Origin: Bacteroidales bacterium
Lineage (GTDB): Bacteria > Bacteroidota > Bacteroidia > Bacteroidales > UBA10428
NCBI GenBank assembly: GCA_016936215.1
Contig: JAFGPL010000157.1
Coordinates: 1-46,207 of the forward strand
Length of the DNA stretch: 46,207 nt
Direction: 5' to 3'
The notes under the pieces are model-generated. The model did no database searches, had not been told where the DNA came from, and worked only from the letters and a program-made list of their open reading frames with translations. Of this stretch, positions 1-46,207 are shown in pieces. Each line of letters starts with the position of its first letter. The stretch's first letter is position 1. The translations under genes were made by a program, and so were the position numbers.

Positions 1-10
1 CATGAAACGA

Positions 11-67
11 ACATGAACTTTTTTAATCAAAAATTTCAAAAACAAGCATGATTAAAAAAGTTCATGT
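11..67. repeat. Perfect 19-bp inverted repeat with 19-nt spacer
   Basis: The left arm at 11-29 (acatgaacttttttaatca) is the exact reverse complement of 49-67; the spacer at 30-48 is A-rich. The stem is AT-rich with an internal T6/A6 run, so it is not a classic GC-rich terminator, although it could end transcription from either side or be one end of a small mobile repeat. It lies about 50 nt upstream of the first arabinanase gene, so an operator or mRNA leader hairpin is also possible. The symmetry is certain; the role is unknown. Confidence 0.75.
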
Positions 68-94
68 GAGAGCGGAGCGGTTACATCTGTTCTC
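63..94 (+). repeat. Possible decayed copy of the right-end dispersed repeat
   Basis: This segment (CATGT-GAG..AGCG..ACATCTGT-T-C) resembles 46104-46135 at the other end of the window, which reads CATGTTGAGCGATAGCG then AAACATCTGT. The ACATCTGT block is identical and the GAG/AGCG blocks match with small gaps. It adjoins the perfect inverted repeat at 11-67. A family of such elements is scattered through many Bacteroidota genomes, as I recall it, so common origin is plausible, but the match is short and was aligned by eye. Confidence 0.35.
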
Positions 95-119
95 AGATTT
101 TTAAACAATTTATTATCAA

Positions 120-1139
120 ATGGTTAAAAATTTTAAATGGATGAAAATAAAAAGTTTGCGAAATAACACTTTTATCCTCTTTTCCGCAATTTTACTGCAA
201 ATATCGTTAACATTATTTTCACAAAATATGCCCCCTGTTCACGATCCGGTTATGATCAAAACCGATAGTGCCTATTATCTCTTTTGCACAGGAAGGGGAA
301 TTGCTGTGTGGTCTTCGAAAGATATGAAAGAATGGAAAAGAGAACAGCCCGTTTTTTCAGCACCCCCGGAATGGGCTTTAAAGACAATTCCCGGCTTTAA
401 AGGGCATATCTGGGCCCCCGACATTAGTTTTCATAATGGTCTTTATTACCTGTATTATTCGGTTTCTGCATTTGGCAAGAATACTTCCTGCATAGGCCTG
501 GCAACCAATCCTGTACTTAATCCTGAAAGTCCGGAGTTCAGGTGGACAGACCACGGTAAAGTATTACAGTCGGTGCCCGGGCGTGATATGTGGAATGCCA
601 TAGACCCAAACCTTGCTTTTGATGATGAAGGTGTTCCCTGGCTTGTCTTTGGCTCATTCTGGAATGGAATGAAGCTTTTTAAATTGCAGAAAGACCTTAC
701 CCGTCCTGCTGAACCGGAAAAATGGTATACAGTGGCCAGCAGACCGCGTGATTATAAATATGCCGATTCCCTTGCCGGTGACGCGGCTATTGAGGCCCCT
801 TTCATCTTTAAAAAACATGGATATTATTTCTTGTTTGTTTCATTTGATTATTGTTGCAGGGGCATCAGGAGCAATTATAAAATAATGGTTGGAAGGTCTG
901 GGAATATCACGGGACCATATAAAGACAGAAATGGCGTAGAAATGGCACAGGGGGGAGGAACCCTCGTTCTGGCCGGAAATGAATCATGGCCGGGGGTTGG
1001 TCATAATTCAGCATATACATTTGAAGGAAAAGATTACTTAATCTTTCATGGCTATGATGCTTCAGACAATGGAAAATCAAAACTGCTGATCCGTGAAATT
1101 CAATGGGACAATGAATACTGGCCGGTGGTTACTTTTTGA
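120..1139 (+). CDS. Exported GH43 endo-1,5-alpha-L-arabinanase-like enzyme
   Basis: A 339-residue protein with a signal peptide (hydrophobic stretch about residues 18-34) followed by a single five-bladed propeller typical of GH43 arabinanases. The three catalytic acids are visible: Asp42 in VHDP (base), Asp162 in NAIDPN (pKa modulator) and Glu225 in AAIEAP (acid). The GVGHNS motif near residue 295 carries the histidine that binds the active-site metal in endo-arabinanases. It would cut alpha-1,5-arabinan chains in the periplasm or outside the cell. The ATG at 141 (Met8, MKIKSLRNN) is an equally good start and gives a more usual signal peptide. A GH51 gene follows after 48 nt on the same strand. 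Endo versus exo action, or xylosidase side activity, cannot be settled from motifs alone. Confidence 0.88.
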   Translation: MVKNFKWMKIKSLRNNTFILFSAILLQISLTLFSQNMPPVHDPVMIKTDSAYYLFCTGRGIAVWSSKDMKEWKREQPVFSAPPEWALKTIPGFKGHIWAPDISFHNGLYYLYYSVSAFGKNTSCIGLATNPVLNPESPEFRWTDHGKVLQSVPGRDMWNAIDPNLAFDDEGVPWLVFGSFWNGMKLFKLQKDLTRPAEPEKWYTVASRPRDYKYADSLAGDAAIEAPFIFKKHGYYFLFVSFDYCCRGIRSNYKIMVGRSGNITGPYKDRNGVEMAQGGGTLVLAGNESWPGVGHNSAYTFEGKDYLIFHGYDASDNGKSKLLIREIQWDNEYWPVVTF

Positions 1140-1187
1140 AATACTGAATATTTATAATGAATTATTAAAACTTTAAATAACAGACAC

Positions 1188-2780
1188 ATGATAAACAGGA
1201 AAATTCTTAGTACGGTAATGGCTTGTATAACAATATCGTTGTTTATAACAGGAAGCGCATTATCGCAAAATGCCAAAATAAAGATTGATGTTGAAAGAAC
1301 AATTGGCGATGTAGATAAAAATATCTACAGCAACTTTGTCGAGCACCTCGGCCGCTGTGTATATGGAGGTATTTATGAGCCAGGTTCCCCGCTTTCAGAC
1401 CAGGACGGGTTCAGAAAAGATGTGCTGGAAGCCATTGCTGGTCTTAATGTTACATTAGGAAGGTATCCGGGAGGTAATTTTGTATCAAACTACAACTGGC
1501 GCGATGGTGTTGGCCCTGAAAGGGTACCCAGGATGGAACTCGCATGGGCACGTCTCGAAACCAACCAGTTCGGGACTAATGAATTTATGACATTTTGTAA
1601 AAAAACCGGTATTGAACCCTATTTTTCCGTGAATATGGGAACAGGAACCATTCTTGAAGCGCAACAATGGGTTGAATACTGCAATGTAAAAGAGGGCCCG
1701 TATTTCGCAGAATTAAGAAAAGAACATGGTTTTCCGGAGCCTCACAATATTAAATACTGGAGCCTTGGGAACGAGATGGACGGATTCTGGCAGATGGGAG
1801 CCCTTAGCGCTGAAGATTATTCGAAAAAAGCACGTGAGGCAGCCAAGCTTATGAGGCTTACCGATCCTTCCATTAAACTTATCGCCGCGGGTTCTTCCAA
1901 CTACCGCCCAAATGCAGACCCAAATGAGTGGAATGCCAAAATACTTGCCGAACTCATTGATGTTGTAGATTACATCGCTTTGCATATTTACGTTGGTAAC
2001 CCGGATAATAACTATTACAATTTTCTTTCAACACCCCTTGTACTTGAAGAACGTACCCAAATAGTAAAGGGGATGATTCTGAAAGAGATGGAAAAGGCAC
2101 ACCGAGGTAATCGTCCCCCGGTATATATAGCATGGGACGAGTACAATGTTTGGTACAGAGCCCGTACAGATGAATCAATGCAGGGAACACGCGCCCTCGA
2201 AGAACATTATAACCTCGAAGATGCTCTCGTTATCGCAGGTTTTCTTAATGCCTTTATTCGTAATGCAGATATTGTAAAGATGGCAAACATGGCCCAGTTG
2301 GTTAATGTTATAGCACCCATTTTTACAAACGAACAGGGATTGTTCAGGCAAACCATTTATTTCCCGCTTGCCCTTTTTGCCAATAATGCCCACGGTACTG
2401 CACTCGATGTTTTTGTTAAGTGCGACACTTACGATACCGATGAGTTTTATATCGGGTTGGGAGAAAGCAAAACAAAGCAGACTGATGTTCCGTATCTTGA
2501 TGTTTCCGCAACCTACCAAAACGGAGAAGTGGTTTTGTGTGTTGTCAATAGAAATAAAGATAAAGCTATTACAACCGATCTTCTTTGCCAGACCGGAGAA
2601 TTTACAGGCACTTTTGAGGTTTATGAAGTCAATGGTCCTGATATTAAAACAGTGAATGATTTTGGAAAAGAACCGGTAAAAACAGTTAAAAAACAAGATA
2701 TTAAAGCAAAAGGGAATACCGTAACCTATGCTTTTCCCCCTCACTCGTTTACTATGATTAAAGGCGCTGTGAAACAATAA
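1188..2780 (+). CDS. Exported GH51 alpha-L-arabinofuranosidase (copy 1)
   Basis: A 530-residue protein with a signal peptide ending near SALSQ (residue 27). The (beta/alpha)8 barrel shows the GH51 signatures: GRYPGGNF near 91-98, acid/base Glu196 in SLGNEMDG and nucleophile Glu318 in AWDEYNVWYR. The last 150 or so residues fit the C-terminal beta-sandwich of the family, so it is full length. It removes terminal arabinofuranose from arabinan side chains or from oligosaccharides released by the neighbouring GH43 enzymes. The next gene starts 30 nt downstream. It differs clearly from the second GH51 at 4370-5938 (GNEMDG against GNENWG, and different loops), so the two probably prefer different linkages rather than being a recent duplicate. 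Confidence 0.92.
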   Translation: MINRKILSTVMACITISLFITGSALSQNAKIKIDVERTIGDVDKNIYSNFVEHLGRCVYGGIYEPGSPLSDQDGFRKDVLEAIAGLNVTLGRYPGGNFVSNYNWRDGVGPERVPRMELAWARLETNQFGTNEFMTFCKKTGIEPYFSVNMGTGTILEAQQWVEYCNVKEGPYFAELRKEHGFPEPHNIKYWSLGNEMDGFWQMGALSAEDYSKKAREAAKLMRLTDPSIKLIAAGSSNYRPNADPNEWNAKILAELIDVVDYIALHIYVGNPDNNYYNFLSTPLVLEERTQIVKGMILKEMEKAHRGNRPPVYIAWDEYNVWYRARTDESMQGTRALEEHYNLEDALVIAGFLNAFIRNADIVKMANMAQLVNVIAPIFTNEQGLFRQTIYFPLALFANNAHGTALDVFVKCDTYDTDEFYIGLGESKTKQTDVPYLDVSATYQNGEVVLCVVNRNKDKAITTDLLCQTGEFTGTFEVYEVNGPDIKTVNDFGKEPVKTVKKQDIKAKGNTVTYAFPPHSFTMIKGAVKQ

Positions 2781-2810
2781 AACCATTGGTACTATTTTAA
2801 GATATGAATA

Positions 2811-4322
2811 ATGCGAACTAAAGCAAAGGATTTAATACATAAGATTTTTTTTACAGGATTTTTAATCGCTTTATCCGTTCTTTTTCAAATATCATGCTCG
2901 GATGACGAGAATGGGCCCATTGATATACCAGATGATACTGTTGAGGAACCGGAAGGGGTTGATACCGCATTCCTTAAAGATTTTCTTGATACTTATTACC
3001 ATGTTTATCAATTCGAGAAGGTTTATCAATGGGGAGTATACAATACCCACGACCCTTCAGTAATATACCATGACGGTTACTATTACTGTTATTCAACTGA
3101 TGTATTTTATGGACTTCCGATCATGAGGGCAGGTATACAGGTAAGGCGTTCAGGAGATTTGGTGAAATGGGACTTTTTGGAATGGGCATATAGCGGCAGG
3201 CCATCGCAGGCTGTAGCATATATTACCGAAAATAACGGTACCCCGGTTGATAATGTATGGGCCCCTTATATTTTAAAAGCAGGTGACCAATTCAGGTTAT
3301 ACTATTCACAAGCTGCAGTTGAACCAAAACTGAGCGCTATAGGTTTAACCACAAGCAATAGCCCAATGGGGCCATGGACTGAAGCAGGGTTGGTTGTCAC
3401 TTCCAAGAGCAGTATCACCATGCCCAACGCCATTGACCCTACTGTTATTATTGACCAGCAGCAACGGCACTTTATGTTTTACGGGTCTTCATGGGACGGG
3501 ATTTATATTTTACAACTCGATCCGGCAACAGGGCTTGCACTTACGCCAAACAGTAAAGGTAAAAGGATAGCCCACAGGGGATTTACCAACAATGTAATGA
3601 ATGGCAACATCGAAGCGCCTGAGGTAATTTACAATCCTCAGTTTAACAAATATTATCTCTTTATCTCTTACGACTGGCTTGAAACAAAGTATAACGTGAG
3701 GGTATGCAGGGCTGATAATGCAGAAGGGCCTTATTACGATTATAACGGTAACGATGTGAACACTTACCTTGATAACGGCCCGATGATCCTTGCACCCTAT
3801 GCTTTTTCGGGCCATAGTGGGTGGCAGGGCACTGCACATTGCGCTGTATTTGAAAAAGACGGCCAGTATTACATGGCGCATCAGGGCCGGCCTGTTATCA
3901 ATAAAAGTTTCATGGACCTGCATGTTCGCCGGATACTCTGGACTGATGATGGCTGGCCGGTTGTTTCACCCCAGCGTTACGCGGGGATTTCTGTTTCGGA
4001 GGTAAATAAAGAAGAGTTAACAGGTTCCTGGGAACGAATTGAATTTGGCTACCGGGTGGTGCCCGGGTTTGCTGAAGAACAGACAAGCCCCGACCTGCAA
4101 AAATCTGCGGTAATAACACTGGCAGCCGACAGCACCATAAATGGCGATGCATCTTATAAATGGTCATTTACCGGACAAACACTCGAACTGAACTGGAACA
4201 ATGTTACTATTGACAAAGTGCTTGTTGAACGCGGCTGGGACTGGGAAAAGAAAACAGAAACAATACTTTTTACAGGCCTGAACAATAAAGGGACCACCAT
4301 ATGGGGAAAGAAAGTTCAGTAA
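2811..4322 (+). CDS. Surface lipoprotein GH43 endo-arabinanase, two-domain type
   Basis: A 503-residue protein with a lipoprotein signal: a hydrophobic stretch then FQISC, giving lipidated Cys29 followed by Ser-Asp-Asp-Glu. That acidic run resembles the lipoprotein export signal that sends Bacteroidota lipoproteins to the cell surface. The propeller has Asp81 (THDP), Asp209 (NAIDPT) and Glu268 (NIEAPE) as catalytic acids. After about residue 395 a second beta-rich domain follows, as in the long two-domain extracellular endo-arabinanases of this phylum. It likely makes the first cuts in polymeric arabinan at the surface, feeding the smaller GH43 and the two GH51 enzymes. Its TAA overlaps an ATG at 4322 (TAATG), so the next gene may be translationally coupled. 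Confidence 0.88.
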
Positions 4323-4369
4323 TGAAACAATATCATGTTAAATGTATAAAAATCAATAAAATATCTACT

Positions 4370-5938
4370 ATGAAACTAAACAGATTACATGTCTTTTTAG
4401 CAGCAGGGTTATTCCTGACCTTCTCCTTTGCATACGGCCAGGCAGACAAACAGTCACTTTCGGCCAAAATGGTAATAAATGCCGATTTGGGCAAAGATGT
4501 CATCAGCAGGCATATCTACGGCCATTTTTCCGAACACCTTGGACATTGTATTTATGGAGGTTATTGGGTGGGAGAAGATTCTGAAATTCCCAATACAAAT
4601 GGCATCAGGAATGATGTGGTGGAGGCTTTAAAAAAGATAAATATACCCAACCTTCGCTGGCCGGGCGGTTGCTTTGCCGATGAATACCACTGGATGGATG
4701 GAATAGGCCCGCGGTCTGAAAGGCCCAAAATGGTAAATACACACTGGGGGGGAGTAACCGAAGACAACAGTTTCGGGACACATGAGTTTCTTGAGCTTTG
4801 CCGGCAGTTGAACACCGAGCCATACATTTGTGGCAATGTAGGGAGCGGAACTGTTGAAGAGATGTCGAAATGGGTCGAATATATCAATTTTGACGGTATA
4901 AGCCCTATGGCTGAAATGCGTAAGAAAAACGGACAGGAGAAACCCTGGGGGGTAAAATACTGGGCAGTAGGTAATGAAAACTGGGGCTGCGGCGGTAACA
5001 TGACCCCTGAATTTTATGCAGACCAATACCGGAGATACGCAACATTCTGCCGTAACTATGGCGGAAACAATCTCCTGAAAGTTGCCGGCGGGGCCAATGT
5101 AGACGATTATAACTGGACTGAGGTATTAATGAAGAAAATACCCCACTGGCAGATGTGGGGGCTGTCTTTACACCACTATACCACCGACTGGTGGAATAAA
5201 GGTCCCGCAACAGGCTTTCCCGAAAGCCGCTATTTCGATGTGCTCGATCGTTGCCTCAAGATCGAAAAAGTACTCGACAGGCATATTAATATTATGGATA
5301 AATACGATCCCGAAAAAAGGGTTGCCCTTGTATTCGATGAATGGGGAACCTGGTACGATGTGGAACCGGGTACCAATCCCGGGTTTCTGTTTCAGCAAAA
5401 CACAATCCGCGATGCCTTGGTGGCCGGCATTTCACTTAATTATATGAACCAGAGGTGCGACAGGATTAAAATGGCTAATATTGCACAGACAATCAATGTG
5501 TTGCAGGCACTGATTTTTACCAAAGACGACAAGATGCTGCTTACCCCTACCTATCACGTGTTTGATATGTACAAAGTACATCAGGATGCAACACTGCTCC
5601 CGGTTAATGTTTTACAGAACAGCTACTATGAATACGAAAAATCCAAATTGCCCGCGCTCAGCGTATCTGCTTCAAAAGATAAAAATGGTGCGGTACATTT
5701 AACCATTACCAACCTGCATCCCTCAAAGAAACTCACCCTGAATGCCGAAATCAGGGGCAGCAATGGTTCATCTTTGAATGGAATGCTGTTAACGGCTGAA
5801 ACAATGGACGCATGCAATACATTTGAAAACCCTGAACATGTTAAACCGGTGAAGTTTAACGGCGCTACTTTAAAAAACAATATATTAACTGCCGAATTGC
5901 CCGCAAAATCGGTTGTTATGATCGAAATAAAGCAGTAA
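4370..5938 (+). CDS. Exported GH51 alpha-L-arabinofuranosidase (copy 2)
   Basis: The frame is open from 4301 and also offers an ATG at 4322 that overlaps the previous stop, but the ATG at 4370 puts a normal signal peptide ([13 protein letters not shown]..., ending near AYGQ) at the very start, so I chose it; this gives 522 residues. GH51 signatures: [14 protein letters not shown] near 95-108, acid/base Glu203 in AVGNENWG and nucleophile Glu324 in [10 protein letters not shown]. The C-terminal beta-sandwich is complete. It resembles the arabinofuranosidases of Bacteroides arabinan loci more than copy 1 does. It is the last gene of the GH43-GH51-GH43-GH51 run and is followed by a terminator at 6033. 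Confidence 0.92.
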
Positions 5939-6032
5939 AATTTTGGTTTGAAGTTTCATAGTCTTTAACATTTGTTTGTGTTTAATTTTTAGAAAACCTG
6001 GATTTTCAGATTTAGGTTATTACAAGTAAAGA

Positions 6033-6070
6033 AAAGGAAACTGAAGTAATTCGGTTTCCTTTCTTTGTTT
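6033..6070 (+). terminator. Rho-independent terminator of the arabinan operon
   Basis: A 13-bp stem, 6033-6045 pairing with 6050-6062 (one T-G wobble) around a GTAA loop, is followed by CTTTGTTT. The core AAAGGAAAC/GTTTCCTTT is perfect. It lies about 95 nt after the second GH51 stop. The gap 5939-6154 holds this hairpin and the next promoter; I see no gene in it. Confidence 0.75.
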
Positions 6071-6104
6071 AATCTGATTCTAAATTAGATATACATATTA
6101 AATA

Positions 6105-6138
6105 TTGTGTTTATGTGACTGTTATTTCATTAAATTTA
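6105..6138 (+). promoter_or_regulatory. Candidate Bacteroidota promoter for the reductase gene
   Basis: TTG at 6105-6107 and TAAATTTA at 6131-6138 (7 of 8 to TAnnTTTG) are 23 nt apart, at the edge of the 17-23 range known for this phylum's primary sigma factor. Transcription would start near 6145. Only a motif match. Confidence 0.35.
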
Positions 6139-6154
6139 CATTAGTATCAACCTA

Positions 6155-7366
6155 ATGAATAAGGCTATGAAACAGACATCATTGTCCCGACGGAATTTCC
6201 TGAAAACCTCACTGATTGGCACTGCAGGTATAACTGTTGGAAGCAAAGCGATTGCAAATACCATGCAGGAAGAAAAGAAAAAAACTATAATTTACCGAAA
6301 ACTTGGAAATACAGATCTGGTATTGCCGATTGTCAGCATGGGTGTGATGAGGTCTGACAGTCCTAACCTGGTAAAAGCGGCGCTTGATTCGGGGATCAAA
6401 CACTTCGATACTGCCCACGGTTACCAGCAGGGTAACAACGAACTGATGCTGGGTAATTTCTTTAAAGACATTTCCCGCGATTCATACACCATTGCCACCA
6501 AGATTCATCCCGACAGGAAGAAAATAAACGATGGGGAAATGAACCCCGAAGAGGTTAAAAAAGATTTTCTCGACCGTCTGGCCATAAGCCTTCAGCGTTT
6601 GCAGACAGACCATGTGGATATTCTATACAACCATGCTGCCGGATCAGCAGAGGATGTTACGAATGAAGCGATACTCGATGCACTTTTAACTGCAAAGAAA
6701 GAGGGAAAAACGCGGTATATTGGTGTTTCAACCCATCGTAACGAACCGGATGTTATCCAGGCCGCGATTGATTCGGGCGTGATTGATGTGGTGCTTGTAG
6801 CCATCAATTTTAAGCAGCAGCACAATACACAGATTAAAGAAAAAATTGCACTTGCAGCCGAAAAGGGCATTGGCATTATTGCCATGAAGACCATGGCCGG
6901 TGCTTTTCTCGATAAGGAAAGAACCCAGCCGATTAATTGCAAAGCAGCCTTAAAATGGGTGATGCAGGATACCAATGTTCATACAAGCATTCCCGCGATT
7001 ACCGCCATTGATATTCTTATTGAAAATCTTTCGGTTATGGAAAACCTTGAACTTACAGAAGACGAAATGAAAGATTTACAGACAGCCGGATTGGTTGCCG
7101 GTTTATACTGTGATGGCTGTAATGAGTGTACCGGGCAGTGCAGAAAAGGATTGCCTGTTCACGATATCATGCGTGCCTATATGTATGCCTATGGCTACAA
7201 CGACTTTAAGCAGGCCCACAGTGTAATAAAAGATATTGGCCTTGGAGATAATCCTTGTAAAGATTGCGATCAATGCACCATTAAGTGTATCAGGAATTTT
7301 AATATAGCAGAAAAAATTGGTGATATATCGCGATTGTCTTCTGTTCCTGAAGATTTTCTTGCATAA
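6155..7366 (+). CDS. Tat-exported aldo/keto reductase with two [4Fe-4S] motifs
   Basis: A 403-residue protein that opens with a twin-arginine signal, SRRNFLK at residues 11-17, then a hydrophobic stretch. The aldo/keto reductase barrel follows from about 43, with the catalytic tetrad Asp85, Tyr90 (DTAHGY), Lys116 (ATKIHP) and His160 (LYNHAAG). The C-terminus has two CxxCxxCxxxC motifs, Cys319-Cys329 and Cys368-Cys378, each fitting a [4Fe-4S] cluster. Tat export means it is folded with its cofactors before crossing the membrane. The substrate is unknown; sugar or keto-group oxidoreduction is possible, and NAD(P)H supply outside the cytoplasm is doubtful, so the clusters may carry the electrons. 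ATG at 6167 (MKQTSLSRR) is an alternative start. A DUF6599-like gene follows after 15 nt. Confidence 0.85.
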   Translation: MNKAMKQTSLSRRNFLKTSLIGTAGITVGSKAIANTMQEEKKKTIIYRKLGNTDLVLPIVSMGVMRSDSPNLVKAALDSGIKHFDTAHGYQQGNNELMLGNFFKDISRDSYTIATKIHPDRKKINDGEMNPEEVKKDFLDRLAISLQRLQTDHVDILYNHAAGSAEDVTNEAILDALLTAKKEGKTRYIGVSTHRNEPDVIQAAIDSGVIDVVLVAINFKQQHNTQIKEKIALAAEKGIGIIAMKTMAGAFLDKERTQPINCKAALKWVMQDTNVHTSIPAITAIDILIENLSVMENLELTEDEMKDLQTAGLVAGLYCDGCNECTGQCRKGLPVHDIMRAYMYAYGYNDFKQAHSVIKDIGLGDNPCKDCDQCTIKCIRNFNIAEKIGDISRLSSVPEDFLA

Positions 7367-7381
7367 TTTAAAACGGGTATC

Positions 7382-8245
7382 ATGAAAAAAATATTCGCCT
7401 TAAGCATGGTTTATTTGTTTTTGATAACGATAGGCCATGCTGAAGTTCAGGAAACAATATTTCCGCAGATAGAGGGATGGGAATTGAAAATTGATGACAT
7501 GGTTTATACCCCTGACAATCTATGGGAGTTAATTAACGGTGCTGCTGATGTGTTTCTTTTATATGGTTTTCAGGATTTACATATCGGAGAATACTCCAAA
7601 AGTTCCGGAGAGGCCCTTAGAGTTGAACTTTACCGACACAGCACTACCAATAACGCATTTGGTATCTATGCCAGCGAACGGATGCCGGATTATAAATTCA
7701 TGAATATTGGGACAGAGGGTTATACAAGCTTCGGGGCATTGAATTTTTTTGCCGGTGAATACTATGTGAAAATGTTTTGGACCGGATCAGTGGAGGCGTC
7801 TGAAACAACCATGAAAGAATTGGCCGGGGGGATTAAAGATGCTCTAAATCAGCAAATTTTCTGGCCGAAGGAATTATCACTCTTTCCGGAAGAAAACAGG
7901 ATAGTTAAAACCGAGGGGTTTACTTCGCAGGGATTTTTGGGGTACAGTTTCCTGAATAATGCCTTTACTGTTTCTTACAGGATAAATAATACTGATTTTA
8001 AATTGTTCATCATCAATCTTCCAACAGGGGAACAAGCAGAAGCAATTCTTAAAAGGTATTTTGAAACCATAAAATACACGGATTACACCACAGAGCTGAA
8101 AAACCATGTTGTAGAAGACCCATACAACGGGAAAGTTGGGATTGGGGTGAGCGGTAATTTCCTTTATGGTGTTGTTCAGGCAGACGATATTGAGTTGATA
8201 AAGAACAGTCTTACTTTGCTAAGTAACTGCATCGTAAAAAAGTAA
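7382..8245 (+). CDS. Secreted DUF6599-like protein, unknown function
   Basis: A 287-residue protein with a signal peptide (about residues 1-20, ending near GHAEV). The mature part carries blocks I associate with the DUF6599 family: LWELINGAADVFLLYGF, then ALRVELYRH, NAFGIYASER and EYYVKMFW. No catalytic motif, metal site or membrane segment is evident, and there are no cysteine pairs. It starts 15 nt after the reductase and is probably co-transcribed, so it may act with that enzyme in the periplasm. Family assignment is by memory of conserved blocks; function is not known to me. Confidence 0.7.
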   Translation: MKKIFALSMVYLFLITIGHAEVQETIFPQIEGWELKIDDMVYTPDNLWELINGAADVFLLYGFQDLHIGEYSKSSGEALRVELYRHSTTNNAFGIYASERMPDYKFMNIGTEGYTSFGALNFFAGEYYVKMFWTGSVEASETTMKELAGGIKDALNQQIFWPKELSLFPEENRIVKTEGFTSQGFLGYSFLNNAFTVSYRINNTDFKLFIINLPTGEQAEAILKRYFETIKYTDYTTELKNHVVEDPYNGKVGIGVSGNFLYGVVQADDIELIKNSLTLLSNCIVKK

Positions 8246-8287
8246 AGCTTTCTTTGTCTTGCCGGGGCATTGATGGCCTGTGTGTAC

Positions 8288-10000
8288 CTATTCTATTTTT
8301 ATATCCTTAATATTTAATTGAATAGAAGTGTTTCCCCTGAAGGTGTTTTCGTTGAGGGAGAATGCAATATCAAATCCTATCCCTTTGCTTATTTTGGAAT
8401 AATGCTGCGACTGGTTAAAGGCTATGGCATCAAATACATTATAGGGGCCGTCTTCCTGCACAAGGCATAGTTTAAGGTGCTCTTCACCAGTGCCTACTAC
8501 CCTGCCTTTGCCGTTGTCAACTACATTTTCGGCAAAGAATACCGGGTTCATATTTTCAGGCCCGAAAGGTTCAAACTGTTTCAGTATATTAAACAATTTT
8601 CCCGAAATATCTTTAAGGTTCAGTTCGGTGTCTATTTCAACCTGGGGAATAAGCTGTTCCGGTGTTATGGATTGGCTTACCGCTTTTTCAAACCTGTCCC
8701 TGAACAGGGTTATATTATCCGGCTTAAGTGTTAATCCGGCTGCATATCGGTGCCCGCCGAAATTCTCCAGCAGGTCGGAACATTTGCTTATTGCTTCATA
8801 CAAATCGAAGCCCGGGACCGACCTGGCCGAGCCTGCTGCCCACCCATTCGATTCGGTGAGAACGATGGTTGGACGGTAATACGTTTCAATCAGCCTTGAT
8901 GCAACAATACCTACCACCCCTTTATGCCATGATGGATTGTAGAGTACGGTGGAGTATTTATATTTCAGCCCCAGGTGTTCAATCTCTTTCAGTGCTTCAT
9001 CGGTCATGTTTTTATCAATATTGCGCCTGGTCTGGTTAAATGTATTTACTTTTTCACAATGAAGCAAAGCAATGTCGGGTGTTTCAGCAATCAGAAGTTC
9101 CACAGCCTGTCTGCCCGATTCTATTCTGCCGGCAGCGTTTATCCTTGGGCCAATCTTAAATACAATGTCTTCTATCGTAATGGGCTTATTCTCGATACCT
9201 GCCATCGTAATGATGGTTTTAAGGCCTATTCTCGGATACTCAGCCAGCCTTTTGAGACCGAAATAAGCAAGGGTCCTGTTCTCCCCGGTAATGGGAACAA
9301 TGTCTGAGGCAATGCTTACAGCAAGGATATCAAGATATTCGTGCAGTTGTTCCTGCGACAGTTTATGAGTCGTGCAATATGCCTGTAACATCTTAAATCC
9401 GACCCCGCAACCCGAAAGGTGCTTGTATGGATAATCGCAGCCGGGCCTGTCGGGATCGAGCACTGCACTGGCTTCAGGAATTTTTTCACCGGGTGTGTGA
9501 TGGTCGCATATGATAAAATCAATGCCCCGTTCTTTTGCATATTGGATTTTATCAACAGCTTTAATCCCGCAATCAAGTGCAATGATCAGCTTGATTTTGT
9601 TCAGGGCAGCATATTCAATTCCTTTGTATGAGATACCGTAACCCTCGAGGTACCGGTCGGGGATATAATAGTCTAATTTATCGTGGAATTTTTTTAGAAA
9701 AGAGTACACCATGGCCACCGAGGTTGTGCCGTCAACATCGTAATCGCCATATACCAGTATTTTTTCTCCCTGTGCTAAAGCCTTGTCAATCCGTTCAATG
9801 GCTTTGTCCATGTCTTTCATAAGAAACGGGTCGTGAAGGTCGTTAAGAGAGGGACGAAAAAAAGTCCTGGCTTGCTCAAAGGTTCTTATGCCCCTTTGAA
9901 CTAAAAGGGTTGCTAAAATTTTATTGATGTTTAATTCGGAAGCAAGTTTCACGATTATATCATCATGCCCGTTTTCCTTTATTTTCCATACTTTCGACAT
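8288..10000 (-). CDS. recJ: Single-stranded-DNA-specific exonuclease RecJ
   Basis: A 570-residue protein, the usual RecJ length. The DHH phosphoesterase core is intact: VYGDYDVDG at 84-91, ALDCGIKA near 141-148 and CDHHTPG at 165-171 (Asp-His-His, Mn/Mg binding). The DHHA1 motif GGHRYAAGL lies in the second half, followed by the C-terminal OB-type domain. RecJ degrades single-stranded DNA 5' to 3' in recombination, mismatch and base-excision repair. It converges on the DUF6599-like gene with a 42-nt gap in which I see no strong hairpin. lipB and a 130-nt gap lie upstream. Confidence 0.96.
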   Translation of the reverse strand: MSKVWKIKENGHDDIIVKLASELNINKILATLLVQRGIRTFEQARTFFRPSLNDLHDPFLMKDMDKAIERIDKALAQGEKILVYGDYDVDGTTSVAMVYSFLKKFHDKLDYYIPDRYLEGYGISYKGIEYAALNKIKLIIALDCGIKAVDKIQYAKERGIDFIICDHHTPGEKIPEASAVLDPDRPGCDYPYKHLSGCGVGFKMLQAYCTTHKLSQEQLHEYLDILAVSIASDIVPITGENRTLAYFGLKRLAEYPRIGLKTIITMAGIENKPITIEDIVFKIGPRINAAGRIESGRQAVELLIAETPDIALLHCEKVNTFNQTRRNIDKNMTDEALKEIEHLGLKYKYSTVLYNPSWHKGVVGIVASRLIETYYRPTIVLTESNGWAAGSARSVPGFDLYEAISKCSDLLENFGGHRYAAGLTLKPDNITLFRDRFEKAVSQSITPEQLIPQVEIDTELNLKDISGKLFNILKQFEPFGPENMNPVFFAENVVDNGKGRVVGTGEEHLKLCLVQEDGPYNVFDAIAFNQSQHYSKISKGIGFDIAFSLNENTFRGNTSIQLNIKDIKIE

Positions 10001-10130
10001 GCTTCCTTATTAAATAATTTAAAACTGATGGTGTTGATACAGGGTTTTAAAAGTATAAAATATGTTTAAAACTTCCCTTATATTTTTGATATAAATCTCT
10101 AAAATCAGCAACACGCTCTTTACGGGTGCT

Positions 10131-10814
10131 TTATGGATTTTTTACCTTGAAAAACCGGTTGAAATGAAACCTGAACCTTCTTTTTACTTCTTCCATATCG
10201 GCTTTTTTCCCAAGTTCCTTTTCCATGGAGGTAACCCCTTTGTCAACAAATCCGCACGGATTGATATAAGTAAAGTAATTGAGGTCGGGGTTCACATTTA
10301 AGGCAAACCCGTGCATGGTAACATACCTGCTGATTTTTACCCCGATGGCACATATTTTCCTTGAAAAACCCTGTTTTTCTGCATCGAGCCATACACCAGT
10401 TGAACCTGGCAGTCTCGAAGATATGATACCAAAATCTTTAAGTGTTTCAATTATTGATTCTTCAAGGTTATGAATGTAGGTTTTGACCCCAATTCCGAAA
10501 AGCTCAAGGTTAATGATGGGATAACCTACAAGTTGCCCAGGCCCGTGATAAGTAATGTCCCCTCCGCGGTCGATCTTAAAAAAAGTTGCTCCGATGGATT
10601 GAAGGAATTCGGGGTTGATGAGCAGGTTTTCCTGCTGACCGCTTTTTCCGAGGGTGTAAACATGAGGATGTTCACAAAAAAGCACCCTGTTATAATCAAC
10701 TGATCCGGGTGTATTTTTTGAATTTATAACCTGTTGCTGACAAGTTTCCTGGTATTTCCAGGCTTTGGCATATTCTATCAATCCAAGGTCTTCGAACTTT
10801 ATTTCTGCCGCCAT
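10131..10814 (-). CDS. lipB: Octanoyl-[acyl-carrier-protein]:protein transferase LipB
   Basis: A 227-residue protein with the LipB signature RGGDITYHGPGQLVGYPI at 83-100, the catalytic lysine Lys153 in RKICAIG, and the acyl-thioester cysteine Cys187 in INPCGFVDKGVTSM. It moves octanoate from acyl carrier protein onto the lipoyl domains of 2-oxo-acid dehydrogenases and the glycine cleavage H protein, in the cytoplasm. No lipA is nearby in the window. The gene lies between recJ and a sensor gene on the same strand; the 85-nt gap upstream suggests it could have its own promoter. Confidence 0.96.
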   Translation of the reverse strand: MAAEIKFEDLGLIEYAKAWKYQETCQQQVINSKNTPGSVDYNRVLFCEHPHVYTLGKSGQQENLLINPEFLQSIGATFFKIDRGGDITYHGPGQLVGYPIINLELFGIGVKTYIHNLEESIIETLKDFGIISSRLPGSTGVWLDAEKQGFSRKICAIGVKISRYVTMHGFALNVNPDLNYFTYINPCGFVDKGVTSMEKELGKKADMEEVKRRFRFHFNRFFKVKNP

Positions 10815-10899
10815 TTAGAATTTTTATGCAAATTTACATAAGCCGGCAGAATTTTTCCAACAATAATGGTGGTAATAAAAAGCCCCCCTGCTTAATAAG

Positions 10900-12555
10900 C
10901 TATTCCGTAAGTTCTTTAATTCTTTTTCTTAATTCCTCCACTTCGTGTTTAAGGTCTTCTTCCCTGCGGGCAGACTGTTCCTGGGTTGCCCTTAATTCCT
11001 CCATGTTCTGTCTCATTTCTTCTTCCTGCGAGGCCATCTCTTCTGCCTGCTGCTGAGATTGTTCGAGGAGCATGGTAGTCTGGATATTCGCTTTGGTAGA
11101 TGAAATAGTGGCAGCTATACTTTCGCTGATACGCTCGATAAACTCTATCTCAAAATCGCGGTAGGTATTGAAGGAGGCAATTTCGATAATACCATAAATT
11201 ACATCGTTATAAACAAGCGGGATAAGCAAGAGGCATTTTGGGTTGTCATCGCCCAGCCCTGATGTTATTTTGATATAATCGTTGGGGATTTCTGTCAGGA
11301 AGATTTTTTCCTTTTCCTGGAAACATCTTCCAACCAAACCTTCCCCGATTTCAATTTTCCTGGTCAGGAATTTTTTACGGTCGTAAGCATAACATGCCGA
11401 CATTTCAAGAAAGAGGTGGTCCCTGTCGGTGTCGTTGACGATAAACATACCCCCCTGGTTAGAGTTGGTATATTTCACCATATTGCTGATAATCTCGTAG
11501 GATAAATCTTCAAGGTTATCGTTGCTTTTTCTCAGTATATCGCTGAATTTGGCGACACCCTGTGCAGCCCAGTTGCGCTGGTTGTCCTCTTCTTTTCTTT
11601 TTTCGTTTTCATCGGCGGCTTTTTTCAGTTCGTTGCGCATCTCAAGCAGCGAATGGCCTAATACATCTTCATCGCTCAGGGGTTTAAAATCTGTATTAAA
11701 GTTGCCTTTGCCAATGTCGAGAGAAAAGTTAAAAATATCTTTCAATGCCTGGACAAGAAGGTTCAGCGCTTTGGCCATTTGCCCTATTTCATCGGAACCT
11801 TCGGTAAGTTTGTCTTTAGGCAGGATACCTTTACTCATCTTCAGCAAAATGTTTTTGGTATGGTTAATCGGACGGGCAAGCGAATCAATGGTAAAGGCCC
11901 CGATGATCAGTGCAACTACCACAAGCACGATTGCCATAATTACAATCCTGTTTTTCAGGTTGTTAAAGGTATCAACCATTTCTACCCGGCCTTTTTCCAC
12001 CTGGTCTTCAAGCTCATTCCTGAGTATCTCTATTTTATTAAGGATGCGCTGGGTAAGCACCATAACTTCACCCCCTTCTTCTGTCATGGGCGTTACCTCA
12101 AATACAATAAAAGGATCGTCATAACTCTCGAAGTTGTTAAGCTGGTCCATAATGTACTGGTGTTTTAAGAACAGCGTATCTTTTATGGCCGAATCAATGG
12201 CAAACAATAGCGCTTTCTGTTCAGGATGCTCCTCGGGCCACATTGTGCTGAAACTTTTAAGGGTATCCATAACATAGGTGTAATCGGTTGCATGCAGTTT
12301 TTTAAGTTTCAGCTTGTCGGGGGTATCGGAAATCTTATCAATAAAAACCCACGATTTTACAAGCATCCGCGAATCGCTTATTTTTGAATACAGGTCATTG
12401 ATAAATGAAAGTGAAGGTGTGTAAACATTCGAAATCCTGTCATTCAACTCCCGGCTTTTCTGCAGTGCATTGCTGATGATAAAAGCATAAACTATTACAG
12501 ACAGCGTGATAAGGCCGAAAGCTATAATAATTTTGGTTGCAATTTTAAATCTCAT
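10900..12555 (-). CDS. Membrane HAMP-GAF sensor with C-terminal coiled coil, no output domain
   Basis: A 551-residue protein. Order of parts: transmembrane segment about 7-28; extracytoplasmic helical region about 29-203; second transmembrane segment about 204-223; HAMP about 222-275; linker coiled coil to about 345; GAF domain about 350-485; and a strongly charged coiled coil 495-551 (QQQAEEMASQEEEMRQNMEE...). No histidine kinase, GGDEF, adenylate cyclase, phosphatase or methyl-accepting signature is present, and the stop is clean, so it is not obviously truncated. It may signal through a partner that docks on the terminal coiled coil. A partner gene is not evident nearby. An 8-bp dyad sits in its leader at 12560-12583. 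Confidence 0.8.
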   Translation of the reverse strand: MRFKIATKIIIAFGLITLSVIVYAFIISNALQKSRELNDRISNVYTPSLSFINDLYSKISDSRMLVKSWVFIDKISDTPDKLKLKKLHATDYTYVMDTLKSFSTMWPEEHPEQKALLFAIDSAIKDTLFLKHQYIMDQLNNFESYDDPFIVFEVTPMTEEGGEVMVLTQRILNKIEILRNELEDQVEKGRVEMVDTFNNLKNRIVIMAIVLVVVALIIGAFTIDSLARPINHTKNILLKMSKGILPKDKLTEGSDEIGQMAKALNLLVQALKDIFNFSLDIGKGNFNTDFKPLSDEDVLGHSLLEMRNELKKAADENEKRKEEDNQRNWAAQGVAKFSDILRKSNDNLEDLSYEIISNMVKYTNSNQGGMFIVNDTDRDHLFLEMSACYAYDRKKFLTRKIEIGEGLVGRCFQEKEKIFLTEIPNDYIKITSGLGDDNPKCLLLIPLVYNDVIYGIIEIASFNTYRDFEIEFIERISESIAATISSTKANIQTTMLLEQSQQQAEEMASQEEEMRQNMEELRATQEQSARREEDLKHEVEELRKRIKELTE

Positions 12556-12739
12556 ATATTTATCAATTATGTTTTATTGATAATAACCATCAATCTAATT
12601 TAGTAAAAAACCACTTTAAAAAAGCTTTCTGCTGCTGAAATTTTTAACTACAGCACAATGCTACCCAATGATTTTTCTTTCAAACCTTTAGTTTTTAACT
12701 ATTCGCGATTGGTGAGCAATTTAATAAAAATATTTTTAA

Positions 12740-13921
12740 TTAATGCTTCATTCTTTCAACAACTGCTTTTTTTAACCGTTCAAGGGCTTCAGCCAAAATA
12801 CTTTTGGGACAGCCGATATTCATCCTCTGAAATCCGCTTCCTTCAGGGCCAAAAAGGGTGCCATCGCTTAAACCAAGCCCTGCTTCATCAACCATGAGCT
12901 TCTTGAGGGCTGTATCATCAAGGCCTAATTGTCTGCAATCGAGCCATACCATGTAGGTAGCCTGGGGAATTACCGGTTTGATTTGCGGTATGTTTTTACT
13001 AAGAAAATCTACCAGGAACCTAAGATTTTCACCGATATATCCGAGCAATTCACCAAGCCATTCTTCCCCACTGTTGTATGCCGCCTCAAGTGCAGCGAAC
13101 CCGAAAAGGTTTCCGCCTCCCACATGAATGTCTTCAAGCATTTTGTCATAACTTTTTTTGAAAGAACCATTGGATGTGATTACCACCGAAGTTGACAGAC
13201 CGGCCAGGTTGAATGTTTTGCTTGGGGCGATGCAGGTTATGGTTAAGTCTGAAACATCTTTGCCCAGGGATGCCGTCGGAATATGTTTGCTCCCGTCCAG
13301 GATAAGGTCTGAGTGAATCTCGTCCGAGAGGATAATGATGCCTTTTTTAACACATATACCTGTAAGCTTTTGCAGGTCTTCCCTGCTCCAGACATTCCCT
13401 GTTGGATTATGCGGAGAGCAGAACATGACCATCCTGGTATTGGGGGTGAGTTTTTTTTCAAGGTCATCAAAATCTATTTGATATCTGCCATCAGTAAGCT
13501 TCAGGGGATTGTTTACCAGCACCCTCCCGTGGCTCTCGATGGCAGGAAAGAAAGGGAAATATACCGGTCTTTGCACAATAATCCTGTCGCCCGGACGGGT
13601 TAGTGACAGTATGATAAGGTTTAATGCAGGAACTACCCCGGGGGAAAATGCAACCCAGTTGTTCTTTATTTCCCAGCCGTGCCTTTTTTTCAGCCATGTT
13701 GCAACTGCTTTATTAAAGCCTTCAGTCCTGAATGTATAACCAAGTATCTTGTGGTCAAGCCTTTTTCTTAAGGCCTCGATAACAAAGCCCGGGGTCCTGA
13801 AATCCATGTCTGCAACCCACATGGGGAGAACATCAGTGCGGCCAAAGATTTCTTTTCGCAGGTCGTATTTGTAACATGCTGTATTTTCGCGGTTTATAAT
13901 TTCATCAAAATTGTATTTCAT
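12740..13921 (-). CDS. PatB/MalY-type PLP-dependent cystathionine beta-lyase or aminotransferase
   Basis: A 393-residue fold-type I PLP enzyme. Visible are WVADMDF at 36-41 (typical of the MalY/PatB group), HNPTGNVW near 171-178, Asp200 in LSDEIHSDL, the PLP-binding Lys235 in APSKTFNLAG, and a C-terminal RMNIGCP with the carboxylate-binding arginine. This group mostly cleaves C-S bonds of cystathionine or cysteine, and some members act as aminotransferases, so the exact substrate is open. It is divergent from rsmA across a 134-nt gap. The 184-nt gap downstream (12556-12739) shows no gene. Confidence 0.88.
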   Translation of the reverse strand: MKYNFDEIINRENTACYKYDLRKEIFGRTDVLPMWVADMDFRTPGFVIEALRKRLDHKILGYTFRTEGFNKAVATWLKKRHGWEIKNNWVAFSPGVVPALNLIILSLTRPGDRIIVQRPVYFPFFPAIESHGRVLVNNPLKLTDGRYQIDFDDLEKKLTPNTRMVMFCSPHNPTGNVWSREDLQKLTGICVKKGIIILSDEIHSDLILDGSKHIPTASLGKDVSDLTITCIAPSKTFNLAGLSTSVVITSNGSFKKSYDKMLEDIHVGGGNLFGFAALEAAYNSGEEWLGELLGYIGENLRFLVDFLSKNIPQIKPVIPQATYMVWLDCRQLGLDDTALKKLMVDEAGLGLSDGTLFGPEGSGFQRMNIGCPKSILAEALERLKKAVVERMKH

Positions 13922-14022
13922 GGGGTCACTGTTTTTGCTTTTTTGAAAATCATTCCAACAGTATTTTTCCCGTTATAATTCCATCTGTTGAGAATTGTTA
14001 CAAGAGAACGAAAATAATTAAT

Positions 14023-14030
14023 TACTTTTG
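14023..14030 (+). promoter_or_regulatory. Candidate -7 box for rsmA
   Basis: TACTTTTG fits TAnnTTTG exactly, 25 nt before the rsmA ATG. The nearest TTG upstream (13995-13997) is 25 nt away, slightly too far for a standard -33 box, so only the -7 half is supported. Confidence 0.4.
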
Positions 14031-14055
14031 AAATACCTGTAATAATTATTGATGA

Positions 14056-14829
14056 ATGACTTATGTAAGACCTAAAAAAAGCCTTGGGCAACACTTCCTG
14101 GTAGACCGGAACATCGCCTCCAGGATAGTGGAGGGCCTTTCTGCTGATTACACCAGAAATGTTCTGGAAATTGGTCCGGGCAAAGGTATACTCACAACCC
14201 TCCTGCTTGAAGATAGCAGGTTGAATTTCAAGGCTGTGGAAATTGACAGGGAATCGGTCTTATTCCTGAAAACAGAATTTCAAAACAGGCTTGAAATTAT
14301 TCAGGGGGACTTTCTGAAAACAGAACCCGGGGAGATTTTTAAGGATAGATTTAATGTTATAGGTAACTTCCCGTACAATATTTCGAGCCAGATTTTTTTC
14401 AAAATTCTCAGCTATCGGGACCTTGTACCCGAAGTGGTGTGCATGGTGCAAAAAGAGGTTGCCGTTAGGATAGCCTCTGCCCCGGGGAATAAAAACTATG
14501 GTATTTTGAGCGTTTTGCTTCAGGCGTTTTACCATATCGAATACCTCTTCGGTGTTAGTCCGAAAGTTTTTAATCCGCCCCCAAAAGTTCAGTCGGCGGT
14601 TATCAGGCTTACGCGAAATGATGTTAAAAATCTTGAATGTGATGAAGCATTGTTTTTCCAGTTAGTAAAAACCGGTTTCAACCAGCGAAGAAAAATGCTT
14701 CGTAACTCGATTAAGGGTTTTCTTACAGACAGCTTTGAGGATGGTGCATTACTTGAAAAAAGGCCCGAGCAGCTGTCGGTAAATGATTTTGTCAGGTTAA
14801 CTTTGCTTATTAGCAGACAAACACAATAG
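14056..14829 (+). CDS. rsmA: 16S rRNA dimethyladenosine transferase RsmA (KsgA)
   Basis: A 257-residue protein with the family N-terminus KKSLGQHFLVD at 7-17, the SAM-binding loop VLEIGPGKG at 36-44, VEID at 61-64 and the target-adenine motif NFPYNIS at 104-110. It dimethylates two adjacent adenines in helix 45 near the 3' end of 16S rRNA during small-subunit assembly. mgtE starts 18 nt after its stop and is probably co-transcribed. Confidence 0.97.
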   Translation: MTYVRPKKSLGQHFLVDRNIASRIVEGLSADYTRNVLEIGPGKGILTTLLLEDSRLNFKAVEIDRESVLFLKTEFQNRLEIIQGDFLKTEPGEIFKDRFNVIGNFPYNISSQIFFKILSYRDLVPEVVCMVQKEVAVRIASAPGNKNYGILSVLLQAFYHIEYLFGVSPKVFNPPPKVQSAVIRLTRNDVKNLECDEALFFQLVKTGFNQRRKMLRNSIKGFLTDSFEDGALLEKRPEQLSVNDFVRLTLLISRQTQ

Positions 14830-14847
14830 ATTTTAAAGAATTCAGGT

Positions 14848-16212
14848 ATGCAATTCAAGCTTACAAACGAGTTTATTGAAGAACTCAGGGGACTGGTAAA
14901 GCAGGAAGATAAAACTCAGGCTGAAAAGCTCATTAAAGAGCTTCATCCGGCCGACCTTGCAGAAATTTTCGATTCAATTACCACCGAAGAGGCAAAATTT
15001 CTCTATCTGCTCCTTGATGGTGAATTAGCCGCAGATGTACTGATAGAAATGGAAGAAGATGTCAGGGAACACCTGCTCAATGTTCTTTCAGCCGAGGATA
15101 TTGCAAGCCATATCAGGGAGAACATCGAATCTGACGATGCCGCAGATATGCTGATGGAAATGCCCGAGGAAAAGAAAGAAGAAATACTGCAGAAAATTGG
15201 CGATATAGAACAGGCTGGCGATATAGCAGACCTTCTGAAGTATGATGAAGATACAGCAGGCGGTTTGATGGCAAAAGAGCTGGTTAAGGTAAACGAAAAC
15301 CGCGACATTGCAGCTTGCTTTAAGGATATTCGCAAACAGGCCGAGGAGGTTGATGAGTTTTATTATGTATATGTAGTTGATGATGATAATATTCTTAAAG
15401 GTATTGTTTCATTAAAAAAACTTATTCTTGGCAGGCCGAATACCAAGATTAAAAGTATCACCAATACCGAGGTGATTGCTGTGCGCACAGATACAAGATC
15501 GGACGAGGTTGCAAATATCATGGAGAAATACGACCTTGTTTCACTTCCCGTGATTGACCAGTTTGGAAGGCTGATAGGAAGGATTACCATTGACGATGTG
15601 GTGGATGTTATTAAAGAGGAAGCAGAAAAAGATTACCAGATGATCTCCGGTATCACCGAAGATGTTGAATCATCCGATAATACTTTTATGCATACACGTG
15701 CCAGGCTCCCGTGGTTGCTTATCGGGCTGGTTGGCGGTATACTCGGGGCTCAGGTAATAGGCTTTTTTGAAGAGAGCCTCAGGATAGACCCGAATATTGC
15801 CCTCTTTTTTCCTTTAATCGCTGCAATGGGCGGGAACGTTGGAGTGCAGTCTTCTTCCATTGTTGTACAGGGTATAGCGGCCAATATTATTGATCTCCAG
15901 AGTACCTCTAAAAAGTTATTAAAAGAATTGCTTATTGCCATGCTCAACGGATCAATTCTTTCCTCCCTTATATTTGTGTACAATCTTTTTTTTAGCGATT
16001 CTTTCGTTTTAACTACTACGGTAAGCGTTGCTCTGTTTGCTGTAATTATGTTTGCCTCGGTTTTCGGCACTTTTGTGCCCCTTGTCCTGCATAAATTCAA
16101 AATTGACCCTGCCCTGGCCACAGGCCCTTTTATTACCACCATTAACGATATAATGGGGATATTTATTTACCTGGGGATAGGCAGGATTTTCTATTCTTTG
16201 TTATTAATTTAA
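14848..16212 (+). CDS. mgtE: Magnesium transporter MgtE
   Basis: A 454-residue protein with full MgtE architecture: an acidic helical N domain about 1-130 (repeated EME/ADMLMEM segments), two CBS domains about 134-260, and about five transmembrane helices from 286 (LPWLLIGLVGGILGAQ) to the end. The GNVGVQSSS segment and ATGPFITTINDIMGI near the C-terminus are the conserved pore regions. It imports Mg2+ and is gated by Mg2+ binding to the acidic cytoplasmic domains. It follows rsmA closely and is convergent with the permease at 16215, the two stops being 2 nt apart. Confidence 0.95.
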   Translation: MQFKLTNEFIEELRGLVKQEDKTQAEKLIKELHPADLAEIFDSITTEEAKFLYLLLDGELAADVLIEMEEDVREHLLNVLSAEDIASHIRENIESDDAADMLMEMPEEKKEEILQKIGDIEQAGDIADLLKYDEDTAGGLMAKELVKVNENRDIAACFKDIRKQAEEVDEFYYVYVVDDDNILKGIVSLKKLILGRPNTKIKSITNTEVIAVRTDTRSDEVANIMEKYDLVSLPVIDQFGRLIGRITIDDVVDVIKEEAEKDYQMISGITEDVESSDNTFMHTRARLPWLLIGLVGGILGAQVIGFFEESLRIDPNIALFFPLIAAMGGNVGVQSSSIVVQGIAANIIDLQSTSKKLLKELLIAMLNGSILSSLIFVYNLFFSDSFVLTTTVSVALFAVIMFASVFGTFVPLVLHKFKIDPALATGPFITTINDIMGIFIYLGIGRIFYSLLLI

Positions 16213-16214
16213 AA

Positions 16215-17471
16215 TCAGAAAGTTCTGGAGATAGCCTCTACAGGGTTCAGCCTTGCTGCAGACAAAGCCGGCATAATGCCTGCAATAATACCTGTAATGA
16301 CAGAAATTGCAAGGCCATTAAGAATATTACCCGCTGAAAGAAAAATATCAAAGTCCGACAGGTAACTAACCAACAGGGTGCCTCCAAAAACAAGGATAAG
16401 CCCTACAATTCCCCCAGCCAGTGACAGTATTACAGATTCATATAATACTTCCAGCAATATGTAATTTTTTTTCGCCCCCATAGCCTTTTGAATACCTATG
16501 ACATTGGTGCGTTCTTTTACAGAAACAAACATAATGTTGGCAATTCCGAATGTACCCACAAGCACAGAAAACAAACCGATTACCAGTCCGGCAATATTGA
16601 TGATCATAAAAATCTGGTTAACCCCCGAACTTAGCATACTTGACTGGTTAAGCGCAAAGTTGTCTTCAGCCGATGGTTTCAGTCTTCGAAGCGAACGCAT
16701 GGCTCCCCTGACTTCATCTTTAAGTTCTGTAACAGGTACATTTTCAAGGGCTTTAATCCAAATCATGGGATTGCTGCGTTCCTCACGAAGGTTTACAATT
16801 TTTGAAAAAAAACTTATTGGTACAATAATGTTATTGTCAAGGCTTCCGCCACCTCCAAACGATTTTCCTTCTTTTTCAAGCAGGCCGACTATAATAGCTT
16901 TAAAACCGGAGATTTTTATGGTTTTGTGCAAAGGGTCCACATTGCCGAATAAATCTTCTGCCAGTTTATTGCCAATAACTGCAAAGTTTTTGCCCGATAT
17001 AACCTCATGGCTTGTTAAGTACCTGCCCTGCTCAAGAATAAGTTCCCTGCTGTTTTCAAAATTCTCAGAAACGCCCCACACCATAATGTTTTCAGCCGAA
17101 TTGTTTTTATACCTTATGGTACAGTCGTGAATGGCAGTAAAACAAATGCTGCGTGCCTTGGTTAACCTGCGTTGAAGTTCCCTGTACTCTTTGAGTGCAG
17201 GCAAAGGCCTGTTAAGGTATTTCCACCATTGATATTCCTTCCCGTTTTCCGGTGCCCAGGGCCACTTTTCAACATAAATTACATCATCACCCAGACTTGA
17301 CAGGCTTTCCCTTACATTCGATTCAAGTGAGTTGAGCACGGTAAATACCGAAATAATGGCAAAAATACCAATGGTAATTCCCAGCAACGACAGAATAGTA
17401 CGAAGCTTGTTGACTGCTATCGTTTTAAAGGCTGACTGGAAACTCTCCTGTAATATGTACAAGGAACGCAT
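16215..17471 (-). CDS. MacB/FtsX-type ABC transporter permease
   Basis: A 418-residue protein with a cytoplasmic start, one transmembrane helix about 20-46 (LLGITIGIFAIISVF), a periplasmic MacB-like core domain, and three C-terminal helices with the FtsX motif (NIMFVSVKERTNVIGIQKAMGAKK), ending ARLNPVEAIS. This is the standard MacB/LolC fold with four helices, which couples ATP hydrolysis to mechanical work in the periplasm (efflux or lipoprotein handling). No ATPase gene is adjacent in the window, so the partner must be elsewhere. It is divergent from purH with a 185-nt gap. Confidence 0.9.
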   Translation of the reverse strand: MRSLYILQESFQSAFKTIAVNKLRTILSLLGITIGIFAIISVFTVLNSLESNVRESLSSLGDDVIYVEKWPWAPENGKEYQWWKYLNRPLPALKEYRELQRRLTKARSICFTAIHDCTIRYKNNSAENIMVWGVSENFENSRELILEQGRYLTSHEVISGKNFAVIGNKLAEDLFGNVDPLHKTIKISGFKAIIVGLLEKEGKSFGGGGSLDNNIIVPISFFSKIVNLREERSNPMIWIKALENVPVTELKDEVRGAMRSLRRLKPSAEDNFALNQSSMLSSGVNQIFMIINIAGLVIGLFSVLVGTFGIANIMFVSVKERTNVIGIQKAMGAKKNYILLEVLYESVILSLAGGIVGLILVFGGTLLVSYLSDFDIFLSAGNILNGLAISVITGIIAGIMPALSAARLNPVEAISRTF

Positions 17472-17510
17472 TAGCTGTAAGGAAGTTTACTTGTTTATAT
17501 TAAGTTGAAA

Positions 17511-17518
17511 CAAATATA
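17511..17518 (-). promoter_or_regulatory. Candidate -7 box for the permease gene
   Basis: On the minus strand this reads TATATTTG, a perfect TAnnTTTG match, about 40 nt before the permease ATG at 17471. I find no TTG at the right distance further upstream, so the -33 half is missing. The rest of 17472-17656 is AT-rich and gives no clear purH promoter. Confidence 0.4.
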
Positions 17519-17656
17519 CAAAACCCTGCCCGAATATTTTTAAAAAATTAATATCTTGCCCGCTCAACGCTTCAGCTTTAATTTTTATTTACAACAATTT
17601 TAAACTTATTGTTAATAAATTGAAATGCAATTTTTTAATAGTTAAAATAAATAATC

Positions 17657-19180
17657 ATGGGTGATAAAAAAATCAAAACAGCATTGATCTCTGTTTACCA
17701 CAAAAACAATCTCGATAAAATAGTGAAGAAACTTCACGAACTGGGGGTAAAGATTTTTTCTACCGGTGGTACCCAAAAGTTCATATCCGATATGGGCATA
17801 GAGGTTACTACGGTTGAATCTGTTACCGATTATCCTTCTATACTTGGTGGCAGGGTTAAAACCTTGCATCCTAAAATATTCGGGGGCATCCTTGCGCGTC
17901 CGGACAACCAGACAGATAGAACAGAAATGGAACAATATCACATCGAAGCTATTGACCTGGTGATTGTTGACCTTTATCCTTTCGAAGCAACAGTGGCTAC
18001 AGGTGCTTCAGAAGATGAAATAATTGAAAAAATAGACATTGGCGGGATCTCCCTGATACGTGCTGCAGCTAAAAATTTCAATGATGTTGTGGTTATACCG
18101 TCGCAGGAACAATATAATATACTGCTTGACCTTCTTAACGAAAAGAGCGGAACAACCAGCATTGAAGACAGAAAAAACCTTGCCCTCGAAGCTTTCAATG
18201 TGTCATCGCATTACGATACGGCCATTTTTAATTATTTTAATGCAAACAGGCAAAAAAAGGCATTTAAAAAAAGCGTGCTGGATGCAATGCCATTGCGTTA
18301 TGGTGAAAATCCACACCAGTCGGGTGTTTTTTATGGCAATTTTGACCAGGTTTTCAAGAAAATCCACGGTAAGGAAATCTCGTACAATAACCTGCTTGAT
18401 ATTGAAGCCGCGGTTTACCTGATTGATGATTTCGAGGAAACGACATTTGCCATTCTCAAACACAACAATGCATGCGGGATAGCCTGCCGTCCGAAACTTG
18501 CTGATGCATGGAAAGACGCCCTCGCCGGCGACCCTGTTTCGGCTTTCGGAGGAATTCTTATTACCAATACTAAAGTTGATAAGGAAACTGCTGCAGAGAT
18601 TGACAAATTATTTTTCGAGGTGATTATAGCCCCTGCATACGAAGATGATGCGCTTGAAGTATTGAAATCGAAAAAGAACCGTATTATACTTATCAGAACT
18701 GATTTCTCCCTTCCGGTTGTCCAGCACCGCAGCCTGCTGAACGGGGTAATCGAGCAGGACAGGGACACAAAGACCGAAACAGTGGCTGATATGAAAACAG
18801 TGACCAAAAAGCAGCCCACTGCAAGTGAACTTAAAGATATGGAATTCGCAAACAAGGTGGTTAAACACTCCAAGTCAAATACCATTGTGCTGGCGCGAAA
18901 CAAGCAGCTCCTGGCCAGCGGTGTGGGACAAACATCAAGGGTTGATGCCTTGAAACAGGCGATAGACAAGGCGCGCAATTTCGGCTTCGACCTTCAGGGC
19001 AGCGTGATGGCTTCGGATGCTTTTTTCCCGTTTCCTGACTGTGTAGAAATTGCAGGTATGGCCGGCATTACTGCAGTAATACAGCCTGGAGGCTCTATCA
19101 GGGACCAGGAATCAACAGATTATTGTGACAAACACGGTTTAGCCATGGTGGTGACAGGCACCAGGCATTTTAAACACTAA
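17657..19180 (+). CDS. purH: Bifunctional AICAR formyltransferase/IMP cyclohydrolase PurH
   Basis: A 507-residue protein that catalyses the last two steps of IMP synthesis. The N-terminal MGS-like cyclohydrolase domain spans about 1-130 (LISVYHK, IFSTGGTQK, GGRVKTLHPKIFGGIL). The formyltransferase part carries RYGENPHQ, the catalytic Lys268-His269 in ILKHNNACG, and the conserved end GTRHFKH. The length is typical. mreB begins 89 nt downstream; purH next to the mre operon is a recurrent order in Bacteroidota as I remember it. Confidence 0.97.
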   Translation: MGDKKIKTALISVYHKNNLDKIVKKLHELGVKIFSTGGTQKFISDMGIEVTTVESVTDYPSILGGRVKTLHPKIFGGILARPDNQTDRTEMEQYHIEAIDLVIVDLYPFEATVATGASEDEIIEKIDIGGISLIRAAAKNFNDVVVIPSQEQYNILLDLLNEKSGTTSIEDRKNLALEAFNVSSHYDTAIFNYFNANRQKKAFKKSVLDAMPLRYGENPHQSGVFYGNFDQVFKKIHGKEISYNNLLDIEAAVYLIDDFEETTFAILKHNNACGIACRPKLADAWKDALAGDPVSAFGGILITNTKVDKETAAEIDKLFFEVIIAPAYEDDALEVLKSKKNRIILIRTDFSLPVVQHRSLLNGVIEQDRDTKTETVADMKTVTKKQPTASELKDMEFANKVVKHSKSNTIVLARNKQLLASGVGQTSRVDALKQAIDKARNFGFDLQGSVMASDAFFPFPDCVEIAGMAGITAVIQPGGSIRDQESTDYCDKHGLAMVVTGTRHFKH

Positions 19181-19269
19181 TACATGGTACAGGTTAATAA
19201 ATATTTATCAACCAATTTATTTTTTTAGTAGCTTCGCTGCAAGTAAATTTTAAATTAGAAACTTAACCT

Positions 19270-20292
19270 ATGGGCATTTTTTCATTTTTAACCCAGGAAC
19301 TTGCTATAGACCTTGGAACTGCGAATACCATTATTATCCATAATGATAAGATAGTGGTGGATGAGCCGTCAATCGTGGCTATAGAGAACGCAACAGGCAA
19401 AATAATTGCCATTGGCCATGCAGCCATGCAAATGCACGGAAAAACACATGAGAATATCAAAACTATAAGGCCGCTGCGTGACGGGGTTATTGCAGACTTT
19501 AATGCTGCCGAGCAGATGATCAGGGGAATGATTAAAATGATAAACCCCAGTAACAGGTTTTTTTCCCCGTCGTTGCGTATGGTAGTCTGTATCCCTTCGG
19601 GCAGTACCGAAGTGGAAATAAGGGCCGTGCGCGACTCTTCTGAGCATGCCGGGGGAAGGGATGTTTACATGATCTATGAGCCCATGGCTGCCGCGCTGGG
19701 AATAGGCATTGATGTTACTGCACCCGAAGGAAACATGGTAGTGGACATTGGCGGCGGTACCACCGAAATTGCCGTTATCGCCCTCGGTGGTATCGTATGC
19801 AATGAATCAATACGCATCGCCGGAGACGGTTTTACTGCCGATATTCAGGCTTATATGAGGCATCAGCACAATATTAAAATAGGGGAGCGTACAGCCGAAG
19901 ATATTAAAATTAACGTAGGTTCTGCAATGCCCGATATTGACAATCCGCCGCCCGATTACAACGTGCGCGGGCCAAACCTTATGACTGCTATGCCCATTGA
20001 AGTGCCTATTTCATACCAGGAGATAGCCCATTGCCTTGATAAATCCCTGTCTAAGGTTGAATCGGCCATTCTGGCGGTACTCGAGCAAACGCCTCCCGAG
20101 CTTTACGCAGATATCGTGAGCAAAGGTATATACCTTGCAGGTGGAGGCGCTCTCTTGCGCGGCCTTGCAAAAAGGTTGACTGATAAAATCAGCATCCCGT
20201 TTCTTATTGCCGAAGACCCGCTTCATGCTGTAGCAAGAGGTACAGGGATTGCACTTAAGAATGTTGACAAATTTTCATTCCTTATGAGATAA
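19270..20292 (+). CDS. mreB: Rod-shape-determining actin homologue MreB
   Basis: A 340-residue actin-fold ATPase. Phosphate loop 1 is AIDLGTANTII near 13-24, phosphate loop 2 is VVDIGGGTTEIAV, and the adenosine motif is YLAGGGALLRGL near the C-terminus. MreB forms membrane-bound filaments that guide lateral wall synthesis. It leads a five-gene elongation cluster on the same strand; mreC starts 24 nt after its stop. Confidence 0.97.
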   Translation: MGIFSFLTQELAIDLGTANTIIIHNDKIVVDEPSIVAIENATGKIIAIGHAAMQMHGKTHENIKTIRPLRDGVIADFNAAEQMIRGMIKMINPSNRFFSPSLRMVVCIPSGSTEVEIRAVRDSSEHAGGRDVYMIYEPMAAALGIGIDVTAPEGNMVVDIGGGTTEIAVIALGGIVCNESIRIAGDGFTADIQAYMRHQHNIKIGERTAEDIKINVGSAMPDIDNPPPDYNVRGPNLMTAMPIEVPISYQEIAHCLDKSLSKVESAILAVLEQTPPELYADIVSKGIYLAGGGALLRGLAKRLTDKISIPFLIAEDPLHAVARGTGIALKNVDKFSFLMR

Positions 20293-20316
20293 AAGGATTT
20301 CCGGGGTAGTGATAAT

Positions 20317-21144
20317 ATGAGGGAATTACTCAGGTTTTTAATTAAATACCACTTTATCCTGCTTTTCTTGATTCTGGAAATAACAGGCATTGTTTTTCTT
20401 GTTCAAAACAATACCTACCAAAAAGCACAATTTGTTACCATAACCCATTCTCTTGCAGGACGGTGCGCCCAAAAATTTGCAATTGTAAGAGATTATCTTT
20501 CGTTGTATCAAGAAAACCGGCAGCTTACCGAGGAGAATAACAACCTCTACAATATGGTAAAAAGCCTTGTAAGCATAAACTACGGAGACCAGGTGTATGG
20601 AATTGATACGGTTAGCCGTTTGAAATATGTTTATATCGGATCGAGGGTGCTTAACAACTCAGCCAACAAACAGTTTAATTATATAACGCTCGATAAAGGT
20701 AAAAAAGACGGTATAATGCCGGATATGGCAGTTGTTTGCAACGAAGGCATTGTGGGCGTGGTAAAGGAGGTGTCCGACAATTTTTCATCGGTAATCTCGT
20801 TTTTAAACAGAAACCTCAAACTGAGTGCCAAGCTTAAAAAAACAGGCCATTTCGGATCGCTCGAATGGACAGGTACAGGCCATACAAAGGCAAGCTTAAA
20901 GGATATCCCGCACAATATCAATGTTAAAAAAGGGGATACTGTTGTTACAAGTGGTTATTCTGCAATGTTCCCCGAAGGATACATGATTGGCGTGGTTTCT
21001 GATGTTGAATTAAAAGGAGGAAATTATTACGATATCCGCGTATTGCTTTCAACAGATTTTAAAAATCTGAGAAATGTTCAGGTAGTAAAGAATATTTACA
21101 GGGAAGAGCAGCTCGGACTGGAAAACAAAAACGGAAATGATTAG
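20317..21144 (+). CDS. mreC: Rod-shape-determining protein MreC
   Basis: A 275-residue protein with a short cytoplasmic start, one transmembrane helix about 11-31 (KYHFILLFLILEITGIVFLV), a coiled coil about 60-90 (YQENRQLTEENNNLYNMVKSL) and the periplasmic beta domain with VGVVKEVSDNFSSV and VVTSGYSAMFPEGYMIG. It links MreB to PBP2 and RodA in the periplasm. Its last 8 nt overlap mreD, which implies coupled translation. Confidence 0.95.
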   Translation: MRELLRFLIKYHFILLFLILEITGIVFLVQNNTYQKAQFVTITHSLAGRCAQKFAIVRDYLSLYQENRQLTEENNNLYNMVKSLVSINYGDQVYGIDTVSRLKYVYIGSRVLNNSANKQFNYITLDKGKKDGIMPDMAVVCNEGIVGVVKEVSDNFSSVISFLNRNLKLSAKLKKTGHFGSLEWTGTGHTKASLKDIPHNINVKKGDTVVTSGYSAMFPEGYMIGVVSDVELKGGNYYDIRVLLSTDFKNLRNVQVVKNIYREEQLGLENKNGND

Positions 21145-21643
21145 GGGATTTACAGGATATATTGTTGCATTTTTTCTGGTTGTTGCCATACAGGTATTGA
21201 TATTTAATAATATACAGTTATCAGGGTTTATTGTTCCTTATATTTATGTATTGTTTTTGTTATTGTTACCATTTGATACCCCCGGTTGGGTTTTGCTTCT
21301 AACCGGTTTTCTCCTGGGATTTTTTATTGATGTTTTTGCCGATACCCTCGGGATGCATACCATTGCCACTACATTTATTGCTTTCTCAAGACCGTATGTT
21401 TTGAATTTAATAGCTCCGCGCGAAGGATACGAGACCGGCACCAAACCCAGGGTTTCGTATTACGGGTTGGTATGGTTTGTTAAATACTCCGGAATACTGG
21501 TTTTTATTCACCATTTGTTGTTATTTTATATCGAAGTTTTCAGGTTTGGAGGTTTTTTTTCAACATTACTCAGGGTGATAGTGAGTTCTTTAATTACTTT
21601 ATTGCTTATTATCATCAGTCAGTTTTTTATTTTCCGGAAATAA
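21137..21643 (+). CDS. mreD: Rod-shape-determining membrane protein MreD
   Basis: A 168-residue protein made almost entirely of hydrophobic helices (about five), with the charged loop APREGYETGTKPRVSYYG in the middle. Its sequence is weakly conserved as is usual for MreD, and the assignment leans on position between mreC and mrdA, size and topology. It overlaps mreC by 8 nt, and mrdA follows after 8 nt. Confidence 0.9.
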   Translation: MIRGFTGYIVAFFLVVAIQVLIFNNIQLSGFIVPYIYVLFLLLLPFDTPGWVLLLTGFLLGFFIDVFADTLGMHTIATTFIAFSRPYVLNLIAPREGYETGTKPRVSYYGLVWFVKYSGILVFIHHLLLFYIEVFRFGGFFSTLLRVIVSSLITLLLIIISQFFIFRK

Positions 21644-21651
21644 ATTAACGC

Positions 21652-23466
21652 ATGGATCAGCATTCCGACAGGAAGTTCATAATCGGAGGAATAATTTTAC
21701 TAATAACATTAATTATTCTGGTCAGGCTTTTTTTCCTGCAGGTGATTGATACATCAAGCAAATTGTCTGCTGAAAATAATTCCAAACGTATTGATTTCGA
21801 ATACCCTGCGCGTGGACTGATTTATGACCGTAACCACAAACTGCTGGTATATAACCAGCCGGCTTACGATTTGATGATAACCCCTTCAGATCTTAAGCCT
21901 TTTGATACCACTGAACTTTGCGATATTCTCAAAATCAGCCGGGAAAGAATGAAGGAGGGTATAAAAAACTCTTATAAGAAATTGCGAGACCCGTTTATCA
22001 AACAATTATCTCCTGAAACTTATGCCGTGCTGCAGGAAAGGCTTTTCAAGTTTCCGGGCTTTTATGTCAAAGCAAGAACGCTAAGAAAATATGAGCGCGA
22101 AATAGCCTCACACCTGCTTGGATATGTGGGTGAGGTAGATGAGGCCATCATTCAGGCCGATCCCAATTATTCGCTTGGAGATTACATTGGCATTAGCGGG
22201 CTTGAAAAATCTTACGAGAAAGTATTGCGGGGCGAAAAAGGACAAAAAGTATACCTTGTTGATGTGCACAGCAAGGTCATGGGGCCTTTTCAGGGAGGCA
22301 GGTTCGATAAAGATGCCACCGTAGGGCGCGACATCGTTTGTACCATAGATGCCGACCTTCAGGAATATGGTGAAAAACTCATGAAAAACTATAAAGGCAG
22401 CGTGGTGGCGCTGGAACCCTCGACAGGGGAAATCCTGGCATTTATCTCCTCGCCTTTTTACAACCCTTCTCTTTTAATCGGGCGCCAGCGTACGCAAAAT
22501 TACCTGTTGCTGCAGAAAGACACCCTCCAGCCGATTTTTAACAGGCCGCTGATGGCCAATTACCCGCCGGGTTCTACTTTTAAAACAATCAACGGGCTGA
22601 TAGGCCTGCAGGAAAAAGTAATTAGCACACAATCAGAATTTTACTGCGACCTGGGATATTATTCAGGCAGGGTCAGGGTAGGATGCCACAACCATCATTC
22701 ACCGCTGGATTTCCGGGAGGGTATTCAAAATTCATGCAATGCCTATTTCTGTAATGTATTCAGAAGGATTATCGAAGACCCCAAATATGGGAATGTTACC
22801 GAAGCGTTTAACAATTGGCGCAGGCATGTTGTATCATTCAACCTGGGCAGCAGGCTGAATTCTGATTTTACCAACGAACTGCCCGGATTTATTCCCCAGT
22901 CTTCTTATTATGATAAATACTACGGTAAAAACGGGTGGAAGGCGCTAACCATCATTTCCCTGGCAATCGGTCAGGGGGAAATACTTGTTACACCAATGCA
23001 GATGGCTAATATGACGTCCATTATTGCAAACCGGGGGTATTATTATATTCCGCATTCGGTAAAGGAAATACAGGGACAAAACAACATAGATGAACGGTTT
23101 AAGGAAAAAAAATACACCACCATTGATACAGCCAATTTCCGGCCGGTTATCGAAGGCATGTACCTTGCTGTGAATGGTGGGGCAGGCAGTACCGCATACT
23201 GGGCCAGGTTGCCTAAAATTGCCATTTGCGGAAAGACTGGCACAGCCGAAAACCCGCATGGTGAAGACCATTCAATCTTTATTGCCTTTGCACCCAAAGA
23301 TGACCCGAAAATTGCACTGGCCGTATATGTTGAAAATGCAGGGTTTGGATCAAGCTATGCCGCACCCATAGCCAGTCTTTTGATCGAAAAATATCTTACA
23401 GATACCATAACCCGTCCATGGATGGAACAAAGATTACTTGAAACCAATTTGTTATACAAAAATTGA
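21652..23466 (+). CDS. mrdA: Elongation-specific transpeptidase, penicillin-binding protein 2
   Basis: A 604-residue class B penicillin-binding protein with one N-terminal membrane anchor (about 10-28), a pedestal domain and a transpeptidase domain. The active-site motifs are all present: Ser308-x-x-Lys311 (PPGSTFK), Ser361-Cys362-Asn363 (SxN) and Lys528-Thr529-Gly530. It cross-links peptidoglycan along the side wall with RodA, and is the target of beta-lactams such as mecillinam. The stop codon overlaps the TTG start of rodA by 4 nt. Confidence 0.96.
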   Translation: MDQHSDRKFIIGGIILLITLIILVRLFFLQVIDTSSKLSAENNSKRIDFEYPARGLIYDRNHKLLVYNQPAYDLMITPSDLKPFDTTELCDILKISRERMKEGIKNSYKKLRDPFIKQLSPETYAVLQERLFKFPGFYVKARTLRKYEREIASHLLGYVGEVDEAIIQADPNYSLGDYIGISGLEKSYEKVLRGEKGQKVYLVDVHSKVMGPFQGGRFDKDATVGRDIVCTIDADLQEYGEKLMKNYKGSVVALEPSTGEILAFISSPFYNPSLLIGRQRTQNYLLLQKDTLQPIFNRPLMANYPPGSTFKTINGLIGLQEKVISTQSEFYCDLGYYSGRVRVGCHNHHSPLDFREGIQNSCNAYFCNVFRRIIEDPKYGNVTEAFNNWRRHVVSFNLGSRLNSDFTNELPGFIPQSSYYDKYYGKNGWKALTIISLAIGQGEILVTPMQMANMTSIIANRGYYYIPHSVKEIQGQNNIDERFKEKKYTTIDTANFRPVIEGMYLAVNGGAGSTAYWARLPKIAICGKTGTAENPHGEDHSIFIAFAPKDDPKIALAVYVENAGFGSSYAAPIASLLIEKYLTDTITRPWMEQRLLETNLLYKN

Positions 23467-24884
23467 AAAGAACAATCAACATATTCGGAAGTATTGACTG
23501 GCTGATGGTTATCATATACCTCTTCCTTGTTTTTTTTGGCTGGCTGAATATTTTTGCTGTAGGTTACAACGAAAAATTTACTACCATATTCAACCTTAAG
23601 CTCAACTACGGTAGTCAGCTTTTATGGATATTATTTTCTTTTATCCTGATTATTATAATATTTATTCTTGATTTTAAAGTTTTTCCTTTTTTTGCCTATA
23701 TTATCTATGGCTTGTCTTTATTGTTGTTGTTATTGGTACTTAAATTTGGTACAGAAGTAAATGCTGCAAAATCATGGTTCAGGCTTTTTGGGTTTTCCAT
23801 TCAACCCTCCGAATTCGCCAAAATAGGCACAAGCCTGGCCCTGGCCAGGTATCTGAGTGGATACGGCATCACTAAATTCACACTTAAGACCTTTGGGATT
23901 TGTGCCGGGATAATTGGTGCACCATTTCTACTTATTCTTATGCAGCCCGATCCGGGCACGGCACTTGTTTTTGCAGCCTTCCTTCTCGTTTTGTTCCGTG
24001 AAGGCCTGCCTGGATGGATTTTGGTAATTGTAGTTTTTGTTTTCGCGCTTTTTTTGTTTTCTCTATTGCTCGAAACAGGTATTATTGTGACCGCACTTAT
24101 TGGTATTGTGCTTGTTTTTCACTTTATACTTAACCGTAAACCAAAAGTTTTTTTCACAAGCCTGGTTATCTTCGGCATCATATATGCCGGATTATTTCTT
24201 GCAAACAAATACCTTGAAGCAGGTATAAGATACGACCTGGTTATTATCCTGGCACTTGTAATATCCAGCATTATCTACATTGTACTGACTTTGAAGCATA
24301 AGGTAAAACATGTTTTTGTACTGCTCATCTTTCTTTACGGTTTTGTTGCAGTGCCTTACTCTGTTGACTTTGTCTTTCATGAAGTACTGAAACCACACCA
24401 GCAAAAACGTATCAATATTATGCTGGGAAAGGAACAAGACCCACGCGGATACGGGTATAATGTCAACCAGTCAAAGATAGCCATCGGTTCAGGTGGTTTC
24501 AGCGGAAAAGGGTTTCTTGACGGAACACAGACAAAGTTCGATTTCGTTCCGGAGCAAAGTACCGACTTTATATTCTGCACTGTTGGCGAAGAATGGGGAT
24601 TTGTCGGCACAAGCGTGGTTTTGTTAATATTTGCCGGGCTAATGGTTAGGATTATTATTGTAGCTGAAAGGCAGCGGTCAAAATTTACCAGGGTTTATGC
24701 ATATGCTGTGGCTTCTGTGCTTTTAATCCATGTGGCGATTAATATCAGCATGACCATAGGATTGTTCCCTGTTATAGGCATCCCGCTTCCCTTCTTTAGT
24801 TATGGCGGGTCTTCGCTAATGGGTTTCAGTGTTCTACTGTTTATTCTCATAAGGCTCGATGCCATGAGGAAAGCATACCTGTAA
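23463..24884 (+). CDS. rodA: SEDS peptidoglycan glycosyltransferase RodA
   Basis: A 473-residue polytopic protein of the SEDS family (motifs QPSEFAK, LMQPDPGTALVF, PEQSTDFIF..GEEWGF, and the PLPFFSYGGSS end). It polymerises glycan strands from lipid II together with PBP2. No ATG precedes the first membrane helix; the TTG at 23463 overlaps the mrdA stop (TTGA) and gives MKRTINIFGSIDW, so TTG is the likely start. It is longer than enterobacterial RodA (about 370 residues) because of extra hydrophobic sequence at about 215-295, which appears common in this phylum. It ends the mre operon. Confidence 0.95.
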   Translation: MKRTINIFGSIDWLMVIIYLFLVFFGWLNIFAVGYNEKFTTIFNLKLNYGSQLLWILFSFILIIIIFILDFKVFPFFAYIIYGLSLLLLLLVLKFGTEVNAAKSWFRLFGFSIQPSEFAKIGTSLALARYLSGYGITKFTLKTFGICAGIIGAPFLLILMQPDPGTALVFAAFLLVLFREGLPGWILVIVVFVFALFLFSLLLETGIIVTALIGIVLVFHFILNRKPKVFFTSLVIFGIIYAGLFLANKYLEAGIRYDLVIILALVISSIIYIVLTLKHKVKHVFVLLIFLYGFVAVPYSVDFVFHEVLKPHQQKRINIMLGKEQDPRGYGYNVNQSKIAIGSGGFSGKGFLDGTQTKFDFVPEQSTDFIFCTVGEEWGFVGTSVVLLIFAGLMVRIIIVAERQRSKFTRVYAYAVASVLLIHVAINISMTIGLFPVIGIPLPFFSYGGSSLMGFSVLLFILIRLDAMRKAYL

Positions 24885-24930
24885 AAGTTTTTCTGTAACC
24901 CTTGCCGTTTTCTAGGTGACATCTTGGTGC

Positions 24931-24960
24931 ATAATAAGTGACAGGCTTATTATTTCAATC
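24931..24960 (+). terminator. Weak hairpin after rodA
   Basis: ATAATAAG at 24931-24938 pairs perfectly with CTTATTAT at 24946-24953 around a 7-nt loop, followed by a T-rich stretch reaching 24965. It lies in the only gap after the mre operon and could end its transcript, but the stem is AT-rich. Confidence 0.4.
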
Positions 24961-24997
24961 TTTTTCAATAATTTTATACTACTCAAAATTCTGAATC

Positions 24998-25996
24998 TTG
25001 AAAGAGGCATTGTATTATAAGACCTCAGCAGGCAGGGTTACCTGCCTGCTCTGCCCTCATACCTGCGAAATAAAAGAAGGTGCCCGTGGTATCTGCAAGG
25101 TCAGGAAAAACCATGCCGGTAAGTTATACAGCGAGAACTACGGATTGATTTCTGCTATTAATTTTGATCCTGTTGAGAAAAAGCCATTGTACCATTTTTT
25201 CCCCGGCTCGGTTATTTTATCAATAGGCAGCATAGGCTGTAACATGAAATGCAGATGTTGCCAAAACTGGCAGATATCACAGGCTTCCCCCGATGATTAT
25301 TATCACGACAAAAGATATGCACCGGAAGAAATCCTAAAGCTGGCAAAATCAAAGAGCAAAAATATTGGGGTGGCTTATACATATAACGAACCAACCGTGT
25401 TTTTTGAGTTTATGCTCGATACAGCAAAACTTATCTGGCAGGAACGATTGAAAAACGTTGTGGTTTCCAATGGTTTTATCAGTGAAAAGCCATTATTTGA
25501 ACTTCTTGAATATACAGATGCCTACAATATTGATCTGAAAGCATTCAACGACAAATTCTATAAAACACAGACAGGTTCGGGCTTACAACCGGTACTCAAT
25601 ACACTGAAGATACTTGGGAAAAGTGGCAAACACCTGGAAATTACGAACCTTGTCATCCCAACCCTTAATGATGATGAGAGAGAATTTACAGAAATGGTAA
25701 ACTGGATTTCTTCTGAACTTGGCAGCAGGACTGTGTTGCACCTGTCGCGCTATCACCCTATGTACAAACTTGGTATTGAACCTACTGGTGCAGGTGTGCT
25801 TGAGAAGTTTTACCGCATTGCTGCAGAAAAACTACGTTACGTTTATGTCGGAAACATTCATATGAAAGATTTTCAGGATACAAAATGCCCGACCTGCGGA
25901 AGATTGCTGATTAAAAGGACTGGTTACTTTATTGATACAGAAGGCATAGACAAAGAAGGAAAATGCAAATATTGCGGGGAAAAAGTAATAGGATAA
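24998..25996 (+). CDS. amrS: AmrS-type radical SAM protein of the AmmeMemoRadiSam family
   Basis: A 332-residue protein starting at TTG; there is no in-frame ATG before the core, and the TTG start gives the family-like opening MKEALYYKT. The N-terminus has a four-cysteine cluster (Cys16, Cys19, Cys23, Cys33), then the segment DPVEKKPLYHFFPGS at 57-71 and the radical SAM motif Cys81-x3-Cys85-x2-Cys88 (GCNMKCRCCQNW). The C-terminus has two CxxC pairs (CPTC and CKYC), probably a zinc ribbon. Homologues are usually encoded near Memo and AMMECR1 proteins; neither is here. Reaction unknown. It may have its own promoter in 24885-24997, though I could not identify one. Confidence 0.85.
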   Translation: MKEALYYKTSAGRVTCLLCPHTCEIKEGARGICKVRKNHAGKLYSENYGLISAINFDPVEKKPLYHFFPGSVILSIGSIGCNMKCRCCQNWQISQASPDDYYHDKRYAPEEILKLAKSKSKNIGVAYTYNEPTVFFEFMLDTAKLIWQERLKNVVVSNGFISEKPLFELLEYTDAYNIDLKAFNDKFYKTQTGSGLQPVLNTLKILGKSGKHLEITNLVIPTLNDDEREFTEMVNWISSELGSRTVLHLSRYHPMYKLGIEPTGAGVLEKFYRIAAEKLRYVYVGNIHMKDFQDTKCPTCGRLLIKRTGYFIDTEGIDKEGKCKYCGEKVIG

Positions 25997-26194
25997 AATC
26001 ATTCATCCTTTGAAATAAACCTGCTTATAAAGAATTTTTTTATTTCCAAGAATTTAAGCTTTCACCCAACATTTTTTTGTAAAAATTGTTTTTCGACTGA
26101 AACCGTGTGCAACAATTTAAAATTTTCTCCGTCGTTGTAACTAAAATGGTATTCGGGCGTCTTATCAGGTAAACAAAACCAAATCTGAACATGC

Positions 26195-28630
26195 ATGCTT
26201 AAAAACTTCATAATTGTTGCCCTGCGAAATATTTCACGACAAAAAACATATGTCTTCATCAACACTGCCGGACTGGCCATCGGTATCGCTGCTTCTCTCA
26301 TAATTATTTTATTTGTAATGAATGAGTTGAGCTATGACAAATTCAACCATAAATACAATCAGATTTACAGGCTTTATCTTGATGGTAAAATTGGGGAATC
26401 GGAAATTAAAGGCGCATGGACTGCAGCACCCACCGCCTTGGCTTTGAAAAACGAAATTCCGGGCGTGGAAGAAGCCATAAGAATGGATAACTGGGACGAG
26501 ATTATTATTAAGATTGATGACCGCAGCTATATCGAAAACCATTTTATGCTGGCCGACTCTGGGTTTTTCAGCATTTTTTCTATCCCCCTTATACAGGGTG
26601 ATCCGAATACGGCGCTTTCGGCACCGCGCAATGTGGTGCTTACAAAAGATGCGGCGAAAAAATATTTTGGGGATACCGACCCCATTGGCAAACAGTTTCG
26701 CGTGAATACAGATACCGCCTACTATACTGTAACAGGCATAATGGAAAATGTGCCTGAAAACTGCCACTTCGGGTGCAACATCCTGGCATCTTTTAAAACC
26801 CACTGGAGGGCCAACGATCAAAGCTGGCTTTCAAACAGTTTCGGCACTTATCTTCTTTTAAAAGAAGGAATTTCAAAACAGGAAGTGGAAGATAATATTA
26901 AGACTGTTCTCGAAAAATATATCGGTCCGCAGGTACAGCAGGCACTGGGCATATCACTTGAGGAGTGGACAGAAGCAGGAAACCGTTACGGGTTATATTT
27001 ACAGCCGCTCGGGGACATTCACCTGAATACGGATATTCAGCATGGTTTTAAACCATCAAACAACAAAAAATATGTTTACATCTTTTCTGTTGTGGCGCTG
27101 CTAATAATCGTTGTAGCGATAATCAACTATATGAACCTCGCGACTGCCAGATCGGTGAAACGCGCAAAAGAAGTAGGCCTCAGAAAGGTTACCGGGTCTT
27201 CAAGATTACAGTTGATCAGCCAGTTTCTTTTCGAATCGGTACTGATGAGTTTTCTTTCGCTCCTTCTGTCACTTGTTATTGTAAAACTTGTTTTACCTTC
27301 GGTGAACAGCATTACACAGCTTAACCTTTCGCTCAATCTTTTTGAGCACTGGTATTTTATTCCTGCCCTAATTATACTTGCAGCCATTATAGGGTTACTG
27401 GCAGGTAGCTATCCGTCGTTTATGCTTTCATCTTATAAACCGGTAACTGTTATCACGGGAATTGACAAAGGTCCCCGAAAAAGTCTGATTAGAAGCATAT
27501 TGGTAGTGTTCCAGTTCTGCATTTCCATAATCATTATTCTTGGTACAATAATCATTTACAGGCAGATAAATTTTATGCTGAACAAAGACCTGGGGTTCGA
27601 CAAGGAGCAATTGCTGGTGATTAAAAGGGCAGATGCGCTGGGGGATTACCAGAAAATAAAGGTTTTTCAGGATGAGCTAAAAAAATTCCCCGGCGTGCTG
27701 GTTTCTTCAAATTCCACCGCTGTGCCGGGCTATCCGAACAATAACAACGGTTTTATGATTGACGGAAGAAGCAACAGCGACCAGACTGTTTTAATGAATG
27801 TTAACTGGGTAGATGATGACTTTATCGAAACTTATGGCATGAAAATAAAGCTTGGAAGATTCTTTTCAGATGATTTTCCGACAGATAGCATAAGTGTAGT
27901 GATTAATGAAAGCGCTGTGAAAAAATTCGGTTTCACAGATCCATTGTCAGAACGGTTTATTCAGCCTGACGAGAACCCCGGGGAGAAGCTCAGGCTCCCG
28001 GTGGTGGGGGTGGTAGAAAATTTTAATTACCAGTCGCTGCACGAAGATATCTATCCGCATGTGTTTATGAGAAAGCCTCCTGCATGGGGATGGGGAGGAT
28101 ATGTTACTGTACGGCTCGATTCCGGCAATATAAAAGAGACAATGAAAAATATCGAACATACCTGGAATGAATTTGCACCTTCAGACCCCATGCAATACTT
28201 TTTTATGGATGAGGAATTTGACCAGATGTACCATGAAGAGATACGTACCAGTAAAATTTCACTTGGCTTTGCTATTCTTGCCATCGTAATTGCATGCCTC
28301 GGTTTATTCGGGCTTACTTCTTATGCTTCAGAGCAACGCACCAAAGAGATAGGTATCAGAAAAACACTTGGCTCATCAGTTTCAGGGGTGATCATCCTGC
28401 TTACCAGGGAGGCTTTTTTGCTTGTGTCAATTGCTACAGTGATTGCCTGGCCAATAACTTACCTTATTATGAGGGCATGGCTTGAAAATTTCCATTACCG
28501 TACAGGTTTTTCTGCCTGGGAATTTTTGTTATCATTCCTTGTTGCTTTGCTCATTGCCATGATTAGTGTGATCTACAGGGCTTATATGGCAGCCAGGGGC
28601 AACCCTGCAAACGCACTAAAATACGAGTAA
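26195..28630 (+). CDS. Large MacB/FtsX-type ABC transporter permease (two FtsX modules)
   Basis: An 811-residue protein with two tandem halves. Each has a MacB-like periplasmic domain and an FtsX module: the first starts LKNFIIVALRNISRQKTYVFINTAGLAIGIAASL and includes ATARSVKRAKEVGLRKVTGSS, the second includes YASEQRTKEIGIRKTLGSS. It ends ARGNPANALKYE. Together about eight transmembrane helices. This long form is common and multi-copy in Bacteroidota and works with a separate LolD-like ATPase, which is not next to it. The 198-nt gap upstream (25997-26194) is AT-rich and shows no gene or clear promoter. Substrate unknown. Confidence 0.9.
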   Translation: MLKNFIIVALRNISRQKTYVFINTAGLAIGIAASLIIILFVMNELSYDKFNHKYNQIYRLYLDGKIGESEIKGAWTAAPTALALKNEIPGVEEAIRMDNWDEIIIKIDDRSYIENHFMLADSGFFSIFSIPLIQGDPNTALSAPRNVVLTKDAAKKYFGDTDPIGKQFRVNTDTAYYTVTGIMENVPENCHFGCNILASFKTHWRANDQSWLSNSFGTYLLLKEGISKQEVEDNIKTVLEKYIGPQVQQALGISLEEWTEAGNRYGLYLQPLGDIHLNTDIQHGFKPSNNKKYVYIFSVVALLIIVVAIINYMNLATARSVKRAKEVGLRKVTGSSRLQLISQFLFESVLMSFLSLLLSLVIVKLVLPSVNSITQLNLSLNLFEHWYFIPALIILAAIIGLLAGSYPSFMLSSYKPVTVITGIDKGPRKSLIRSILVVFQFCISIIIILGTIIIYRQINFMLNKDLGFDKEQLLVIKRADALGDYQKIKVFQDELKKFPGVLVSSNSTAVPGYPNNNNGFMIDGRSNSDQTVLMNVNWVDDDFIETYGMKIKLGRFFSDDFPTDSISVVINESAVKKFGFTDPLSERFIQPDENPGEKLRLPVVGVVENFNYQSLHEDIYPHVFMRKPPAWGWGGYVTVRLDSGNIKETMKNIEHTWNEFAPSDPMQYFFMDEEFDQMYHEEIRTSKISLGFAILAIVIACLGLFGLTSYASEQRTKEIGIRKTLGSSVSGVIILLTREAFLLVSIATVIAWPITYLIMRAWLENFHYRTGFSAWEFLLSFLVALLIAMISVIYRAYMAARGNPANALKYE

Positions 28631-28722
28631 ATCATGCATCAACTGAACATTACGGAAAATCACATCCATTCATAAAAGATTAACAATAATTTTTCAGGTT
28701 TTTGCCTTTCCTGATTAAACTG

Positions 28723-28759
28723 TTGGAAAGTTTGAAGCAAGAAGTTACTTTTACTTTTC
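28723..28759 (+). promoter_or_regulatory. Candidate promoter for the addA-yhcC-addB operon
   Basis: Two overlapping readings fit the phylum consensus: TTG 28723-28725, 20 nt, TACTTTTA 28746-28753; or TTTG 28731-28734, 17 nt, TACTTTTC 28752-28759. Each -7 box is 7 of 8. The ATG of the first gene is at 28784, giving a leader of about 20 nt. Motif match only. Confidence 0.4.
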
Positions 28760-28783
28760 TGTGAAATATTTACCCTGGTTTCA

Positions 28784-31700
28784 ATGGCCCATCTCAACAT
28801 AGTGCGCGCTTCTGCGGGTTCAGGAAAGACTTTCAGGCTTACCCTCGAATATCTTTCATACCTGTTTGATGATACCGGCAATTTCAGGCATATTCTTGCA
28901 GTAACCTTTACCAATAAGGCTACCGGTGAGATGAAATCAAGGATTATCAGCGTGTTGCATTCACTTTCAGCGGGCAACCCCGATCATTATCTTCGGCCAC
29001 TAATGGAAATCACGGGAAAAACCGAAAAAGATATTCGTCTTAAAGCAGGTATCATCCTGAAAAAAATACTGCATAATTACTCCCGGTTTAGCGTGGGTAC
29101 CATTGATAGCTTTTTTCAGTATGTTATCCGCTCTTTTACACGTGAAATAGGTATTCAAAGCAATTATAACCTCGAGCTCGACGATGAAAATGTGCTGAAC
29201 ATTGCCATTGAAGATATGTTCAACAGGATAGGACAGGATACCGGGTTGCGCAACTGGCTTATAGAATTTACCCTGTCAAGGGTCGAAGAAGAAAAAGGAT
29301 GGAACCTTAAAAACAAAATCATTGAACTGGGAAAGGAGATTTTTAAGGAGAAGTATAAACTTTATGCCGGTTCAATAGCAGAAAAACTCAATGACAAAGC
29401 GTTTCTTACAGCATTTAAAGGCCGGCTTTTTAAAATCACTGCATCGTTTGAGTCAGCAGTTATAGAATATGGCCGGCAGGCACTTGGAATATTCGATGAC
29501 CATAATCTTTCCGTTGATGATTTTTACCAGAAATACAGGGGGCCTGCAGGTTTTTTTCAGAAAATGGCAGCAGGCAATGTGCCAGATATAAATTCCTATG
29601 TTACAGAAGTTTTACAAAATCCTGACAAATGGTTTAAATCCAATCACCCGCAAAAAAGCTTTATACAGGGCGTGGTTGAAAACTCTCTCCATCCCTTGTT
29701 GCAAAAGGTTGTTGATTTTATGGATGAACAAAGTAAACAATACCATACAGCCAGAACACTCATCAGGAATTTTTATACCCTTGGTATCCTTACAGATATT
29801 ACTGCCTCGGTGTACAGGCATACCCGAAACAAAAACCTTTTTCTCATCAGCGATTCGGCCCAGTTGATCAACAGGATTATAGACAATAACGATGCCCCAT
29901 TTATTTATGAGAAAACGGGCAACTATTTTCACCATTTCCTCATTGATGAGTTTCAGGATACCTCGGGCTTTCAGTGGCAAAACTTCAAACCGCTTATCAG
30001 CAACAGCCTGTCGCAGGATTATAATTGCCTGATCGTGGGCGACCCGAAGCAATCAATCTACAGGTGGAGAAACGGCGACTGGGAAATTCTGTTAAAAGAT
30101 GTGTTTGATGATTTTTACAGCGGGGCAATCCGTACCGAAACCTTAGAAGTTAACTGGCGCAGCAAAAAGAAGATCGTGACATTTAACAACCGTTTTTTTA
30201 CCATCGCGCCGTGCATATTTCAAAGCCTGTTTCAAAAAGATGAAAACAATAAAGAACTTCCTTATCATCACATTATTGAGAAGCTTTATGCCGATGTCAA
30301 TCAGCAATTGCCTGCAAATGCCGGGGATGGCGGGTATGTCAGGATAAGTGTTGTGTCCCCGGGTTCACAATATGGCGGGACCGTGCTTCCAAAAATTGCA
30401 CAGTGTATAGGTGATCTGCTCGATCAGGGTTATACACCGGGTGAAATAGCAATACTTGTGAGGAGTAAAAAAGAAGGAAAAGAGGTAGCGGATTTTCTTT
30501 TGGCGCAAAGACAAAACCCGGAAGGAATAAATGGCAAAAGTTTCCACATTGTTTCAGAAGAGGCTCTTTTTATTGGTTCATCCCCTGCTGTGAAATTCAT
30601 TATTTCGGTATTCCGTTACCTTACCGACCCGGACGATGATATTAACTGCTATTTCATGCTTTTTGAATACCTGAATTATATTCAAAAGGTTACATCAGTA
30701 AAAGAAGATGCTATAATGCCACCATTCAGCCGTTCATCGTTAAAAGATGATGTACGCAGGGTAATGCCTGAAGTCTTTTCTATCTTTGGGGCATCACGCC
30801 CGGGATCGCCCGTGTATGAAATATTGCAAAAGGTAATAATTACCTATAATCTATCTGCACTACAGGGTGAACAGGTTTATGTCAATGCCCTGCAGGACAT
30901 GGTGATAGATTTTTCGGGTCGAAACAGTTCAGGTTTGGATGCATTTCTGAATTACTGGGAAGAAACCGGTTCTAAAAAAACCATCCCCGGCGCCGATAAT
31001 CTTGATGCTGTGAGGATACTTACCATTCATAAATCGAAGGGACTTGAATTCAATGTTGTGATTATGCCTTTCTGCAACTGGAAAATCAATCCTCCGGCAG
31101 GCAATATTATATGGTGTATGCCAAAAGACAGCCCTTTCAACCAATTGGAGGTTTTGCCCGTAAATTATGGAAGCTTTCTGGAGAATACTTGTTTTTCAGG
31201 CGATTACAAAGATGAAAAGCTGAGGATTTATATTGATAACCTTAACCTGCTTTATGTTGCATTTACCAGGGCAAAAGATGCTTTATTCTGCTATATGCCT
31301 GCCGATGAAAGAAAATCAGGGAAAGATATTTCAGACATCTCGCATCTTATTGGCGAAACATTGAAGCAGTTCCAGGATGCACATCCTGATATTTTAGTTA
31401 CCGAACTACAGGAAGAAAAGATATTTGAGTATGGCAATCTCTCACGGCCACAGCAGACTGAAAAGGAACAGGTGGACAGGCTTGATGCTGACATGTTGCC
31501 TGCATATAACTCGTTGCAGAGAATGAGTGTTTCAACCCATGCCCGGGACTTTCTTTCATACGGCGAGGAGGGATTTTCCCCTTTAAGCTACGGCAAAATC
31601 ATGCACGCGCTATTCGCCCGGGTCATAACGCTTAATGACATTGGGCCTGCGCTTGTCAATCTTTTTTATCGCGGGATGATTGATAAAAACGAAATGGAAA

Positions 31701-32008
31701 ATATCAGGAAAGAAACCGCGGCAATGTTTTCTGATATCCAGGTACAGGGCTGGTTCTCTGGTGAGTGGAAAATATTGAATGAAAGGGATATTCTTTTTAA
31801 AGGCCATGAAAACAAACGTCCTGACAGGGTATTGGTCAAAGAAGATAAAGCCATTATTATTGACTATAAATTCGGTGAAAAGGAAAATGATGAACATAAA
31901 AAACAGGTAACAGGGTATCGCGATCTGCTTAAAAGGATGGGATACCGGCAGGTTGAAGCATATTTGTGGTATACAGGTAAAAATAAAATTATACAGGTAA
32001 CTGAATGA
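28784..32008 (+). CDS. addA: AddA-like UvrD-family helicase-nuclease
   Basis: A 1074-residue protein with all superfamily 1A helicase motifs: Walker A ASAGSGKT at 9-16, motif Ia VTFTNKATGEM at 40-50, motif II IDEFQDT at 388-394 (Asp389, Glu390), motif III VGDPKQSIYRWR at 419-430, motif V TIHKSKGLEF and motif VI LYVAFTRAKDAL. The C-terminal PD-(D/E)XK nuclease is intact: Asp1014 (RPDRV), Asp1027 and Lys1029 (IIDYKFG), then a QxxxY-type helix. It should unwind and resect double-strand breaks for RecA, with the AddB-like protein two genes on. Its stop overlaps the next start (ATGA). Note that the neighbour between the two subunits is a radical SAM gene. Confidence 0.92.
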   Translation: MAHLNIVRASAGSGKTFRLTLEYLSYLFDDTGNFRHILAVTFTNKATGEMKSRIISVLHSLSAGNPDHYLRPLMEITGKTEKDIRLKAGIILKKILHNYSRFSVGTIDSFFQYVIRSFTREIGIQSNYNLELDDENVLNIAIEDMFNRIGQDTGLRNWLIEFTLSRVEEEKGWNLKNKIIELGKEIFKEKYKLYAGSIAEKLNDKAFLTAFKGRLFKITASFESAVIEYGRQALGIFDDHNLSVDDFYQKYRGPAGFFQKMAAGNVPDINSYVTEVLQNPDKWFKSNHPQKSFIQGVVENSLHPLLQKVVDFMDEQSKQYHTARTLIRNFYTLGILTDITASVYRHTRNKNLFLISDSAQLINRIIDNNDAPFIYEKTGNYFHHFLIDEFQDTSGFQWQNFKPLISNSLSQDYNCLIVGDPKQSIYRWRNGDWEILLKDVFDDFYSGAIRTETLEVNWRSKKKIVTFNNRFFTIAPCIFQSLFQKDENNKELPYHHIIEKLYADVNQQLPANAGDGGYVRISVVSPGSQYGGTVLPKIAQCIGDLLDQGYTPGEIAILVRSKKEGKEVADFLLAQRQNPEGINGKSFHIVSEEALFIGSSPAVKFIISVFRYLTDPDDDINCYFMLFEYLNYIQKVTSVKEDAIMPPFSRSSLKDDVRRVMPEVFSIFGASRPGSPVYEILQKVIITYNLSALQGEQVYVNALQDMVIDFSGRNSSGLDAFLNYWEETGSKKTIPGADNLDAVRILTIHKSKGLEFNVVIMPFCNWKINPPAGNIIWCMPKDSPFNQLEVLPVNYGSFLENTCFSGDYKDEKLRIYIDNLNLLYVAFTRAKDALFCYMPADERKSGKDISDISHLIGETLKQFQDAHPDILVTELQEEKIFEYGNLSRPQQTEKEQVDRLDADMLPAYNSLQRMSVSTHARDFLSYGEEGFSPLSYGKIMHALFARVITLNDIGPALVNLFYRGMIDKNEMENIRKETAAMFSDIQVQGWFSGEWKILNERDILFKGHENKRPDRVLVKEDKAIIIDYKFGEKENDEHKKQVTGYRDLLKRMGYRQVEAYLWYTGKNKIIQVTE

Positions 32009-32994
32009 CGGCACACTTTCCTTGGGGCACTGCGCGCAGGTTTAACGCTTATCCGGATTATATGCGGAAACTATTTGGCACAAGGGTGCAAAAAGTGGCA
32101 ATTGATGCCGGTTTCACATGCCCTAACCGCGATGGCACAAAAGGGTGGGGCGGCTGTACCTATTGCAGCAACGAAGCCTTCAACCCTTCGTATTGCAGCG
32201 CATCGAAATCTATCACGCAACAGGTTTCCGAAGGTATAGAATTTCATCGCAACAGGTACCGGCGGGCGCTTGGATACATTGCTTATTTTCAGGCTTATAC
32301 CAATACCTATAAATCTCTTGAAGAGCTTGATAAAATGTATTCCGAAGCGCTTGCTGTTGAAGGTGTTACAGGATTGATCATAGGTACCCGTCCCGATGCC
32401 GTAGACGATAAGAAGCTTGATTATCTTGCAAAACTGGCCGAAAAGACTTACCTGGTCATAGAGTATGGTATCGAATCGGTATACAACAAAACCCTTGAAA
32501 GGGTAAACAGGTGCCATACTTTCGAAGAGACTGTTATTGCCCTTGAAAAAACTGCTGCACGGCATATCCGCACGGGAGGGCATTTCATTTTCGGGTTACC
32601 CGGTGAGACACGTGAAGAGATGTTGAAATCTGTAGCTGTTATTTCTCAACTGCCGCTGGATGCTGTTAAGTTCCATCAGTTACAGATTTTTAAAGGCACT
32701 GTTATGGCTGGTGAATACCAGGTACATCCCGAAAATTTTTCTTTGTTCAATGACCTTGATGAATATCTTGAATTTATGGTGTCGTGCATTGAAAACCTCA
32801 ATCCCGGGTTCGTGGTCGAAAGAATTGCAGGCGAAGCGCCACCGCGCTATTGCGAAGGTATTGTCTGGGACCTTCGGAATGACCAGATATTGGTGAAATT
32901 TGAAAAGCTGCTTGAGAAACGAAATACCTGGCAGGGGAAAAAATGGCTTGAGAGAAATTGTGCCGATAGTCAAATATTTAATACCACAAAATGA
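32005..32994 (+). CDS. YhcC/TIGR01212-type radical SAM protein
   Basis: A 329-residue protein whose cluster motif is unusual, Cys39-x11-Cys51-x2-Cys54 (TCPNRDGTKGWGGCTYCSN), as in the E. coli YhcC family. Other family blocks are YFQAYTNTYKSLEEL, IGTRPDAVDD, YGIESVYNKTLERVNRCH, HFIFGLPGET and KFHQLQIFKGT. The family's reaction is not firmly established to my knowledge; a tRNA- or nucleotide-modification role is guessed from resemblance to Elp3-like enzymes. It overlaps the AddA-like gene by 4 nt (ATGA) and the AddB-like gene by 4 nt (ATGA), so all three proteins should be made from one mRNA with coupled translation. Confidence 0.9.
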   Translation: MTAHFPWGTARRFNAYPDYMRKLFGTRVQKVAIDAGFTCPNRDGTKGWGGCTYCSNEAFNPSYCSASKSITQQVSEGIEFHRNRYRRALGYIAYFQAYTNTYKSLEELDKMYSEALAVEGVTGLIIGTRPDAVDDKKLDYLAKLAEKTYLVIEYGIESVYNKTLERVNRCHTFEETVIALEKTAARHIRTGGHFIFGLPGETREEMLKSVAVISQLPLDAVKFHQLQIFKGTVMAGEYQVHPENFSLFNDLDEYLEFMVSCIENLNPGFVVERIAGEAPPRYCEGIVWDLRNDQILVKFEKLLEKRNTWQGKKWLERNCADSQIFNTTK

Positions 32995-35867
32995 ATCAAT
33001 ATTTTTTGAAACAGGCTGCATCTTATTTTTTATCGCAATATAACGCTGATACTGAAAGTATTGCAGTGGTGTTCCCGGGCAAACGCCCCATACGTTATTT
33101 CAACAATTATCTGTCTGAGATTTCCGAAAAACCTGTCTGGGCCCCGGCATATCATACCATTTCCGGTTTAATGGAAACACTTTCGGGTTACACGGTAGCC
33201 GTGAAACTTACGCTTATTTTTGAATTGTACGATGCCTTTAAGCGTGTCACCAATACCACCGAACAAATAGATGATTTTTTTTATTATGCCGCGATTTTAC
33301 TGTCAGATTTTGACGATATTGACAAATATTTAGTCAATCCGCATGAGATCTTCCAAAATCTTGCCGGACTGAAAAGTATTGAAAATCATTTCGACTACCT
33401 CGATGCCGACCAGTTGAAAATTATCGGCCGCTTTTGGGATTCATTTAAACACGGAAAACTTTCGGGGGAGAAATCATCTTTTGTTTCTCTATGGGAAGTT
33501 ATGCCTGCAGTTTACGATAGTTTTAAATCTTCCCTGCAGCAAAAAGGCATTGCATACGAGGGAATGATTTACAGGAAAGTCGCTGAAGACATTGCCGCCG
33601 GCCAACTTGAAACCATCGGTGTAAAAAAATTTATTTTTATAGGTTTCAACGCTTTGAACAAGGCCGAAGAACGATTGCTCAACCACCTGAAAACAAAAGG
33701 TATGGCTGAATTTCTATGGGATTATGACCATTATTACATAAACAACAGCGTACATGAAGCAGGCTTCTTTATAAGGGAAAATATTAAAAGGTTTCCTGCC
33801 CCTGATATCGGGATGAATTTCGAAGGTTTAACCCGTAACGACAAGAAAATTACATTTGTGAATGCGCCTTCAAATACAGGGCAAACTGGTGCTTTATCAT
33901 TTTTTATGAAAGATTTGCCACGGGATTATGAAAATCCGGTGAACACTGCCGTTGTCCTTGCAGATGAGTCGTTGCTCCTGCCTGTTTTGTCAGCAGTTCC
34001 GGGTTCATACAAAGATATGAATGTAACGATGGGTTTCCCTGTTATGCAAAGCAGCATATACCATTTGGTGAACTGTATCGTCAACCTTCACGCCAACTCC
34101 AGGAATTCTGCCGGCAATACCCTGCGTTTTTATCATAAAGACGTGATTGCCCTGCTCAACCTGCCGGAAATAAATATTGAAGAAGCCGACCGGGTTAAGG
34201 AATTGAAGAAATCAATCATTGAGTCTAATGCTGTTTACCCTGCTGCAGAGGATGTTGCGGTTTCCGGTATGCTGAAACTCATAACCGGCCTGCCTGGTAA
34301 TGCAAAAAAAATTCCTGAATATTTTCTGAATATTTTAACAAAGCTTGCTGCTGATTTTGTTTTATCAGGCGATCAAAACAGCAACCATACCTGGCAGGCA
34401 GAAATGCTTTACCTGTCGGTTGTAACCTTTAAACAGATGAAAGAACTGATTGAAGGGGCGCAGATAGAATTATCAACTGGTATGGTTTTTAATATCATAC
34501 TGAAATCGTTGGCTGAATTGTCAATCCCTTTCTCTGGAGAACCTCTCAAAGGACTGCAGGTGATGGGGATACTCGAAACCAGGGTGCTTGATTTTGAAAA
34601 TGTTATTATTTTTTCAATGAACGAAGGCATTTTTCCAAAGACCGGTAACCCCCCTACATTTATCCCCCTGGGCCTCAGGTATGGGTTTGGGTTGCCTGTT
34701 CCCGAACACAGGGATGCCATCTATGCCTATTATTTTTACAGGCTTATTCAGCGGGCGAAAAATATTTGCCTGGTATACAATTCAAGGCACGATGGAATGG
34801 CAACAGGTGAACGGTCGCGTTTTTTGCACCAGCTATACTATGACCCTGTTTTTAAGGTGGAAGAAAAAGTGATTGTCCCTGATGTGGTTTTTACACTGCC
34901 AAAAAAAATTCAGGCTGCCAAAGATGACCGGGTTATGAAAATACTTCAAAAATACCTGGGTGATCATAGCGGGTCATATTTTACCCCCAGCGCGATAAAC
35001 ACATACCTCAACTGCCAGTTACGGTTTTATTTCAAATACATCGTGGGGTTGAAGGAGCCTGATATTCTGTCTGAAGAACTCGATCCGGCATTATTCGGTT
35101 CTGTTTTGCACAAGGCTATGGAATTGCTTTACAGTCCTTTCGTGGGTAAAATATTGAATGATAAAGCGATAGAAGAAATTCAGCAAAACGGCGAATTGCT
35201 TGCCGGGGCTGCAGACCAGGCTTTCAGCGATGAGTTTTTCAACGGAAAAAAAACTGAGATATCGGGCAGAAACATTATTCTGCGGGAGATTATCCTTAAA
35301 TACATTCAACAGATACTTGAATTTGATAAACGCTATGCACCTTTCAGGCTGGTCGCACTTGAAAAGAAATACATTTTTGATCTTGACCTGCCTGATGGCC
35401 ATCAATTAAGGATAGGCGGGATCATTGACCGAATTGACGAAAAAGAAGGGGTGCTGAGGATCGTGGATTATAAAACGGGTGTTAAAAAAAACACTTTCGA
35501 AAACACCGATGAACTTTTTGATCAAACGGGATCGAAAAGAAATAGCGCTGTGTTTCAGATTTTTCTGTATAGCCTTGTGATGCAGAAAAATGAGGGTAGG
35601 GATGCGATTTTGCCAGGCCTCTATTTTATCCGCAGTATGTTTAACCCGGAATTTGACTTCCGGGTTATAGAACAACAGGGTAAAAGCCAAAAAACATCAG
35701 TTGACAATGCAATTCCGTACCTGTCAGAATTTGAAAAACGCTTGAAAGTTACGCTTGCCCAACTTTTTGATAATAAAGTACACTTTGTGCAAACCAACGA
35801 TATGGAGGTCTGTAAGAATTGTCCTTACAATACGGTATGTCATCGCGAAAGTACCGGCAACAAGTAA
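32991..35867 (+). CDS. addB: AddB-like nuclease with iron-sulphur cysteines
   Basis: A 958-residue protein. The N-terminal two thirds fit a decayed UvrD-like helicase: the expected nucleotide-binding loop reads VVFPGKRPI, not a proper Walker A. The C-terminal PD-(D/E)XK nuclease is intact, Asp813 (IIDRID), Asp826 and Lys828 (VDYKTG). Four cysteines, Cys675 (TYLNCQLRFYF) and Cys941-x2-Cys944-x5-Cys950, match the spacing of the AddB iron-sulphur staple. Together with the AddA-like protein it would form a two-nuclease AddAB complex that resects broken ends. It overlaps the radical SAM gene by 4 nt and is convergent with the KamA-family gene, 4 nt apart. Confidence 0.9.
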   Translation: MNQYFLKQAASYFLSQYNADTESIAVVFPGKRPIRYFNNYLSEISEKPVWAPAYHTISGLMETLSGYTVAVKLTLIFELYDAFKRVTNTTEQIDDFFYYAAILLSDFDDIDKYLVNPHEIFQNLAGLKSIENHFDYLDADQLKIIGRFWDSFKHGKLSGEKSSFVSLWEVMPAVYDSFKSSLQQKGIAYEGMIYRKVAEDIAAGQLETIGVKKFIFIGFNALNKAEERLLNHLKTKGMAEFLWDYDHYYINNSVHEAGFFIRENIKRFPAPDIGMNFEGLTRNDKKITFVNAPSNTGQTGALSFFMKDLPRDYENPVNTAVVLADESLLLPVLSAVPGSYKDMNVTMGFPVMQSSIYHLVNCIVNLHANSRNSAGNTLRFYHKDVIALLNLPEINIEEADRVKELKKSIIESNAVYPAAEDVAVSGMLKLITGLPGNAKKIPEYFLNILTKLAADFVLSGDQNSNHTWQAEMLYLSVVTFKQMKELIEGAQIELSTGMVFNIILKSLAELSIPFSGEPLKGLQVMGILETRVLDFENVIIFSMNEGIFPKTGNPPTFIPLGLRYGFGLPVPEHRDAIYAYYFYRLIQRAKNICLVYNSRHDGMATGERSRFLHQLYYDPVFKVEEKVIVPDVVFTLPKKIQAAKDDRVMKILQKYLGDHSGSYFTPSAINTYLNCQLRFYFKYIVGLKEPDILSEELDPALFGSVLHKAMELLYSPFVGKILNDKAIEEIQQNGELLAGAADQAFSDEFFNGKKTEISGRNIILREIILKYIQQILEFDKRYAPFRLVALEKKYIFDLDLPDGHQLRIGGIIDRIDEKEGVLRIVDYKTGVKKNTFENTDELFDQTGSKRNSAVFQIFLYSLVMQKNEGRDAILPGLYFIRSMFNPEFDFRVIEQQGKSQKTSVDNAIPYLSEFEKRLKVTLAQLFDNKVHFVQTNDMEVCKNCPYNTVCHRESTGNK

Positions 35868-35871
35868 GATG

Positions 35872-37404
35872 TCAGATTACTGTCCCACGGTTATAATCCG
35901 ATTTCTTGAATTCCTCCTCCAGTTCATCAAGAATGTCAACAGGATTGGTCAGGGGCATATTTTCGGTGTGAAGTTCATAACCTAAGAGTTTTGATTTTTC
36001 AATTTGTTCAAAAGCCGGAAGCCTTGTACGATTTGTGGTCTCGATGTGATTTCCTTTTTCATCAACTAGGATGACCCTGGGCAGGAATACTCCTTTTCGT
36101 CCGATGAATGCATCCATAATCTTCACTGCCTCTTCGTACTCTTCCTTCCGTGCGCGTCCAAGGGCTTCGTATTTAATTATTTCTTTGCTGTCCCAGGTAT
36201 AAACATTGGCATAACTTTCCGATATTTTGTCATCAATTTTCGTATCCAGGCCAAGCGTGTCATGCCCTGATGGCATAAGCAGCACTTTGCCCCCGCCACC
36301 TTCAACATTGGCCGCATAACGGGGCATTGTAATCCCCGATATCCAGCCCTGCAGGTGTTTCATATAAATTTTTCCCACCTGTATCGGGGTGATAAAATGG
36401 ACAATACCTTTTTCTTTATGGCATTGCAGCAGGTAATAGGGGTGAACACCAATCCAGAACATTCTTCTGAATGTCTCTGCCAGTGTACGGTAGCTGTCGT
36501 TTACATGGTTCAGCAACACCGTCTGGTTGCGGATGGTAAACCCGTATTCACGAATTTTTTTGACTGCCTTGTAGAGGTCTTTTGTAATCTCCTGGTAATG
36601 ATTGATGTGTGTCATAAAATACACATATTTGTCTATACCCTTGGTGTACTTGTTGGCCGATTTTTTTATCATTTCAAGCAACTCATCAGTAATGGCCATT
36701 GGCATTACAACAGGTACCCTGGTGGCAATTCTTATCACGCGCAGGTGGGGAATTTTGCTTAATTCTTCAAGAACATATTTTAGCTGTTTTTTACTTATCA
36801 TCAGGGCATCACCGCCGGTAACAAGCACTTCGTTAATGTTTTTGTTGTACCTGATATAAAACAAACCTTTACTGATTTTAACAGTATTAACATGCGTTGT
36901 ACTATCAAGCGATTTGGCCCTCTGGCAATGAACACAATATGAGGCACAACTTGTGTTCTCTGCCACAAAAAGGGCAATACGGTTCGGGTACCGCTGGTAG
37001 GCTGCGCCGAAACTTCTGGAGCTCTCGTGCATAGCCTCTTCTACACCCGCATCGGGAAATAGGAGGTTTGCAGGGGTGGGCACGCTTTGCCAGAAAACCG
37101 GGTCTAACCTTTTTTTAGATTTTTCACCAAAAAAATCAGGGTGAAAAGGGTCCTCCTGGATCAGCGAGGCATAATAAGGTGTGATCCGCATCGGTTCCTT
37201 CCCTTCTTTCCTCAACGAGTTTATGGTGCGTTTTATCTCTTCCTCCTGGAATTTATTTAGTTTGATTACCTTTTTTAATTGTTCGGTATTGCGTATGGCA
37301 TTTTTTCTTTGCCATAACGGGTCATACCAATCTTCACGGGTAACTTTTGCCCAAAGTTCAATTGATTTCCACTTGCGCGGTTTATATAAATAACTGTCTT
37401 TCAT
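35872..37404 (-). CDS. KamA-family radical SAM aminomutase, substrate probably not lysine
   Basis: From the ATG at 37404 the protein is 510 residues; a longer reading from a TTG at 37515 adds 37 unconserved residues. The radical SAM motif is Cys153-x3-Cys157-x2-Cys160 (CASYCVHC) and the PLP lysine is Lys373 in GGGGKVLLMP. The two aspartates that hold the lysine side-chain amine in clostridial lysine 2,3-aminomutase (Asp293 in QCD and Asp330 seven residues before the PLP lysine) align with His329 (QCHKE) and Asn366 here. Glutamate 2,3-aminomutase, as I recall, has Lys and Asn there. It should move an amino group between C2 and C3 of an amino acid, but the substrate may be acidic. It lies downstream of trmD on the same strand; the gap 37405-37583 holds a 14-bp palindrome at 37562-37575 and no gene. 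Confidence 0.82.
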   Translation of the reverse strand: MKDSYLYKPRKWKSIELWAKVTREDWYDPLWQRKNAIRNTEQLKKVIKLNKFQEEEIKRTINSLRKEGKEPMRITPYYASLIQEDPFHPDFFGEKSKKRLDPVFWQSVPTPANLLFPDAGVEEAMHESSRSFGAAYQRYPNRIALFVAENTSCASYCVHCQRAKSLDSTTHVNTVKISKGLFYIRYNKNINEVLVTGGDALMISKKQLKYVLEELSKIPHLRVIRIATRVPVVMPMAITDELLEMIKKSANKYTKGIDKYVYFMTHINHYQEITKDLYKAVKKIREYGFTIRNQTVLLNHVNDSYRTLAETFRRMFWIGVHPYYLLQCHKEKGIVHFITPIQVGKIYMKHLQGWISGITMPRYAANVEGGGGKVLLMPSGHDTLGLDTKIDDKISESYANVYTWDSKEIIKYEALGRARKEEYEEAVKIMDAFIGRKGVFLPRVILVDEKGNHIETTNRTRLPAFEQIEKSKLLGYELHTENMPLTNPVDILDELEEEFKKSDYNRGTVI

Positions 37405-37583
37405 TGCTTTTAAATTTAAATAATGAATATCTGCCTCAACTGTAACCGCCCGGTTTTTATGAATATGGTCTTTTTTCTGGACACCATTAAAGGGTGTTTG
37501 TTTTAAAACTACCAAAATCAGTTTAGAACATAAGTATTAAGGATAATTCTTAAGCATCAATCTTAAATATTTAAGTCATCTTA

Positions 37584-38273
37584 TTATTCATTTTTTATGT
37601 CTGTTAATAGATCGGGCCTGAGCCTTTGGGTTCTTTCAAAACTCTGGTCAAGCTTCCACTGTTCTATTTCTTTTGTATTCCCTGACAGCAGGATATCGGG
37701 CACTTTCCAGCCTTTATATTCAGCAGGCCTTGTATATACAGGCGGAGAAAGAAGGTTGTCCTGGTATGAATCTGTAAGCGCTGATGTTTCATCCGACATT
37801 GCACCCGGCAGCAGCCTTACCACACTGTCAACAAGCACCGCGGCAGCAAGCTCGCCTCCTGTCAGTACGTAGTCGCCGATGGATATCTCACGTGTTATCA
37901 GGTGGTCGCGTATTCTTTGGTCAATACCCTTGTAATGCCCGCACAATATAATAATGTTTTCAAGGGTAGAAAAATAGTTTGCCATTTTCTGATGATATTG
38001 CTCTCCATCGGGGGCTGTGTAAATTATTTCATCGTATTGGCGTTCTTTTTTTAGTTTTTCAATAAGAATATCAATGGCTTCGATACCCATGACCATACCG
38101 GCGCCGCCTCCAAATGCGTAATCATCTACCTGCTTGTGTTTGTTCTGGGCATAGTCCCTTATGTTATGTATTACAATCTCCACACAGCCTTTGGCTTGTG
38201 CACGTTTGATGATTGATTCGCTGAAAGGCCCTTCAAGCAGTCCGGGATGTATGGTAAGAATATCTATCCGCAT
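37584..38273 (-). CDS. trmD: tRNA (guanine-37-N1)-methyltransferase TrmD
   Basis: I chose the ATG at 38273 ([10 protein letters not shown]), which gives 229 residues and matches the family start; an ATG at 38300 would add nine residues. SPOUT-knot motifs are clear: FGGGAGMVM at 54-62, [21 protein letters not shown] and the [10 protein letters not shown] end. It methylates N1 of G37 next to the anticodon and prevents +1 frameshifts. The usual rpsP-rimM-trmD-rplS operon is absent here; trmD stands alone, as is common in Bacteroidota. It is divergent from the small heat-shock gene; the 235-nt gap 38274-38508 shows no clear gene or promoter. Confidence 0.96.
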
Positions 38274-38508
38274 GTTGCAAAGGTACAAACTTATGTTCAA
38301 TTACACTTTTTCCGGTTTTATTAAATGGCTTTTTCATGCGATATTACCCAAAATTTCTGACAAACAGGCATAATGATACACCTACAAAATGCCATTTTGA
38401 CTACTTTAAGCAGGAAATTCAGGTCAGAATGTCTTTTAAATTTTTTGGCTTATAACTTGTATGTTTATTAGAAACGAAAAAGAATAGTAACTTAAAATTT
38501 AAATAATT

Positions 38509-38955
38509 ATGGCACTGATACATTACAAATCCCCGGAATTAAACCACAGCAATGGTTATAACGGTTACAAAACATTCAGCGAACTGGTAAACAGTCTTTT
38601 CAATAACAACAATCACGATTGCAGGACTTGCAGGCCGGCAGCCAATATTTATGAGTCAAGTACCGGTTACAGGATTGAACTGGCTATTCCAGGTCTTGAA
38701 AAAAACCAGGTAAAAATTAGTATTGACAATGATTTACTGGTACTGAAACATGAATCTTCCCGTGAGAAAAAGAGCAATAATGTTTACACGCGCCATGAAT
38801 TTAGCTATGTAGATTTTGAGCGTTCGTTTATCATCCCTGAAAATGTTGACAGTGAAAAGATTTCGGCAAATTATCACAACGGCTTATTGATTGTAAAGCT
38901 TCCTCTTAAAGAAGATCAGGTTAAGAAAGGGCCAAAAGAGATTGATATAAAATAA
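38509..38955 (+). CDS. Small heat-shock protein, Hsp20/alpha-crystallin family
   Basis: A 148-residue protein. A polar N-terminal part with an Asn/His-rich stretch (NNNNHDCRTCRPAAN at about 32-46, including an odd CxxC) precedes the alpha-crystallin domain, about 47-140 (YRIELAIPGLEKNQVKISIDND..., FERSFIIPENVD, AxYxNGLLxVKLP). It holds unfolding proteins in a refoldable state in the cytoplasm. The C-terminal tail is short and lacks a clear I-x-I motif. It stands alone and is followed by a strong terminator, consistent with a single-gene stress transcript. Confidence 0.93.
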   Translation: MALIHYKSPELNHSNGYNGYKTFSELVNSLFNNNNHDCRTCRPAANIYESSTGYRIELAIPGLEKNQVKISIDNDLLVLKHESSREKKSNNVYTRHEFSYVDFERSFIIPENVDSEKISANYHNGLLIVKLPLKEDQVKKGPKEIDIK

Positions 38956-38975
38956 TTGTTTTTCAGTTTGTATTG

Positions 38976-39006
38976 AAGCCGGTTATATCATGTAACCGGC
39001 TTTTTT
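38976..39006 (+). terminator. Strong rho-independent terminator after the hsp20 gene
   Basis: The 10-bp stem AAGCCGGTTA (38976-38985) pairs with TAACCGGCTT (38993-39002), followed by TTTT within a T6 run at 39001-39006. It lies 20 nt after the stop codon. Confidence 0.88.
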
Positions 39007-39049
39007 GCGTTTATAAAACCATCAGCGAGTTGTGCCGTTTTATATGTTA

Positions 39050-39089
39050 AAAGCTTTTTATAAATTCAGATTTACTTGTAAAAAGCTTT
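39050..39089. promoter_or_regulatory. Perfect 11-bp dyad, possible operator of the DUF349 gene
   Basis: AAAGCTTTTTA at 39050-39060 and TAAAAAGCTTT at 39079-39089 are exact reverse complements with an 18-nt spacer. Each arm itself contains AAGCTT. The right arm runs into the TTTG that serves as a candidate -33 box (39087-39090), a position where a bound repressor would block transcription. Function inferred from position only. Confidence 0.45.
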
Positions 39090-39115
39090 GACTATTACCA
39101 GTTAATGTATATTTT
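39087..39115 (+). promoter_or_regulatory. Candidate promoter for the DUF349 gene
   Basis: TTTG at 39087-39090 and TATATTTT at 39108-39115 (7 of 8 to TAnnTTTG) are 17 nt apart. Transcription would begin near 39122, about 40 nt before the ATG at 39162. Confidence 0.42.
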
Positions 39116-39161
39116 CGTGGTTTGAAATTTTAACGTGTTTTTACACAATAAGGAATCCAAT

Positions 39162-41324
39162 ATGGTTGATAAGAAACCACAGAGCTCTGTTCATGAAGAA
39201 CAATACGGCGATGTTGATGAGAGTGCCGGTAATAAGATGCAGGATGAAATAAAGGGTGAAGAACCTGCAGAAGAAGGTGTTCGGGAAGAAGATCCAGAGA
39301 ACAACTCCCCATCAGTTGACGAACTCAATGTTGATGACCCTCAAAATGATGAGGAGACTGAACTGCAGGTTGAGGATGAAGTTTCTCATAGTCAGGAAGA
39401 AGTTTCAGTTACCGGTTCAGAGGAAGAAGATCATAAAGAAGAAAATGTATCCTCCGAAATTGTTGACAAATCAGTCGAAAATCATGAAAATGAAGATATT
39501 ACAGATAACGCAGATGATGAGGCCGATATTGCCGGAACAAAGGACGCTATAGATGAAGAGACTGAAGAGTCAACGGCAGAAACAGAAGAAAAGCCAGAAA
39601 AAATAGATTATGCAGCGCTGAGTAAGGAAGACCTGGTTGCCATCCTTAAGGAAGTGCTGGATAAAGGTTCCATGCAGGATATTATCCATGATGTGGATAC
39701 CATAAAAATACATTTCTACAAAAAGCATAAAGCCGATATTGAGAAGAAAAGGAAAAAATTTTACGAAGAAGGCGGTGCCCCTGAAGATTTTAAAGCAGAA
39801 GAAGACCCTGTAGAAAAAACACTGAAGGAATACCTAACACGATTCAGGGAATATAAGGCTGAGTACACCAAACAACAGGAAGTTGAAAAGCAGAAAAACC
39901 TTGAGGAGAAATATAAAATTATCGAAGAGATTAAAGACCTCGTTAACAGAAAGGAATCTATTAACAAAACATTTCACGAATTCAGGGAACTTCAGCGCAG
40001 ATGGAGGGAGACGGGCCCCGTACCGCAGTCAAACCTGAAAGATTTGTGGGAGACCTATCATCATCATGTAGAGACTTTTTACGATTATATAAAAATAAAC
40101 CAGGAACTGCGAGATTTAGATTTAAAGAAAAACTTTGAATCGAAAATTACCCTGTGTGAAAAAGCAGATGAGTTGTTGCTTGAACCCAATGTGGTGATAG
40201 CATTCAATACACTTCAGACCTTACACGAGCAATGGCGTGAAATAGGACCTGTGCCTGTTGAGATGCGTACCGAGATTTGGAAACGTTTTAAAGAAACAAC
40301 TTCAAAGATCAATAAGCGCCATCAGGACTTTTTCCTTAACCTGAAGCAGGAACAGAAAAATAACCTGGAGGCAAAAACAGCCTTGTGCGAAAAAGCTGAA
40401 GAAATTGCCAACGGTGAAATTGAAAGTATGCACGACTGGGAAAAAGCTTCCCGCGATATCATCGAACTTCAGAAAGTCTGGAGGGCCATTGGTTTTGCCC
40501 CTAAAAAAGACAACGCAAAAATCTATAAGCGTTTCAGGGAAGCCTGTGACAGCTTTTTCAACCGTAAACGTGAATTCTTCAGTACTGCCAAACAGGAACA
40601 AAATGATAATCTTCAATTAAAGACAGAATTGTGCATTCAAGCCGAAGCGCTGTCAGAAAGTTCAGAATGGAAAAAAACAACCGAAGACCTGATTGCATTG
40701 CAGAAACGTTGGAAAGACATTGGCCCGGTACCTTACAAATATTCAGATAAGATATGGAAGAGGTTCAGGAGTGCTTGCGATAAGTTTTTCGAAAGAAAAT
40801 CGCAGTTTTTTGCCACTGTTGATGATTCTTACGAGTCGAACCTGAAGAAAAAAGAAGAGCTCATCGAAAAAATAAACCGCTTTGAGCCTTCATCCAATGT
40901 TGAGGAAAACCTGAAAATGCTCAGGGAATTTCAACGCGAATGGGCTGCCATCGGGTTTGTGCCCTTTAACGAAAAAGACAAAATACAGACAAAATACAGG
41001 GAGGCCCTCAACCATAAATTTGATGACCTAAAGATTGATGATGGCAAGAAAGACCTGCTAAAATTCAAAACAAGGCTCGATAGCATTCAAACCAAGCCAA
41101 ATCATGATTACCGGGTATTGCAGGAGCGTGATAAATTTATCAGCCGCCTGAAGCAACTTGAAAGCGATATTGTTCTCTGGGAAAACAATATCGGTTTTTT
41201 TGCAAAATCAAAGAATGCAGAATCTATGATCAAAGAAGTACAGCGAAAAATTGACGATGCCAAAAACAAGATCAGGTTGCTTACCGAGAAAATTAAGATG
41301 ATTGAAGATATGTATAATGATTGA
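39162..41324 (+). CDS. DUF349 protein with acidic N-terminus and five helical repeats
   Basis: A 720-residue protein; I use the ATG at 39162, since the upstream GTG at 39135 adds only nine unconserved residues. Residues 1-148 are extremely acidic and look disordered. From about 250 to 625 there are five DUF349 repeats, marked by Trp281, Trp358, Trp440, Trp517 and Trp594 in W(R/K)xxG(P/F)xP blocks spaced 77-82 residues apart, each followed by a basic (K/R)(R/K)F helix. A coiled coil ends the protein. No signal peptide or catalytic motif is seen. DUF349 proteins have no settled function that I know of; the repeats suggest a long helical scaffold. pyrG starts 16 nt downstream. Confidence 0.85.
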   Translation: MVDKKPQSSVHEEQYGDVDESAGNKMQDEIKGEEPAEEGVREEDPENNSPSVDELNVDDPQNDEETELQVEDEVSHSQEEVSVTGSEEEDHKEENVSSEIVDKSVENHENEDITDNADDEADIAGTKDAIDEETEESTAETEEKPEKIDYAALSKEDLVAILKEVLDKGSMQDIIHDVDTIKIHFYKKHKADIEKKRKKFYEEGGAPEDFKAEEDPVEKTLKEYLTRFREYKAEYTKQQEVEKQKNLEEKYKIIEEIKDLVNRKESINKTFHEFRELQRRWRETGPVPQSNLKDLWETYHHHVETFYDYIKINQELRDLDLKKNFESKITLCEKADELLLEPNVVIAFNTLQTLHEQWREIGPVPVEMRTEIWKRFKETTSKINKRHQDFFLNLKQEQKNNLEAKTALCEKAEEIANGEIESMHDWEKASRDIIELQKVWRAIGFAPKKDNAKIYKRFREACDSFFNRKREFFSTAKQEQNDNLQLKTELCIQAEALSESSEWKKTTEDLIALQKRWKDIGPVPYKYSDKIWKRFRSACDKFFERKSQFFATVDDSYESNLKKKEELIEKINRFEPSSNVEENLKMLREFQREWAAIGFVPFNEKDKIQTKYREALNHKFDDLKIDDGKKDLLKFKTRLDSIQTKPNHDYRVLQERDKFISRLKQLESDIVLWENNIGFFAKSKNAESMIKEVQRKIDDAKNKIRLLTEKIKMIEDMYND

Positions 41325-41334
41325 TATAAAATAA

Positions 41335-42942
<1,608 letters not shown>

Positions 42943-43016
42943 TTTTTATAATTTGAATTAGCAAAAATGCAATCCGTGTAAAAAATTGAGTATTATTATA
43001 AAATTTTATATATAGA

Positions 43017-44921
43017 ATGGACAGAAATTCGATTATCGGAATTATTATTATTGTTGGAATTCTTATTGTTTACAGTATTATTAATAAACCTTCGGAAGAA
43101 GAACTGGCCCGCAGACAGCATATGGCCGATTCTCTCAGAAATGTCAGGCTTGAACAATTTGAACTTGAACAGGCAGAAATAAGAAAACAGGATTCGCTTG
43201 CGGCTTCGAAAACAACGCTCGCGGTTACAGACACGAATAAAACCAACCTGCAACGGATGTTTGGGGATTTCGGTTCTGCAGCCACCGGTGAAAATGAGTT
43301 CTATACAATTGAAAACAACCTCATAAAGCTCGTGGTTTCTTCAAAAGGGGGCCGGCCCTATTCTGTTGAACTGAAAAAATACAAAACCCACGATTCGTTG
43401 CCCCTTATTTTATTTTCAGGCGATTCAACAATTTTCGGGCTGAATTTCGGCTACCAGGACAGGCTGATATCTACCAATGATTTGTTTTTCCAGGCTTTGT
43501 CTGATGAGAAAAACCTGTATGCCGGCGAAGATTCGGTATCCCTTTCATTAACCCTTAATGCTTCTGAAGGCAAATACATCAAATATACCTATACAGTACA
43601 CCACGACAAGTATATGGTAGGTTTTAATGTTGATTTTGTGGGGCTTGAGGAAATATCCACCCGGTCCACACAGTCTGTTGACCTTAACTGGGAGATGTAC
43701 GTTCCCCAACAGGAGCAGGAAAAGAAAAATGAGAATATCTATACCACGATATATTACAAACCTTACCAGAACGATGTGGAATATTTCAACGCCCGTTCGA
43801 ACAAAGATAAGATGAGCGAAGAAATACCCGCTAAGGTAACCTGGATAGCTTTTAAAGACCAGTTCTTTTCATCGGTGCTTATTTCCGATGATCCTTTTGA
43901 AACACCTAAAGTTGAATATTTCAACCTTCCCGATGAAGACAGGTTTTTAAAAAAACTCAGGGCAGAGATAGGGGTGCCTTTTTACCACTCGGGCAACGAA
44001 TCGGTTTCTATGAAATTCTTTTTTGGTCCCAATAAATATAACCTGCTGAAAAAATACAAGGAATATGAACTTAAAGAACTCGTGCCGCTCGGCAACAACA
44101 TCATAAAATGGATCAACCAGTATGTGATTATCTCTATTTTCGACTGGCTGAGCAAATTCATTAGCAATTACGGACTGATTATCCTTCTGCTCACCATTAT
44201 CATCAAAATAGGCTTATTACCGCTGACTTACCGTTCTTACCTTTCAACCGCAAAAATGCGGGTGCTGAAACCACAGATTGACGAACTGAACGCCAAATAT
44301 CCCAAAGGTAAAGAAATGGAGAAGCAGCAGGCTACCATGGCTTTGTACCGGAAAGCCGGGGCCAGTCCTTTTGGCGGTTGCCTGCCCCAGTTGCTTCAGT
44401 TTCCGATTTTGTTTGCCATGTTCAGGTTTTTTCCTTCATCCATTGAATTACGCCAGCAAAGTTTTCTATGGGCCAAAGACCTGTCAACCTACGATTCCAT
44501 CCTTGATCTTCCGTTCAGCATCCCCCTTGGATATGGAGACCATGTGAGCTTGTTTACCATTTTAATGACTGTTTCTACAATCATTTCGATAAGGGTGAGC
44601 AGCCAGACTACAGCAAGTTCCCAACAGATGCCGGGTATGAAGACCATGATGTACATTATGCCGGTAATGTTTATGTTTATCCTCAATAGCTTTTCGGCAG
44701 CGCTTACCTATTATTATTTCCTGGCAAATATGATTACATTTGGACAGAACTGGCTTTTCAAACAGTTTATTGATGAAGAGGCACTCCTCAAAAAAATGGC
44801 AGCACGTCAGGCAAAATCAAAGAAAAAATCAGGCTGGCAGGAGCGTATGGAAAAAATGGCCAAGGAAAGAGGTTATAAGCCGCCTGCAAAATCCGGAAAT
44901 AAACCATTAAAGAAACGATAG
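43017..44921 (+). CDS. yidC: Membrane protein insertase YidC
   Basis: A 634-residue protein with an N-terminal transmembrane anchor (about 5-23), a large periplasmic beta-sandwich domain to about 360, and the conserved 60-kDa insertase core with about five helices from 365 to 590 (WLSKFISNYGLIILLLTIIIKIGLLPLTYRSYLS..., GGCLPQLLQFPILFAMF). It ends in a strongly basic tail (KKKSGWQERMEKMAKERGYK...) likely to contact the ribosome. It inserts and folds inner-membrane proteins with or without SecYEG. Gram-negative type by its periplasmic domain. A strong terminator follows. Confidence 0.96.
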   Translation: MDRNSIIGIIIIVGILIVYSIINKPSEEELARRQHMADSLRNVRLEQFELEQAEIRKQDSLAASKTTLAVTDTNKTNLQRMFGDFGSAATGENEFYTIENNLIKLVVSSKGGRPYSVELKKYKTHDSLPLILFSGDSTIFGLNFGYQDRLISTNDLFFQALSDEKNLYAGEDSVSLSLTLNASEGKYIKYTYTVHHDKYMVGFNVDFVGLEEISTRSTQSVDLNWEMYVPQQEQEKKNENIYTTIYYKPYQNDVEYFNARSNKDKMSEEIPAKVTWIAFKDQFFSSVLISDDPFETPKVEYFNLPDEDRFLKKLRAEIGVPFYHSGNESVSMKFFFGPNKYNLLKKYKEYELKELVPLGNNIIKWINQYVIISIFDWLSKFISNYGLIILLLTIIIKIGLLPLTYRSYLSTAKMRVLKPQIDELNAKYPKGKEMEKQQATMALYRKAGASPFGGCLPQLLQFPILFAMFRFFPSSIELRQQSFLWAKDLSTYDSILDLPFSIPLGYGDHVSLFTILMTVSTIISIRVSSQTTASSQQMPGMKTMMYIMPVMFMFILNSFSAALTYYYFLANMITFGQNWLFKQFIDEEALLKKMAARQAKSKKKSGWQERMEKMAKERGYKPPAKSGNKPLKKR

Positions 44922-44996
44922 CATTAAAATAATAAATCAATACTGTTTGATGAAATAAATTAGGTTTATTGTTGATGCCCTGATACTGTTAATATA

Positions 44997-45028
44997 AATT
45001 GCCCCGGCCTTCAGGCCGGGGCAATTTT
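44997..45028. terminator. Strong bidirectional terminator between yidC and the coiled-coil protein gene
   Basis: A GC-rich stem, AATTGCCCCGGCC (44997-45009) pairing with GGCCGGGGCAATT (45014-45026) around a 4-nt loop, is followed by TTTT on the plus strand; the minus-strand side is AT-rich too. It separates two convergent genes and can serve both. The gap 44922-45061 otherwise shows nothing. Confidence 0.9.
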
Positions 45029-45061
45029 CTCACCACTGATTATTTATATACTTACAACCGG

Positions 45062-46042
45062 CTATTTCAGAATTCCGATTTTTATCCCTGCCCTGGGTAA
45101 AACACCCGAATAATCTATATTATCCCATTTTTTGTATTTGGTAAATCCGCTTTCTGTGTCGTAATGGCTTAACCTTATTACACCTCCGATGAAAACATCA
45201 AGCGACAGTACTTTGGCAATAGGAAACTGCCAGCCGACTATCACCCCGCCGGCAAGAACATTGAGTTTCTGAACTATTTCAACCTCTTCCCATAAATCTG
45301 TTTCTTCGTTAAACTGCATATCAAGCCCTGTGATCCATATCCTTCTGTACATGGCATATGGTGAAGCATACAGTCCTTTGAGGGCATAATACCGTTTATT
45401 GACCGATGGCAGCAGATAATTTTTCCATTGAAACGTGGTACCGAATCCCGAAAGGTTATCACTGGTATATGGATCGTAAGCATTGAGGTCTCTGTTGAAA
45501 TACTCAAGCGACTGGTTTTTAAGATAATAGTTAGAAATGCCATCACTATTGGCATATGTGGCCATCCCGGATATTTCGAATGTATTTCTGTCGTTTATTC
45601 GGTATTCAAGCGAAATTTCCATGGTCCCCTCAAAAATGCGTACCGGATTCAGGGCAATTGCATACCTGTGCCGACCTATAAATTCTAAGGTTGTGTCCTG
45701 AAATGTTTGTGCAGAATACTCCCTGTAAATGATATCTTTTTCTTCGGCCAGTTTTTTATATTCCGATATAAGTGAATCCATTACCCTGAAACGGTTATTG
45801 AGCTCTTCCGGATTAAACTGCAACTCCCTGACTTTGTCATCAAGCTTATTAAGAGTAATTTCCAGTTCCTGTGGTTTTGTTTCCCATATCTGAATTTTAG
45901 AATCGAGAAGCTCCAGTTTTGAATCAATTAGCTGAAGTTTCAAATCAAGGAGGTCGGATTTATCAGGCTGATTTTCCTGCGCATATAGCTTTGAAAAGGT
46001 TATTGGGATAATCAGCAGACACATAAGTTTAAATGGTTTCAT
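45062..46042 (-). CDS. Exported protein: coiled coil plus predicted outer-membrane beta-barrel
   Basis: A 326-residue protein I cannot name. A signal peptide ends near KLYAQ (residue 22). Residues 29-108 form a coiled coil; its first part repeats a seven-residue unit (DLKLQLI, DSKLELL, DSKIQIW). From about 120 the sequence alternates polar and hydrophobic residues in strand-like runs (RYAIALNPVRIFEGTMEISLEYRIN..., LNVLAGGVIVGWQFP, VLSLDVFIGGVIRLS), and it ends GIKIGILK, like a small outer-membrane barrel. The coiled coil would reach into the periplasm, possibly toward peptidoglycan or as a trimerising stalk. The dispersed repeat at 46082 lies just upstream. Confidence 0.7.
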   Translation of the reverse strand: MKPFKLMCLLIIPITFSKLYAQENQPDKSDLLDLKLQLIDSKLELLDSKIQIWETKPQELEITLNKLDDKVRELQFNPEELNNRFRVMDSLISEYKKLAEEKDIIYREYSAQTFQDTTLEFIGRHRYAIALNPVRIFEGTMEISLEYRINDRNTFEISGMATYANSDGISNYYLKNQSLEYFNRDLNAYDPYTSDNLSGFGTTFQWKNYLLPSVNKRYYALKGLYASPYAMYRRIWITGLDMQFNEETDLWEEVEIVQKLNVLAGGVIVGWQFPIAKVLSLDVFIGGVIRLSHYDTESGFTKYKKWDNIDYSGVLPRAGIKIGILK

Positions 46043-46081
46043 CTTTTACGAGGTTTAAGTAATAATAATATCTGTCTATAG

Positions 46082-46207
46082 TGTCATGTCAAGCCTTCTT
46101 TGTCATGTTGAGCGATAGCGAAACATCTGTATTTCAAGAATAAAGATTACTCCCTTAGGTCGTGAAATATGTTCTTCACTTCGTTCAGTATGACAATTGA
46201 CATGACA
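46082..46207. repeat. Dispersed palindromic repeat, nested inverted repeats, cut by the window edge
   Basis: Outer arms TGTCATGTCAA (46082-46092) and TTGACATGACA (46197-46207) are exact inverses. Inside them a second imperfect pair, TGTCATGTTGAGCGATAGCG (46101-46120) and the TTCACTTCGTTCAGTATGACA side (46175-46195), folds again, with the loop reading AAAGATTACTCCC. This pattern (TGTCAT..GAGCGAAGCGAA..ATCT ... AGATTACTCCC ... TTCGTTC..ATGACA) is one I recognise from many Bacteroidota genomes, where it is present in many copies between genes. It contains no gene and behaves like a MITE or REP-like element. The element may continue past the window. Confidence 0.75.

Follow-up and report, generated by a model that had tools for sequence, protein, structure and literature searches.

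The window, meaning the whole stretch of 46,207 nucleotides analysed here, was found to be contig C226 of a 5.3 Mb genome which possesses two KamA-type genes. One of these lies on the minus strand of the window at 35872..37404, with its ATG at 37404 and its stop codon at 35872, and its open reading frame and translation give a KamA-type radical SAM aminomutase of 510 amino acids, assigned here to a His/Asn ("HN") family. The protein carries all three features which we take to be hallmarks of KamA enzymes: a CxxxCxxC motif (Cys153, Cys157 and Cys160; 36925..36948, minus strand), the carboxylate-site arginine (Arg162, following the motif, at the place of Arg134 in lysine 2,3-aminomutase, LAM) and the PLP lysine in a GGGGK loop (Lys373, equivalent to LAM Lys337; codon at 36286..36288, minus strand). 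The cysteine motif is kept in 80 of 81 family rows, the exception being a half-gene without that stretch, and Lys373 is invariant across 98 aligned rows. The codons of His329 (36418..36420) and Asn366 (36307..36309), which stand at the places of LAM Asp293 and Asp330, and the C-terminal region comprising residues 383–510 (35875..36258) are likewise read from the minus strand.

Upstream of the aminomutase and co-directional with it, the list of open reading frames places a gene at 37584..38300 (minus strand), presumably a tRNA (guanine-N1)-methyltransferase, trmD, by the look of its sequence. A total of 179 bases separates its stop codon from the ATG of the aminomutase. Divergent from this trmD-like gene is one at 38509–38955 which gives the impression of a small heat-shock protein (HSP20-like). 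On the other side of the aminomutase, at 28784–35867, two genes with the appearance of helicases or nucleases (1074 and 958 aa) stand on either side of a radical SAM-like protein (329 aa, 32005–32994) in an apparent single operon, these names also being impressions from sequence.

Side-chain sites and predicted fold

The earlier note had placed Asn366 and His329 at LAM Asp330 and Asp293 and had called the alignment sound. This was borne out by comparison with the solved LAM structure 2a5h, which was the sole PDB sequence relative of the aminomutase at E up to 0.001 (phmmer, E 2.7e-64). Residues 322–379 pair with residues 286–343 of the 2a5h chain with no gap, an alignment which runs through the PLP lysine and thus equates His329 with Asp293, Asn366 with Asp330 and Lys373 with Lys337. 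Misalignment as the source of the His/Asn pair was rejected on the same ground. The two aspartates presumably hold the side-chain amine of lysine in LAM.

An AlphaFold2 model was obtained from 98 aligned rows (pLDDT 88.9, pTM 0.90), an earlier model from 6 rows having been discarded as poor (pLDDT 53.2). It superposed on 2a5h_A with a Z score of 43.5 and an rmsd of 1.6 over 340 residues, model residues 10–382 lying on chain residues 3–345, and the next structural match was far lower (Z 14.1). In this predicted model His329 comes after a strand at 320–327 and Asn366 closes a strand at 362–366. Beside His329 stand Lys330 and Lys332, the latter position being Arg in 9 rows. Two acidic residues are also close by, each two residues past one of the lost aspartates: Glu331 (LAM Ser295), found in 79/81 rows, and Glu368 (LAM Pro332), found in 20 of 21 rows with Asp in the remaining one.

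The C-terminal 128 residues are conserved within the family, with 23 invariant columns in 17 rows. This region gave no match to PDB sequences at E up to 10 and nothing over cut-off in Pfam, while the Foldseek and VIA-align rows span mainly residues 127–413 and are uninformative on the C-terminal part. MalM appeared below threshold in 10/17 members at E up to 1 (best E 0.00056) and was taken as chance.

The His/Asn family among KamA enzymes

Sixty genomes were searched, namely the window's own and those of 59 relatives, and close matches of 68–75% identity were found in 6/59 relatives, four of which fall among the 22 genomes of the window's own taxonomic family. Scanning of named species genomes yielded 80 loci at 61–79% identity (the best 80 of 100 confirmed), mostly from metagenome-assembled Bacteroidales and, as recorded, also from Ignavibacteria, Aminicenantes, Delongbacteria and others. 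His329 and Asn366 are present in 81/81 loci (the window and the best 80 of 100), and a one-off mutation was rejected on this basis. These loci were fetched with two patterns, one of which includes the histidine (QCHKEKG) and neither of which includes the asparagine; the 9 rows with Arg332 break QCHKEKG and were thus fetched by the other pattern. Among aligned rows, in which the window was entered twice, His and Asn occur in 79/81 as well as in 3 loci added later, the two exceptions being the half-gene of L085, which is missing both sites, and L095_8, a bystander LAM. At least L093 and L113 encode identical proteins among the 81 loci.

Some individual loci are of note. At L085 (10001–11521) open reading frame calls give the family gene in two frames 37 bases apart, representing a broken gene or a sequencing error, and L053 and L109 are two family copies in one genome (G384). 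At L095 (9908–12926) the family member is followed 89 bp downstream by a LAM (774.6 bits, over the TIGR03820 cut-off), and a gene 45 bp upstream gives the impression of an enolase.

Even sampling of the phylum (296 genomes) turned up, apart from the window's own genome, 3 genomes containing a match with the score and frame length that a family member should have. One of the 3, G244, agrees in coordinates and score with L158, a His/Asn locus. The gene tree (80 rows, with the split L085 left out) intermingles phyla, as would be expected from sporadic transfer, mis-binned contigs being a possible alternative.

To place the family, 21 of the 81 loci entered a KamA tree of 87 rows along with 66 other rows, family copies fetched twice being omitted and the two site columns being removed beforehand. 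One branch (support 99) separates the 21 family rows from the rest, on a stem 2.09 changes per column in length; the joining point of this stem is unsure, and a long-branch warning was given by the program. At LAM 293/330 the residue pair follows the clades of this tree, with D/D in 43 rows, H/N in 21, Q/D in 10, R/S in 6, K/N in 4, D/T in 2 and D/E in 1, and H/N is absent outside the His/Asn family among the 87 rows. The D/T rows are annotated arginine 2,3-aminomutases and the D/E row is EpmB, most other rows having no assigned function. By favoured residue, 35 positions set the family (≥90%) apart from the D/D group (≥80%), including Tyr290 to Leu326, Arg302 to Ile338, Pro332 to Glu368 and Thr133 to Gln161.

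Two further groups of KamA proteins were observed. A clade of the window's phylum (L133, L135, L136, L138 and L142–L147) has Gln at the Asp293 site and Asp at 330 and is another possible change of substrate; for L133 the nearest NCBIfam model is arginine 2,3-aminomutase (466 bits, cut-off 600). Longer KamA relatives at L026 and L027 (655 and 662 aa) and at L159 and L160 (767 and 750 aa) have CxxxCxxC followed by QR like the window protein, with Lys/Asn at the two substrate sites and no PLP lysine at the GGGGK position, where the alignment is uncertain. L026 scores 355 bits on TIGR00238, and L159 and L160 are under its cut-off.

The general KamA model TIGR00238 was the sole NCBIfam KamA model passed by the aminomutase (251.7 bits, cut-off 199.2). 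Scores were under cut-off for TIGR03820, lysine 2,3-aminomutase (279 bits, 525.4), TIGR04368, glutamate 2,3-aminomutase or GAM (259.4 bits, 650), TIGR04468, arginine 2,3-aminomutase (205.1 bits, 600), TIGR03822, lysine-2,3-aminomutase-like or AblA-like (185.3 bits, 396.25) and TIGR03821, EpmB (174.8 bits, 369.3). LAM_C (PF12544) had no match in the aminomutase at E up to 0.001. The genome's second KamA possesses Asp/Asp and LAM_C and, at 455.6 bits, is itself under the LAM cut-off.

The aminomutase shares with LAM (KamA/AblA) the predicted fold, the CxxxCxxC motif, the carboxylate-site arginine and the PLP lysine. It differs in having His/Asn in place of Asp293/Asp330 in bearing its own C-terminal region of ~130 residues and in giving no LAM_C match. 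The KamA core is also common to arginine 2,3-aminomutase (BlsG), of which two annotated loci have Asp/Thr, and to EpmB, involved in EF-P beta-lysylation, with Asp/Glu in the one examined. On the basis of four features, namely residues, model scores, domain and clade, the label of lysine 2,3-aminomutase is likely to be wrong, in agreement with the earlier note, and the His/Asn group is judged from its sequences to be a new, separate KamA subfamily. Among the literature matches listed, covered by title and abstract opening and with enzyme names containing a comma being unsearchable, no description of the family was found. As the residue pair sorts cleanly by clade in the 87-row set, it could be used as a rapid guide to annotating KamA proteins.

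GAM presumably has Lys at the first side-chain site and Asn at the second, and would therefore resemble the aminomutase in having a basic residue followed by Asn at this pair, differing in Lys where the aminomutase has His. On the GAM model, however, the aminomutase is outscored by LAM-type proteins (L001 406.5, L120 476.5, L150 497.8 and L167 519.9 bits), so that it is no GAM orthologue by that test, and three other family members score 234, 244 and 249 bits. Its match begins at model position 44, compared with position 2 for L165. As the general KamA model was passed and the GAM model and others failed, the comparison with GAM is one of analogy. The most GAM-like proteins found, L165 (632 bits) and L166 (608 bits), are both under the cut-off of 650; they have Lys at the first site and Thr at the second, and a Lys directly after the first site as in the family (NCKKVEG compared with QCHKEKG). 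With the family model of GAM, nothing over cut-off came up in the window's phylum (296 genomes) or in another phylum (198 genomes), and no feature was named glutamate 2,3-aminomutase in two plasmid tblastn listings (60 of 136 and 60 of 138 records).

Gene neighbourhoods

No neighbour is common to most loci. The largest non-self cluster covers 15/81 loci (the 80 and the window) and looks, by sequence impression, like PAS-type signalling proteins. Recurrent blocks at L035 and its sisters (OmpA, aldehyde ferredoxin oxidoreductase) were regarded as plain vertical synteny and not used.

Genes for ion balance or osmotic stress were found within 3 kb of the aminomutase in 10/80 loci (best 80 of 100 confirmed), two of which, L053 and L109, come from one genome. 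An antiporter-like gene lies upstream by 18–29 bp in L047, L048, L049 and L079 and by 367 bp in L109, an SLC12-type gene adjoins the family member in L062, L067 and L083, TrkA and TrkH are near it in L053, and an MscS-type gene is near it in L055, L067 and L109. L083 also has a trehalose-phosphate synthase/phosphatase and a trehalase-like gene, found in L067 at 7.5 and 3.1 kb, and L055 has universal stress and S30AE proteins, found in L067 at 6–7 kb. A fusion gene of GNAT-like and histone-deacetylase-like parts flanks the family member in L053 (by Pfam) and in L055 (by similarity). The remaining 70 loci have none of these neighbours within the available flanks, some of which are very short, and window positions 25000–46207 hold none of the ion-balance or osmotic neighbours.

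These names are of unequal strength. The antiporter label is weak, with the L055 homologue at 44.6 bits in NCBIfam (cut-off 355) and the L047 protein without a family match in either Pfam or NCBIfam. Pfam assigns the SLC12 query to AA_permease, and its score on a K-Cl cotransporter model is 277.8 bits (cut-off 953.4); two homologues of this query reach the Pfam SLC12 domain (L055 38.8 and L109 27.3 bits, cut-off 27). Of the trehalose genes, the L083 trehalose-phosphate synthase exceeds its cut-off (926.3 compared with 634) and the trehalase-like gene is under those of its models.

The loci come from 79 distinct genomes, among which 35 copies of the SLC12 query (32 genomes) and 23 of the antiporter query (23 genomes) were counted. 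Within 3 kb, 5 antiporter copies were seen against 0.04 expected by chance, and 3 SLC12 copies against 0.06, the expectations resting on copy numbers and genome sizes entered by hand with fragments merged by eye. Osmotic or ion functions were assigned to 16/435 near genes compared with 6/596 far genes of the same loci (Fisher p 0.003), all 6 far genes falling in four of the ten loci. The chance and near/far figures are optimistic, as the probes were selected with the neighbours already in view and related loci are not independent. The fewest changes (gains or losses) in adjacency on the gene tree number 4 for the antiporter, 2 for SLC12 and 2 for the GNAT/deacetylase fusion.

Riboswitch control was sought with Rfam, which gave no match in the window and one tRNA and nothing else in 18 of the 80 loci. 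AblB is the N-acetyltransferase that serves the N-epsilon-acetyl-beta-lysine route. It scores over cut-off in 6/49 family genomes, these being MAGs and maybe incomplete; one plasmid control was also run. N-epsilon-acetyl-beta-lysine is therefore unlikely as a general product of the family.

Candidate substrate and role

With both acids lost and a histidine, Lys330 and Lys332 gained, an acidic substrate appears more likely than a basic one, and by analogy glutamate is a plausible candidate. The earlier note had proposed an acidic substrate such as glutamate because the Lys/Asn of GAM suggested that a basic residue plus Asn suits one. An acid pocket is indeed plausible, and Lys occupies the first site in the GAM-like L165 and L166; kinship with GAM itself is what the scores do not bear out. 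The osmolyte idea, prompted by its remark that beta-glutamate is an osmolyte, gains post hoc support from the neighbourhoods in 10/80 loci, which suit an anionic osmolyte of this type, and draws none from the other 70 loci or the window, where such neighbours are absent from the available flanks.

The best explanation as a whole, to which a probability of about 0.43 is given, is that the family is a separate group of 2,3-aminomutases converting glutamate to beta-glutamate, an anionic compatible solute. By inference from LAM, SAM would be cleaved to a 5'-deoxyadenosyl radical, which would take a hydrogen from C3 of an amino acid bound to PLP as an aldimine, whereupon the amino group would move from C2 to C3. 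The side-chain pocket, with His329 and Asn366 and with Lys330 and Lys332 alongside, may hold a carboxylate, which would make glutamate the most probable substrate and beta-glutamate the product. This product could act as an anionic compatible solute balanced by K+ and made under osmotic or general stress, as the neighbours in some loci suggest. In methanogens and a few bacteria, beta-glutamate is described as an anionic solute (PMC1224877). According to PMC9337991, Na+ riboswitches occasionally precede ablA and eam genes, so that a salt link for KamA enzymes is already known.

The same residues can be read in other ways. Losing both aspartates counts against basic substrates and no others, amides or neutral polar groups can be bound by His and Asn, and the further changes from the D/D group (Leu326, Ile338 and Gln161 for Tyr290, Arg302 and Thr133) would also fit another non-basic amino acid, such as glutamine, 2-aminoadipate or alanine, with a beta-isomer serving as an osmolyte or building block. 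This is unlikely, as nothing points to any particular one of these and an anionic solute fits the cation-transport neighbours better. A basic substrate keeps a small chance on account of the near-invariant Glu331 and Glu368, which might represent the acidic pair shifted by two residues in an enzyme for lysine or another basic amino acid that feeds an osmolyte of the N-acetyl-beta-lysine type. That route exists in methanogens and has been proposed for Pelobacter carbinolicus (PMC1224877 and PMC3543383). The GNAT/deacetylase fusion at L053 and L055 and the AblB of 6/49 family genomes would suit it too, but the fusion has no AblB match in NCBIfam, AblB is not over cut-off in the other 43 (possibly incomplete) genomes, and the His and Lys residues are conserved within the same loop as Glu331. 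Moreover, a KamA with Asp/Asp and LAM_C is already present in the window's own genome, though under the LAM cut-off, and in L095 a LAM over its cut-off lies directly downstream of the family member; this alternative is considered quite improbable.

Least probable of all, and regarded as a slim chance, is action on a residue within a peptide or protein, in the manner of EpmB on lysyl-EF-P, or some other radical PLP reaction, with the C-terminal domain recruiting the target. In its favour, that region is particular to the family, conserved and of no clear known relative, and most loci share no gene neighbour; nevertheless, the protein retains the catalytic elements of free amino acid mutases and its residue pair is unlike the D/E of EpmB. 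The glutamate reading is thus preferred. Its widest form, that of an unrecognised multi-phylum family with an acid-binding pocket evolved independently of GAM, a beta-glutamate osmolyte paired with K+ and an osmotic cluster in some hosts, is held as less likely than not.

The case of IdnL4 is a reminder that assignments of the GAM type need assays, as in PMC11284099 this presumed glutamate 2,3-aminomutase is genetically required for a starter unit and its expected activity was unseen in vitro. A recent gut study (PMC12502400) reports that beta-glutamate is raised in disease and that KEGG describes a single reaction for it. For annotation, the general KamA label covers enzymes with probably different substrates. 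If the wider reading is true, the family would give bacteria a way to beta-glutamate other than the known enzyme and, if its members make this compound, would put a gene to a beta-amino acid whose producers are poorly known.
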